DNA of 64,000 nucleotides, from assembly GCA_021904315.1 (NCBI GenBank), contig CM038910.1, forward strand, positions 930,001 to 994,000, written 5' to 3'. The notes under the pieces are model-generated. The model had not been told where the DNA came from and did no database searches. It worked only from the letters and a program-made list of their open reading frames with translations. Made by a program: the position numbers and the translations under genes. This DNA is from Sphagnum magellanicum. Taxonomy: Eukaryota; Streptophyta; Sphagnopsida; Sphagnales; Sphagnaceae. Below are positions 1 to 64,000 of the stretch, piece by piece (positions within the stretch are counted from its first letter, which is position 1; each line of letters starts with the position of its first letter).

Positions 1-3000
1 CAAAACAAATATATTATTTTTCGTTTTTCAATCAATAATAAGTCATTTAGGTCATAATTAAATCTATTGAATGCACTCCCACAAAATTATTAGTTGTCAA
101 CTTGACTAATGGAATTCAGAATTCAACTTAAAATGGGACAATAGCCAAACTTGGCAAGACTGATTGTCAATGATGAATTTGCTCACAACTATTTTTTTAA
201 GTAATGCAAATTTAACATCAAAACTACATCCATGATAAAAATATATACACAAAAAACCAAGGGAATCCATATCATCACATGGAATGAAAAAATTGTAATT
301 TTCAAGATTACAAACAAATGGCAATTAAGGCTACATGTAAAGGCTTGGAAATGGTGATCATGAACTACTAACCCTCTACAAAATTACTTTTGTTAATTGG
401 CAAACATATGAAACATTCATGATATAATCAAGTTTTTACATTCAAGTGAATGCGAAATCCTTTCCAATTACATTATACATGGGCCCTTAAAAAATGAGCT
501 AAACTAATCATTAGTTTGAATCAATAATTGATTCCAAATTTCAATTCTAAGTATTTAATTTTTTTAGTAGATGGACTATGCTAATAAAATCAAGGATACA
601 ATTGTGGGACCTTGAAGTTGGAAATGCATACTCTTCATGATCCAATGGCAATCAAATATAAACAAATCCTAGTTCACCCATCTCAAAATTTTAAAAATAT
701 TTAAGAAAAAATCCTTAAGTTGATTTCTAACATATATACACATCTTAAGTATATTTTCAACTCATTGTAATTTCATGCATTGAATGACACCCCACCACAT
801 TAAAAGGCATACTAGCACTAATTGTAAAGGTGCATATGAACTCAAATGAGCCAAAATTGATGTCAAAACATCAACTTTTCTACAATGCTTGTTGCATTTG
901 TCTATGTGATGCCACTTTAATGGCATGTGAATTATAGGAAATTGTGCTTATTAAATAATATAATTATTGAAAAATCTAAAATGAATCAAACAAAATTCCA
1001 ATATCAAAATTTGGTTTGAATAAAATACGTTTAACAATTTCATTCAATGACACTACTTTCATAATACAATTTATTTCATCCTCATTTTTTTTTTATAGTA
1101 ATAGGGTATTATTAGACACATCTAAAAACACTAAAACTTTTTTTTTTTAAATTTATTTATTAAAAATTAAGGTTTTAAAAAAGTTCATGAGTCCTTTTCA
1201 ACATGTAAATGTGATGCAATGTATATGTTGCTTAAAAAAACTTGTAGCTTATAATATAAAAAATTAAACTTGAAAGTGTTAACATGTTTTGGTTGATTTG
1301 AAATTATGAAAAGTTTTCAAAACAAAACACAAAATTTGGAAAAATTTGTGCACTTTCACAAATTTGTATTTTTCCAAATTTGATTGTAAAAAAAAAATGA
1401 CATATTGGAGCAACTATAAATACAATATATAAAAAGTTTCAAAACATTTCATTCAAAAATTCCTCTTTAAGAAAACATGTTTTTTGAGAAAAAAAAACCC
1501 AAAAAGGACAATAGTCCTAAATGCAAAGTAAACACATTGGTAGGTTATATGTTGTTTGGACCTTTTATCCAAATGGAAAAAATAAATTTCATTCTTTAAT
1601 ATTTTTCCAAAATGTGCACATTTAAAAAATATATATCAAGTAATTTGACTGAAAATGCATTTGAATTTTCATTATTTCATACAGTTGAACAACAATAATG
1701 TCTTGAAGATATTTTCATAATTTTTTGTAAATAAAACTATTTAAAATCAGCATTGAATTATTTTTGGAAATTTTAAAATAATATATAAGTAAATATTAGA
1801 TTTTCCGACCTTTTAAACATATAATGAATCAGGAAAAGTTATTATAAATGTTGTGTTATATTTATCTATAGTTAATAAATTTATTATATTTAATTTCAAA
1901 ATAAAAAATTTAATCAATGGAAATATAATATTATGTAAAAAAATTTAAATTTTATATAAAGTATTAACATTATGTAAATTTCATAAATATTAATTTATAC
2001 ACTTGTGTTTTTTTAATGTCATAAATTTTGCTAAATTTTATAATGAATATTTTAAAAATTCTTATTTTGAAGGTTTTTATAATCCATTAAATGTGATTTA
2101 ATATAGATTATAACATGTTTCCAAGTTTATTGACCAAATATTTTGATAAATTAATATATTAATAAATTTGGATCAAATTGTATATTCTTTATTACCCATA
2201 ATATGGAAACTTGCAAAACAATGCCATTTTGGGGCATGTGGATTTCTTTTGAAATCCTTTGGATATAAAATTATATATCATTATTTAAGTTCAAAAAGTT
2301 CAAATATGATATTCATCAAAATAAACTTATGAACACAAGAATCCTAATTTTAGTGTTTTTTGGGTGAATATTTACAATGTGGTTCAAATAAAATTGGAAC
2401 AAGTTCAACATTTTCATTTTTTAAGTGTATTTTTTGTAAAATCCCAAAATATGGGAAAATTTGCCAAAGTTTCAAAACCACAATATTGAAATAAATTTTT
2501 TTATTAAGCAAGCCATAACATGTATAATAAAAATCTTCACAAAAGTTCTATGTTGTACGAGTTTATGTAATATTTATTTAGAAATATATTACCATGTACC
2601 ATTATATCCAAGTTATGTTCAATTTTGTGGACTTAGTTTTACACCAAAATTTACATGAATGATTTATAATACATTGTAAATCCGATGTTATCTAAATGAT
2701 AATATATAATATCAATGTTTTTTTTTTTTTTTTGAATGTGAATGAAAGTTTTCAATTTGCAAATATGAACCCCCTATCAAGGTTTTTTAATTTGAAAATT
2801 TGGTCAAACAAGGTCAATGGCACACATAATATTTTTAAAATATGATTATCATCATGTAGTCATGAAAAGGACTATAGTCATAAAAATGACATAGTTGCAA
2901 AACACATTTTACTACATGATTAGATTGGGACACTAGTTATATATGTTCAAATCATGGATGCTACATTTTGGCATAGTGTTGTGATTCAGGATGAAGGGAG

Positions 3001-4603
3001 CTAGGAAATAGAATAAAAGTCTCATCAAATTGTGGAGTCACTTCACTTGAGCACCATGCACGTCATTTATAACCAACATTTTGCAACATGTTCTCAAGAG
3101 AAGAAAATTGTAACACAACATATTCTTTTTGTAGTGTGGAAGTTTGGGTATGTGATATACAAATAGGAATATCTAAAATCACAATTTGAAGATGACACAT
3201 TGAAAGAAAGATTACATGAAACTTTGAAAATCTCAAAATTATGGGTACATCAAATGAGGAGAGGTCAAAGAGGGTGAATATCAAATGAGGAGGTCTTGAC
3301 ATGCTTAAAGTGAAAAAATGGGCATGTTGTGTGCTGGTTATGTGTAATGTTTTAAAGTGCCCACAAAGTTCTTACATTGATGGTATAATGAAACCATCAT
3401 CTTTCCTAACTACTCTTGTGAACATTTATGCTAATTTGAAATCATCACCAATAATGCTTAGTATGGCATGAACTTTGTGTTCTACATCCACCCTATCATA
3501 TAAGGGCAAGATGAAAAGGGATGTGTCGCACATGTAATTTAAGAACATCAAAAGAAGGGCAACCACCATGGAGGCACACTTAACATAATGGTGACGTTAT
3601 ATTTTAGGTAAGAATAAAAATCAATACCAAAGAAACAAATATGGTTACAATTAGTAACTTCATCATAAAATTCTTGGGTAGTTTGACAATAATAGTCATA
3701 TGAAATCCATTTTTTCATAGGTTCATATTCTTCAAACATGGTAATCATGCAAAAAAACACATAGAAGAAAGGCGAGGGATTTTCATCCATAATAAAATCT
3801 CACATCTTACTTAAACATGTTTCATATGTGTTTTGACATCCATGTTTAAACAATACAAACTTATGAAAAAATAAAATTTGCATGACTATTATTGCCAAAT
3901 CTTGACTTAAGAAGTTTATGATTTTGAAAATAACTAGGGACCTTGGAATTTTAAATGATGCGGATTTAAAAATGAAAGTTAAATTTTTTTTGAACCTATA
4001 ATTAGACGTTTCCATCTTATCCATGGTGATTGGTTATTAAAATTGGTGAGGGTTAAACTTTTGTAAGGTGGTAATTATTTGCCTAGTTACTATTGTAATG
4101 TCTATGGTAATAATTACATCTTTATTTATTGTTACATGTTTTTATGTCAATAATTACCTCCTTATTTTTTGTTGCAAACCTTTTTAAGCACTTGATTAAT
4201 TTTTAAAAAAAATTGTGATATCAACAAAGAAGTCACATTGAAAGCATCTACTCTTGTTGCCTTCTACCAATAGCTACCACATTCACATAAACATTACACC
4301 TATTCTTCTTCAGTTTTTCCACCAAAAACACATAAAACAATTGTATTAACAAGGTATCCAAGTACACACAATGCAAAAGTGGGAGTTAAAATGTTGAAGG
4401 TTATGTCCTTAGTTGACCTCTACCTCCACCTCTTCCTACATCAAGTTAAGCTCCAAACAAACATTATTTTTTCTTTCATAATTAAAAAAATCTTTCATAA
4501 CATTCCTTTCTTTCAAAGTTATGCTTACAAACCCCCCACACATTATTAAAAAATAGTCCTTCTAGGTTTCAGTGGCCATCACCTCCTTCTAATTAAAAAA
4601 TGA
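1..4603. other. AT-rich gene-free spacer
   Basis: This stretch is very AT-rich with many poly-A and poly-T runs. I see no ORF above about 80 residues and no recognisable domain on either strand. No terminal inverted repeats or LTRs stood out by eye. It is probably old, decayed intergenic DNA. Confidence 0.6.
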
Positions 4604-5420
4604 CTAGTGTGTGCCCCGTGCATAATGCACAGGTGAAATAAAAATCCCACTATCTCCCCAAACCACAATCTCCCAATCCCACTTACCTACCGGCCCACCT
4701 ACCTACCTACCTACCTATCGACCTACCTACCTATCGACCCACCTACCTACCTACCGACGTACCTACCTGTCGACCTACCTACCTATCGACCTACCTACCT
4801 ATTGACCCACCTACCTACCTATCGACCTACCTACCTGTCGACCTACATACCTACCGACCTACCTACCTACCGACCTACCTACCTACCGACCTACCCACCG
4901 ACCGACCTACCTACCTGCCTACCTATTGACCTACCTACCTACCGATCCACCTACCTACCTACTACACTGGAGGGCAGAAACCTGTATGTTCCCAAATAAT
5001 TGCCAATAGCACCATTTTTTGACCGATCCTTTATTTTTGTGAGAAACATGGGTCTGGGTCAAAACCAATTTTTGTGATTTTGGACAACCATTGGTGAACC
5101 CCGTGCATAATGCACAGGTGTATTATTTCAACAATGTTTGGTTGATGTTTTTGGTTTTTAAAAAAACTTTTTCTTTTCAAACCACTATTGGTCCCCCCCC
5201 CCCTTCGCCCCGGTAAACTGACCCCTGGGGGGCAGTTTCATCCCATCCATGAAATCCCAGAACGGGGTTTTTTGGATTGCTGCCAAACACCGGTTTCCAT
5301 GGATCATAGTGGGCCAGAGTGACTGAGCACCCGTCCGTGAGCGGAGTTAAGGGAGGCTTCATCGTGCGGCTTCAGGGGCGGCTTCATTGGGCGGTACCAT
5401 CGTTCTTTTAATATATAGGA
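4604..5420 (-). mobile_element. Short non-autonomous Helitron (copy C)
   Basis: Read on the minus strand, the element begins with TCCTATATATTAAAAG at 5420, directly after an A. It ends with the tail CACACACTAG at 4604, directly before a T. These are the canonical Helitron ends: 5' TC, 3' CTRR, insertion between A and T. The 3' hairpin CCTGTGCATTATGCACGGGG lies at about 4615-4634, a few bases before the tail. A second hairpin copy lies inside, at about 5098-5120, followed by GGGTTCACC instead of the tail. The element carries no helicase, and most of its 3' third is a CTAC microsatellite. It abuts the 3' hairpin of the next copy at 5421. Confidence 0.8.
4684..4975. repeat. CTAC microsatellite with higher-order units
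   Basis: About 290 bases are built from the tetranucleotide CTAC/CCTA, broken at fairly regular intervals by TCGAC, ACCGAC or TTGAC. This gives a higher-order unit near 18-20 bases, of the form (ACCT)3-4 plus ATCGACC. The Thr-Tyr-Leu-Pro-rich reading frame across it is a by-product of the repeat and not a gene. It lies inside the short Helitron copy, between its two hairpins. Confidence 0.9.
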
Positions 5421-6090
5421 TGTGTGCCCCGTGCCTAAGGCACAGGTGTGTGTGGGAGGAGAAGCAAATTTTGTTTTGATTTTCCCACGTTCCTTCCTTT
5501 CCCTCTTCCTTCATGTTTTTCCTCTCCACCTTCCTTGGTATGTTTTATGTTCCCTTATGTTCCCAAATAATTCCCAATAGGACCATTTTTTAACAAAAAA
5601 CATCACAAATGTTGTTTTAAAATGTTTTACCTTGTCGAGTAAGTATTTCAAGGGAGAGGATATACCAATGCCCACTACCACTTTTTACAACCGTCGGATA
5701 TATGACACTGACATGGGAGATTAGTCCTCTCAGGAAAAATTAGAATACACCAAGATAAGTGAGATTTTCCGGGTCCTGGCGGCCTGATTTCGTATGGCGT
5801 CCTCTGTCCTTGGATATAGCGCCTGGATCTAATGTCTTTGCTGACACGTCTACATGAACAAGTACATAGCAGCAAGCTAGCTAGCTTAGCTGTAACGTCG
5901 TCCTCGTCTTTCCCATAAATCCTGTCTTTCCTATAATGTTGGCTTTGTAAAGGCGACTGTCCGTCCCTGTCTTTCCCATAAATCCCGTCTCTCTCTCTCT
6001 CTCCCATTGTCCATACTGAACGGAGTCAGGGGGAGGTTCTTTCGTCCGTACCGAGCGGAGTTAAGGGAGGCTTCATCCTTCCTAGTTTAA
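5421..6090 (-). mobile_element. Short Helitron-like segment (copy B) between two tail-head junctions
   Basis: On the minus strand the segment begins near 6090 with TTAAACTAGGAAGGATGAAG. Its subterminal motif GATGAAGCCTCCCTTAACTC is shared with the other copies. It ends at 5421 with the hairpin CCTGTGCCTTAGGCACGGGG plus CACACA. The final CTAG is missing: the next copy begins directly after CACACA. Inside are short direct repeats around TTTATGGGAAAGAC (about 5910-5990) and a TCTCTC run (about 5991-6004). No coding region is recognisable. The 5' end lacks a clear TC, so that boundary is approximate. Confidence 0.6.
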
Positions 6091-6258
6091 GCCCCGTGCA
6101 TAATGCACAGGTGTGTGTATTTGACGGTACATATTACAAAATGGTGCTCAATGATATTGGTCTTGCAATTATTTTGTTTATTTTAAATAAAAAATGTAGT
6201 ATGAATCCATTTTTGCCTGTGCATTTGATGATACATATTACAAAATTACACCTACCAA

Positions 6259-9200
6259 CTACATTTTGAAAACCTCTTTATATACAACATTCCGCATGTA
6301 TCCATCGGGACCCCGGCCATTGAAAATCTTAATGTTTGCACTACTTGTGACCCGTGAAATAGCAACATAGAGCTGACCATGGGAATAGATTGGAGACGGC
6401 AAATATACCCCAACGTTGTTGAATGTTTGACCTTGACTCTTGTTGATTGTGATCGCAAATGCCACTCGAACTGGAAATTGACGACGACACAAAGCAAATG
6501 ACCAATCAGTCCCGGAGGGGGACATGATGATGCGGGGTATGAACACACGTTTGCCAACATTGTTTCCTGTGATGATTTCCGCTTCAATGACACGCTGACC
6601 CAATCTTTTGACAATCAACCTCGTACCATTGCACAATCCTATTGATTGATTGAGATTACGCAACAAAAGGATAGGCACACCCACTTTGAGTTCGAGCTCA
6701 TGATTTGCGATACTGCTAAATTGCAAAGTGTCTAAAAATTCCACCGGATACAATGAATCCATTGAAACTCCTGCAGCAACACTTACACCTTCTTCTGTTG
6801 GAGTCAAAGAATTTGCGCACAAGTACGTGTGCGATTCTTCAGATAATGATTCTAAAATTGCATTGTTGACTTCGTCAACGTCAGCATTTTTAGGGGCTAG
6901 AATGATGCGTTGCATAAGATACATGGCATCTCCAGAGTGGCACCGGTGATCCGGATAGATGGTTTGGATTAATCCTCTTAAGCTGCAATCTTCTGCTGGC
7001 AGCCTCATATGGGGTGGAATCTTGATCCAGTCTGGATCGACACCTTCTTCTCCTGCAATGGCGGGAAGACTACCGTCTCCAACATTCAACACCCATTTGG
7101 CAAACTCTCGCTGCTCTTCAAAATTGGTTGCCATGACTCGCATGTTGATATGAAGACGAAGAATTGTAACATGCTGCCAAAGATACGACCGAAGCAAGGA
7201 AGCACTGACAATGTCTTCTTGTCCTGCCTTGGGAACCACAGGTAAGATCTGTCGAAAATCCCCACCAAGGACCATGGTTTTCCCACCAAAGATTTTCTCG
7301 GTTGCCTGTGCGTCATCAAACTGCATCAAATCACGCAGGGTGCGATCAACAGCTTCGAAAGTTCGGCGATGCATCATTGGTGCCTCATCCCAAATGATTA
7401 GATCAGCTTTACGCACCAACTCCGCCACTTTCATCTGTTGTGTGATGTTGCAAGTTGACTCATCGTGCAGATCAATCGGAATCTTGAATCTCGAATGGGC
7501 GGTTCTGCCGCCCGGAAGCAACAAAGACGCAATTCCTGATGAGGCAACTGCAAGCACGATTTTGCCTTGCCCTCGTAGACGGGACAGAAGTGTTGTCCAA
7601 ACAAATGTTTTGCTAGTCCCACCACTGCCATACACAAAGAACAGTTTGCCCTGTTTGTTTGTCACGGCATTCAAAACAATTTCGTATACGTTGCGTTGAT
7701 CATCATTGAGCCTATGTTTTGCATTGTCCGCATCTATGGTCAATGAATGTCGATCATAAGCCAATTCTTCTTGGACCAATCGATTTCCTCCATGAACAAA
7801 AGGGATGTAATTAGACTTAGGAAGAGTTGGAAAATCTTCCAGGCGGTGTCCATTGCGGATGAGAACCTGATCGATCTCATACAATGCACGATCCTTTAGC
7901 GCATCCTCAGGAAGGGTGACAGTTGGATCAACACACTCGCAGCGTGTCATTGCTTTAATGTCATCGCTCAAAGACTCCCAATGTGCATGCCATAGCTGTC
8001 TGGGATTCGTGACCTCACAAAACATCAACATGGAGGCAAACATGTCACGCAGCTGTCGTCCTGAAGCCCAAACATCGGCTTCTTCCAAGGCTTGATGCCA
8101 TTCATTGTCGTCTGCAAGCAAACCCATCGTAATGCATGCATCTTTGAATGTGTCGTGCTCTCTGCCATCCACTGTCCGCAAATGTTCGTAAGATGTGACA
8201 CCTTTGACGCAGTTCAACAGCATTCGCAAATAGTAACGTTCACCCGATGTCGGGTGTGCATAATACATGCGACCAATGGCAAAGCCTTGTTTGCGCAATG
8301 TCCATCGCTTCAACTTTCGATTCCACACCCATTGCTGAGGGAATTGATTGAATGTGAGGCTTCGTGCAACTTCCAATTCTTGGTTTGTTTTGAACCATTC
8401 TGTCAGCATCGTTCTGGAAATGGCTGACCGTGTTGCCACTTCCTGCACATCATCGTCATCGCGAAACAACACCATCTGCTGATTGGGCAAATGGTATTGC
8501 AGACGTTCAACGGTAGGAAACCGCTCATGCATATCAAACTTGAAGATGCGCCACGCTGCTTCCGATGCAGATACATAGCGACAGTCGAGATATTTTTTAA
8601 TTTCATCAATATCGACCACATTTCCTTCAGTGGCATTGTCGCTTTGGCGCGAAATCTCAACAGTCACACGATCATGTCCTTTATATACGTACTTGAATAG
8701 ATACTTGACTGCACGAATGTTGTTGCAGACTTCAACGTTGATGTGCGCATCGTATTTGGTCGATAAATAGACATTGTGCGGTACCACCCAACGATTGTCC
8801 AATTCAATGCCATGAACCAAAACTGTGTGCCCCGTATCTCTACGCCGATAAATAGGGTATCCATTTACATCCGTCACCGTTTCGGATTGGAACTTGCGTG
8901 GATATTGTTTTTTGCATTTGCCTTCTTCCATGCATGGGGCATTTGGGAATGCGGCTCCACATGGACCATGCATCGTGCATCTGACAACTGTCTCGTGGGC
9001 CAACTTGTTTGTTTCTGAACTCGGAAGTTTAGCACTGATCATGCGGTCCACGTCCTCGACCGTGTGTGGCTTGCAATCTTCGGTAAAGAAGATGAGAATG
9101 TGTGCATGCGGTAGCCCACGCTTTTGAAATTCAACGACATAGATTCCTGCAATCGTGCCTCCCAAAATATGGTTCTTGTGAATGTCATTGATGAACTCCT

Positions 9201-10952
9201 TCAGCTTGATTTTGAACACTCGGGTTACCAAATCGGGTCGATCCTGAGGTTGTTGTCCGAGTAGCAACGCTCTCTTGATTTCAAGCCATTGGGGATTGCA
9301 AGTGAATGTAACAAACGCATCCGGGCAGCCGGCCCATCTACATATTGCCATGGCATCTTGATAATTCTAAACCATGTGACGTGGACCTACTGTGAAAGAA
9401 GATGGCAGAATGATCCTTTGTCCGATGGCAGCAGCGCTAGTGTCACCTGCAGCGATGGCGTCTTGAAGGCCTTGATAAAGATCTGCGCGAAGTTTTTTTT
9501 GATTCAGGCGCAGATACTTCAAGCGATTTTGTTCGATAATCGCATAGGCATCCACAATGTATTGTTGCCGCAATCAGTGACCCCGAAGCAACGCAATGCC
9601 ATCGGTGTCTCGATGTTGAAGTCGATAACCATAAAATTCCGCCATTGTCAAATTGCAATGTTTTCTTTGAAGCTCAAATTTTCTCGCATGGTCTTCATCC
9701 AAATCTGCATCACCAACAACAACATTGACCAGAATATTCGGATGCCATCCATCCTCACCGTAAGGAAATAACAATGGATAATGTAGAGCCATGTATCCGA
9801 CATGTAGTTCAGAAATGTGTTGAAGCGGGCCAGCTTGCTAAGCAAGGACGAGGTCACGTCTATTTACAGCCTCTAACCACCTCCTACCATCAATGCAGCG
9901 ACTTCATCGGCCGTTGGCACATTGTATCGGCGGGCATCCTTTGTTCGAGAGGCAATGAGACGCAATTTCAGATCCATGGGAGCACCTTTTGTTGCCATCA
10001 TATCCCTTGCCATTTTGAACACTTCGACATAGGGATTGATATTGTACATCATGGTCAACAACCTATCCAACGTCGTTGGATCAAGCGAGGGCATAATAGC
10101 ATGCCGGTTTTGACGTTCATGTTTCGTATCATGAATGTACAACTGTGCAAATTGTGGCCGTTGTCCTTCGGCATGACATAGGGATCCGATTTTGTGATAA
10201 AGTTCACCTTGAATGCGAAAGGAGTACGGTCCAGGGCCTCCTGTTACCGAGTCATCAACTTTGGCACCGAGCGAAGTGAATGCCAACACCGAATTGTACA
10301 TGCGAATTTCATCTCGAAATTTGACGGCACTACTCTCTTTGCTGGTTAAAAGAACTTGCAGCTCTTGCGGTGTTGCAGGAAGATTCGGCAACAGAACTTT
10401 GCCATTTTCGCAACACAGAGAAAATTGTGGGTTGTTGTTCGTTGACTTTGCCAATCGTTCTTTGATCCACATTTTTGCGCTGCAAAACCCACATGTTGTG
10501 TCCATTTCTCCACAATCCCATTGTCCCGGGGCTGATGCATCTTCGTCTGCAAACAATTGTAATGCATCATTGCGAAGAAAAGGCTGTTCACGTTGCTTAG
10601 CACAGTGTTCTTTTTGCAAGCGATTGGGACGTTCCTGTGCAGATTCTGACGTGCCTTGAGGTGACGCATCTCCATCTCTAAACAATTGTAATGGGTCATT
10701 GTGAAAAGAAGGCTGTTCACGTTGCTTAGCACATCGTTCTCTCTGTAGGTGATTGCGACGTTCATGTGCAGATTCTAACGTGCCTTGAGCTGACGCATCT
10801 CCATCTCTAAACAATTGTAATGCATCATTGCGAAAAGAAGGCTGTTCACGTTGCTTAGCATGTTGTTCTCTCTGTAGGCGATTACGACGTTCATGTGCAA
10901 ATTCTGACGTGCCTTGCGCTGACACATTTTTGTCTCCAAACAATTCGAGCAT
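6259..10952 (-). pseudogene. Helitron Rep/helicase (RepHel), broken N-terminal half
   Basis: This encodes the rolling-circle transposase of Helitrons: an HUH nickase fused to a PIF1-type helicase. The downstream ORF (9351-6259, 1030 aa) is open. It shows the HUH motif LPHAHI (residues about 80-85), the tyrosine motif [10 protein letters not shown] (216-225), Walker A GSGGTSKT (about 575), a Walker B motif IIWDEAP, LGGDFRQ, and a complete C-terminal motif with NKSQGQT and YVAISRV. Upstream, the same protein continues through three stops (TAG at 9367-9369, TGA at 9574-9576, TAG at 9838-9840) and one frameshift near 9873-9890. It then enters a 359-aa ORF with a Cys-rich CGFC...CCENGK zinc motif and the region ending NPYVEVFKMARD. 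Each stop fits a C-to-T change of a Gln or Arg codon. As it stands the full protein cannot be made from one frame; the helicase part could be. Confidence 0.9.
10551..10940 (-). repeat. 129-bp in-frame tandem repeat in RepHel upstream ORF
   Basis: Three units of exactly 129 bp (43 codons) are seen. The anchor AAACAATTGT occurs at 10,551, 10,680 and 10,809, and a diverged copy at 10,938. Each unit encodes a charged, Gln-rich segment of the form DALQLFRDGDASAQGT-SESAHERRNRLQRE-KQREQPSF. Units differ by scattered substitutions and keep the reading frame. Confidence 0.9.
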
Positions 10953-13440
10953 TTTGGGGCGGGGGGTTTCTCCTACACTCTTCGAGGAAGGTCAAGGTTA
11001 CACAAATGATTTAAGATTAATGGAAAGTTCGCAAAGCTCTAAATGATCTAGAGCTAAACTTAAACTTTTTTTATTTTTTATTTTCATGTGTTTTTTGTTT
11101 TTATTATTCTTTTGTATAATAGAAATAAAGTGTTTGCTTTTCACTTTTGTATTTTTGATTATTTCGATGGAAGTTTGAAGTTTGGAGAAAGAAGACACAC
11201 TGCATTCTTTTTCAAGCAGGATTTCTCTTCATTATTTTTATTTTTATTTTCTTAATATTTCTCCGTTTTTTTGGGTTTCTTCTTTTTTGTAATTTTTTTG
11301 TCTCTTAAAATTTTCTTGTATTTCTCTTTCCTTGTTTCAATTGTTTTCATTCTTTTTTCTATTTTTTAGGTTTTTTTTTTTTTGTTTATGTTTGTTTCAG
11401 GTTTTAATTAGTAGGAAATAGAACTGCTTTGATGATAGTACAATCTGATGGGCATTTAGTTGAACAAAGAAAATCAAATCTCTGAGTGCATGCAAAGAAA
11501 TGGAACGAAACAGAATTACAATGCATAATGTATACAGTGTGTGCGACATACCTGAGTGTGGACCCTAGAACGACTTTGAAGACTCTTAATTGTCTCACCT
11601 CCCTTACCAAAGATGAACCGAACCTGGGAAAACCAAATGAAATGCTCAGTTTCAGATTTGTGGAGTCCACAACTTCAACATTCATTGATCGGTATACGAA
11701 GCGGAAAGCTGCGACAACCTCGCTCTATTCTTGCCGAAAACTGGGTTCCGTTCACGTACCGAGCGGAGTCAGGGGAGCTCACAGTTAAAGTTTGAGGAAA
11801 ACATTATCGGGAACTTGAATCAGGGGAGCACACAGTTAAAGTTTGCCAAATAATAAATATATTTACAATCTTAAACGTTGGCTCTGGATTTTTGAAAATT
11901 TTAGTATAGATAATATCATTAGCAAGAGACACCAAAGTGTGTAAATTGTGTGTGATGGGTGTTTGGCCCCCATAGACCCGAGTTCTCAAATCCCACAGCC
12001 TATGGCAGTTTGCTTTTAAACTCATAAAAATTTGTGAATATGTACGTACTACCTATCCAAACTATCACCCTACTTGTTGAGACATAAACAGAAATAAATT
12101 GAAGATATATGCTTGATTTCCCCTGTTTTCCCAGATTCTGAATCACTACAGGCCTACCAACTTTGAATCACTACAGGCCTACCAACTTTTAGCATAAAGG
12201 GGCAAAGAATAGGATGGGACTTGGGAGATAGAGAACCGCAAGCAAGCAAGCACCCAGGGTGAAACAGCCCCCCCTTTTGCTCAGAAATCAGAAATTACAC
12301 TGGAAGAGACATCTTCCTCCAACAAATGGAGTCGTATGCAAACTAAATATATGCTGGTGCCACCATTTGGGGCTTGGGACAACCCCTTCCTTGTGTAAAG
12401 TCATAGAGTGAACAGGTCCCTGGTTTTGAGAATACTTTAAGGGGATGTATTTTATTTCTCTCCCATTGTGCTAATCTGCTGGATAAAGGCATAAAGTGAG
12501 TGGCCTTGTCCCGTCCAAAAACTGATTGCCCTTCCACCAACATTATATAGTACCTCCGAATGTTGGAGGTGATGTTGTTAAGTAAACTTCAAAAAAAAAA
12601 ATTTGTTGACTCCCATGTTGGAGAGCACGTATGCAATTCACACTACGACACATTACTATGGCTGTGTGGATGATACTATAAGTAATTACAGCCCTCCTAA
12701 AAAGTTTAAAAAATAAAATAAAATCAGACGCTTTATGTAAACTGAAAGTTTTTCTAAATGAAAACAAAAGTATTTGTGCCAAAAATGTAAGAGAATTCAC
12801 CTGGCCCCCACAACAATATGCCAGGAGTGAACAATTCTCTTGATCTTTGGCGGCAATCTGTCCCTTCTGCCTACTTGTGTTCACAACACACTACCCACTT
12901 GACTGCATCGGCCTCATCAACCTCTCGGTCCCAACAGTCGATGAGAAGATCTTCTTGCTTTTGCCATGCTTTCCATCATAGCTGCTCCTTGGGACCCGCG
13001 AAGAAGCCACAAAATTCACATCCGCCTCTTCCTTCTTCTTGCGCACCCTTTGCCAAGGTATTGATTCGATCGAAGCTTGAACAACAGCAGGAGGAGGAGG
13101 AGAGCACCTCATGTAATTAATAAAAGATTCCTTCCCATGCTGCAGTGTCAGACTCAGCAGAGGGATGGCATGCAAGCGGCAACCTGGGAGCTTGCAAGAT
13201 GTCGATCCGCATGGACGACCGGACGGATGGACAGAGGGAGGACAGGGACGGATGACGGGACGGGCAGGTTCAGTGTCTGTCCGGCTTAAAAACCCCGGCT
13301 GGATGTAAGAGGGAGAGGAGGAGGAGGAAGAGGAGGAGCAGCAGAAGAAGGCACTTCTGGTGGCAGCACATGGAAGGATGAGTCCGGCTGGATGGATGAC
13401 GGGACGGATACAGGGGAGGCCGACCAAACGCACGGATTTA
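10953..13440. other. Helitron 5' internal region without a complete gene
   Basis: Between the RepHel start and the element's 5' end lies low-complexity T-rich sequence (11,050-11,400), the KH exon, and a short duplication around CAGGGGAGC(T/A)CACAGTTAAAG (about 11,770-11,840). There is also a perfect tandem duplication of GAATCACTACAGGCCTACC at about 12,138 and 12,163. Near 12,880-13,090, two minus frames give coding-like stretches broken by a stop, including GGCEFCGFFAGPKEQ. I cannot assign these, and they may be further captured exons. A GAG/GGA-rich tract at about 13,080-13,350 produces a Ser-rich pseudo-ORF. Confidence 0.5.
11549..11620 (-). pseudogene. Captured exon of a KH-domain RNA-binding protein
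   Basis: On the minus strand a 72-base open exon runs from 11,620 to 11,549. It is flanked by a pyrimidine-containing acceptor (TTTTCCCAG) and a consensus donor (CAG|GTATGT). It translates as VRFIFGKGGETIKSLQ followed by SRSRVHTQ. This has the GKGG loop and helix of a KH domain as in FUBP-like plant KH proteins (typically I-G-K-G-G-E-T-I-K-x-L-Q). No neighbouring KH exon is visible, so only a fragment was captured inside the Helitron. The usual hydrophobic residue before GKGG is changed to Phe and the expected SGA is SRV, so it is diverged. Confidence 0.7.
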
Positions 13441-13501
13441 AGGGAAGCTTCATTTGGTCGGCCTCACGAATATGCCCTCATCCTTCCTTTACTATAAGTA
13501 A

Positions 13502-16500
13502 TAGCCCATCCCATTAGCTAGTTAAAAATCCTTTAAGTATTCTATTGAAGTCAATTTAGATCCTAGATTAGTGGGTTCATCCTAGCCACCCGCCCACAAG
13601 TTCTAAAACAACTCATAAATTAGCTATTTCAACTCCTAAAACAAGGGAGGTATTTCCACATACGCATTTTAAAACTAGTAATAAGTTTGATTTAAATGGA
13701 TTGCCATAATAAATCATAATGGTAATTGTTCTTTTAATAATGCACACATCCTAAATTCTGACCTTCAAATCCATTGACTAGCCCATGCCCTACTCCAATT
13801 CATTGGCATTAAATAGCTCCAAGTTATTGGCAATAATAATTGCACACATAAAATCAATCTAGTTTGGTTTATCCATTTCATGCAACATCTCTTCATCATC
13901 TTTCATGGAGGAGGAAGATCTTGAAAATGAAATAGTCCTCCCAAGTGAAATATATTTTGCAAATGAAAAAAAAATGAAAAAAAAAAAGTGAGAAGAACCC
14001 ACATCTATCTTTTACTTTAAGGAGCACAACCACTTAATGTGGCATAAATAACCCTTTCGATTTAACCTCACAATCAAGCCACTAACCTTTAATTCAATTT
14101 GATGCACTATGATTTTTGGACTAAGGTTATGGGATTTAAGTTTATTTTTTTAGTTATGGGTTTGAATGTTAATTCTCAAACTAGGTGTTATGCATTTTTA
14201 GGGTAATCTTTTGGATGCATATTGCATGGTTTTGGGGGTTTGGGGCTAAGGTTTGGGCAAATGACATGAGTTTTTAGGTTTCAAAAGCACAACCTAAGGT
14301 TTTAAGTTTCAAAGTTAAGGTTTGGGCATGCAATTTGTAGTTTTTGGGTTTTAGGTTTTCGAAGTGCAACTTGAAGTTTGAGGCTTGAGGGTTTGGGTTT
14401 GGGAATGCGTGATTTGGGGTTTTTGGGTTGGGTGTACAAACATTGATATTAAAGCACTACAAGAAAACTTAGGTTTTTTAATTGGAAAGATTGGTCAAAA
14501 TACATCAAATTAAGTATTTTGTTGATTTCACCAATTAGTTATATTAAACAAGTTGATTTCAATATATCCAAGTTGGCAATTGCTCAAATCGACACATGCT
14601 TTTTCTACTAATGATTCTTTGAACCAATGGTATTTCTAACTGTTATCTTTTTTACTTGTCATATTGACTAATCAACTTGACCAACTATATTTTTGACTAT
14701 TTGTCAAAATGGCAATCAAAACAAATGGGAAGTTTGACTTAATACATAGGCATGGCCTAGATAGGTTGGTAAATATGTATCTAGGTAGGTAGGTATGTAA
14801 ACCTAGCCTAGGCTAAAACCGTAGCTAGTCAAAATAGACATATCATTTCAACAACAAGACCTCTAATTGAAATGACCAAAATTTTAATCAATTTGGATGG
14901 CTTGAAAAATTACGATTTTTTGTAACAAGGTTAAGGTTTCAACACATGATTATGGTTTTAGGGTTAAGGTTGGGTGCATATTTGGAGTTTTAGGGTTTGA
15001 ATATGCAACAACTAATTTTAAAGTTAGGGTTTTATTGTGTGATTTTAAGGTTAAGATTTGGGTGCGTGATTTGGGGTTTTGGGGTTTGGGTGCGCAACAC
15101 ATGGTTTTATAGTTTTGAGGGTTGTGCTTAAGGTTTAGGTGTGTGGTTTTTCATTTTTGGGTTTTAGGGTTTTGTCATGTAATTTGAAGTTTTTAAGTTA
15201 AAGTGTAAACACACAACTTGGGGTATTGGAGTTTGGGTGCATTACATGTGAATTTAAGGTTTTAGGGATTGACATTAAAGTTTTTATCTCTATTTGATAT
15301 TTTAAAACTTGGTGATGTGAGACATAGTTTAAGTTTATTAACCCCACATCTTGAAATGAAATGTTAAGATGTTTTTAAAAAATTGAATTGAATTGGGGCA
15401 TTATTGTTTGGGGATGTCTTGGTTTTGTTTAGAGGATAATGGAAGAATGTTGGGAAAGTTATTTTGATGATAATAAATGGTGAAGGGATGGCATGGGATA
15501 GTGGGTTGATGATAGGGAATGGTAAAGAACGATGAACTAATGCCATGCAATAATAAGGAATGATGTGGTGGTTAGGTATTTAATAATATTCTCATTTTCC
15601 AAGTGATGGATGAACATTGGAAAATATCCAAGTTGCCAATGGGATACACTATGGGAATTTGGGTGGAAGCCATGGACATAAACATTATTATTAATATTAT
15701 TAGTATTTTTTTGTGAATTAAAAACAAATGATAAGTAATGATGAAAGTTCCAAGTTGGATGCCATTGATAATTTTTATTTTTTTTTGCAAAGTGTGATGG
15801 ATGAATGATAGGGATGATAAAGGGTGTTGAGGGCTCAGGGTGTGTCAAGATGGGGTAAATCCAAACCTTCACTTAAATGGATAAATGTATATTTAGGTTA
15901 AAACATAAGGGTTTATTTTTAAAAAGTTTATTTTTGAGGGCTTGTCAAAGGGACAACACAAATGTCCTAGTAATGTTTTAGAGATGTTTTAAAAAAAACA
16001 TCCCAAAGTTGAAGATTTTTGTTTTGGGTGATTATTTGATTTTGTTTCAAAATTATAATTCCAAGTTTTTAATATTTTAAAAATCAAACAACTTCCAATT
16101 TTAGTTTTTTTGTAAAAAATTAAAATATCAAAATAGTTGGTTTTGGTTCTTGAATATTTTAAAAATCATTTAAGAACCTTTAGGTTTGGGTTTTTGAAAA
16201 TTTTTAGAAACTTGCTACGTCATTTCAAAAAACTATTGGTTTTGAATATGTTTTATGACTTGATTTTTTAATTTTATAAAACTATAACTAAGGGTGAAAT
16301 TGAATTGATGATTTTTTTTGAGAACCTTTGGTCAAGGGCCAAAATTGGGTCCTTGATTTCTGAAAGACATTGGTCAAGTATTTACATATACCAACCTATT
16401 TTTACTTGTTGGTCCCAAATTCCAAAAATCAAAATCAACGTTGTCCAATTATTGATTTTGAAATGAACATTTGGTTTGGTTTTTAAATTTTTTTTCAAAG

Positions 16501-16975
16501 TTATATTAGCCTTTAATGTGATTTTGAGAAAGGTTTTTTTGGATTTATAATATTTGCAAATATGTTTGAAGACTTCTCAAATACCTTGGGACAAAACTTG
16601 GTTTAAAATTAGGTTCAATTCCATCTACATTGTTACAAGACTAAAATTCAAAATAATTTATAATATAGGTTTGTTTAATTATCACAAACATTCAAAACAA
16701 AAGATTGCTTAATGAAATTGAACTTGCTTATGTGACAGTTGAAGAAATCATAGTGAAATGATGTTGAACTTGATTTTATTTATACAAATTGTAGGAATCA
16801 AGTAAAATTGGGTCAAGTTCTTACAATTTATTGAACATTTTCATCTCTTTGTAGTTGGAATTGCTAAAGATGTCCATGGCAAAATGGAGGTAGCAATTGT
16901 CGTAGCTTTTAGATGATCTTTTGAACTTCAAACTTGAGACATTGAAGCTACATCAAAGTGGAAATGACAAGGGAA
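13502..16975. other. Gene-free spacer with telomere-like degenerate repeats
   Basis: No coding region is supported. From about 14,100 to 14,450 and 14,930 to 15,260, the plus strand is dominated by loosely repeated GGTTTTAGGGTTTGGGTG(C/T)-type phrases, about 50-60 bases apart. They resemble the plant telomere repeat TTTAGGG mixed with other bases. The remainder is AT-rich with poly-T tracts. Confidence 0.55.
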
Positions 16976-17400
16976 TTACATATATTAAAGGAAGGATGAT
17001 CACCGACAATGGTCCTCGGTACGGACAGTGGACACTATGGCCCAACCGGCTGCGGGCGCGCGGAGAGAAACAGAGAGCGAGAGAGTGTGTGTGTTCAAAG
17101 TAACTTCCCCTGATTCTGAATGGTACGGACAGTGGGAGAGAGAGAGTGTGTGTGTTTGTTCAAAGGACCACAACCGGTGGTTCTTCGTCGGTTCTTTTAG
17201 GAAAGTAGCTAAATATAGTAGAATTCTGCTTTTCTGCCTTTCCTGCCAGCAGGGTGGGGGGCCAGCACGGGCGGGGGGGGGGGCCAGCACGGGCGAGGGG
17301 GGGGCACGAGCGAGGAAGGACTGGGCGAGGGGGAGCTCGACTGGTGCATTATGCACCGGGTTCACACACACCTGTGCCTTAGGCACGGGGCACACACTAG
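16976..17400 (+). mobile_element. Non-autonomous Helitron (copy D) upstream of IRX14-like gene
   Basis: The 3' end is canonical: hairpin CCTGTGCCTTAGGCACGGGG followed by CACACACTAG ending at 17,400, then T. A second hairpin, GGTGCATTATGCACC, precedes it at about 17,343. The 5' end near 16,976 reads ATATATTAAAGGAAGGATGA, matching the other copies, but TC is mutated. The inside contains GAGAGTGTGTGTG-type repeats, poly-G stretches and duplicated TACGGACAGTGG phrases. There is no coding capacity. It ends about 1 kb before the IRX14-like start codon. Confidence 0.75.
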
Positions 17401-18450
17401 TTGAGAGTTAAAAGAGAGATGGAGGCAAAGATCCGTGAGGTCAGAAAATACTAACCTCTGCTATAGACACCTGGTCCAATTCATTCATCCGTGAGGTCAG
17501 AAAACACTAACCCTGAAAACCCTGTTTTAATTCATTCATCCGTGAGAGCTGCAAACCCTAACCCTAAAAAAGATTCCCGGAGAAACATGCATCATCGCCA
17601 TTTCCCATGAACGTTTTTATCGTTTTCTTAGTTTCTGCACGTTTTTGTGGAGATGCGGATTTTCGCATGCGCTCTCGAGTTCTTCGCATTGGATCCTGCC
17701 TCAGAAAGTCGACTGTTTTGGTCGCAAGGAGATCCTGCGCGGGAAGTCTTCAAGCATAGTTCCTCTGGCAACAACTTGACCGTTCAATTTTGAGGTAAAA
17801 AATAAGATTGGTTTTTTGTTTTCAGACCTTTTGCCTTTGCTTTTTTCTACATTTAAAACCCTCAACCCTAAGAAGTTCTTCTTCATCAAGCTGAGGATCG
17901 ATGGTTTCCGAGCTTTTTCTTGGCATTTGTCTTCATTCATGCGCCAACTCCTTCCCTTATATCTTGTTGAGCTTTTGTTTTTGGATAGCAAGAGCGTGTG
18001 TCCTTGAGGTCTCCCTAGATCTGATGATTGCGGACGTGCCTAGGTTATTACAAACCCTTTTGAGTCCTCTAATGTAAAATTCTCTCTTGCCAATCCCATA
18101 TGGATTTCACAAGAATGTGGGAAGATTTTTGCTTGCATGAAAACTTAATTCTCCTGGCACATATCATTGTGTAATTCCTGTCTGAATTCTTCACTTGGTC
18201 AAAACATTTGTTGAGCTTTTCAAGGAATCACAGACAGTACAGGGGTAAGTGACTGTTGGTGAAAGGCATTGGGGAATTCTTCCCAGCTGAAATGAGTGAT
18301 TTTGGTATCAGATGCTTCAACAGTAACTGGAGAGGCATTTTGAGTCTTTTTGGCAGAGGAATTTTGCGTGTGATCAAAGTCCTGTGCAATGCAAGTCTCG
18401 AGGGCAGCTAATGGAGAGGTGGCAAGGAGAGTATAAGAGGGGGGCTCAGG
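17401..18450 (+). promoter_or_regulatory. Probable promoter/5' leader of the IRX14-like gene, with uORFs
   Basis: CCCTAACCCTAAAAAAG and a donor-like TTTTGAG|GTAAAAAA (about 17,792) suggest a transcribed leader with an intron. A candidate acceptor is TCTTTTTGGCAG, about 100 bases before the start codon. Two upstream ATGs lie shortly before the chosen start: one opens a roughly 15-codon uORF ending in TAA, the other (about 18,411) overlaps the start in another frame. The transcription start is not identifiable by eye. Confidence 0.4.
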
Positions 18451-21400
18451 ATGAAGAAGGCTGCTGGTTCCCACCGGCCCACTCGAATGCGAAGCAAGAA
18501 CCGAAGTGGTTTCAGTTCCGATCAGACATCAGACACTGCCTTCCGCTCAACTTCAATTTCCTTTTTCCGGATTTTTATTCAGTGCATGTTTTGCATTGGC
18601 ACTCTTGTTGTTGGCTTCAGATTCACTAGAGAAGCTCATTTCTTAAGAGCTAGTTTCCATCATCCAGAGGATTCTTTCAGTAGAAGGACTGGAGCTAGGA
18701 TGGGCTCTTTAGTAAGCATTGGGAACAGGAGTGATCTTGACTTGCGAATCCAACAAGAGGTTGCAAATGATTCAGAAGCTTTTAGGCTTGAAAATTCTGA
18801 CACAATCATCCGTAGTCGTGTTCGAGTAGATGTGGGAAGACATGCTATTTTAATAAGGCCATGGCCCCACCCAGACCCCTTTGAAGTCATTCAGGCTCAT
18901 CATTTGATTGCAAGAGTTCAAATGGAGCAGTGGCAGCTCTATGGCAGCAAAGAGAGCAAACCTATCATTGCAATTACAACCACATTTGTACGATCTTTCC
19001 AGGCTGTTCATCTGACAGGTGTCTATCTTAACCACCATCGTTCATAGGAAGGAAAAGCATTTGTGCACCAGCTAGGTATTTATTTCTAATGCAGACTGAA
19101 CATGAGGGTTTTCTCGAAGGTGCATCTTGCAATGCTGGTATCTGATGTCTGTGTGAGCTGTTTTGACATAGAGTGACAATCTGCAAACTATGTGAAATCT
19201 CTATGTGAACTATTTTGGCATTGGGTAACGTTTGTGACACAATAATTGCATCATAATTCACAACAGCATATTACTACAAAGCTACTGAATGCCTGGAATT
19301 TCCTTCTACTGAAGTTTCCAGTATGGCCTGGGAATATGGTTGGGCAGGCCTTTTGCATACTTTGTCACTTGTACCAGTCCATGTGACATGGATTGTGATA
19401 GAGGCTGGGGGTGTGACCAATGAGACTGCATACTTTCTATCAAAAGCACGTGTGCAAAGGTTATTGCATTTGGGATTTGGTGATGCAATGCCAGCAGGAC
19501 TAAAAGAACGAGGACAACTTGAAGCACATATGCGAGTTGAAGGCTTGAGGTATAGTTTAGGAGGCTGTCAGCACAAAAGTTATTTTCTGCAGACACAGGT
19601 TTAGCAGATCCTTGTACACCTGGTGACACAAATCGCCTGGTAATTGCTAGTCACCTTATTATGCAAGGTCACGACGGCAGCAGTTGGTCTTATTGTAGTC
19701 ATTATTTGTGGTGGCTTTATCTTTTCATCTGGGTTTAAGAGATTCATCTTTTTTTCCATTCTGTCAAAATTATGTGAATGTCTCTGCTGTTCCATGTTCA
19801 ACTTTAGTCTGCTGTCATGCGGTTTTTTAATTGTGGCTCACTGATGTGTGTAAAATCTCAGTGCGTAAGATAGTTTTGGTGTGTGTGTGTGCAAGGAGAT
19901 CTCAACCTATTATGTATGTCTTACATATTATCTGTTAACGTTCTTGGTTTTCTGCTTGATCCAGATATGTGCGTGAGGAGAAAATGGAGGGCATTGTTGT
20001 CTTTGCCGATGAAAGCAATTTGCACAGTCTGGAATTTTTCACTGAGGCTCAAAAAGTAGATTGGGTGGGAGCTGTTTCAATCGGGTTGCTTGGATTTGCT
20101 GGGTTTGAAGAGCCTGCACAGTCGAGGATTGCGGATGTCCACCAGGAAGAAATGGGAGCTGGAAGAAGAGATAATCTATTTGCTAGGCCCACATTTGAAC
20201 CACAAGTTCAGGGACCATCCTGTGATTCTAAAGGCAATCTTGTTGGCTGGCACATATTTGATCCCTTACCGTTAGAGGAAGATGTATATACAGGTATAAT
20301 GTTGGCTCAAAACAGAAGGTTGGAGTGGCCCAATTTTGTGCTGAATGCAAGGGCAGTTTGGAAAACAGAGGGCAACCAACCTGAGTGGATTAAAAGCTGG
20401 GATGAGTGGGCTAGCCCTAAAGATGGGAGTGCTCCTGATATCAAAGCTATTTTAAGAGATGATAACCAGGTCAAGGTTCTTGGGGATTGCGGGCGCAAAG
20501 TGCTCCTTTGGTGGCTTCGTGCAGAGGCTCGTGCTGACAGCAGGCACCCTGCCAAGTTAGTTTCTGTTCACTGTTCCTGTTTTACATTTCTTCTTTTGCC
20601 TCTTAAGACTCAGAAGATCTAGGTCCTGCTGATGTAGTTAGTTTTTACTTTTGTTGTAGGGATGCTATGATCCTTGATGGTTTTATTTTTCTTTGATACA
20701 TTTGCTTGTCCTTCAGATTCTAGATGCAATGCGAAGGTCTTAGAAAGTTGGCAATCAACAGAATTTGCATTTGACTAGGTCTGTTGGTCTGTTGGAATGC
20801 TCACAAGGTCACATGAAGCACTCTCAAAAGATTTTGCTTCTTTCTCACAGTCAATTACTTCTACCTGAGGTGTACCTGGCACTAACTTCTTGTTGGTTTT
20901 AGAGACAGTGATGGGTTAACTATACCATATCTTTACAAGGAATGCTTCTTAATCTTTTGGTCTATCCAAAATATTAATAGGTTTCCCAAATATTGAAGGA
21001 TTAGCCTTCCAACAAGGATAGGCCAGGTTTTCAATCATTCTTTGCTTGGATATTGTAGAGACAAATTAGGCTGACTTTGTAGAGGATCAAGAAGTTGCCT
21101 TTCCACTCTGCATGCTTTCAGGTAAAGTGTAGATCTGCATTGTCAGGGGAGTTCTAGAATTCTGTCCTTTTTGCATAGTTATATTTTCTTTTCTGGCCTC
21201 ATATAATTTCAGTATGTTTCATGATTTTGGTGATGGAAATATTAGCTGTGTTCTCTTTTCAGAAACTTCCTGATCAGTACACGCTTCTCTAATTTCCAAA
21301 TAAAGTCTCTCAACAGGCTCAGAAGATTTAAGACTAAAAGCATCTCAAAACTCTAGATTTGATGTTGTTCATTTCTCCAACTTCATGTATGTAGTCAAAG

Positions 21401-22197
21401 ATTTCATTGACACTAACATATAGATTAGATCATTCCATGTACTTCTGAAGGGGTCTCTTGTCATTTCTTGCATTGAGCAATGACCCAAGATTCATAAGGC
21501 TTATACATGAACATTCTTGACAAAGTTCTCTCAGCCATAGTATGATGTAATTGCATGCTTTGTGTGCCTCAGTCATGGACATCAATGGTGATTTTATGAA
21601 CTGTTTCACCACCATACATGTTGCTGTTGAAGTTACTGAACAAAACACTTGGTCTCTGGTTTTAGGGTTGCTTCTTGGGTTTTTGTTTTTTGTTTTCTTC
21701 TCTTTTCCTGTTTTTTGTATGTTGTGAGGTGTGAAATCTCGATGTCTTTATCATCAGGCGATCCCTCGGTTCCACTCAGCCTCACGTAAATTATAAGTAT
21801 GGAGAAGTTGATACTTGTAAAGATATCTACTTGGATTCTTATACCTTTAGGACTACTTAAAAGTTTTTTTTGAGTCAACTTCATGTGTCATATGTCATTG
21901 GGGCCTTTGAAAATTGTCATTTTGTGATTTAAGCAATGGAAGTCTCTGACCCACTTTGGCAAGTCTTGCTAACTTATTGCTTATATTGGCAGTTGGGTAT
22001 TGGATGAAATCCTGGAAATTATTGTACCTGCAAAGAGCACACCATGGCCTGATCGTCCCGTACGAGTCCCCCCACCACCACCTTCTCCTGCTGCCGCTAC
22101 TGTGGGGACTGGTTCTAAACGAGGTGCAGGAAGCAGGGTCTCTGGTGGAAAAGGTAGACGTTCAAAACGGAGGCAAAGTCGACCAAATATCAGCTAA
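18451..22197 (+). CDS. IRX14: GT43 glycosyltransferase, IRX14-like (xylan backbone synthesis)
   Basis: This is a probable Golgi type-II membrane glycosyltransferase of family GT43, acting with IRX9/IRX10 types in xylan backbone elongation. Coding exons are 18,451-19,018, 19,348-19,549, 19,965-20,555 and 21,993-22,197. All have GT-AG introns and consistent phases, giving about 521 aa. A basic N-terminus is followed by one membrane segment (residues about 36-60, ending VVGFRF). GT43 hallmarks in order are PIIAITTTFVRSFQAVHLTG, TWIVIEAGGVTNETAY, LGF...MPAG, GIVVFADESN (the nucleotide-sugar site), GRKVLLWWLRAEARADS and the C-terminal AKSTPWPD. That last motif is typical of IRX14 rather than IRX9. 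The tail is Pro-rich then basic. The metal-site motif reads ADES where ADDS is usual. The start codon is the first in frame that precedes the membrane segment; the N-terminus is the least certain part. Confidence 0.88.
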
Positions 22198-25100
22198 CAG
22201 TTTGTACTAGTATTAAGCAGTCTTCTAGACATTATTAATCCTGGAGGTATTTTTGCTTTGGAGAATCATCAAAGGGGATGTTTAGTGGGAAGTGTTGCTA
22301 TACATTCCCTTAGAAATCTGTGATGACTTGCTTGAGTTGCTTGTCCTCAACAGTACACCTCAAGGTTGTCCTATCCCTGAAGTGCTCTCAATTTTGCCAC
22401 TGCTATCAGGACAAACTCAAAAGTAGCCCAGGTCTGATGTAGGTTCTTTTTGTCAATTTTTGCTCCCCAAACAAGAGAGCAACTGACTGTCTGATCTATG
22501 ATCTCTGGCAATCAATAATATATTGATTCTCTGTCATCAGGATCATTAATTTCATTATCCATCGTCACAGGAAACTGAAGATCTTTTAGCAGACTCTTGG
22601 AGGGTTCAATTACTCTCCCTTCCTCCAGATGACCATCCAATCAATCAATATATGCTGGGATTGTCCAGCATACATCTGTTTCTCAAGGAAGGTTTTTGTT
22701 CTCAAGGAAACACAAAATATATTCTTTTTTCTGAAACATCTTTGGTAGGTACCTCTTGCACCTTCAAATCTAGAAGAATATGTTACAAAGCATTTTGTAC
22801 TCAATTTTGTTGAATGTTTATGCAGATAATTTCTTTTACTTTGATATGTGTGATCTCTAATGTATATGGGATATTGTGTGTAAGTTGATATGTACTTGTC
22901 ATTTCTGTTTGAGCATTACAGTCAGAATATTTAATTGTTGAGAAAGAAATGGGGGGTTGGCTTGGCAGCAGTGATTGATCCCTCAAATAGTTTTAGATTT
23001 TTTGGAAACTTGTCTTCACTCAAATCCTTTGCAACAAAAAACAACATGAGTAATGAGCTAGAGACAGGATGACAGGACACAGCAACCTGTCATGGTAGTA
23101 TGAGGAGGACATTGCAAATTTCAAAGGTTGATGAAATTGCATACAGAAATGTTATTTATTATGGTTTGTGTAACCCTGGGTAAAATCAGAGAAGCATGTG
23201 TTAAAAGCTCCAAATGCTTGTGAAAAGCTCCTTGCATGGGCCACATGCAAAAGACTCACGGAACATTTAAGTACCACTTCACAAAGGCAACTCTCAAAAA
23301 CAATGCAAGGCATCAAAATCTTGAACAATCAAAGACCTGGAACATTTAAGTAACCAATTCACAAAGGCAACTCTTACAAACAATGCATCAAAATCTTGAA
23401 CAATCAAAGACTTAAAATTTAAGTACCACTTCACAAAGGCAACTCTTAAAAGCAATAAAAGGCATCAGAATCTTGAACAATCTTATTATTGGCAACAAAT
23501 TTTTTCTTCACACCTAGACACAAGCTTATATGAGGCTGTTACTCTATATCCCATGGATTGTGCCCCTCACATTAACCGGGCCGAAAATGGGGACAAACAG
23601 TTTTGGAAATAAAAATTTCATGCAGCCAATGAGAAGGCTCAGCATGCACCTCATGAGGAGTCAAGTTTTTTTCTTTTGGGGGGGAGGTGGATTGTTTTTC
23701 CCCTTGTTCTCAATGTGTTCCCCATGGGATTACCCAAGTTCCCAAGTTGTTCCCCAAGACTTCCAAATAGCACCTTGGATTTATCCCATACAGTTTGCCC
23801 AAAGTTCAACTCTCATGTGTATAAACTGAAAGAGTAGAATGTTTGCTCCTGTTTTATGGAGGCCGAGTTCAAATAAGCGATTTCATTTGGGGAGTGCCCA
23901 ATGTTTCCAAAACAATTGGTGATGAGCAAATCAATGTGTCCCCTTCCAAAAAAGAAATGAAAGTGTGAGAACTTTCATTTCCCAAAAAAGAACAGGTTAA
24001 TTAGTCCATTACTTCACTTACACCAAGCCTTGCATACAAATCCTTCCTACAATAGGGTAAACACCCATCATCAAACACCCACGAGTGAGCAAAACACTTA
24101 GACAATTCAGAACTTGGCTTGTTAGTAAACATTGCACAAATTGGTAACCGTTTACAACTTGTGGTTGGTGCTTTTAAACCTTCCATTCAAGATGGGGTTT
24201 TTTGTGTTCATCAAGGTTTCAAAACCATCATAAGCCAAAACATTTCACCTGTTCATTTGCCTCTTTGTGTTTGACAATGGGTAATCACTCCTCACAAATC
24301 AATATTTTTTAATGTTGAGCATTTGAACCACCTATTTTTCACATGATGGGAGAGTGAACACCCCCTCCATGAGAGCTCAAGTGTTTGCTGTTTGCCTGTC
24401 TACCCTAACAAAAATTTTAAAAACCCAAAAATTGTAGTTTAGAACGCAATCAGGCCTTTGATTAGGGTGTAAACTTCTAAAACTTTACAAGTCAATTTTG
24501 GTTTTCAATATTGAACATATCTCTTGAAAAAAATTAAGAGGTTGGCCTTTGGTTTTGTGAATCGTTGCACTAATTCTGATTATGTATAAAATTGTAATAG
24601 GCTTGGCAAATGACATTCCCATCGGACTTTGGTACACGTTTATTTGTAGATGTAGATTGGGCCTTTATTTAAGCAAGTAAATGCTCTAATTCTGACTAGT
24701 TTCGCATGCAATATTATTCTTAACAATGCTTTGATATCTAATGACATTTTCACATTTTGTGCTAATACTAGGAGCCTTTTCAGGTTCAGCAGTAAAATAA
24801 TTTTTTTTAAATGTCAAAATTCTTGAAATGATCTATTTGAAATCTCAAAATTTAAAGAAATTACAAAGGAGGGAAAAATTTTAAATTGGTGGAAACCTAG
24901 GAGGAGCTTCTTGCTTCAGGCCAGTCCACCATTGTGAAGAAGGTACCCAATAATTGACAACATTTCAATATCCCATTGGTGGAACATTATGTTTCCCCAT
25001 TTTTGCAAAAAAAGAAAAAAAGCAGCACAAACTATTATAAAAGGTCTTTTTCTTTGAGGGAGTTCAAAGCAACTTTCTTAATTATGGTTTGTGAATTGGA

Positions 25101-25338
25101 GCTCAAGTATGACGCTAATTACATTGAAACATTTGTATTCAAACAATTGGCCTGTTATGTGCACTGACGCACTCCCAACTCATTAAAGGACTCAAATGTG
25201 AGCCCAGGTTTAAAGTCTAGAAAATTTACCAAAGAAGTTGTCTATATTTATTGCTGAAATCTCATAAATTATATATTTTTACAGGATTTTGAAAAGTAAA
25301 ATAATTATTGGGCAATGAAGTGCTGAACTTGAAAAGGT
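22198..25338. other. Spacer between IRX14-like gene and P450
   Basis: The first part is probably 3' UTR and flank of the IRX14-like gene. A three-copy tandem repeat lies at 23,262-23,487. No further gene, RNA or element ends were recognised; the short ORFs here have no domain content. Confidence 0.5.
23262..23487. repeat. About 75-bp tandem repeat, three copies
   Basis: Three diverged units share ATTTAAGTACCACTTCACAA, then AGGCAACTCT, CAATGC and ATCTTGAACAATC. The ATTTAA anchor occurs at 23,265, 23,344 and 23,417, giving spacings of 79 and 73. They are non-coding. Confidence 0.85.
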
Positions 25339-25470
25339 ACTACTGGAGTTAACTAGCTACCATTATACAAAGACTTGGGCAACTGAGGCTTGCAAACAAG
25401 CTGCACAGGATTTTGATGAGGCATAGTAGCTCCAAACTTTTCAGTCATGTCCAAGGTGGCTGGGTCTTAG
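25339..25470 (-). pseudogene. Tail fragment of a second P450 gene
   Basis: This 132-bp stretch is a diverged copy of 25,473-25,608, the last codons of the adjoining P450. On the minus strand it is open and ends with its own TAG: LDMTEKFGATMPHQN, then VQLVCKPQLPKSLYNGS. The functional gene has LDMTEKFGSTMPRQN and a slightly different end. Most differences are conservative, suggesting divergence under coding constraint. It is best read as the 3' end left from a tandem P450 paralogue removed by unequal crossing-over. Confidence 0.8.
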
Positions 25471-25486
25471 ATACTACTGGAGTTAA

Positions 25487-27628
25487 CTAGCTACCCTCAT
25501 ACAAAGACTTGGGCAACCGAGGCTTGCAAACAACCTCCAAAGCATTTTGACGAGGCATAGTAGATCCAAACTTTTCAGTCATGTCCAAGGTGGTGGTTGG
25601 GTCTTGGCCATTAGGCAAAGCAAAATCAAAACTTTGCATGAGGCGAGCTAAACCAATTTGCACAAATAAAAGGCCTAACATCAACCCCGGGCATTGCCTC
25701 CTACCTGTTCCGAAAGGTATGAATTGGAAATGGCTTCCTAATGGATTGATTTCCGGGTTTTTGATGAATCTTTCTGGGTCAAACTCCACAGGCCTTTCCC
25801 ACCACTTTGGGTCTCTTTGGATGGCATAGATGTTGACAGACAATCGCGTACCCGCAACAAAGTCAAAACCTCCTACTGTAGTGTCTTCAAGTGCCACATG
25901 TGGAATACTTAGAGGGACTGGTGGATGTAGGCGAAGGACCTCTTTCAGCACAGCATTTAGATATGGAAGGTTAGGAATGTCACTCTCGGTCACAATCCTG
26001 TCCTTCCCAACAACTTCATCGAGTTCTGCTTGTAATTTCTTCGCACAATGCGGATGGCGTAAAAGCTCTGCAATTGCCCATTCAACCGTGTTTGCTGCTG
26101 TATCTGTCCCAGCAAGAAGCATATCCTACAATCAAAATAACACAACCAACAAAATTATATATCTTTCATTAACTAATTCCAAATTCATTTACAAAGAAAA
26201 TGAAAGAACTTGAATCACGAGTCTCAAAATTCCAACTGTTTTAGCTGTCAAAGTTTGATCTAATGTGATTCAACAAGAGGTAGGGTGGACAAGGTTTTTG
26301 TTGTTCACCAGGATCACAGCTTTGATACTGTTGTCAGAAAGATGGCCGGTTCCATCTTCTGCAGGTTGGGCCATTAATACATCAACAAAGTCCTCATAAT
26401 GCACATCATCATTTTTCACCACGTTGATGATCTTTCCGTTCTTTTTCAGTTCTAGAAACTCTTGAAGCACAACATCAGCCCTTGCCTTCACCTTCATCAT
26501 GCGGCTTTTAAGACCTGATATGATGACCCACTGCAACCATGGGACAAAATCACCAATACTCCTTATTGTAGCCAAGTTGGGAAGATCGAAAGTCAGTTCC
26601 TTGAACTTGTAAGCCTCCTGTTGTGCTGATGCGTCAACCCCATAAAATCTGCAATATTCACACATTTATTTTGGCCTATTTGAACAAAAAAGGGTTTCAA
26701 ATAATTCAAAGATTTTTTAAAATGAAGATTTCAAGATTAAGAAAGTCAAATTAACTAAGTAATGTATTATATACCTAAACAAAGGCTACCCTTAAAAAGG
26801 GACAACGTTATATACTTCAATTAAAAAGGTGGTGTTTATAATCATGAAAACTACATAACACACATCCAACGAAGAAACTCATGGTCAAGTTGATCTGATG
26901 AATGAAGGAAATTTTAAGTTAAAGAGCAATTTATACAAAATATACATAAACTGTGGTTACCTTTTGTTCAACAACATGCGAGTGATATTGTTCATGGCAA
27001 CATGGCCAAGCTTCATAGCTAGATTCACAATCTTTCCTTGTTCAACATCATCCATGATGGATTTGATCATTTGGTTGAATTCATCAGTTCGTGGAGGACG
27101 AAATGATTCCAAACGTTTGGTGGTGAAAAGCTCCATAGTGCAAATCTTGCGCAAATGGAGCCAATAAGGTCCATATGGTGCACCCACAATGTCCAAATGG
27201 CTATAGGTGAACATATCCATACCTGTACTGCTTTCTCTTCCAGCCCAAACTTTATCTTGGAGCTTGACAAATTCTCGTGCAGCTTCAGCACTAGAAGCAA
27301 CAACAAGACCCTGGGAGCCCAATCTAAGGTACATAGTGGGACCATACTTCTTTGCCTCCTGCCAAAGAAAAGTATGTGCATCATTGCCCAATTGATGGAT
27401 ATTACCAATGATGGGCAATGACCTAGGCCCTTGAGGCAACCTCAATTTCTTCCTTTGCGTCACGAACAACACCACAAACATTAACCCAGCGACAATGCCC
27501 ACAAGTGCTATTACAACAATATCACCATGCTTTCCAAATGCCCATTCCAATGTGCTTAGATTTGTTGCACTGATCCTACCAACAGAAGATTGCCCGAACT
27601 TCCCACCCACAATATCCATCTTCCACAA
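25487..27628 (-). CDS. Cytochrome P450, CYP71 clan
   Basis: This is a membrane-anchored (ER) haem monooxygenase of plant specialised or phenolic metabolism; the substrate cannot be read from sequence. Exons on the minus strand are 27,628-26,961, 26,648-26,309 and 26,125-25,487, with GT-AG introns and consistent phases, giving about 548 aa. An N-terminal hydrophobic anchor (IVVIALVGIVAGLMFVVLFV) precedes the Pro hinge LPQGPRSLPIIGN. Then come the I-helix motif AGTDTAANTVEWA, ExxR in LKEVLRLHPP, the FDPERF motif, and the haem-binding loop FIPFGTGRRQCPG with its Cys ligand. All key residues are present. The I-helix resembles CYP75/CYP98-type A-type P450s, but two introns and the divergence prevent a family call. 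A second ATG lies three codons after the first. A candidate TATA box lies about 170 bases upstream. Confidence 0.9.
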
Positions 27629-27796
27629 GCTTTGTGCAATTCTGCAAAATTCAATCTCCTACATGATCTATCGCCATGAAGCAATATGTCAAAGGAATTT
27701 CCTACAAGGGGTTGATCATTTCTCACTAGTAGGAATCAAACGTTACTCCTACCTTGGACATTGGTAGGCTTGTAAATCCTACATCTCAAACTTATA

Positions 27797-27803
27797 ATTT
27801 ATA
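27797..27803 (-). promoter_or_regulatory. Candidate TATA box of the P450 gene
   Basis: The minus strand reads CTATAAATTATAAG, with TATAAAT at 27,803-27,797, about 170 bases before the P450 start codon. This spacing is reasonable for a plant gene with a short leader. There is no other support. Confidence 0.4.
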
Positions 27804-27829
27804 GCCCATGTTCTTCTATCGGGCCCAAG

Positions 27830-30800
27830 GTTCATTGGTCTGCTTCATCTTCTCTTGCACGCAAGGACGTCATGCTTTTGCATTTTGCCTTAATCCTATA
27901 CGTCATCAGAGAAAGACAAAAAGGGCGACGCAAACCTTTTTCATATTCTTCTGACACTGCCCTGACATAAGACACTGCCCGTTAGGGGGATAATTAGCAT
28001 CTTCTACTACAGTTCTAGGAAGAACATTTTGATGCTTGTCACTACCTTGCCCTAAGGTCAGTTCCGTCATTATATAATCCTCAAAATAGTGAAATGGAAA
28101 TTTGTGAAAAATATGACATTGACATGTTGAAAATTATCACAATTATCATACATAGGCTACACTCTGAATAAATAATTTCACTACTCATATCACATAATAT
28201 TATAGTAGATGATAGAAAAATATATAAGTTCAAAATTTGAAAACGAATTCATTTTTAGAAGAAAAATGATTATATCATTATCCAAAACTGAATTTTTTTT
28301 TCACTTTCCTAGGATTGTACTAGCAATAAATTTGTGACCACCTATAATCAATTACATACCCAGACTCACCAAATATTAATGATAATATTATTTTTTTTAA
28401 TCATATACTTGAGACATGTTCCAAAAAAGTAAGAACTGCGTACTTAATGGCCACCCGAGCCCCAATTTATTATTTTTTAAAAAAAATTGCTGTTATTATT
28501 CAAAACTTTAGACTTTTTTCTCAAACTAACAACATGTTTAACACCCAGACAAATTAAATTAAAAAAAAATTCAGAACTGAAATCTGAAATAACGAGGTTT
28601 TCGGGTAATATCCAGTTCTGGGTTTGGTTCCAGTCAAAGGGCGGTTGACAATTCCATTTCTAGTTTTTGCTGGGTCTCACTTATTTATTTCAAGACATGA
28701 TGTTAAAGAAGGCGTGTAAAAATAGGTGGAGGGTTGAGGAAGGGCTTAGGGTCTCTTCGAAACAAGTTTAAGTGTTAGACTTGTAATTGGGCTGCCAAAT
28801 GGAATTGGGGGGACTTTTGACGATGAAGTCTTGAACCATTTGGGAAGTTTGCATCTAGGTTTAGTCCTTCCCACCTAAAGCAAAAGGAAAAAACTTGTGT
28901 CAAAAAGTTAGTTTAAAATTAGGGCCTTGGATTGGGGTAGTCACTAACACATGTGGTTTAGTTAGTGTGAAGGTGAGGTGGAATCATTTAAAAAGGTTGA
29001 GGAGTGCGGGGACACACTCAAGGGCATCCAAGGGCAAAAGGGGGAAAGGTTTTACAAGTTTAAATTAAGATAGTTGTTTATTATTTTGGACGTAAGTTTT
29101 ATAAATGTATCATAAATTAAATAAATTAGATCCATAAATTTTTGAATATTCATTTGAAAATGTAATTACAAATGTTATTTCACATATAAGTTTATATAAA
29201 ATTTATCATTTGTATTTGTATATGGTGTTTAAATGTGGTGTGCAATGATCATTGAACCCTCATCCTTTCATTCCTACGTCGAAGTGCATGTGCATGGTTC
29301 ATTACTTGTCTAGTCTTCCCCATGTTCCATTTATCTTTGGTTGTGTTTTCCATCCCTTTTGATTTGGGCTTGAATTCCCCCATCTCAACCTTTTTCATCA
29401 TGTGTGAGTTCAACCCATTGATCAAATGGGAATCACTTTCTAATATGCACCCATGGTAATAAACAAATTGGTACACATGATGTAATGGATGATGCCTTTG
29501 CATTCATTGTCCTTGAAATCATCTTCCATGTGGGATTCACAAATTTACATGCACTCCCATTTTTCACATTTTAATTTGTGTGTTGAAACATTGATATTAT
29601 CCTTTGTTAATAAGACGAATTTGCATTGTAACAAACATATTCGTTGTTATCTCACATTCGTTGATTTCCACCTTGAACATGTTGATCTCACACTCATTAG
29701 GTTTTACCTTGAGCAAAATCATTACCAATCTCACATTCATTAGCTTTTATTTTGAATGTCTTTCTTATGGGATTTTGCTAGTACCACTTTATCAACACTT
29801 CAATCCTTGTACACAACTTTAAAAAAATTTACAACAATTGTTGGTGGCCACAAAGATGGGTTGGTGTGACCTAGCACCCACCAATGCATAAGTCCCATTT
29901 GGCCCATCTTGGGTTTTTTTTGTGAGATGAAACCCCATGTTCACCTATTCACCATTTGAGTAATATCCTATCAATTCACTTGTTCATAGAAAAATAGGGT
30001 AACATTATCCCCTTTCAAAATTAGATTTTGTCTTCAAAATACAAAATATTAAGTTCTACCTTACTCTTAATTGGTACAATCAACTCAATGGTAATTATCA
30101 CTTGAAGACTCTAGTTTCTTTTAATGGTTCTAATTAAAAAGGTGTTTTAGACCAAATTGTTACTAGTATGGTAAAAAATTTAGATGCATGAAAAGTAGAA
30201 GAAGTCATGGTAACCTTTTGTCCTACACCTATTTAAGGTGGTGTGAGTGGTAGAATACTAAGAATAAATGGTTCAACACTACTACTAAAGGGCTTATTCA
30301 TGGTCGAGGTTCCAAAAAAAGGAAACATGACTACATGACTTTTATGGGGCTATTTTTTGCAAATAACATTCATTTGAAACAAATTTAAGTGAAAAAAATT
30401 GAATAGTCAAATTTAAAATAATTCATGTGGTGGTGATGAGTTTTCACATTCATATATAATTGTGCATGAATCTTTTTGTTTATAGCTAGAAACACAAAAA
30501 TTCCCAAAAATGAATTTCAATGGACAACCAAACATTTTTTTGGCAAGATTATTTTCTACACATGTGACCTACACTTCAAGCTAGAAATTTTGAACCTATT
30601 GAACATAAGTTTTTTGTCAAATGGTTTTAAAAAATGAGTCCTTTTCCTTGTAGCCCTTTCCTTCAAAATTTCAAGAGTTTGAAATCTTTGTATAGTTTGG
30701 TTTTTCATCAAGTTCATCTAATGAACATGTACTTTCATAGAAGGGGGCATGTTTTTGTTGTAAATTCTTTTTGAAATCAATTGTATGACTTTATGCATTC

Positions 30801-31230
30801 CCTTTGATTCTGTTTTAAAAAAGTGCAGTTTAAACATTTGATATAGTTAGTTTACAAGATTCAAATTGACATTTATATAATATCCAAATTATTTTAAAAT
30901 ATTTTTATTAATTTAACAAGACATCATTTCATCTATTGGCATACAACAATCCACTACAACTATAATAATCTAAAATAAACAAAAATCCAAAGTTGTCTTT
31001 TGTAGTCTTTTAAATACAAGTCAATCCTTTTTGGTACCCCAATCATGAATACACCCACTAATCATTAGTGTTGGAATGACAACATGTTTAACAATATTAA
31101 TAATAGTAGGTATGATTGATGGTGTAAGTGCCAAGTTTGATCCTCTTTGAATGGAACTAAATAGTTTGGTTGTTGTTGACAATTATTCATCTTATCATTT
31201 AGTGGTCTTGGATAGCATGGTTTCAATGGA
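27830..31230. other. AT-rich gene-poor spacer
   Basis: No coding region is supported. Around 29,640-29,760, the phrases CTCACATTCGTTGAT, CTCACACTCATTAGG and CTCACATTCATTAGC recur about 50 bases apart, forming a short degenerate repeat. The rest is AT-rich with homopolymer runs. Confidence 0.5.
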
Positions 31231-31235
31231 TGAAA

Positions 31236-32110
31236 TCAAAATTGGGTTTGAAATCCTAGTTGTTTGTGCATTGATCTATGGATCAACAAGTACATGAAGT
31301 AAATGTGCATATTTGAAATTTGGAGATGCCACTTGGTAGGCCTACAATTCAAGTTGGTAAGCCTATCCATTAGCATGGGCAATCTCCATACTCTCTTATA
31401 TTTGCTCATTAGTAAACCCTTGCATAGTTTGCCACCACACCTTCCATTTGGGGTTTTGATCTCCCAAGTCTTAATGAGTAAAGTGTTGTCCGATAACAAC
31501 TCTTCAAATCAAATTTCCTTAACATATTATCCATCCGAACATGTAGATGTTGCATTCATTTGTTCAATTGAACCTTCATAACTTCAAGTTGCCTTTCAAG
31601 TCTTGGATATGGGTTTGCAATTGTTGAGTTTGTGTTTTTAATTTAGTATTGGCATTTGTAACATGTTCCTTCTATTATTGACAAGTTTGCTCCAGAACAT
31701 TTAAATGTTTATTTCTTGTTCATAGTTGGATTACTCCATTTTCTTGTAATCTTTTGTTAATTGGTCATGTTTGGTTTGTAAGGTCTTCATATTGTTCCAA
31801 TTCTTTTAATTAAATTGGTTCAAATCATTGTACTCATGTTGCAAAAAAATTGTTGTTCTTGCAACTTGTTTATCTTGGGTAACTTGCACAAACAAACCAT
31901 GATTTTTTGCTTGCAACTTTGCTAATTGCCCCCTTGTCCATAACTAGTCATTTGTCCTTATTCTTCAAGGTTTGTTGGGCAATAGACAACTCTGGACTAT
32001 GAGTTTGCAGTTGATTGTTGGTTTCTTGTAAAAAAAATTAAATGTGATCACTTTTGACATTTAGGTTAGCTAGATGTTTTAGAACTTATGGCCCTGTTTG
32101 AACATGAAGA
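31236..32110 (-). pseudogene. Decayed coiled-coil ORF, possibly retroelement-derived
   Basis: On the minus strand several frames join into Gln/Leu/Lys-rich, coiled-coil-like protein. Pieces include LKTQTQQLQTHIQDLKG, VQLNK then MQHLHVRMDNMLRKFD, and a later stretch with WWQTMQGFTNEQI, ESMEIAHANG, AYQLEL and AYQVASPNF. The gaps are TAA or TAG where Gln (CAA/CAG) would fit, plus frameshifts. The composition recalls gag-like or structural proteins of plant retroelements, but I recognise no specific family. No LTRs or other element ends were found. Confidence 0.3.
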
Positions 32111-32920
32111 ACGATTTGCTCAAAGAAAATATTGATCTACCTAAAATACTCTAAATGAATACTAGGTGTTAGGATTTTAATAACAACATGAATTTGAGGT
32201 TGTCTATAATTGAAGGTTTTTCTACAAAGATTATGGGTGATACATGTCTTGTAATGGGTTCCTTAAATTTTGTGAAATGAATAGGAAGCTTAAGAATAGG
32301 TAAATGTACCAATTGGATGTCAATTACATGTTCCTCTTACACGTCCATTTCTTCTTCACCAACAAGTTAAGTCTTTTTTGATTCTATGGGTTAACATTAG
32401 GTCACTATTGCAAAAACTTGCTATCAAAGTAAATGTCCACCAAGTCTTTAGCCCCTTTCAGTGTGAATTGGTTTCACATTTTATTATGGATAAATGAGTA
32501 CGAATTCCAATTTTGTTTACATGATGACACAAAACACATTTGCATCAAGATGTGGTGCACAATCATAAGAACAAATTTTATCCTAGTCCAATACCCAAAT
32601 TCAATAGGTTTTTTGTGAAATGGGATAAAATTGATTAATATGCAACTTGTGGTTTTTTATATTAAAAAGGATTGGTTGATTAAACATTATTAGTGAAATA
32701 TTTTTTAGTTGTTTTGGATAGTCACATGTTGCACTAGATAATTTTTAATTTTAATATTATGACATGGATATATGAGGTTTCAAGTTAATATGGCATGGAA
32801 TAAAGTGCCACACCATCATACAACTTTTTTTTAAAAAAAATCATAGTAGTGACATACGAAATACGCGTATTTTTCGAAGGTGCTCAAGAAGAAGTATTTT
32901 CAAGTATTTAAAAATACGCT

Positions 32921-33125
32921 GAGCAAGCTGAGCTGAAGTTGTGCCCAAATATGTGACCATTTTGAGTAGACATCAGCTCAGTAACATACGATGAGCAAAA
33001 CGTTGAGCAAGCTGAGTTAAAGTTGTGCCCAAATATGTGACCATTTTGAGCAGACATCAGCTCAGTAACATACGATGAGCAAAACGCTGAGCAAGCTGAG
33101 CTTAAGTTGTGCCCAAACCCTTCTT
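32921..33125. repeat. 84-bp subterminal tandem repeat of the hAT element
   Basis: About 2.4 units repeat at exactly 84 bases, with the anchor GAGCAAGCTGAG at 32,921, 33,005 and 33,089. Each unit contains GTTGTGCCCAAATATGTGAC and CAGCTCAGTAACATACGATG. Clustered subterminal motifs are typical of hAT elements, where they bind transposase. Confidence 0.85.
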
Positions 33126-33332
33126 AACCAGCTTGAGCATAGGCATACCTTGAATAAAACTACACACTAGTTTTAGGGTTTGGTCCTTGTCGAGCTTGCA
33201 ATTGGTTTCAAAGATGATCGAAAACATTTGACACAATTTTACACCTACTTCCGAAACAGTGAACAAAGACAACGATGATCACGTAAACTCACCTTTTACA
33301 GAAGTGCATCGCATCCCCTTCTTGTTCCCGAT

Positions 33333-35446
33333 CTAATCGTCGTTTGGCTCTTCTTCTTCCATCCAACTAACCATCTTTTCCTCAAACTCAATGTTGTTCA
33401 CTTTATGTGCTAGGCGCAGGTCTGAAAAGACATGCACTAGATCCTGAACTCTTTGTGGGGTCAACCTGTTTCGCTTTTTCGAATGGATGAAATCGTAAGT
33501 GCTCCAGTTGCGTTCACACGCTGAGGTTGCAGAACATTGGCTGAGGACCGTCACGCCTACTGTCTGAAGCTCTAGAACTTGCTGACCCCACTGTTGCCAA
33601 AATTTCCACTCGGGCATCGCTCTCATGGCCGCTTGAATGCCGGGTTTGCCAAACAAACCTTCCTGGTTTCTAAACTGCGCCAATTGCTGTAGGGCTTTTG
33701 CTTGATCGTTTGCATCTGGGACGAGCTTTTCTAGGATGTTCAAAAACCCTTGCATCACTTCCGCATTCTGGTCCTGTCCATATTCTACTGACTAGAACTC
33801 CGGCTCCAGAACAAACCCAGTCGAGTGCATATCTGACATAGTTATGACATTCTTGGTGCGAGAATGTTATGGAAGCCCAAAGAAGCAAGAATTTTAAAGA
33901 ATTTTAAAAAAATTTATAGATCAACCAGTGTAATTTGGTAAACATTCGCGAGTAAAGAATGTTATGACAAGGTGCTAAATGAAGAATTTTAAAGAATTTT
34001 AATGTGCAAAATGAAGAATGTCATAACTATGATATCTGAATGCAAGTATTCCCAGTGCTTGCGCCAAAGCCAGCTGATCTGCTCGTACTTGACAGCAGAA
34101 AGCTTCACCCCCAGATGTTGCTTGCTCATTCTCTCCTTGAGCGCCCCCAACTCCTTGCCAATCAAGAACATGGCATAGTAAACCTTTCCCACAACTAGAA
34201 CACCTTTGTCACATTGGCGCAAAAGGCAGACTATCGATTCTGAAACAACCAACAACTCCTTCACACCCTTCCAGAACGCAGCAGAAGTCAGGATGTCGTG
34301 CACCTCCTCTCCCTCCATCTCATGCGACGACTTCTGGTTCCACTCCCCCCAAGCGTCGTTGACCACAAGTTGTTGCAGTGATGCCTTCACCTCATGCATG
34401 CGCTGTAGCATGATGAAGTTGGTGGCAAATCTGGTCTCCCCTGGTTTCAAAAGCTCTAGCTTGGACAGGCTCCTAAAGAGAGCTAGACTCTTATGATGGT
34501 TTGTGATGAACTTCAGCGTTATTCTTGCCTTGGCTATGAGGAAGGAGACCCAATCCAGCTTGCCCATGTCCTCGAGCAACAGATCTAGGCAGTGCGAGGT
34601 GTAAGGAGTAAATGTGATATGGGGAAAGCGGGCTTCTAGCTTACAACCTGCAGCCTTGCAAACTGCTGCACTGTCCATGCACACCTGGACCACAATCTCT
34701 GCCCCCACATCCTCGATTGCCTTGCCAACAACCTACGCAATGAAGTTTGCATCCTTGGTATCCCCACTTGTGTCTACACTCTCAAGAAACTTCTCGCCCT
34801 TGGGTGTGACCATCAGAAGATTGAGAAGAGGCCTATTCCGAGTGTCTGACCACCCATCGCTGGTTATGGTTGCCTTGCTGCTTTGCACTGACACCATAAA
34901 TGACTTGAGTTCTGCTGCCACCGATACCTTTTCCTTGTCTAGCAGGGTGGTACGAAGAGATATAAGACTTGGCAACTTGTACTTCTCGCCAAAATCAGCG
35001 GTAGCTTCAACGGCTGCCTTGAAATGAGGGTCATTGATCAGGTGAAAAAAAAGACCATTGCCATAAAAGGCACGACCCCACAGAGCATTTATTTTAAACT
35101 TATCTTGCTTTCCAAAGGCAGCTTTGAGAGTGCTCTGCTTTTTGGTGGGGCCTTGCGAGAGAGCAGCTGCAGCCTCATCCAGATCTTGCACCTTCCGTTT
35201 TTGCGTTTCCTGTTCTCTTTTCGCTTGATCAATATCCTGAAGCTGCTTTTTGAAGGCTTGGGGGCATTTGGTGCACTTCTTGACTCCACAAGCCACTTGA
35301 CCCAAGAAGTGGCCCCGGATTCTTGTGGCACCCCCCCAAAACACGAGCTCACAATGCCCACATTTGACTTGAAAGTTCCCCCCCGCTTTCTCAGGTTCCT
35401 AGAGGATGGTGACCTCGGTCCACTCGGGTCCTTTCTCCTTCCCCAT
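33333..35446 (-). pseudogene. hAT transposase with BED finger, broken
   Basis: The protein runs on the minus strand from MGKEKGPEW (ATG at 35,446). A BED-type zinc finger follows (CGHC ... RIRGHFLG ... KCTKCP), then the DUF659-like core (TITSDGWSDTRNRPLLNLL; VQVCMDSAAVCKAAG; PHITFTPYTSHCLDLLLED). It ends in the C-terminal hAT dimerisation region (CSATSACERNWSTYDFIHSK). It has in-frame stops at 35,399-35,401, 34,733-34,735 and 33,792-33,794, and is interrupted by a 195-bp MITE at 33,837. Reading resumes after the MITE with HSTGFVLEPEF, which fits the hAT family. It is not functional as it stands. Confidence 0.88.
33829..34039. mobile_element. Nested 195-bp hAT-type MITE with perfect 8-bp TSD
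   Basis: The MITE occupies 33,837-34,031. Its terminal inverted repeats are CATAGTTATGACATTCTT and the exact complement. The target duplication ATATCTGA is perfect on both sides (33,829-33,836 and 34,032-34,039). It has no coding capacity and repeats GAAGAATTTTAAAGAATTTT-like phrases inside. Its ends share CATAGT..TGACAT with the host hAT element, so it probably belongs to the same family group. Removing it and one TSD copy leaves the transposase reading continuous across the site. Confidence 0.92.
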
Positions 35447-35897
35447 TCCAAAGGTCGCCCTACTCGATTGTAGCATGAAAGAAAGTTGAAGTTATTACTT
35501 AGTATCAGATCCAGACTTGCAAGTTGCAACAGTCTGATTCCGAATGCTGTCAGTGTCATGGCTGAGCCATCCGAGTCATGGCCAATCAAAAGATTTATCT
35601 GCGAAACCTTTTGATCCTAGACCATCCATATTTGGCGGGGTTCCGAAATGAGCACCGTGAATATTAGGCGTCGATAGGTGATCTTGTTGCTGCAGAAATC
35701 GTTGATTTTGACGGTGAAAATGTAACTAGGTTGTTAACTATTGTAGAATCTAGCAGACTGCAGTTTTTGCGGCCCGATAATGGTTCTTTGCATAACCTTT
35801 ACCACTCTGCGTATTTTGGGTCGTATTTTTTAAAAAGCCCCAAAAAATGTATAATACGCGTATGTTTGAATCGAATTGAGCGTATGTCACTACTATG

Positions 35898-38140
35898 TTT
35901 TAAATTTCGTTTTTTCTCTAGATCACGGAGTCATTGATTTTATTTTTCATGGCACACCGCAACAAAACTACACGCCATGAAATTAATTTCTTTTTCCCCA
36001 ATTTTATTGAAATTTTTTTTTGACATCATTCTCCATGATGTACATGTTTGTACATTGCATTTATACCATATACATTGATGCAAACAATCACCAAGGTTTC
36101 AACCTTAGACCCCATGGAGGCACACTAAGGTCATAACCATCAAACCACTTCAAAACTTTATTAACAAAAAAGAAAAAAAATTAATTTATTATGTTTGACA
36201 TGGAATTGTTTAACAAATTGAAATTTTAATGTATGTTTTCTTTTCCAAACTGCATTCAAATGCTACAAATGAAAACATGATTTTGAAGTTTATTCAATAA
36301 TGTATTAAAAATATATATTATTATTTATAAATATTAAATGTAAAATTTTTATTTAAATTTTTTTAAATAGCATGTCATGAATAAACTTACAATTTTTTTG
36401 GTTTAAATCAACCTATAATATTTATGAATTCAATGTGAATTTAAAAATACATTCATAAAGTCTTTAACAATGTTATTCTTATTTTCCCAAATATGATTAG
36501 GTACAAAGTTTTTTATTTATGTTTGCAATGTTGTTAAAATGACAATCATCCATAAAAAGATTTAGCCACATTTGGTTATAAACAAGTTGTGGAGTTGGAA
36601 ACTTGTTTGAATCCTTCAATATTATGGTTACTTACTATAATATATTGTGAAAAATTGATGATATGTATTTTTAATTTGACATAATTGGAATTTTTTTCTT
36701 TCAAATTTTTTTTGTTGATGTTGTTGCCCCTTTGAATTGGCAAAAATTGCCCATAAAAAAGAAGAAAAATAAAAAAGTCACTATAGCCATTTAATTTTCA
36801 ATACCATATTTGTTTAGCAACATAAATCATACATTAATAAAAATGATTAATTACACAACTTGAAAAATCACTATATATATATATATATCATTATATTTAT
36901 GATGTAAAAATATATTTTATTTTTATTTCCTTTGTAGAAGTAAAAATAACATAATTTGGTGAAATTTTGGCATTAAATAATTGGATTAACCCCCCCCCCC
37001 CCCCACCCAACCAACATGTTTTTTTTGGTTTGAAAATTTCCTAACTTGGCAATTCTTGTTGGAAAAAATTGGAAAAAATAGTGAAAATTGAAAAAAAGAT
37101 GTAAACAACAAAAAAATTACCAAAATTTTGAGAAAGAATTTGGAAAAGAAGAAAGTTACTCCTAATGAATAAAAAATGAAAAGTAATTATAATAATTCCA
37201 ACCTTAAACACAAAAACAATTCCAACATCAAATATGCTCCCCTATTTTTGTGGTGCAGATACATATTCCTAAGAACTAACCTCTTGTAAAATAGATTCTA
37301 TTGGTTCTAAAGTTTGTTTTAATGCATATGTCTTATTAGTAGCCTCCCTCTGAGGGTTATCCTTCCCTCTTTTGAGATCTCTTGGTTCCTCTTCTACTTT
37401 TTTTATACATGATGGTCTTACACCATCAGTATTTCCCCTATTTTCTTTTTCGTCTAAGGTTTTTGGTTATGAAAAGAAGACTAAAACTTCATATTCAAAT
37501 GATGGTATGACCTTTTCCATCTAAAATATCCTATGCATGTACAACCTTTCATTTCTCTCATACTTTTTACAAACCTTTCTAATATCTTTTTGGACAATAT
37601 CCTGCACTACATCCCACCATAGATCTACATATTTTTCCTCCATTGATAATGCCTTGAGTTTTACTTGAAGCAAAGTATGTTACTTCTTGAATTCATATTT
37701 TTCCTTTGAAGACACTATCATAATTGAAAGGTTTTACTCCATGGGCTTCCTCTAAATGTTTATGTAACTTTTTATTAAAGGCCATCTGCTTTTACCCATT
37801 AACTAATTAATTAATTTATTTGCACTATTCACTCACCTTCCCCAATCATTTAAGTGGGGAAGTAGATAGATACTCAAGAGAGCTCCTCAAAAACAATCTC
37901 ATTGCTCACACAGGTTTTTATTTCACCGCTAGACCAATGTTATTTTTTCACCCCTAGGCACATGCCTATTATTCCTCATAACTTGTACAATTTGTCTCTA
38001 TTTCTACTCTATAATACCACAACCTTTATCTGGATATAGTCACGGTTAACTAGATCTACAATCTTACTATTAATAAGCAAGTTAGTTTGTAAAGTTGAGA
38101 TCTCCCAAACAATAGTGGCTTCCCACCATGCTTTTGGTAC
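35898..38140. other. AT-rich gene-free spacer with a poly-C run
   Basis: No gene is supported. A run of C near 36,991-37,004 and an (AT)n stretch near 36,873-36,888 are the only notable simple repeats. Confidence 0.5.
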
Positions 38141-38149
38141 CTTTGCAAA

Positions 38150-38860
38150 ACCTTTGATGAGTAGAGATGCAGTGAGGCGGTTTCATAATGTTTAGACTTG
38201 TGGTGTGATGCCAGGGTTATTGAATGTTGAACAATTTTGTTATTGAAAATTCAGTAAAGTCAAATATGATTTTTTGGAAGGAAATTGGGTGCATTCTTGG
38301 TATTGTTGGAAAGTACATAATATGAAGATGATTTTTGTAAATTTTGAACCTAAAGTTTGGGAGTTATTGAATTTTGAGCAATTTTTGTGGTTGGAAATTC
38401 CATAAAAACTCAACAGAAGTAAAAATAAAATTTTAGAATTTACACTTGGGGTCAATGGCACAAGCCTCACTGGTCTTACTATTAAGGAAGGTAGTTTGTT
38501 TTGTAATGTCGAATCTCTCAAACCAAGAGTCACCTCCTATCACACTCCTATCTCTCATTTGAAAGCTCTCGATGAGTAGGGGTGCACCAAAATGATTTCA
38601 TAATGTTTCACCTACAATGCAAGAGTTATTAACTTTTGAATAGTTTTGTTATTGAAAATTCCATAAAATCAGGATTATTGTTTTTAGGGAAATCGGGGTG
38701 CACTCTTGGTAGTGTTAGAGAGCCCTTAGAAAAGTCAGGTTGCATGGAGACAATTTCATAATTTTTAGACTTATTGTGTGAGAGATATTGAATTTTGAAT
38801 AAATTTTGTCTTCATATTGGAAATTCAGTAAAAAAATAATTTAAAAACATTTAATGAAGA
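38150..38860. repeat. Degenerate tandem repeat block, higher-order unit about 420 bp
   Basis: Two long copies begin with GATGAGTAGRGRTGCA (about 38,157 and 38,571). Each contains two shorter related parts of the type TTTCATAATKTTTAGACTT ... GAGTTATTGAATTTTGA ... TTTTGTTATTGAAAATTC. The copies are well diverged. No protein is encoded. Confidence 0.7.
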
Positions 38861-39469
38861 TTTGGATTTGAGACTTAGGTTAAAGAAGGTGTACCATTTG
38901 CCTGCCACAAATATGTGCTCAATGGGCACAAGCCACAGTAGTCAATATAAATTTTGTGACCAAAGAAGACAGCAATTTCATGACCATACTTCTATTATGC
39001 AAATCAGCATGAATCTACTTCTGAAGGCAAAATTTGCATAAACCAAAATCGATATTGATCCATTGTGCGCTTTAGCAAAAGTCTTGCATGATTTTCCATC
39101 ACAAATATATCACTGATTGAATCCTCTTCTTTTGATGAGGTGATTTACTTGTTGATATGCAATCTACAACACAACTTTTCATAAGTCGGGTTCTCACCTT
39201 TTGAGCATTCTCCAAATGCTTTAGAAAAGAGAAGCTTCAGCTGAAGAAACTTTTTGTAGTAATGTAGGAAGAAGACCATGTTTACTTCATTAACTTCCAA
39301 AATGCCACAGCAATGCCTGCTAAGGAGCCACAAAACAAACCAATTTAACAGGTCCACTGATCCATTTCCCCAATTTCCAGGAAGTGTGTGATGCGAAATG
39401 CTTGCCCTACTAGATTGGACACCCGCCACTACCAAAATCAACCAAGTCATGCATCAAAACAAGCAGAAA

Positions 39470-39965
39470 AATTAAAACTTCATTCACACTGAATTGGTTT
39501 CTAACAACAAATAATAATTTTCAAAAAATACAATAAATACCTATCACAAAGGTTAGGTTTGACTATCATGAAGTGTCAAATGTTGATCGACACCCAACAC
39601 TTATCAAAAATCAACATAATTGCACACATAAAAAGAAGCACACAAATCGTGAAAAAATTATAACCCCATTCACATTGAATTAGTCTATAACAATGAATAA
39701 CAATTACAAGAAACTAATATTCTACAATAAATACCTAATTCAAAAGGTAGACTTGATTATCACACGATGCAAAATGTTGACAGACACCTAACACCATCTA
39801 AACTAACAAAATCACACTAAAAATTGAGCATACAAATCAAGAAAAAGCTAAAAATCATGTTCAAACTAAACTAGACTGGATTCTAACAACAACAAAAATT
39901 ACAGAAAACTAATATCCTGCCATAAATATCTGATACAGAGGCCAGGTTTGATTATCTAAGAACCC
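39470..39965. repeat. About 188-bp tandem repeat, three diverged copies
   Basis: Three units share CATTCACAYTGAATTRGT, then TCTAACAACAA, an AATACCTA phrase, AGGTTTGATTATC and CATACAAATC. Starts are near 39,482, 39,670 and 39,862. They are non-coding and clearly related by eye, with many substitutions. Confidence 0.8.
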
Positions 39966-40506
39966 AATATAGTTATACGTAAAGTCACACTATTAGGGGG
40001 TGAAAATGGTCAGTTTCGGCGTAGCAGGGCATCAAAAGTGTAACTAAGAATGAAAATTTTACAAAACGAAATAACTGGGACCCAAACTAGTTTTTCCACC
40101 AATAATTTTGGTGGTAAACTGAGTTTTATCCTGTCTTTCATTTTCCTGATCTCTTCCACTGCTGCTACATATATTTTCACTGCTCCTACCCACACAACTA
40201 CTATAAAAACTCTCGAACCTTGTGCATGAAATGTTGACTTTCAGCATTTCATACAGATTTAATAAAATTTCCATACTTTGCTGATGCCACTGAAAGAGGG
40301 GATAAAGGGTGAAAGAGAGAGTAAAGACCTGAAGATAGGGTGAGTTCATGGATAACTTTAGAGTGTGCAAAATAGTGCTCTACAATGGTTCCTTGCTTCA
40401 ATAAAACTGATTCTGATGATCCTGGAAGTTGATAACAATAATGCTCCATATTGTCTTGCCCACTAAAAGTTCTATTTGGGTTCTTACACAGGCATCTGTT
40501 TCCTGG

Positions 40507-40642
40507 GTTTGAGCTTCTATTTTGTGTTGATCTAATCTTTCACAAACATCATGGCAAGATGGGTACTTGTGGGATTTGAGCTTCTATTTTGGGTTGACCT
40601 AATCTTTCACAAACATCATGGCGAGATGAGTACTCGGATTGA
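40507..40642. repeat. 68-bp direct tandem duplication
   Basis: TTTGAGCTTCTATTTTG(T/G)G starts at about 40,508 and again about 68 bases later at 40,576. It continues with CTAATCTTTCACAAACATCA and TGGC(A/G)AGATG in both copies. Only a few differences are seen, so the duplication is recent. Confidence 0.88.
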
Positions 40643-41439
40643 TCCTACATGTTTCTTCAATGGTATCCTTAAAGTGCATAAGAGTAGTCTCCACCACTTT
40701 CTTCGTGCGAACATAGATATGCACTTTGGAAACTGCTGCCTAAACACTGCCGCTCAAGGTGAAGTCATGTGATTTGGCTTACTAAAGCAAAAAAGGAGTG
40801 AGAAGAAAAGAGTCCTTTGAGGAGCAGAAGATCTCCATTGAAAGCCTTTGTGAAGGTGTGGGATCAAGCATATGCCAGATCCTCCTTGCATGTTTCATAT
40901 TAAAACACAAAATTGGTGTAGAACAAAGAGTCCTATTTGTATGAGGAATGATAGACCAGGAAAGCTCAGCCCTGAATTACAGCTGGTTAGTGGAAGCCAA
41001 GGCCACTAACACAAATGAGACTTGTAAGAGAGAATCCCATCTTCTCATACACCTATGGCTTTATTCTTGTAAGGTAACAACTAACAACCTGAACCAAATT
41101 TGATTCTCATTTGGAGCTTCTTTGTATATGCTCTTCTCCTTGGTATTAGCCCAAAAAAGAAATAGCTTGCAGTGAAAAAGCTCTTCTGCAAAAGCTCTCC
41201 CTGGTAGGTACTCCCCACTGTAAGTGGACTAATTTGGTGACATCAATGTAGGAGGGGGGATAACTGTACATGTTGAGCAAAACCAGCTCAAACAAACTCC
41301 TGCATAATTTTGCTCCTTCATCCCTGTACTCAATTTCAAATGCTTTTGATGGTGGTGGTGCACATGTGACCAATTGCCACACTGGAGCAATTACAATAGA
41401 GCCCATGAGAAATAGAACATTTTTTTCTTGAAATTTATT

Positions 41440-44400
41440 TCAAGGAAACTGGAAACCACCTCCATTTGATTGTGCACTGCTTGAAGAAGAGCTGAGATAC
41501 ACCCACAGGAGAGAAATGATGACTGCCAATAAGCCTGACCACACATAAATAATGGTTGGGGTGCGACCGCGTCTTCCCATCAGACCTTTGGCAAAAGGAT
41601 AGAGATGCATAAGCACCCACAAGCTGAAAAAGACACCACCAAAAAGCTTGCTCCACTCTGGGGATGTGCTGTATATAGTGCGGCCAACAGCGACAGCAAT
41701 GCCAATCAAATTGGTGAGGATGATGGTGATGGGTGGGATAAAGAGAGATGACCATTTAACTGTGTATAAGTCTGCAAATTCATCATCTTCCTCAGCTGTT
41801 GACTTGGAGGTCAAGGTAAAGGAAATGTTGATACCCGCCACAACCTTGAGGATTCCTTGGAAGACAGCAGCAAGATGAGCACTTGTTCCACCAATGACCC
41901 AAAACTGCTCATTACGCCACCATTCTTCTAGTGTGATGTGGGACCACTTGACTTCAAGAACAGCAAGCAAGCAGAGGGTGATGGTGATAGTGAGCAAGTA
42001 GACAAGGAAGGAAAGGTTTAGGTTTTGCACAATAAACTGGCCTGTGAACAAGGACAGAGCAGGAAGGAAGCAGTAGACCAGTAGGAATATAGAAGTGAAG
42101 GGGTAGATCCCGACATTCAGGTATGCAATCCGCTGCAGGAACTTCAGACGGGTGCTTGCTAGCAATGCATTGTTACGTGAGAAGAAAATCTCTACTGAAC
42201 CAGTTGCCCATCGCAGCACCTGCAAAGATGACCATTCTGCCACTTCAAACCAAATGCAAACTGGAGCAAGGAAAGATAGGGGTTGGGAGTAAACCTCAGT
42301 TGGGCAAAAGAGTTTGATTGGGCAAATCATAGCAATTATTTGAGCAAAGAAAGAGGGAAAAGCAGTAAAGGAGTTCCTTATTACCTGATGCAGACGATCA
42401 GTGAGATTGATAGGGGCAGTTCCCCTGAAAGCATCGGGTGTAGTAACACAGTAAATGGACCTCCACCCACGATTATGCATGCGAAATCCTGTAACAACAT
42501 CCTCTGTGACAGAACCATAAATCCACCCAACACGACCACCCCACTCTGTCTTATCCTCATAGAAGGAAGAGATGACATTGATTGCCTCTGAAACCAAAGC
42601 AGCATCCAGTGGCTCCCGGGGAGCTGTAAGTGCTCCGGCAGGACGGCTATTTTGAACTCCAGGACCCGCCACAGGACGACCCTGGAACTCTGCCACAGGA
42701 ATGGATGCCGCAAACACAAGAGAGCTACCATAGCGTTTGGGCAGCATGGCTGCCTCCATCTCATCATCCTCATCACTGGTTCCTTCTGTCAGCCCTTTGA
42801 CTTCAATGTCGCGCTTCTGCCCCTTGGTCTTCTTCTCCTTACTCCTCTTACCCAAGCAGCAACAGCAGCACAAACAGTAACACAAGCCAGACCGGCCCCT
42901 AGGTGCATCAAACCCATAGAGGGCAATCCTGCGGAAAACACACCCAGTACCGACATAGACAGGTCCTTGCAGCCCATCCAATGCTCGCATATTTACATCG
43001 AAAAACACTGTGTTATGATTTGCATATCGATCATTGGGGTCCACGCCTTCAAACCGCTGAGGGAATTGGACATAGGAGATTGTGTCTCCACCCTTATCCA
43101 AGAAGAAGCACATGGCCTCCCGAATGGCCAGAGAGTTGAATATGTAATGATCACAATCCAGATTGAGGATGAAGGGTCCATTAGACATCACTGCACTTGT
43201 GCGCACAAGTGCATTCATGGCACCTGCTTTCTTGTTGTGGTCATAGCCTGGCCGCTTCTCACGTGACACATAGACCAGCATGGGCAAGCGTATGTCCACA
43301 TCTGTTGTATCAATCAGATTCTCCTCATCACTGCTCCCCATCAGTGGCTCACCTGTTGGAGGTGCGAGCATCACCTGGATGGCCATCAACCCACCACCAG
43401 ATCACATCAGCTCACATTCAACATACCCTCAGTAAGACATTGAGATATTCTGAAGGCTTGCCCTTGTGAAGATTGTGGACCTATCATCATGTGCGTACAC
43501 AAGCAACGAGAGGAGCATTGGGATCTGAACCTGAATGATGCCAGCATGGTCTCCACGTGCATGTTCCTTGCTAGGCTGCGACCATGTGCCTGGCCAGTGT
43601 GTTCCATCAGCCATCCATGTTGCTTTGGGGATCTTGAGTGGCTCCAATGGGTCACGACCACTCTCAAGCTGTGCCCTCTTGGCTTGGATCTCCTCATGTG
43701 CATTGTATGCATCCGAGCGACGACGAATGGCATCTGGCAAGCCATTGATGCGCACTTTGAACTCATCATACTCCCTTTTCACATGGCGACGATCCTTGAC
43801 AAAGTCAGGACGCACCTTGTTCTTGGTTGGATCCCCTTTCAGCAAGAAATATGTTTCAGGATTGCGGGGTTCGATGTTGTGTTTGCGACAGAATGGTACC
43901 CACACCCGAGCAAAGCTTGCTGCTTCAGCTAAAGCCTCAAAGGTAAGCAAAGCTCCACCGTCGTCTGACAGATAGCAGCCGAGCTTCTCGAGGGGATAAT
44001 CAGCTGCAAGGATGGAGAGGATGGTATTGGAGGTGGTGAGAGGTGGTTCTTTCTCTGGGTCAGCTGTGGAAACAAACACATCCACACCCGGAAGATCAGA
44101 TCGACCCCTCGGATTCTCAGCAGAAGGTGTCTCAAACTTGTCCTTGAGAGCTTGTAGATCTGTCAGCCGGTTGATTGGGCAGAGCTTTGGGAGCTGATCC
44201 AAGATCCAAGAGAAGGCAAACCAAATCTCGCAGACCACTGACATCCCCCATAGCCAAACTGCATCTGTGTTCTTGTGCTTGACTCTCCATGCCAGGAACA
44301 GAGCCAACACTGCCATCCGAATCACCACCAGCAATCTGCACTCAAAAGGATCCAGCAAGCTAGCTTACTCAGAACCATTGCAGATACTCCAGAAGCCCCA

Positions 44401-45559
44401 CAAAACCTCTCGACAAAACCTTTGAAAACCTCTCGAAGCAAAAGGAGGCGGAGGAGGAGGATTGTAACACATTGCCGCAGCATTGTTGTGGTGAATGGAG
44501 GAAGCTCTAGTACCTGTAAGGGGTGAGGATCTTGGCGGAGATGGCAAACTTGCGGGAGAGAGGACGTCTGATCTGGTCTTTGAAATTGGGAGGAATACCC
44601 AGATCAGGATTGTCGCCGCCGCCGTTGTAAGTGTCTTCAGTCGGCCACAACGCATTACCATAGCCGTAAGAGCCTTTGGTCTGGTACAGCCAGCGAGCGT
44701 GGTCGAAATCCGCACTGGATTGCGTGCTGATGATACCCGGTTCTGCGGACTTGAGAATCGACAGACGGCGCTCCGTCTTGGCACCACCATTGTCGGCACC
44801 ACCCGGCAGCGGCAATCCTCCTGATGTGCGCATGTCGTTCTCGGAATCTTCTTGTGCGAGGAGGCTGGGCTCCTCCTCGTCTGTGATCATCTTGTACTCT
44901 TCCTTGCAACCCGGGCATTTCCCAGAGCCATTCAGTGCATCGATGTAGCAGTCACGGCAGACACGGAATCCGCAGGAGTCGCAAGGTGTTATGTCGTTGC
45001 CTCGCTCATCTCTCATCGCTTTGCCGTCACAGCCGTCGACTGAGCACGTAGGTCCTCCTCTCGCACCTGCTAGCTGCGGATGGTTGCCTTCCACCCCGTC
45101 CATCATCTTCTCCATCGCATGGCCGCGAGGTTTGTTCTTGAATCCGCCCGTGAAGATCGCATTGGAAACGAATTGCTGATCGGCTTTGGCAGCGATGGCG
45201 GGATCCATAGGACGCACAGTGGGAGTGTTGGACATGAGCTGGTACTCGGGAGTAGCAGGGATATGCACCGTGTACAAAAACTCGGAGCCGATTTCGCTCT
45301 CCACTTCGCTCATCTCGCTCTCATCGCGCGACAAGTTCATGTAGCGTCCACTGGAGTTGTGGCGCCCGTGATGTCCCGGCACCACCGTGTTGTTACTACT
45401 GCCGCCAGTGTTGTTGTTGTTGTTGTTGTTGCCACCGCTACTGCCTTCCGTGGCGCCGGGTCTTGTGTTGTTGTTAGGATTCCCAGCTTGTTGTTGTTGC
45501 TGCTGCGCCATGTTGCGGAAGCCGAGCCCCCCTGTGGCTGACGCCTTGGGCGACACCAT
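41440..45559 (-). CDS. CSLD: Cellulose synthase-like D (CSLD) glycan synthase
   Basis: This is a plasma-membrane/Golgi beta-glucan synthase of family GT2, needed for tip growth and cell-plate walls. Exons on the minus strand are 45,559-44,514, 44,335-43,531, 43,374-42,385 and 42,219-41,440, with consistent phases, giving about 1206 aa. The N-terminus is Gln/Asn-rich, followed by the CSLD-type RING-like zinc domain (CSVDGCDG ... [13 protein letters not shown] ... CPGC). Two membrane segments begin near residue 349. Catalytic signatures are DDG (about 473), DCD (about 690), TED (about 908) and QVLRW (947-951). Six C-terminal membrane segments and the CSLD-typical end GGFQFP follow. The 165-base intron between exons 3 and 4 has no in-frame stop and is a multiple of three, so a naive ORF reads through it. 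The family consensus [17 protein letters not shown] shows it is spliced out. Confidence 0.95.
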
Positions 45560-46349
45560 CAGAGAGATGCCTGTTGCTGCTGCTGCTGCTGCTGAGATCC
45601 GATTCTCCTCCGATGATGATGATCACCCCTAAAGCATGAACGAATCCTTTCTTCAAATTCCCAATCTTTCTTCTACTCCTTCCCGAGTCCCTATACCACA
45701 AGCTAGATCTCTTGGCAGTTTACAATTTTCTTACGACTTCATGAGAACCGCATCCTCTCCTACTCCGACTTCTCTAGTCTCCTTCCTTCCCTTCCCTTCA
45801 CGTATCCTTCTCCTCTCATCTCACTGGAACAAAAAGCTGACTTGATTTGCGTACAGCAACTAGAGCCCAAAATTTCAGCGAATTTTCTTTAAAGCGCAAG
45901 AGAGAATTGCGGGAAGCAAGGCGATGAGTATCAGCGGCCGCGGCAGCAGCCGCGACGGTGCACGCGACGAAGAAACAAAGAAAGAAAGAAAGTCAGCAGC
46001 GAAACTCCCGTTCTCACGACGTGTGCACGTAAGTACGCGTCGACGCCAATGGGAACGCAGTCATGGGCCAAGTGGAATACGTAAACTGGGTCTTCGTCTT
46101 CCCGCGTTAAACAACATGCCCGTTTTATTTATTTATTTATTTTCCTTCTTTATTTTCTCTCGCTCTCTTTTTTACCCCCCTCTCACCCCCCCCCCCCCCC
46201 ACCCCCTTAAATCAAATTTCCACTACTTTTTTGGGGTTCTATTTATGTGGCGTAAACGGGAAGATTTATTTTTCGCAAAAAAACAAAATGGGAAGTGGAA
46301 CTAACCTACCTACCTATTTTGAAAGGAGGGGACTCTGGGTAGAGGCTCT

Positions 46350-46485
46350 AATAATAATTGCACCTATCTAATTTTTTGAACTTCTTGGGTGACTTTTTCT
46401 TTTTTTTTCCCCTCCTCTCTCGCTTAAAGAAAGAAGATCTTAGGACTCTTAGAAAGAGGGGGTGCAATTACTGTATTATTAGAGA
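46350..46485. repeat. Imperfect fold-back repeat beside a poly-G run
   Basis: GCTCTAATAATAATTGCACC at about 46,349 is matched in reverse complement by GGTGCAATTACTGTATTATT AGAGAC at about 46,461-46,486, about 95 bases away. The match has a small insertion. A possible MITE remnant or simple fold-back; no target duplication was recognised. Confidence 0.5.
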
Positions 46486-48129
46486 CTTGAATTAGAAAGG
46501 TACCTATTGGGGGGTGCCTATTTTGGGGTGGGGGGGGGGGGGGGGGGGTCTGATATTTGCAATTGTAGTTAGCTAATTTTAAAGGTCCCCAAAAATAGGG
46601 AGAGCCAAACTTCCGCCTTATTTTGGACAAAGGTAAAAATACTTAGCACAGGACTCAGTGTTTTTAGTCCCCCACGTCCCTCACCCCTTTTTTTTTGGTT
46701 GGGACGGTGGGAAAAGGGTGGGCGGGGGGTTGGGGGAAGGGGGGGATTTGAAAGTCTGAAAAGTGAGCCCGTTTTCCCCTTTTTAATTACAAATACACAA
46801 AAAAAGGAAAAAAAAGAAAAGAAAAAGTCATCGCCAATTGGAATAGCGTGTGGCATGCCCGTGTTGTGGTCGACGTGGAGATTGCGCGGTCTGCAAATTG
46901 TCCACGTGCTTCTCCATTGGTGCCTAGAGGCCTTCAAGGTCTGCTTACATGGATTTTGATGGATGTATGATGATGAATTTTCGATATTTATTTATTTATA
47001 AAATTGAAAAACGTATATTGATAAACATGTTTTTTTCAATATAAAATGTGTGTTTATGGGATTTTTTTTTTAAATGGTGAATTTTTGGTTTTTAATTGGC
47101 CAATCACATGATAGTCACGTGTGCTGAACTCTCCATCCTCCAGCATTTTTCTCAAGCCAAAAAAAAAGGGTTCAAACTGGGGTTTCTAATATTAGCTATT
47201 TATTTATTATCTGTATTGCCATATTTAGCCATGGCAAAAAAAAGAAATTATAAATGCTACTGTGATATTCATGTCCTGAATCAGGACCAGTGTTCTTTTT
47301 TCTGGCGAAATTTCGGTATTTTGGGGATTTCTTTGGAATTTTTTTGTTTTTCTAGTGCAAATTCGATTGATTTTGCAAAATTTAAGAAAAAAATCGCCTA
47401 AATTTCGATATGAAAAAAGTGAAAAAAAAGCACTGGTCCCGGATTGATTGGATTTGTATCATATGCCAGATCAACGGTTCAGGATCACACTTTCTCAGCC
47501 GTGGATTTGTCCTTCTGGAGTGTACCGGGTAAGTTGAAGGGTGTTTGGGGGGGGGGGGGGGGGGGGGGGAGCACATGCTTTGACTATGGTTCTTGAAATT
47601 TGGGGCCCAATTTTATATCCTTCCTTCCAAGGAGTGATTTCTTTTTCAATTTTCCAATGTTGTTGCATCATTGGCTAGCATCCCAAAAGGTATTTAGCAT
47701 TAAATGGACTAAATATTTTTAAAATGCTACCAAACTAAAATCAGAGTCCAAATGTGGTCAATTTTTTTTCAAAAAGAAGAATATTTTAATTTTATTTTTT
47801 TGGGTTTTTTTCTCTCATTTTGACAAAATTTGGCCCCAAAAAAAATTGTTGCTTCCAAGTTCCAAATCTTTCTTTGTTTGCATAAACAATTTGACCATGT
47901 TGTGGCTTATGGCACATGTGTGAGGGAAACTTTGTGGGTTCATCCATCCATTGCAATGTACAATTTGCAGTGCCATTACTGAGTGTCAAAATTTTCATTT
48001 TAGTTCTAATTTATCCCATGATAAACAGTGCAAATTGTTCATTGTAATGGATGAAACTACAAAGCTTCCCTCCCCTATATGTCATGGGCCATGGCCTTTT
48101 GTGTGAGAAAAACCAGTCTTTGTGATGAT

Positions 48130-48480
48130 TTTGCAAAAGATATTTGATTGTTTACATAAATGAGTTGATGAATTTGAAAAAATATCTAGTTGTTTTTTAA
48201 TTAAGCTGAAAACTTTTCAGAAAATTATTTGTTTGTTTGATTAAACAAGCTTGTGAATTCTTTTAAAAAATCGGTTGTTTGAATGAACAGGCTTGTGACT
48301 TTCAAAATTTTTATTTGGTTGTTTGCATGAAACAAGCAATGACTCAAGGAATATTATTTTGTTGTTTGCACTCCACATAAACCAAAAAAATTCTACCAGT
48401 TCCAGTCTATTGTATAACATGCAAGCTAATAACTTTGCTTAAATCTTTGGTTGTTTGTATAAACAAGTTGATGACATTTT
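48130..48480. repeat. Degenerate repeat of GGTTGTTTG..AAACAAG..TGATGAC
   Basis: About five copies of a roughly 50-base unit share TTGTTTG(C/T)AT(A/G)AACAAG and then (C/G)TTG(T/A)(G/T)GAC. They are spread from about 48,140 to 48,475 and are strongly diverged. Confidence 0.55.
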
Positions 48481-49570
48481 ATGCAAAGTCACACAACTTG
48501 TTGATGCCAAAAGGTCTTCCAACCACCATCACGTTTTCAATGCACTAGGTCTCCATTGCACTCTCTAGAAGGTGCAAGCTATGTCCATCTCAATGTGAGC
48601 AGTGGTAGTCACAAGGTTAGGTTTACACCTTCCTCTTTCAAAATATCTTTTGTTTTCCAAGCAATACATATAGGGGAAGGCCATGTTGTCCAGGCATTAT
48701 GTCCAGGGACCCAAAGGTAAAGCCCAAGGTCCAAGGGCCTCGACAACAAGGTCTTCCTGGGTGTAACAACCAAGTGGCATCAATTGCATAGCTGCAATTG
48801 ACCAAAATCAACAATCAGTGTTCCTTGTCCACAAATCACCCCCAATACATGGAGTTTGTAAGAACCCTCTGGTGCAGGAAACTACACTTAGGGAGATCCC
48901 CCAAACAATGAAGGAAATCTCCACCAAGGTTGTTACATTTCTAACATCATTGAGTTCCGCTACCCATAATATGCTGCTACACCATAATATGAGTAAGCGC
49001 AGTTTCAATGTAGCCCAACTCAATGATGCTAGAAAGTGTGCTCTTACTTCTTTGGATTAAGAGTAATGCTAGGAGGTACTATTAGAAAATCCTCATGTAT
49101 GGGAAAAAAAAAGGAATCGTTATTTATTAGTGTCCCTTCATTGCATAAATCCATGAAGCACCAGAATTGAAGTTCAGACTGTATACACTGCCATGATGAA
49201 GCTTTGGTGCACCTTGTGTATGTTTGTGCAGGTAAGTAAGTGTTTTTCTTCAGATAATAAAACTCAAGGGAATTGTGGGTCAGTGCCCATCAATGGATGG
49301 ATGGAGTTTTTGATTCAAGACTAAAACTTTCATTCACAACTGGTGGTGGAGGTGTGGGAGTTACCAATGAAAGTAATGGGTAGCAGGATTGGTCCATGTG
49401 TTGACACCTGCTGCTTCAACTGCAACCCGCTTGTTTTTGCCTAATTTGATGATGTTCCATCAACTCTTCCTTTTATTCTCCCTTTCCTCATTGCTGAACA
49501 ATTAAACCCTTCATGGTTAAGGACCCCCACCCCTCCCATCATCATGGTACCACCCCACCACCACCTCTGT

Positions 49571-52500
49571 TCAAGAAGAAACAGGAGGCATCTCAATATA
49601 CACTACACCTGCACTCCCTAATCCTCTTAGTGCAAATAAATGTAGACCTAAATTGGTGGGCCTACCTCTCCCTTGAATCGTAGGTGCCCTGAAACCAAAC
49701 TGTAAACGCTGTGCAAAATCAACCCCAGAATCTGATGCCACAAAGCTGCTGCTGCACTGAATTCTTAACCCACTACAACTCATGCAACAGGAAGAGTGCA
49801 TATTTCCATGCATGTTCTGCGTGTTACATACCCCAGGACTGATTTTGAGGGTAGAAAAACTCCTGAACTTGTCAATGATTTTCCATCACTTTACAAAGAG
49901 ACCATCCAGCACATAGCCATCAGATCCAAGATCACTTTCCAAGAAGCTCATGTTCCCCGCTTGTGCTTGCTGGTGGGCACAAATACAAGACAGGCATCAG
50001 TCTTTTTGTGCAGATTCTCTTCTGCCACTCTGCACTCACATCTGAAATACAGTGTGTTTGTCACCTCTTTTCAACAGTCACTGGAAGAAAAAGAGAAGGA
50101 AAAGGAGTTTCTCAAGGACAATGTAAACAAGTGGGATCTCATGGGAACAACCAACCTGTTTATTGAAGACCATATTGAACAGGTCATCTGATGAGGCATC
50201 AGTGGATAACAATTGGCATTCCAGCTTTGAGTAGACTGAGTCAGCCCTTCTTTGATCTTTCCTCTGTTTCTCATTGCTGTCTGTTGTTGATGCCTCACTA
50301 CCATTTTGATGATTACCACCATTGTACAATGGCCCAACCACTGCTCTGTCTGCTGCTAATCTTGATGAAATAATCATTCCAGGGGCATGTTGCCCTGATG
50401 CAACTCCTCCACTTAGCTGATTGGAGGTGGCAATGTGATTATAATCACAGTGCGGGTCAAATCTAGCAACCTGTGGTAACCCAAGTTCATCATGGAGACT
50501 AGTAACGCCTTTCTGTGGCCCTGACCAACCTGATCTAATGTTATTCTGACTCATACCCTGTCCACAACCATTGCCAGCATAACGTGATGGGAGAAGGTTT
50601 GCTCTCATAGTTGCCTCATTGGGTCTCTCATTTATCACAGGGGACCCTGTCCCCATACCAGATGGAGGAAATGTTACAGGGACAACTCTGCTACTTTGTC
50701 CTGGGTAGTTGACATCAGTGTTAGGTTGGATTAAAGCATCCAGTGCATTTGATATTGTTGCAACCATGCTTCCAGGAGGGGGTCCTGTTACCCTTCTCCC
50801 AGTGCCCAGAAAATCAGAAAGCCCCCTAGTATCTAAACAACTTGCCCCAAGTGGCAGCAGACCTCCTGTACGAACAGAACTGACATTATCAGCACCTGCT
50901 CTTTGCTGAAGGAGCTGCATTATTAGGGCATTTTCAGGTTGGGCTCTGCCTGGTGGGCTTGTACTCAAGGTTCCAAGCCCACTAGTTTCCACTACCTGAT
51001 GCTGGATATTAGCTGCTAGGGCTGTTGCCTCATCCATTACGCCTGGCTGCCTGAGTGCAGCAACATGGTGGGGCTGAGCAAGCCTGTCTAGATCAAGCCC
51101 ACCAGCCACACCCTGGAATAGAAGAGTCTGACCACCTATCAGTGGAGCTGAGCTCATTTGTGGTCTCGCCACAGGTCCAACATTGGTAGAGCCTTGCATA
51201 TCAGCAAACTGGAGGAGGGAGGAAGTATCAAGGTCACCACTGATTGCAAAATCATTTGCTCTTGATCCAGTCAACAATCCTGCACGCAAGGCCGCAAGAG
51301 TTTGATCAGGCAGCTGCCCACTGCCACCAGCAAGGGCTCGAAAATCACCATCACAGGAGCTGAAATCAAAAGACCCAGGACCAAATGTTGGATCTCCACC
51401 TTGTTGACTTGTTAATCTCCGCAGGTATAACCGGTACTTCTACAAGTTGACAAACAACCACCATGTTTCACCAGATTAGAGGTGATTTAAGTCTTATGAC
51501 CCTACATAGGGAGGGGAAAAAAAGGGGTAGACACTTAGTTGGCCACTACTAATTGGTTACTGAGTGGCTCTTCACCCAATAACATTACCACCTCCTTTCA
51601 GAGATGGTCATCATTCCACCTAGAAATTAGGAAACTTCCAACAAGCCATGCATCTTCATCATGTTTATGACAAAACCTACTGGATCATAGTCAACATGGT
51701 AGCCAATAGTTTATTCCTTTTAATGGCATAGTGGCCATCCAGCATCCAGTGATCAAGTACTGCAGGTCAGAATATGCTTCATAATTTGAACTGCATCTCC
51801 AAATCATCTCAGCAAGGAAGTAATTACCCTCCCAACTTTCATAAACAGAAAGAGGTTCAAATTCTTCTAATGTGGCCAGTGTTCCTTGGCTAATGAGAAG
51901 AGAGGAATATAAAACTATGAACTGCATGCAACTGGATCTTGACTTGTCCTTAATCTGTACCTGTAAATGGCTGGCAACATTTTCTCGTGTCAAACCTTGA
52001 ACACCCATTAGCTCCAAAATTCTTTTGGGTACAGCCTCTGCATCAAAATTGGAACCCAATACTTATAGCTTCAGGAGGTTTATTTGTTGATATCCATAAT
52101 GTTACTATGAAGACCTACATCCACAAACTTAAAAAATATACCAGATGACTAGTTGAAGGAAATCAGACTATGTGACTGAACCTTGGTCTTCAAGAGGTAA
52201 TAGGTTACATCCTATGCATCTCTTCTCTAGAATGCTTTCCTGCACCATATACTATTGCCACTGTCATCACTATGCAAATCCCCTTGCTACAACTACCAAT
52301 CATAACCAATCAGACAGATGGATATATTAAGCTTTTAGTTAGGCAAAAACTTACTCTCAACCCCTAACTGGTTTACAGCACAGACAAATTGCTGATGGAG
52401 ATCCACTGACCACACAACACGAGGCTTTTTCAAACAAGAAGGATCATCACCATCCAATTCATTATCATCTTCAAGTTCCTTTGCTTCCTTTCTCTTTTTA

Positions 52501-53841
52501 GACAGCTTCCAATTTGCATCTGTTGTGTCATTGGCCGATGATGCACACTCCCCATTTTGACGCTCCACACCATCAGCACTAACAGATTTGTCTAATTCCT
52601 TTGGGACATTACGCCTCTTTCGAACCACATGCTGCCATATATTCCTAAGCTCTTCTATTCTTACTGGCTTCAGAAGATAGTCACAGGCTCCATGTGTAAT
52701 CCCCTTCATCACCGCACTTACAGTACCATTTGCTGACATCACTGCATTCAATGGGAGATCTAATAAGATGATATGCTCAGTACCAATCAAAACTTAACAA
52801 TTCCCAAATACATCAAGCTGGTTTTCACAAGTTGTTTATAGAATTGGAAAAAACAAAGAAGCAATACATAAGAGGTCAACAGAGCAACCACACTTACTGA
52901 TAACAGGGAGGTCCATCTCGAGGCCAACATGCTCAAGTAATTTGAAACCATCCATATCAGGCATATGTACATCACTGATCACCACATCAAATGCATCCTT
53001 GTTTGCCCGCAGCAATTCCAGTGCTTTTGTCGCCTTCCAGCAAGTTGTGACTACCAAGCAATACATACAAGAACTGTTTGTCAGCCTCTGCATTGGGGGA
53101 AAAAATCACAAAGAGAGATTCCTCTGGGTTCCATCATTCTCTAGCATGAGGTATGATGTGGTCTGTAATGCATTCCCTATGATGCAACAAAAGACCACAT
53201 CATATTCCTCACACTAGGGCTTCTTTCAGCTTTCTTCTCAAACTCTCTGGAAGTCATTATCCCTAGACCGGTTTTTCTTGCAGACTGGTTTGCAGGTGAT
53301 TGATATGGGAAGGTGCAAATGAGAAGGAGGAGAAATGAGGCCCTGGATCATCATCGTCCTTTCGCTTTGAGGAAGAGATTACTATAATTCCTTCTGCCTT
53401 GCCTCTCTACATTCCAGTTCTAATTTAGATTGACTAGTTGAACAAAGAAGCTTCATTCTTTGCAAATTCTTCGGCAATCACAAAATATGGAGAGAGGAAT
53501 ACATGTGTAGTATGCAGATGAAGACAACAAGCGTGAAGTAGTACTATGAACACATAGGTACCTTGATAAGCACATCGTCGCAGCAATTGCTCTAAGACGA
53601 CCAGACAGATTCGGTCGTCGTCTACCACGAGCACTCGCATCCCTACGGGGAACTCATCACCCGGCGGATCCATCTTGGTGTAGCTGTCGTTACTCGTACC
53701 AGATGCGGTCTTGCGAACACTCTCTGCATCGCTTGTTTGCTGTTGCTGCTGCTGCCGCCCCTGCTGTTCCTCCCCCTCCTGTTTCTGCTTCTGTTGCTGC
53801 TCCAGGGTTGCCGTAGCCGGGCGCTGCTCCCCGAGTCCCAT
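49571..53841 (-). CDS. Type-B response regulator (cytokinin signalling, GARP DNA-binding)
   Basis: This is a nuclear transcription factor activated by His-to-Asp phosphorelay, an ARR1/ARR2-type output of cytokinin signalling. Exons on the minus strand are 53,841-53,562, 53,050-52,898, 52,741-52,355, 52,037-51,961 and 51,439-50,156, with GT-AG junctions and consistent phases. A doubtful sixth exon spans 49,756-49,571. A Gln-rich N-terminus precedes the receiver (MRVLVVDDD, phospho-Asp at about 120 in [10 protein letters not shown], Lys at about 169 in YLLKPVR). An acidic/basic linker with KKRKEAK follows, then the GARP Myb-like domain ([13 protein letters not shown] ... [16 protein letters not shown]). 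The long C-terminus is Gly/Ser/Pro-rich. The total is about 788 aa with exon 6. An in-frame ATG 38 codons upstream (53,955) is an alternative start. Exon 6 rests only on an acceptor-like CAG and an open frame; termination could differ. Confidence 0.92.
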
Positions 53842-54443
53842 TCTGCTATTCCCCCTACCAGCGCAATCGTCTTCAAAAAACTCATCGACTGCGCAATCCT
53901 CCCGAAGTGCAACCACTACGCGGCACTGCAACCGCAAACTCCCGATGCCCAACAACCGCCGTCATAGGCCACAGAACCTTACCACACCGATTCTCAAGCC
54001 ACAAAACACATAGCGACGCTAGCCAGTTAGCCAGGCAGCATCCTCCCTACAACTCAGCGGTTCTACACCTTGTTACGGCCTCCTAAACACCCGAAAAATG
54101 AAACCACTGCTTCCGGTGCAAGCCACAAACAACGAGGCGCCATCTGAGGCGCGACGAGAAAAAAATCGCAAGTTACGGGATACAACAACGTTTTGATCGA
54201 GACCCCAACCGCAGGTACATTCATTCCCGACGGCATAATACTCGCCAGGAAGCCCAGAAACGAAGCGGCACAAAATACTAACAACACAACGGCACCGCCA
54301 TACTAGCGACAAACGCCAAAACGCGCAGATCTGTGCACAGAATTGCACGCAGCAACACCCGCAACGACCCCGAGACGACGACGACGACAACGCCCATGAG
54401 CGATGGCGAAGAGAGAGAACCAGGAGCGCAGCAGAAGCGGGCG
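53842..54443. other. GC-richer upstream region of the response regulator
   Basis: This is likely promoter and 5' leader of the minus-strand response regulator. It is richer in GC and CpG than the surroundings and contains an ACGACGACGAC run near 54,375. The short ORFs in it carry no domain. Confidence 0.4.
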
Positions 54444-54510
54444 TGGGGGAATGTAGTAGGTACCTACCTACCTACCTACCTACTAAACTATGTACCTACT
54501 ACCTACGATG
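54444..54510. repeat. Short CCTA microsatellite
   Basis: GTAGGTACCTACCTACCTAC and a following CTACTACCTAC stretch form a small CTAC-type microsatellite upstream of the response regulator gene. It has the same motif as the large array at 4.7-5.0 kb. Confidence 0.75.
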
Positions 54511-54789
54511 AGTGATTCAAGCACATGGGCAGTGGTAGGGTAGTAGGTAGCTACTTGTGGGTAAACTGTAGCCATAAAAAGACAAAAAAAACTATCTACT
54601 TTCATCGTTTTACAACTCATTAGGCTATTAATCTTGGTAAATCTAAAACTTTACTGAAAGGCGGTAGGGAGTCAGAGTTCCCCATGCCTGAGAACCTGGC
54701 TGATAGGCTTAGAGAACACTCGTTCCCAGCGTAAATTCCACATTGGAGACGTGAAGGATCTTTCTGAGGCGGGAAATTGGGATTTTCTG

Positions 54790-55080
54790 TTTGTTTCCAC
54801 AGAAGTCCCTTCTTTGGGACCTTTTGTGAATCCACTTGAGAGCCCTTAATTAAGGTCCCTTTTTCTTTTTCTTTTTGAAAGGGATCTCTGTGCATCCACT
54901 TGGCGGCCCTCAGGGTCCCATTTTCCAGTGGACCTACCGTGAATCCACTTGGAGGCCTTGCGGTTACTTTTCCATTTTGTGGAAGGGACCTCTGTGAATC
55001 TACTTAGAGGCCCTTAGGGTCCCTTACAATTTTTTTAGGAAGGGACAACTAGCAGCCATGTTGGAGGATTTAAAGTCCCT
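54790..55080. repeat. Degenerate repeat of GTGAATCCACTTGGAGGCC units
   Basis: About four diverged units share a GTGAATCCACTTGGAGGCC-like phrase followed by TTAGGGTCCC and an AAGGGACCTCT-like phrase. They are about 65-70 bases apart between 54,820 and 55,080, and are non-coding. Confidence 0.7.
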
Positions 55081-55189
55081 TTCTGTAATTCAAAATGGAC
55101 CTTTGTGAATCTCATTGGTCCAGCCTTTGGGGCCATTACAAGGTTCATGAGATAACTAGATGGGTGTGAACCTTAGCAATTAAGGTAAT

Positions 55190-55935
55190 GCCCTACACAA
55201 ATGCCAGATTACACCCAATTGAAGGGTTTCATCCAAGGGTGCACTTGTGTGGTTGTTGGGCCCCCTAGGTCAAGAACTCAAATGAAACCTACCTAACCCA
55301 ATGTTTTTGGCTTTGCTTTGTGATTGATTCGTTTTCTTGATTGATTTTGAGGTTCTTTCATCCACACAAAAATATGAAAGACTCCTAATTGAAGGCTCCA
55401 TCCAATTAAAGATTACATCCACTTGAAGAAGTTGCATCCAATGGTACACATTTTGTGGGTGTTGGGCCCTTAGGTCAAGAACATAAATGATACCTACCTG
55501 ACCCAATGTTTTTGGGCTTTGCTTTGTGCTTGATTTGTTTTCTTGATTGATTTTGAGGTCCTTTCATCCACACACAAAATTGAAAGCATCCAAATTGCAC
55601 GTTCCATCCAATTAAAAGATTACATCCACTTGAAGAAGTTGCATCCAATGGCACACTTTTGTGGGTGTTGGGGTCCCTAGGTCAAGACCTCAAATGGTAC
55701 CTACCTAACCTAACCAATCTTCTTCGGCTTTGCTTTATGATTGATTTGTTTGCTTGATTGATTTTGAAGTTCTTTCATCCACAAAAAGAAATGAAAGCCT
55801 CCAAATTGAAGGCTCCATCCAATTAGAGATTACATCCAATGGAACACTTTTGTGGGTGTTGGGGCCCCTAGGTCAAGACCTCAAATGATACCTACCTAAC
55901 CAATCTTCTTTGGCTTTGCTTTATGATTGATTTTA
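55190..55935. repeat. About 205-bp tandem repeat, nearly four copies
   Basis: Units begin around TTGTGGGTGTTGGGCCCCTA and continue with GGTCAAGACCTCAAATGATA, CCTACCTAACC, GGCTTTGCTTTATGATTGAT, TCTTTCATCCACA and GGCTCCATCCAATTA. Starts are near 55,248, 55,457, 55,665 and 55,850. The last unit is shorter. Similarity is high by eye. Confidence 0.88.
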
Positions 55936-58900
55936 CTTTCTTCACCCCACCCTAGGAGGCAAAATGGTGTAGTAGTTGTAGTAGTAGTAGCTACTAGTGG
56001 ACCCCAATTGCACTAGAAATCATGACAGCTTGATGACTACTTCTTTGTATTTTAATGGATTTCTTGGTATGGAAGGCTGACACCCTTCTACATAATAATA
56101 GCTTTAGTTGGGAAAGAGGAAGCCCAACAGCTCTCACTCTCATCACTGGTGTTGGACACCTTGCAACAAGAAGTTGTCCAGGCCATGGGTGAAGGTGGTT
56201 GTGATGTGCGTATTTTTCAATCAATGATAGTCCACTCACCGTGTGAAGTAGATTGCTACATACCTTCTAACTTTTCATTGAAAAAAAATATAACCCACTT
56301 CACTTCACATTATACCCTCGTATATGTATGTTATGTATAGATTGACCATTTTTGTTGTCAATCTGGTCACCCAAATTTACATTTTGGGTTAGATCCAATG
56401 GTTAGACTCAAAATGACATGTACTTATAGATTGAATTTTTTTCTAGTCACTTTGATCACCCAACCAATATCATTCTAATTTATTTTTCTTTTTTTGGTTA
56501 GATCAAAACAACAACAACAAGTGAATAAAAAGAGTGTCCTAAAATCCAATTCAATTGGCCAATCTACAATCAAATTGTCCTCATGTAATCTAGAGTTAAT
56601 TTCCTTTTGCATTAGGGCACTTCAGTGTGAAATCACACAATGACATTGACAAGATACTTATTTTGGGAACATTCTTCCATCAAGTCACCATATGGGAAAG
56701 TTTATAGCAAAGTAAATCACTTGAAGAAATGTGAGGCTGGACTAAACTACCACCCCCTTTGTCCTAGGCCTCCCTTATTTTAGGAATGCCCACTTGGGGG
56801 GGAGCTTATAGTACACAAACCTGCTTTTGTCTACAACTAGGAAAGAGAAGGAATTTTTTTTTTCTGGGTTTTGTAAGCAGTTCTCCACCACCTCCCCACC
56901 ACTCCCCCATCCTTTCCAGCCCCTTTGGATCACTAACCAATGGACAGAAGGCCTAGGGTTAGAACTTGGATGCAGGTTCAACACTGCAGAGTTCATTTTA
57001 TTGGTCTCCATGCCTATCCGACACTCTCGGAAAGTACACTTGTATTTTCTATTACAATCATGGGGGGACTTTACTTGCGAGTGATATGTCATAGAATGTC
57101 ATATGTAGGTTATAACAAACCCTCCACGTGAGTGTGTGAGTGTGTGTTGGGTGTAATAATTGTACTATTACCAAATAACAATTGCCAGTCTCCTAGAGAA
57201 ATTGTCATAACCCATTGTCTTCACTAGTACTTCCCATACACTATGCGACAAAAGTCCTTATGTATAACTTTATAAGTTAGTGTTGACATAAGTTGAGGAA
57301 GTTGGTGAGGGTCGGATACAAAAGTGTAGTCTGTGCAACAATTTTACCATTAAAAAATGTAAATAATTGTCTTCATTGTAGTAGCTAAGGTGGTGGTGGT
57401 GGTGGTGGTTGGGAGACGGGCAAGGGGGCCAATGAAGCCATTTCTCCAAAAAAAATATTCAGCCAAGGACCATGCCCATCACATGCCCCATAGTTTCTTT
57501 TCTTTTTTGAGGGGATTGATGGGGAAAAATTGGCTCCATTTTATTTTTTTGCAAGTTCAAATTTTGAAATATGTAAGAGTTTTGTTTTTGTAATATTGAA
57601 ATTTTGTGAAAGACTTGAACAAGAAATATTTTCAATCAATCTAGCCTACTAGAAATGAACACTTACAGATTTTTCTATTTCGAAGGGTGGAGTCAAGGGT
57701 TTATTTGGTGGACATAAGTGTTTTTTGTTCCCAAGCTGTGGCATCTTATTAGTGGATTGTTTTGAAAGGTCGGTCATTCCTCATAATTCATTCATGAGGT
57801 TTTCCCCCATGTCATACCTAAACATAATCAAACATTCCCAATGAATGTTCTTGAAGTGGGAAATAATCAATTGGAAAGAAACAAAGAGTTTTAGTGCATG
57901 TCAGGCTAATTATTTGACAAATTGCACAACTTGTCAATTATGCCAACATTCAATACTTTCACCGATCCAAGTCTAATCCATTAGCGGAGGTCCTTCCCAA
58001 CTTCCAAAGCCCTTTCTCTTCTAAGTTGTGATGGACCAACTTTGGTGTTTAGCAATGGAAATTGGTCACAACTTGTATTATGTAAGCATACTATATAGTG
58101 TGTGCTATGATGTACCCATTTCCTGGGAACTATGGGTATGCATACTACATAGTGTTGTATGCTATAGTGTACCCATATCTTAGCAATTTCGTGAACAATT
58201 TGGTGAAACAGATTTGTTTACCTACCGAATGTTTTTTTTCGAATCCCAAAGTATCAAATCCCAAGCAAGAAGCCCACCAAACAGCTCGACCTCACACCCA
58301 AGAACAATTAATTATAGTGCTCACAATATTCTTCAATGACCACTACTTGTAGATTGCACAGTGCACTATACTCCTGGGGCGACAAAAGCTCCAAATTGAA
58401 ACAAAATTTGAGATTCACAATAAAATTGATAGGTAACATTTGGATGTACAACATCCTTTTCCTTCCTTTTGGAGGGGAGCTCTATAACAATTTTTTGAAA
58501 ATTTTGAAGTACTATGGAAGTTATGCTAAGTCCATGGTCCTTGCCCATTCCCCAAATAAAGCACAAGATGAACCTTTTCAATAGACTCAAAATAGATAGA
58601 TCACAAGCAATAGTAGGATGAGGACGGATCTTACACCTACAGTTTAAGAATGATAAGGACCTTATGCTTGTGAATAGATCCCTTAAGAAGATATTCGTGG
58701 AAATAAGGTCTCCTTCAAATGTGGCAAGAAATTTCTCCAAACGCTTTAACAGGCCTATCACCACAATACAACAATTTCATAATGTTTGTTGTTATGGAAA
58801 GTTGGGGTGTGTTGGGGTGGGGGAGGGGAGAGGAGGGAAAGGCACCCCATTCAAAAGGTTCGTGCTCCTTGTTTCACACCTACCTATATCTTGTGCTGAT

Positions 58901-60540
58901 GCAGCAGGAGAATATTGGAGGCAGACAGCTTATCTATCCACACATAATGGAGCAATTTGCGCACCTTCTCACCATATCCTACTACCCACTACTACTGTGA
59001 ATCGCACAAATGCGCACACACGAGCCAGCAGATAAGTTGCAATGCACCCACGGCATTGATGTGGGGACAAACAAAATGATATACGCCTCTCATCTTCCTG
59101 AGCTTGTGGCTTTTTCCATCCTTTCTTCTTTTTTTGGGTTGCCTTTTTTCAGGCTTTCGGTTTTGATGTTTTGACCTCACTTCCCAACCAAGTTGCATTA
59201 GCAGCCAAGGGTTGATAGGTTTGTTTGGGTTGAGGAATTGGAGAGAGATCCAGTTTGGGTCCCTCCACCATCCCTAAATCCCTCCCCCTCCACCCACTAC
59301 TACACCCCTTTAATACATACTTTTTGGCTGTGTGCAGCCAAGAAGTGTAGGGCCACTGGTCCTCAGGAAGGCCCCAACTAGGAGGGTCTTCATCTAGCAT
59401 AAACTCCAAGACATGCTACAAACTACAAACCATAAGGACCCCTTCCACCTCCCCCCACCCCCAATATGTGGAAACCTTATGCTGAAGGTGCTTACACTCA
59501 TGATGCCAAGTCAGCCCTATTCCAAATAGGTAAAATATCCTACCCTGACTAACGCACTGGCAGACTTGGTTTATTCTTTTTTTCTGTGATACCCGGTTGA
59601 TACCCACTGGGGTATCACAAGAAAAAAATGACACAAAAGAGGTGTGAATTTCATTTTTGTGTTTTTAAAAAAAATGAAACGACCCACTCTAACAGGCCTT
59701 TCACTTTTCAGAACAGGTTACTATTTACGAAGGACAGATTCCGCTTGATAACATGCCCTCCAGATACACTGAAAAAATTAATACTTTTGCTGGTGCTTTT
59801 ACGTACCACAAGGTTCAAGCACCTCAAGAGATCCATTCGTGAATCAAAGTGGCCTTTCATCGATCTAGAAGACCATTCCACCATTTACGTACACCACAAG
59901 GTTCAAGCATATTAGTATGAGTTGAAGTGTTCTGAACAATTCTTGCAATAGACTAGACCATTAGTGAAATCGGCTTGCTCACCACTAAAATTTGGGGATA
60001 ACATTGTAAATTTGGCTATCTCCTTGTCCTAGGCCCCTTATTTCGAGAATGCCCCCAAACCGTAGGACTTTACCCTACACATAAAGCACTCAAAGAAAAA
60101 TTTCCTAGTGTATTTGGATGCCTCCTCATATTCACAATCATCCCTACTAGAAGAAGTGGATCTTAGACCTACTTAGATGTAAGATCCTTCCCACTCTCAA
60201 GTAGGCATAAGGACCAGCCCCTTATTACACCTCCTGACCTTACTTGGGGAATGTCCCCCCACCCTTGGGTTTTACCCTAGAGTGTAGGGGTTACAAACTA
60301 GCCAATAAAATGATCAAGAACTTTCCAGAAACTCTGGTTGGATTTCGAATGCTTTGCATGTCATCATGAAGATGAAAATCATTCAGAATTCATACGAGTC
60401 AACTCAATCATAGAGACGGATGGGGTCACTAGCCTAACAACAACCCATCAAACTTTGAAGGGAAGGATTGGGGACCCGCATTTTGTATTAGGTTATATTG
60501 GGCATGGGCATGGGTTTCTATCTTTTGGGTTAATAATAAA
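55936..60540. other. Gene-free spacer
   Basis: No coding region is supported on either strand; ORFs here are short and without domains. Small features are GTAGTAGTAG near 55,975, a GGT run near 57,390, and a repeated TTACGTAC-ACCACAAGGTTCAAGC phrase at about 59,800 and 59,886. Confidence 0.5.
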
Positions 60541-60544
60541 TATT

Positions 60545-61375
60545 TGTTTTTCCAAGCGAAAAAAAATTGCAAGAAAATAGCCCTAGAAGGTTATAAAAGG
60601 AAAAAATTCCCCAAATTCTACACCAACTATATGAACTCAAAATTTGGATATATTGAACATTGTTTAGTGACAATTTGGGTCCTAACAATTTATTTATTGT
60701 TGTTTCATTTGCCAAATTGTATCTATTTCTACTTTTATGTTCTCAATTTTGTAACAATTTTCATTTATCTTGATAATTTGGAAAATTGTTGTTGATGAGT
60801 TTGAGAAGCATGTTGCTTATGATGTGTGAAGTCAACAAATATATGTTGTTTTAAGAGCAACAAAATACGGCTAGAGGTTAGGGGAAAAAAAAAATGCCAC
60901 AAATTTCACTCCAACTACCAAATTTGGGCATGTTTAGAAAAATCTAGTGACAATTTTAGTCCTTAAAAAATTGTTGTCATTGTTTGTTTCTAATGACTAT
61001 TTTTATTTTATTTTTAAAATATTAATTTTTAAATAATTTGTGACGTAATTATGTTGTTCATGAATTTGCAGAAGCATTATTTTGGGGGAATGAATTAAAT
61101 AAATGTGTTTTTCCCTAAATAAAATCCCAAATTTCACACCAAACTATGCAAAGTCTAAATTTGAACATTTTGAAATTTTATTTAGTGACAAATTTGGTCC
61201 TCACAATGGTGTTGTGGTTGTTGTCGTTTTTTTGGTTGTAACTATTTTCATTTTTATAGTTCAAATTCTTACTTTTATTAATATTTTCAAATTTGTAACA
61301 TTTTCCAATTTCAAGTTCATAATGTTTTTTGTAGATGAATTTTCTCCAAATGAAAATCTGAGAAATCCTAGTTTT
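60545..61375. repeat. About 260-280-bp tandem repeat, three diverged copies
   Basis: Three units share an AAATTYCACWCCAACTA phrase, then CAAATTTGG, TTTAGTGACAATTTGGTCCT, TTGTTGT..TTT and a CTATTTTCATTTTTAT phrase. The TAGTGACAA anchor is at about 60,665, 60,947 and 61,181. Small open stretches in each reflect the repeat and not a gene. Confidence 0.75.
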
Positions 61376-62365
61376 CTAGGAGAATAGCAGTTTTTCTAGC
61401 AATTTTTTATTATTAGTTTTTTTTTCCAAATTTGTGATGTTACTCAAATGGTGATCATCCATAAGTATATTTAGCCAAATTTGGCAATATTCAAAATTTA
61501 AAAAAGTAGATTATCTTAAGCACCTTTCATATTGGAGGCAAATTTGGCAATTTTTTCTGTGACCAATGCTTTTGTAAGAAGGGAATTTGTGAAAGAATAT
61601 TATTCAATACAATATCGACACTTTTTTTGTTGAATAATTAATTAACTCTGAAATTTTCATTTCCACAATTAAAATATTCCTCAAGATACACTATTTTCCT
61701 TCACCAAAAAAAATCTCTTTGAAAAAATTTAATTTTTGAAAATTTCAACATTTCTGAAAATAATATATTTGGTGTTGAAGCTGCCAAGGTATTATGGTAT
61801 ATATTAATGTCAGACAAATTTCTAGAACTTTCCGCATTGGAAGCAGCTGATTTTGAGAAAAAAACACCATTTATTGAAAATAATTTAGTTAGTGCAAGAA
61901 TGGTAAAGGTAACCAGTGGGTTTTTTTTTTCATTCTTTGATATTGAGATTTTTGCAATTTTTCTAAAATAGAAAAATTAGTCGAATTTACACTATATAAA
62001 CAAAAATTTCCAAAATTTTCTCAATTTCTTTGTCAAAAAATGGCAAATTTTCGCCTGGAAAATAAAAAACACTGAAGGTAAGTACTCCGTTATCTTGCAG
62101 TAGAGAAATTTGTCGAAATTTCACACTAAAAATAAATAAATAATTTTTTTTTTTAAACCGACTGTGGTAAGAAGGTAATGAAGGATGGTGTTGTGTGAAA
62201 GGGTTAATTGAAATGGCATGGTGTGAAAAAGGACATTGTTGAGACGAGTTAGGGTTTAAAGACCGGAAGGATGCCTCGTCTGCTGCGATTGTTGTTTGAT
62301 TCGTCGCAGCGAGCGAACGAGATTTGCAGCGAGCGATCCGGACGTCGCTTAGGGAGTTTGGATCC

Positions 62366-64000
62366 ATGGGGATGATCAAGCCTTTTTCCTGCTTCTCTTT
62401 TTGTATCCTGCTTTTATTTTTTCTCGCGTTTGTACTGCTGCCGGGTTCGGATGTGACCGTGAAAGCTGACGAGGAGGTGGAGGTGCTGGCGGAGGAGAAG
62501 GAGGAGGAGAAGGTCATCGAGGACAATGCAACGCAGTTTGTGAACGATGCCATTGCTGTTAACCGTGTAGTCGTCTTCTCCAAGTCGTACTGCCCGTAAG
62601 TCGGATTCAAAACCGTTCCGGGCGTTCTCTCTCTCTCTGTTTGGATGTGTTTTCTTGGTTTAGAGAAGTAGCTGTCCTGTTTACTCTGCGGGATGCCGTT
62701 ATCTCGGCAAGTATTCCTGGTTCTAAAGCCCCGCGCCAGTTGCATTCTGGAGAGACTGTACGTCCCGGCTGCGAACATACTGATCCTACAGTTTGGAACA
62801 GAGGAGTTTGCTTTGTTCCTGGGAAATATTCTTTATTATGTGAGTAGTACTAGTCAAAGCAAGGTCCTTTGAAGTGTTGGAGCTTATGGACTTGCGGCCT
62901 GCTTATGCTGGTCTAGAATGTGTGCTGCTCTTTTTCGAGATGGTGAGGACCTTAAGGATGAAGAATGTTGGTATCAAGCCAATAGCCTGGTTATGGAGTT
63001 GAGGAGCTTCTGCATCATGTGTGCTGCTCTTGTGTTACAAAGGAAGGAAAGGATGTAACTGTATTAGTTTCAAGAGACATCATTAATAATAAGGATTGGA
63101 CTTGTATAAGCTTTGTAGACCAAAGAAAAAGGTCTGTTTCCTTTTCTATGAAGTGTCTTTGAAAAGTTAAGCCACTCTCTACTACTGTAAGTGCTCTTTT
63201 GTTTTCCTACTTGTTTCTTTGTGGAGGTCTGATGATCAGCAACTTTTGGTCAATTATCACCCAGCGCAGCTATTGTCAGCGTGCCAAGGCCCTCTTCAAA
63301 CAGTTGAATGAAGAACCCTACATTGTTGAGCTTGATCTACGAGGTACATTGAAAACCATTTTATGTTGCTCCCATCTCCATAGTTTGAACTTTGGACATG
63401 ATTCTTAGGTCACAACCATAATTGCTTGTTAGTTGTTCAGACTGTGTTAGTCACTGCACAGGACAGGAGAGCAGAAAGGACTGAACTCTTTTACTAGGGG
63501 GTGCGTGTGAAGTAGCTCAAATTACTGCCATGGGCTGTAGGAGGTGTGCCTTAACAAGCAAGCAGTAGCTCCAGATTTGTACTTGAGAACTTTGATCCCC
63601 CAAAGGTTCATGCATTAGGACAATTGTCATGAAATGCATATTTGTGCTTTTATTCTTTTTTCAGCTAACAATAAATGTTGGCTTGCAGAGGACGGTGCTG
63701 CAATCCATCAGGCACTGCAGAAGCTTGTAGAACGCCGAACAGTGCCCCAAGTGTTTGTAAATGGTGTACATGTGGGAGGGGCTGATGGTATGTCTCCCCT
63801 CTTTTGTGTTGCCTTCCTTACATCCCTTTATTTGTTTTACTTTCCCCTTTCTCAATGTGAGTGTATTACTCTGTCATTTGGATTCTTTGTCCAGTTTTCA
63901 GCTTACGGTTAACTCAAGATTGACCAGACTACTCACCGCAATACTCTTGTCTCTTTGTCACAGACACAGTAGCTGCACAGCACAGTGGACGTCTGAAGAA
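62366..64000 (+). CDS. CPYC-type glutaredoxin, secretory (GRXC3/C4-like), cut by window end
   Basis: This is a glutathione-dependent dithiol oxidoreductase, probably in the secretory pathway. Exons seen are 62,366-62,595, 63,270-63,343, 63,689-63,787 and 63,964 to beyond 64,000, with GT-AG junctions and consistent phases. The N-terminus [10 protein letters not shown]... plus a hydrophobic run [14 protein letters not shown] is a signal peptide or anchor. An acidic Glu-rich linker follows. The active site CPYC ([15 protein letters not shown]) is split by intron 1 within the Pro codon. Then come YIVELDLRE, the cis-Pro segment TVPQVFVNG with HVGGAD, and [13 protein letters not shown]. All glutathione-binding landmarks are present. 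The first in-frame ATG before the hydrophobic run was chosen as start. The 3' end lies outside the window. Confidence 0.93.

Follow-up and report, generated by a model that had tools for sequence, protein, structure and literature searches.

The Helitron sequence at positions 13501–4604 on the minus strand of the window (the whole 64,000-nucleotide stretch analysed, C4:930001–994000) is best explained as a composite element to which 3′ modules were added serially, by end-to-end insertion and then terminator bypass, and which was inserted as a unit between A and T. We place the probability of this reading at roughly 0.85. The tail-to-head joints within the sequence are real, yet they were probably not formed at the present site, where the composite most likely arrived as one unit. 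The original prediction had described three copies of one element in the same orientation; instead, three different elements are found, the first of which carries RepHel and starts at 13501.

Limits, copies and empty sites of the composite

The genome searched is a 439-Mb assembly of 31 contigs. On the minus strand of the window, a host A at 13502 is followed by a RepHel Helitron, E2 and E3 in turn, and then by a host T at 4603. The last segment ends in CTAG/T at 4604/4603, as had been predicted (a slash within a sequence marks the point of junction or insertion). The features of the region are listed below.

13501–4604, minus: composite Helitron of 8,898 bp that aligns collinearly with a copy on C5; neighbouring sequence unrelated on either side; two paralogous sites without the unit
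13501–6082, minus: RepHel (autonomous-type) Helitron module with 5′ end TTACTTATAG, its own 3′ end GGGGCTTAAACTAG at 6082, and Pfam matches
6259–9366, minus: 1,035-aa open frame that encodes a partial Rep domain followed by PIF1 helicase and Pif1 2B; frame interrupted upstream of 9366
6092–6113, minus: terminator hairpin 1, then CTTAAA and an intact CTAG (6085–6082); now internal
6081–5421, minus: E2, a 661-bp non-autonomous Helitron without its first 15 nt; head seen on its own in L021 and L025; 7 places with joint A
5427–5448, minus: terminator hairpin 2, then CACACA, with CTAG missing; now internal
5420–4604, minus: E3, an 817-bp non-autonomous Helitron with intact TCCTATATATTAAAAG head; free copy in L011; joint B at 2 places
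5099–5120, minus: terminator hairpin 3, inside E3, then TTCACCAATGG, without CTAG
4655–4979 (approximate limits), minus: GGTA/GGTC-type minisatellite inside E3
4614–4635, minus: terminator hairpin 4, then CACACACTAG and CTAG (4607–4604); working 3′ end of the composite

A second copy on C5 is collinear with the window from 13501/13502 to 4603/4604, and both copies have the A/TTACTTATAG start and the CTAG/T end. With gap columns omitted (115 in total), identity between the two is 98.24% in the RepHel module, 98.17% in E2 and 98.41% in E3, so that in this comparison none of the three segments is older or younger than the others. No related flanks were found when approximately 1 kb on each side was compared (best E 0.077). 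The same end bases, the unrelated flanks and the match of 98.2–98.4% in all segments indicate that the unit moved whole, and they support its transposition as a single piece past three internal terminator hairpins, which are thus carried within a moving element at two places with unrelated flanks. To this extent the failed 3′ termination suggested earlier does apply, though as passage through internal hairpins and not as the formation of a concatemer. The full composite is present in two copies only, so joint movement of E3 rests on a single pair; the C5 copy is followed by more Helitron sequence, and its 3′ flank is therefore not plain host DNA. A copy on C3 is collinear with the window only from 13501 to 5421, with E2 present and E3 absent, and its 5′ end lies directly behind CCCACACTAG of another Helitron.

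The joined flanks of the window match two paralogous sites without interruption, at C5:5138775–5139015 (74%, query 13–258) and C12:19925841–19926036 (76%, query 60–256). The C5 empty site reads GGGATGGGCTA/CCATTTT, compared with GGGATGGGCTA/TCATTTT in the window, and agrees with it in 76 of 98 columns to the left of the insertion point and 44 of 56 to the right; the corresponding values for C12 are 70 of 98 and 40 of 56. The two sites, which are diverged paralogues and not alleles, are without target duplication and read A/C and G/C at the insertion point. Since they are only 74–76% alike and carry these bases, the A/T target is visible solely in the window's own flanks. It had been proposed that an empty site might reveal independent insertions. 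Both paralogous sites lack the whole unit, with which stepwise growth at a donor is compatible.

The RepHel module combines the Rep/HUH and PIF1-type helicase domains of a canonical plant Helitron. Pfam matches within 6259–9366 are to PF14214 (Helitron_like_N, 5.1e-35, partial, covering profile positions 99–191), PF05970 (PIF1, 1e-87) and PF21530 (4.5e-21). An uninterrupted RepHel frame was found in none of the three copies examined; introns or decay may account for this. The module begins with TT and E3 with TC, the latter being the textbook Helitron 5′ end. Upstream of RepHel lies a 372-aa open frame, for which no Pfam match was returned, and within it (10531–10945, minus) are three direct repeats with a 129-bp period.

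Joints and terminator hairpins

At joint A (6082/6081) a complete 3′ end abuts an E2 head that is 15 nt short, to give GGGGCTTAAACTAG/GAAGGATGAAGCC; the free-standing E2 head, as seen in L021 and L025, is TTACATATAGTAAAG/GAAGGATGAAGCC. A tail-to-head joint had been predicted near 6090 and does exist, but the proposed 5′ end TTAAACTAGGAAGGATGA is not a head. The sequence TTAAACTAG is the tail of the first element (GGGG, CTTAAA and CTAG), and the next element starts with GAAGGATGAAGCC. Genome-wide, joint A is found at its seven places with up to 3 mismatches allowed (controls 0), and its CTAG is intact in six of these and reads GTAG in the other. E2 runs on from the RepHel 3′ region in all six places that were read at length (the window, L010, L018, L019, L020 and L027); for the seventh (L045 on C1), 100 nt were examined.

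Joint B (5421/5420) reads GGGGCACACA/TCCTATATATTAAAAG and sets the E2 tail, without CTAG, against a complete E3 head. Here the original prediction was accurate: on the minus strand, the hairpin CACCTGTGCCTTAGGCACGGGG and CACACA are followed directly by TCCTATATATTAAAAG, which is the true 5′ end of E3, as the stand-alone copy in L011 begins A/TCCTATATATTAAAAG. The same search (up to 3 mismatches) returned joint B at two places, with controls at 0. Neither joint is therefore unique, contrary to the possibility, raised earlier, that each might occur once only.

Four hairpins lie within 4604–6113, where three had been reported; the one at 5099–5120 was overlooked. When up to 3 mismatches are allowed, the whole window contains the hairpin pattern 5 times, and it is absent from each of 100 shuffles. 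All four have a common 8-bp stem, with folding energies of −6.8 to −7.1 kcal/mol and z-scores of −2.06 to −3.55 relative to shuffles. The canonical arrangement, in which CTAG stands about 10 nt past a short hairpin, is present, and the full 3′ end pattern was located at 364 places in the genome (control 0). Of the internal termini, hairpins 2 and 3 lack CTAG; six of the seven joint-A places retain it at hairpin 1. The end at hairpin 2 reads CACACACTAG in L018, L019, L020 and L027. Hairpin 3 looks like the scar of an older tail fusion, which would make E3 itself an older fusion, because the sequence before this hairpin resembles the 3′ part of family members ending in TTCACACTAG.

Relatives and end-to-end joining in the genome

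Relatives of the composite within the one genome form a series with no tail, with E2, and with E2 and E3. In the survey of tails, at least 40 places were scored and tails were read in 17 copies. In a tree of these 17 copies, built from 1,821 alignment columns in the 3′ region of RepHel, the six E2-bearing copies form one clade (94/90; 100/98 in a 13-copy tree). Five copies in which hairpin 1 is joined to the E3 tail (tail B) form a separate one (98/95). The window and C5 copies pair with support of 87/80 on the RepHel 3′ region and 99/95 on E3. The no-tail copies, L041 and L042, end with hairpin 1 and CTCAAACTAG and adjoin non-Helitron DNA; in L042 the base after CTAG is A, not T. The sequence GCACGGGGCTYAAACTAG is found at just 8 places in the genome, six of which are joint A and two of which are L041 and L042. 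In four further copies, which end with hairpin 1 and CACACACTAG, another and mostly shortened Helitron head begins immediately or 2 nt further on. The no-tail copies fall outside the E2 clade in a tree that is midpoint-rooted and whose forks for ancestral placement are unsupported; the no-tail form would be the ancestral one, and the series would run towards added tails. The arrangement of RepHel, tail B and E3 that is common to L012 and L015 (97.1% and 92.6% over two blocks) may represent another composite.

End-to-end joining is frequent beyond this lineage. There are 88 exact matches to one intact-head consensus, which omits other heads (E3's included) and shortened heads. Of these, 63 follow A, 22 follow CTAG and 1 follows C; the other 2 come after a tail whose CTAG has mutated to CTCG or GTAG. 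The 63 heads after A, together with the host A at 13502 and T at 4603, conform to insertion at A/T without target duplication. A total of 24 of the 88 abut the tail of another Helitron, where about 0.0004 such abutments would be expected by chance (a rough figure, derived from the AT frequency of the window). These 24 joints are not 24 independent events, because some were copied with composites: L031 and L034 have one joint in common, with 98.0% of 703 and 99.1% of 211 aligned columns identical, and their internal hairpins carry one substitution each. Counted by eye, the intact heads start with TT in 79 cases and TC in 9. A stand-alone 425-bp Helitron at 16976–17400 on the plus strand of the window, with an A/TTACATATATTAAAGG head and a CACACACTAG/T end, is a canonical insertion.

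At five further loci with perfect joints (L031–L035), the neighbouring elements are about 78–88% alike over their main stretches or cannot be aligned beyond short or repeated stretches; in L033, a tail-and-head stretch of 63 nt is 95% alike. Locus L009 (4508–7008) runs counter to the present reading, having three E3 units with two homotypic and perfect CTAG/TCTC joints. Its units are 99.8% and 97.8% alike, the former value applying to two units over approximately 400 nt, and they cluster together. To judge from these sequences, L009 is a true same-element array, which could have arisen as a concatemer or by unequal exchange, and no other locus here is as good a candidate for a true rolling-circle array. 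L011 (97.3%) and L012 (96.1–98.0%) also contain several E3 units in a row, joined imperfectly. In an automatic tally of loci picked for similarity to the window, and therefore biased, 47 of 88 hairpins (distinct from the 88 intact heads) precede head-like sequence, and 21 of the 41 classed as 'other' are, by eye, of the E3 internal-hairpin type. L022 and L023, Helitron arrays about 20 kb apart on C19, have an identical 20-nt 5′ flank and are 96% alike over 3.6 kb; the pair is probably a local duplication.

Origin of the joints and relation to known systems

The composite was probably assembled as follows. A RepHel Helitron ending at hairpin 1 (GGGGCTYAAACTAG) would have come to sit tail-to-head with E2 via end-to-end insertion, and a later transposition, passing hairpin 1 and stopping at the E2 terminator, would have founded a lineage with E2 as a permanent tail. 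One RepHel+E2 member would likewise have acquired E3, the CTAG between them being lost, and RepHel+E2+E3 would again have moved whole, ending at the CTAG of E3, its product being inserted at the A/T site in the window. A CTAG/T joint without host bases can be made by two routes: an element may insert at CTAG/T, or at an A/T in which a host A precedes the T that opens a resident head. The final layout is the same. Where the upstream RepHel terminator is bypassed, the next terminator would be found at the neighbour's end, and the fusion would become permanent once CTAG (joint B) or the downstream head (joint A) was lost. The limits of the unit, the sharing of its joints, the joint movement of the C4 and C5 copies and the one-tail and no-tail relatives are shown by the sequences; we infer that end-to-end insertion made the joints, in the order given, and that terminator bypass moved the unit. 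Hairpin 1 speaks against the bypass account, as it was passed over although six of the seven joint-A places keep its CTAG intact. The 15-nt shortening of the E2 head also falls outside this account.

It is unlikely that the three elements inserted independently here, with E2 and E3 each landing beside a resident RepHel element. End-to-end insertion is frequent in this genome (24/88 heads), and an instance from maize comprises two different abutting Helitrons, one of them with presence/absence variation (PMC2267711). Moreover, if the E3 joint originated at C4, E3 may have been added there and the C5 copy would be its daughter. However, both joints are base-exact at C5, joint A is found at five more places, and C4–C5 divergence is equal in the three segments. 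Independent end-to-end insertion, which the original prediction had named as its alternative, is the best account of how the joints first came about, but not of their presence at this site.

It is very unlikely that replication of one Helitron overran the 3′ end and that the resulting head-to-tail multimer entered the site in a single event, as the original prediction had suggested. Perfect joints between right and left terminal sequences (RTS-to-LTS) are described for Helraiser circles (PMC4778049), and L009, with its CTAG/T joints, as well as the repeated E3 units of L011 and L012, show that same-element units do occur side by side. Such a concatemer would consist of units of one element with precise CTAG/T joints. 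In the window, however, the segments come from different elements, one side of each joint is imprecise, and both joints recur elsewhere as inherited parts; at the perfect joints of L031–L035, too, neighbours are only about 78–88% alike or align poorly. A one-element concatemer was rejected for the window because its segments differ and its joints are inherited.

It is highly improbable that the joints were copied between C4 and C5 by segmental duplication or gene conversion, without transposition of the unit. Only two copies in one genome are available for comparison, but the 5′ TTAC and the 3′ CTAG bound the common block, sequence outside them is unrelated, there is no common host DNA within 1 kb on either side, and both paralogous sites are continuous; segmental duplication was rejected because the flanks differ. 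An assembly artefact at repetitive ends can practically be disregarded, for while repeats abound in the region, among them numerous similar hairpins and the minisatellite in E3, the joints were assembled independently on several chromosomes.

A serially extended composite has close parallels in maize, where 28.7% of one Helitron class have several termini and CTAG was lost in 99 of 100 sampled internal 3′ ends, or pseudo-termini (PMC3288121). Maize elements such as helitron_mc2 likewise carry several 3′ terminators in one mobile element, their internal ends are often without CTAG, like joint B and hairpin 3 here, and their origin is explained by nested Helitrons that later transposed together. 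The kind is therefore already known. In the present case, by comparison, RepHel is carried, the joints are tail-to-head, a single genome holds copies representing the presumed steps, and the CTAG of hairpin 1 is kept in 6 of 7 places. The adjacent head-to-tail Helitrons at maize r1 are also different elements that meet at CTAG/T with zero host bases between them; either order of insertion fits, and both routes of insertion were proposed (PMC2267711). That case concerns one locus with line-to-line variation, whereas here many joints are seen in one genome and some have moved onward in composites.

Experiments with Helraiser have established that a Helitron transposase can bypass a terminator and form circles. 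PMC4778049 and PMC5876387 describe, for Helraiser and the de novo 3′ ends of bat Helibat elements, a terminator that is bypassed and a downstream one that is used, insertion of a Helitron against another's 3′ end, and perfect tail-to-head joints in circles. Bypass here is instead deduced from copies in the genome, where one RepHel lineage would have gained modules repeatedly. In Fusarium, Helitron XY and tandem copies offer a two-Helitron composite considered a source of new elements, but with non-canonical Helitron2-type ends and opposite orientation (PMC5148889). No staged RepHel series like the present one was found in the open-licence papers searched, which is not proof of its absence in print. 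With multi-terminus Helitrons known from maize, this staged series is the useful part of the result.

The gain of 3′ ends and the building of families in Helitrons are known mainly from bat elements, Helraiser experiments and non-autonomous maize copies. RepHel copies with no, one and two added tails, together with countable joints in one genome, provide natural material on terminator bypass, and hairpin 1, intact yet ignored, is a direct test case for what Helitron stopping needs. The frequency of end-to-end joints also bears on whether Helitron ends attract insertions. Tentatively, and with the odds against it, Helitron ends might be preferred landing sites, the transposase nicking at the A/T heads or CTAG/T tails of the family and so joining elements, in a ratchet that would supply RepHel with fresh terminators downstream of those worn or ignored. 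Were that so, composite RepHel lineages with replaceable tails would be a normal part of Helitron evolution in the host plant and not an accident.

Beyond the composite, the segment at 13900–16900 shows a strong strand bias (GC skew 0.379 at 14001–16000) and contains CCCTAAA-like motifs on the minus strand, with 5 exact occurrences in 3 kb. Frames at 41440–45622 (minus) match cellulose synthase (PF03552) and a RING-type zinc finger (PF14570), and probably belong to a CesA-type gene; a GT43 gene is also present in the window.
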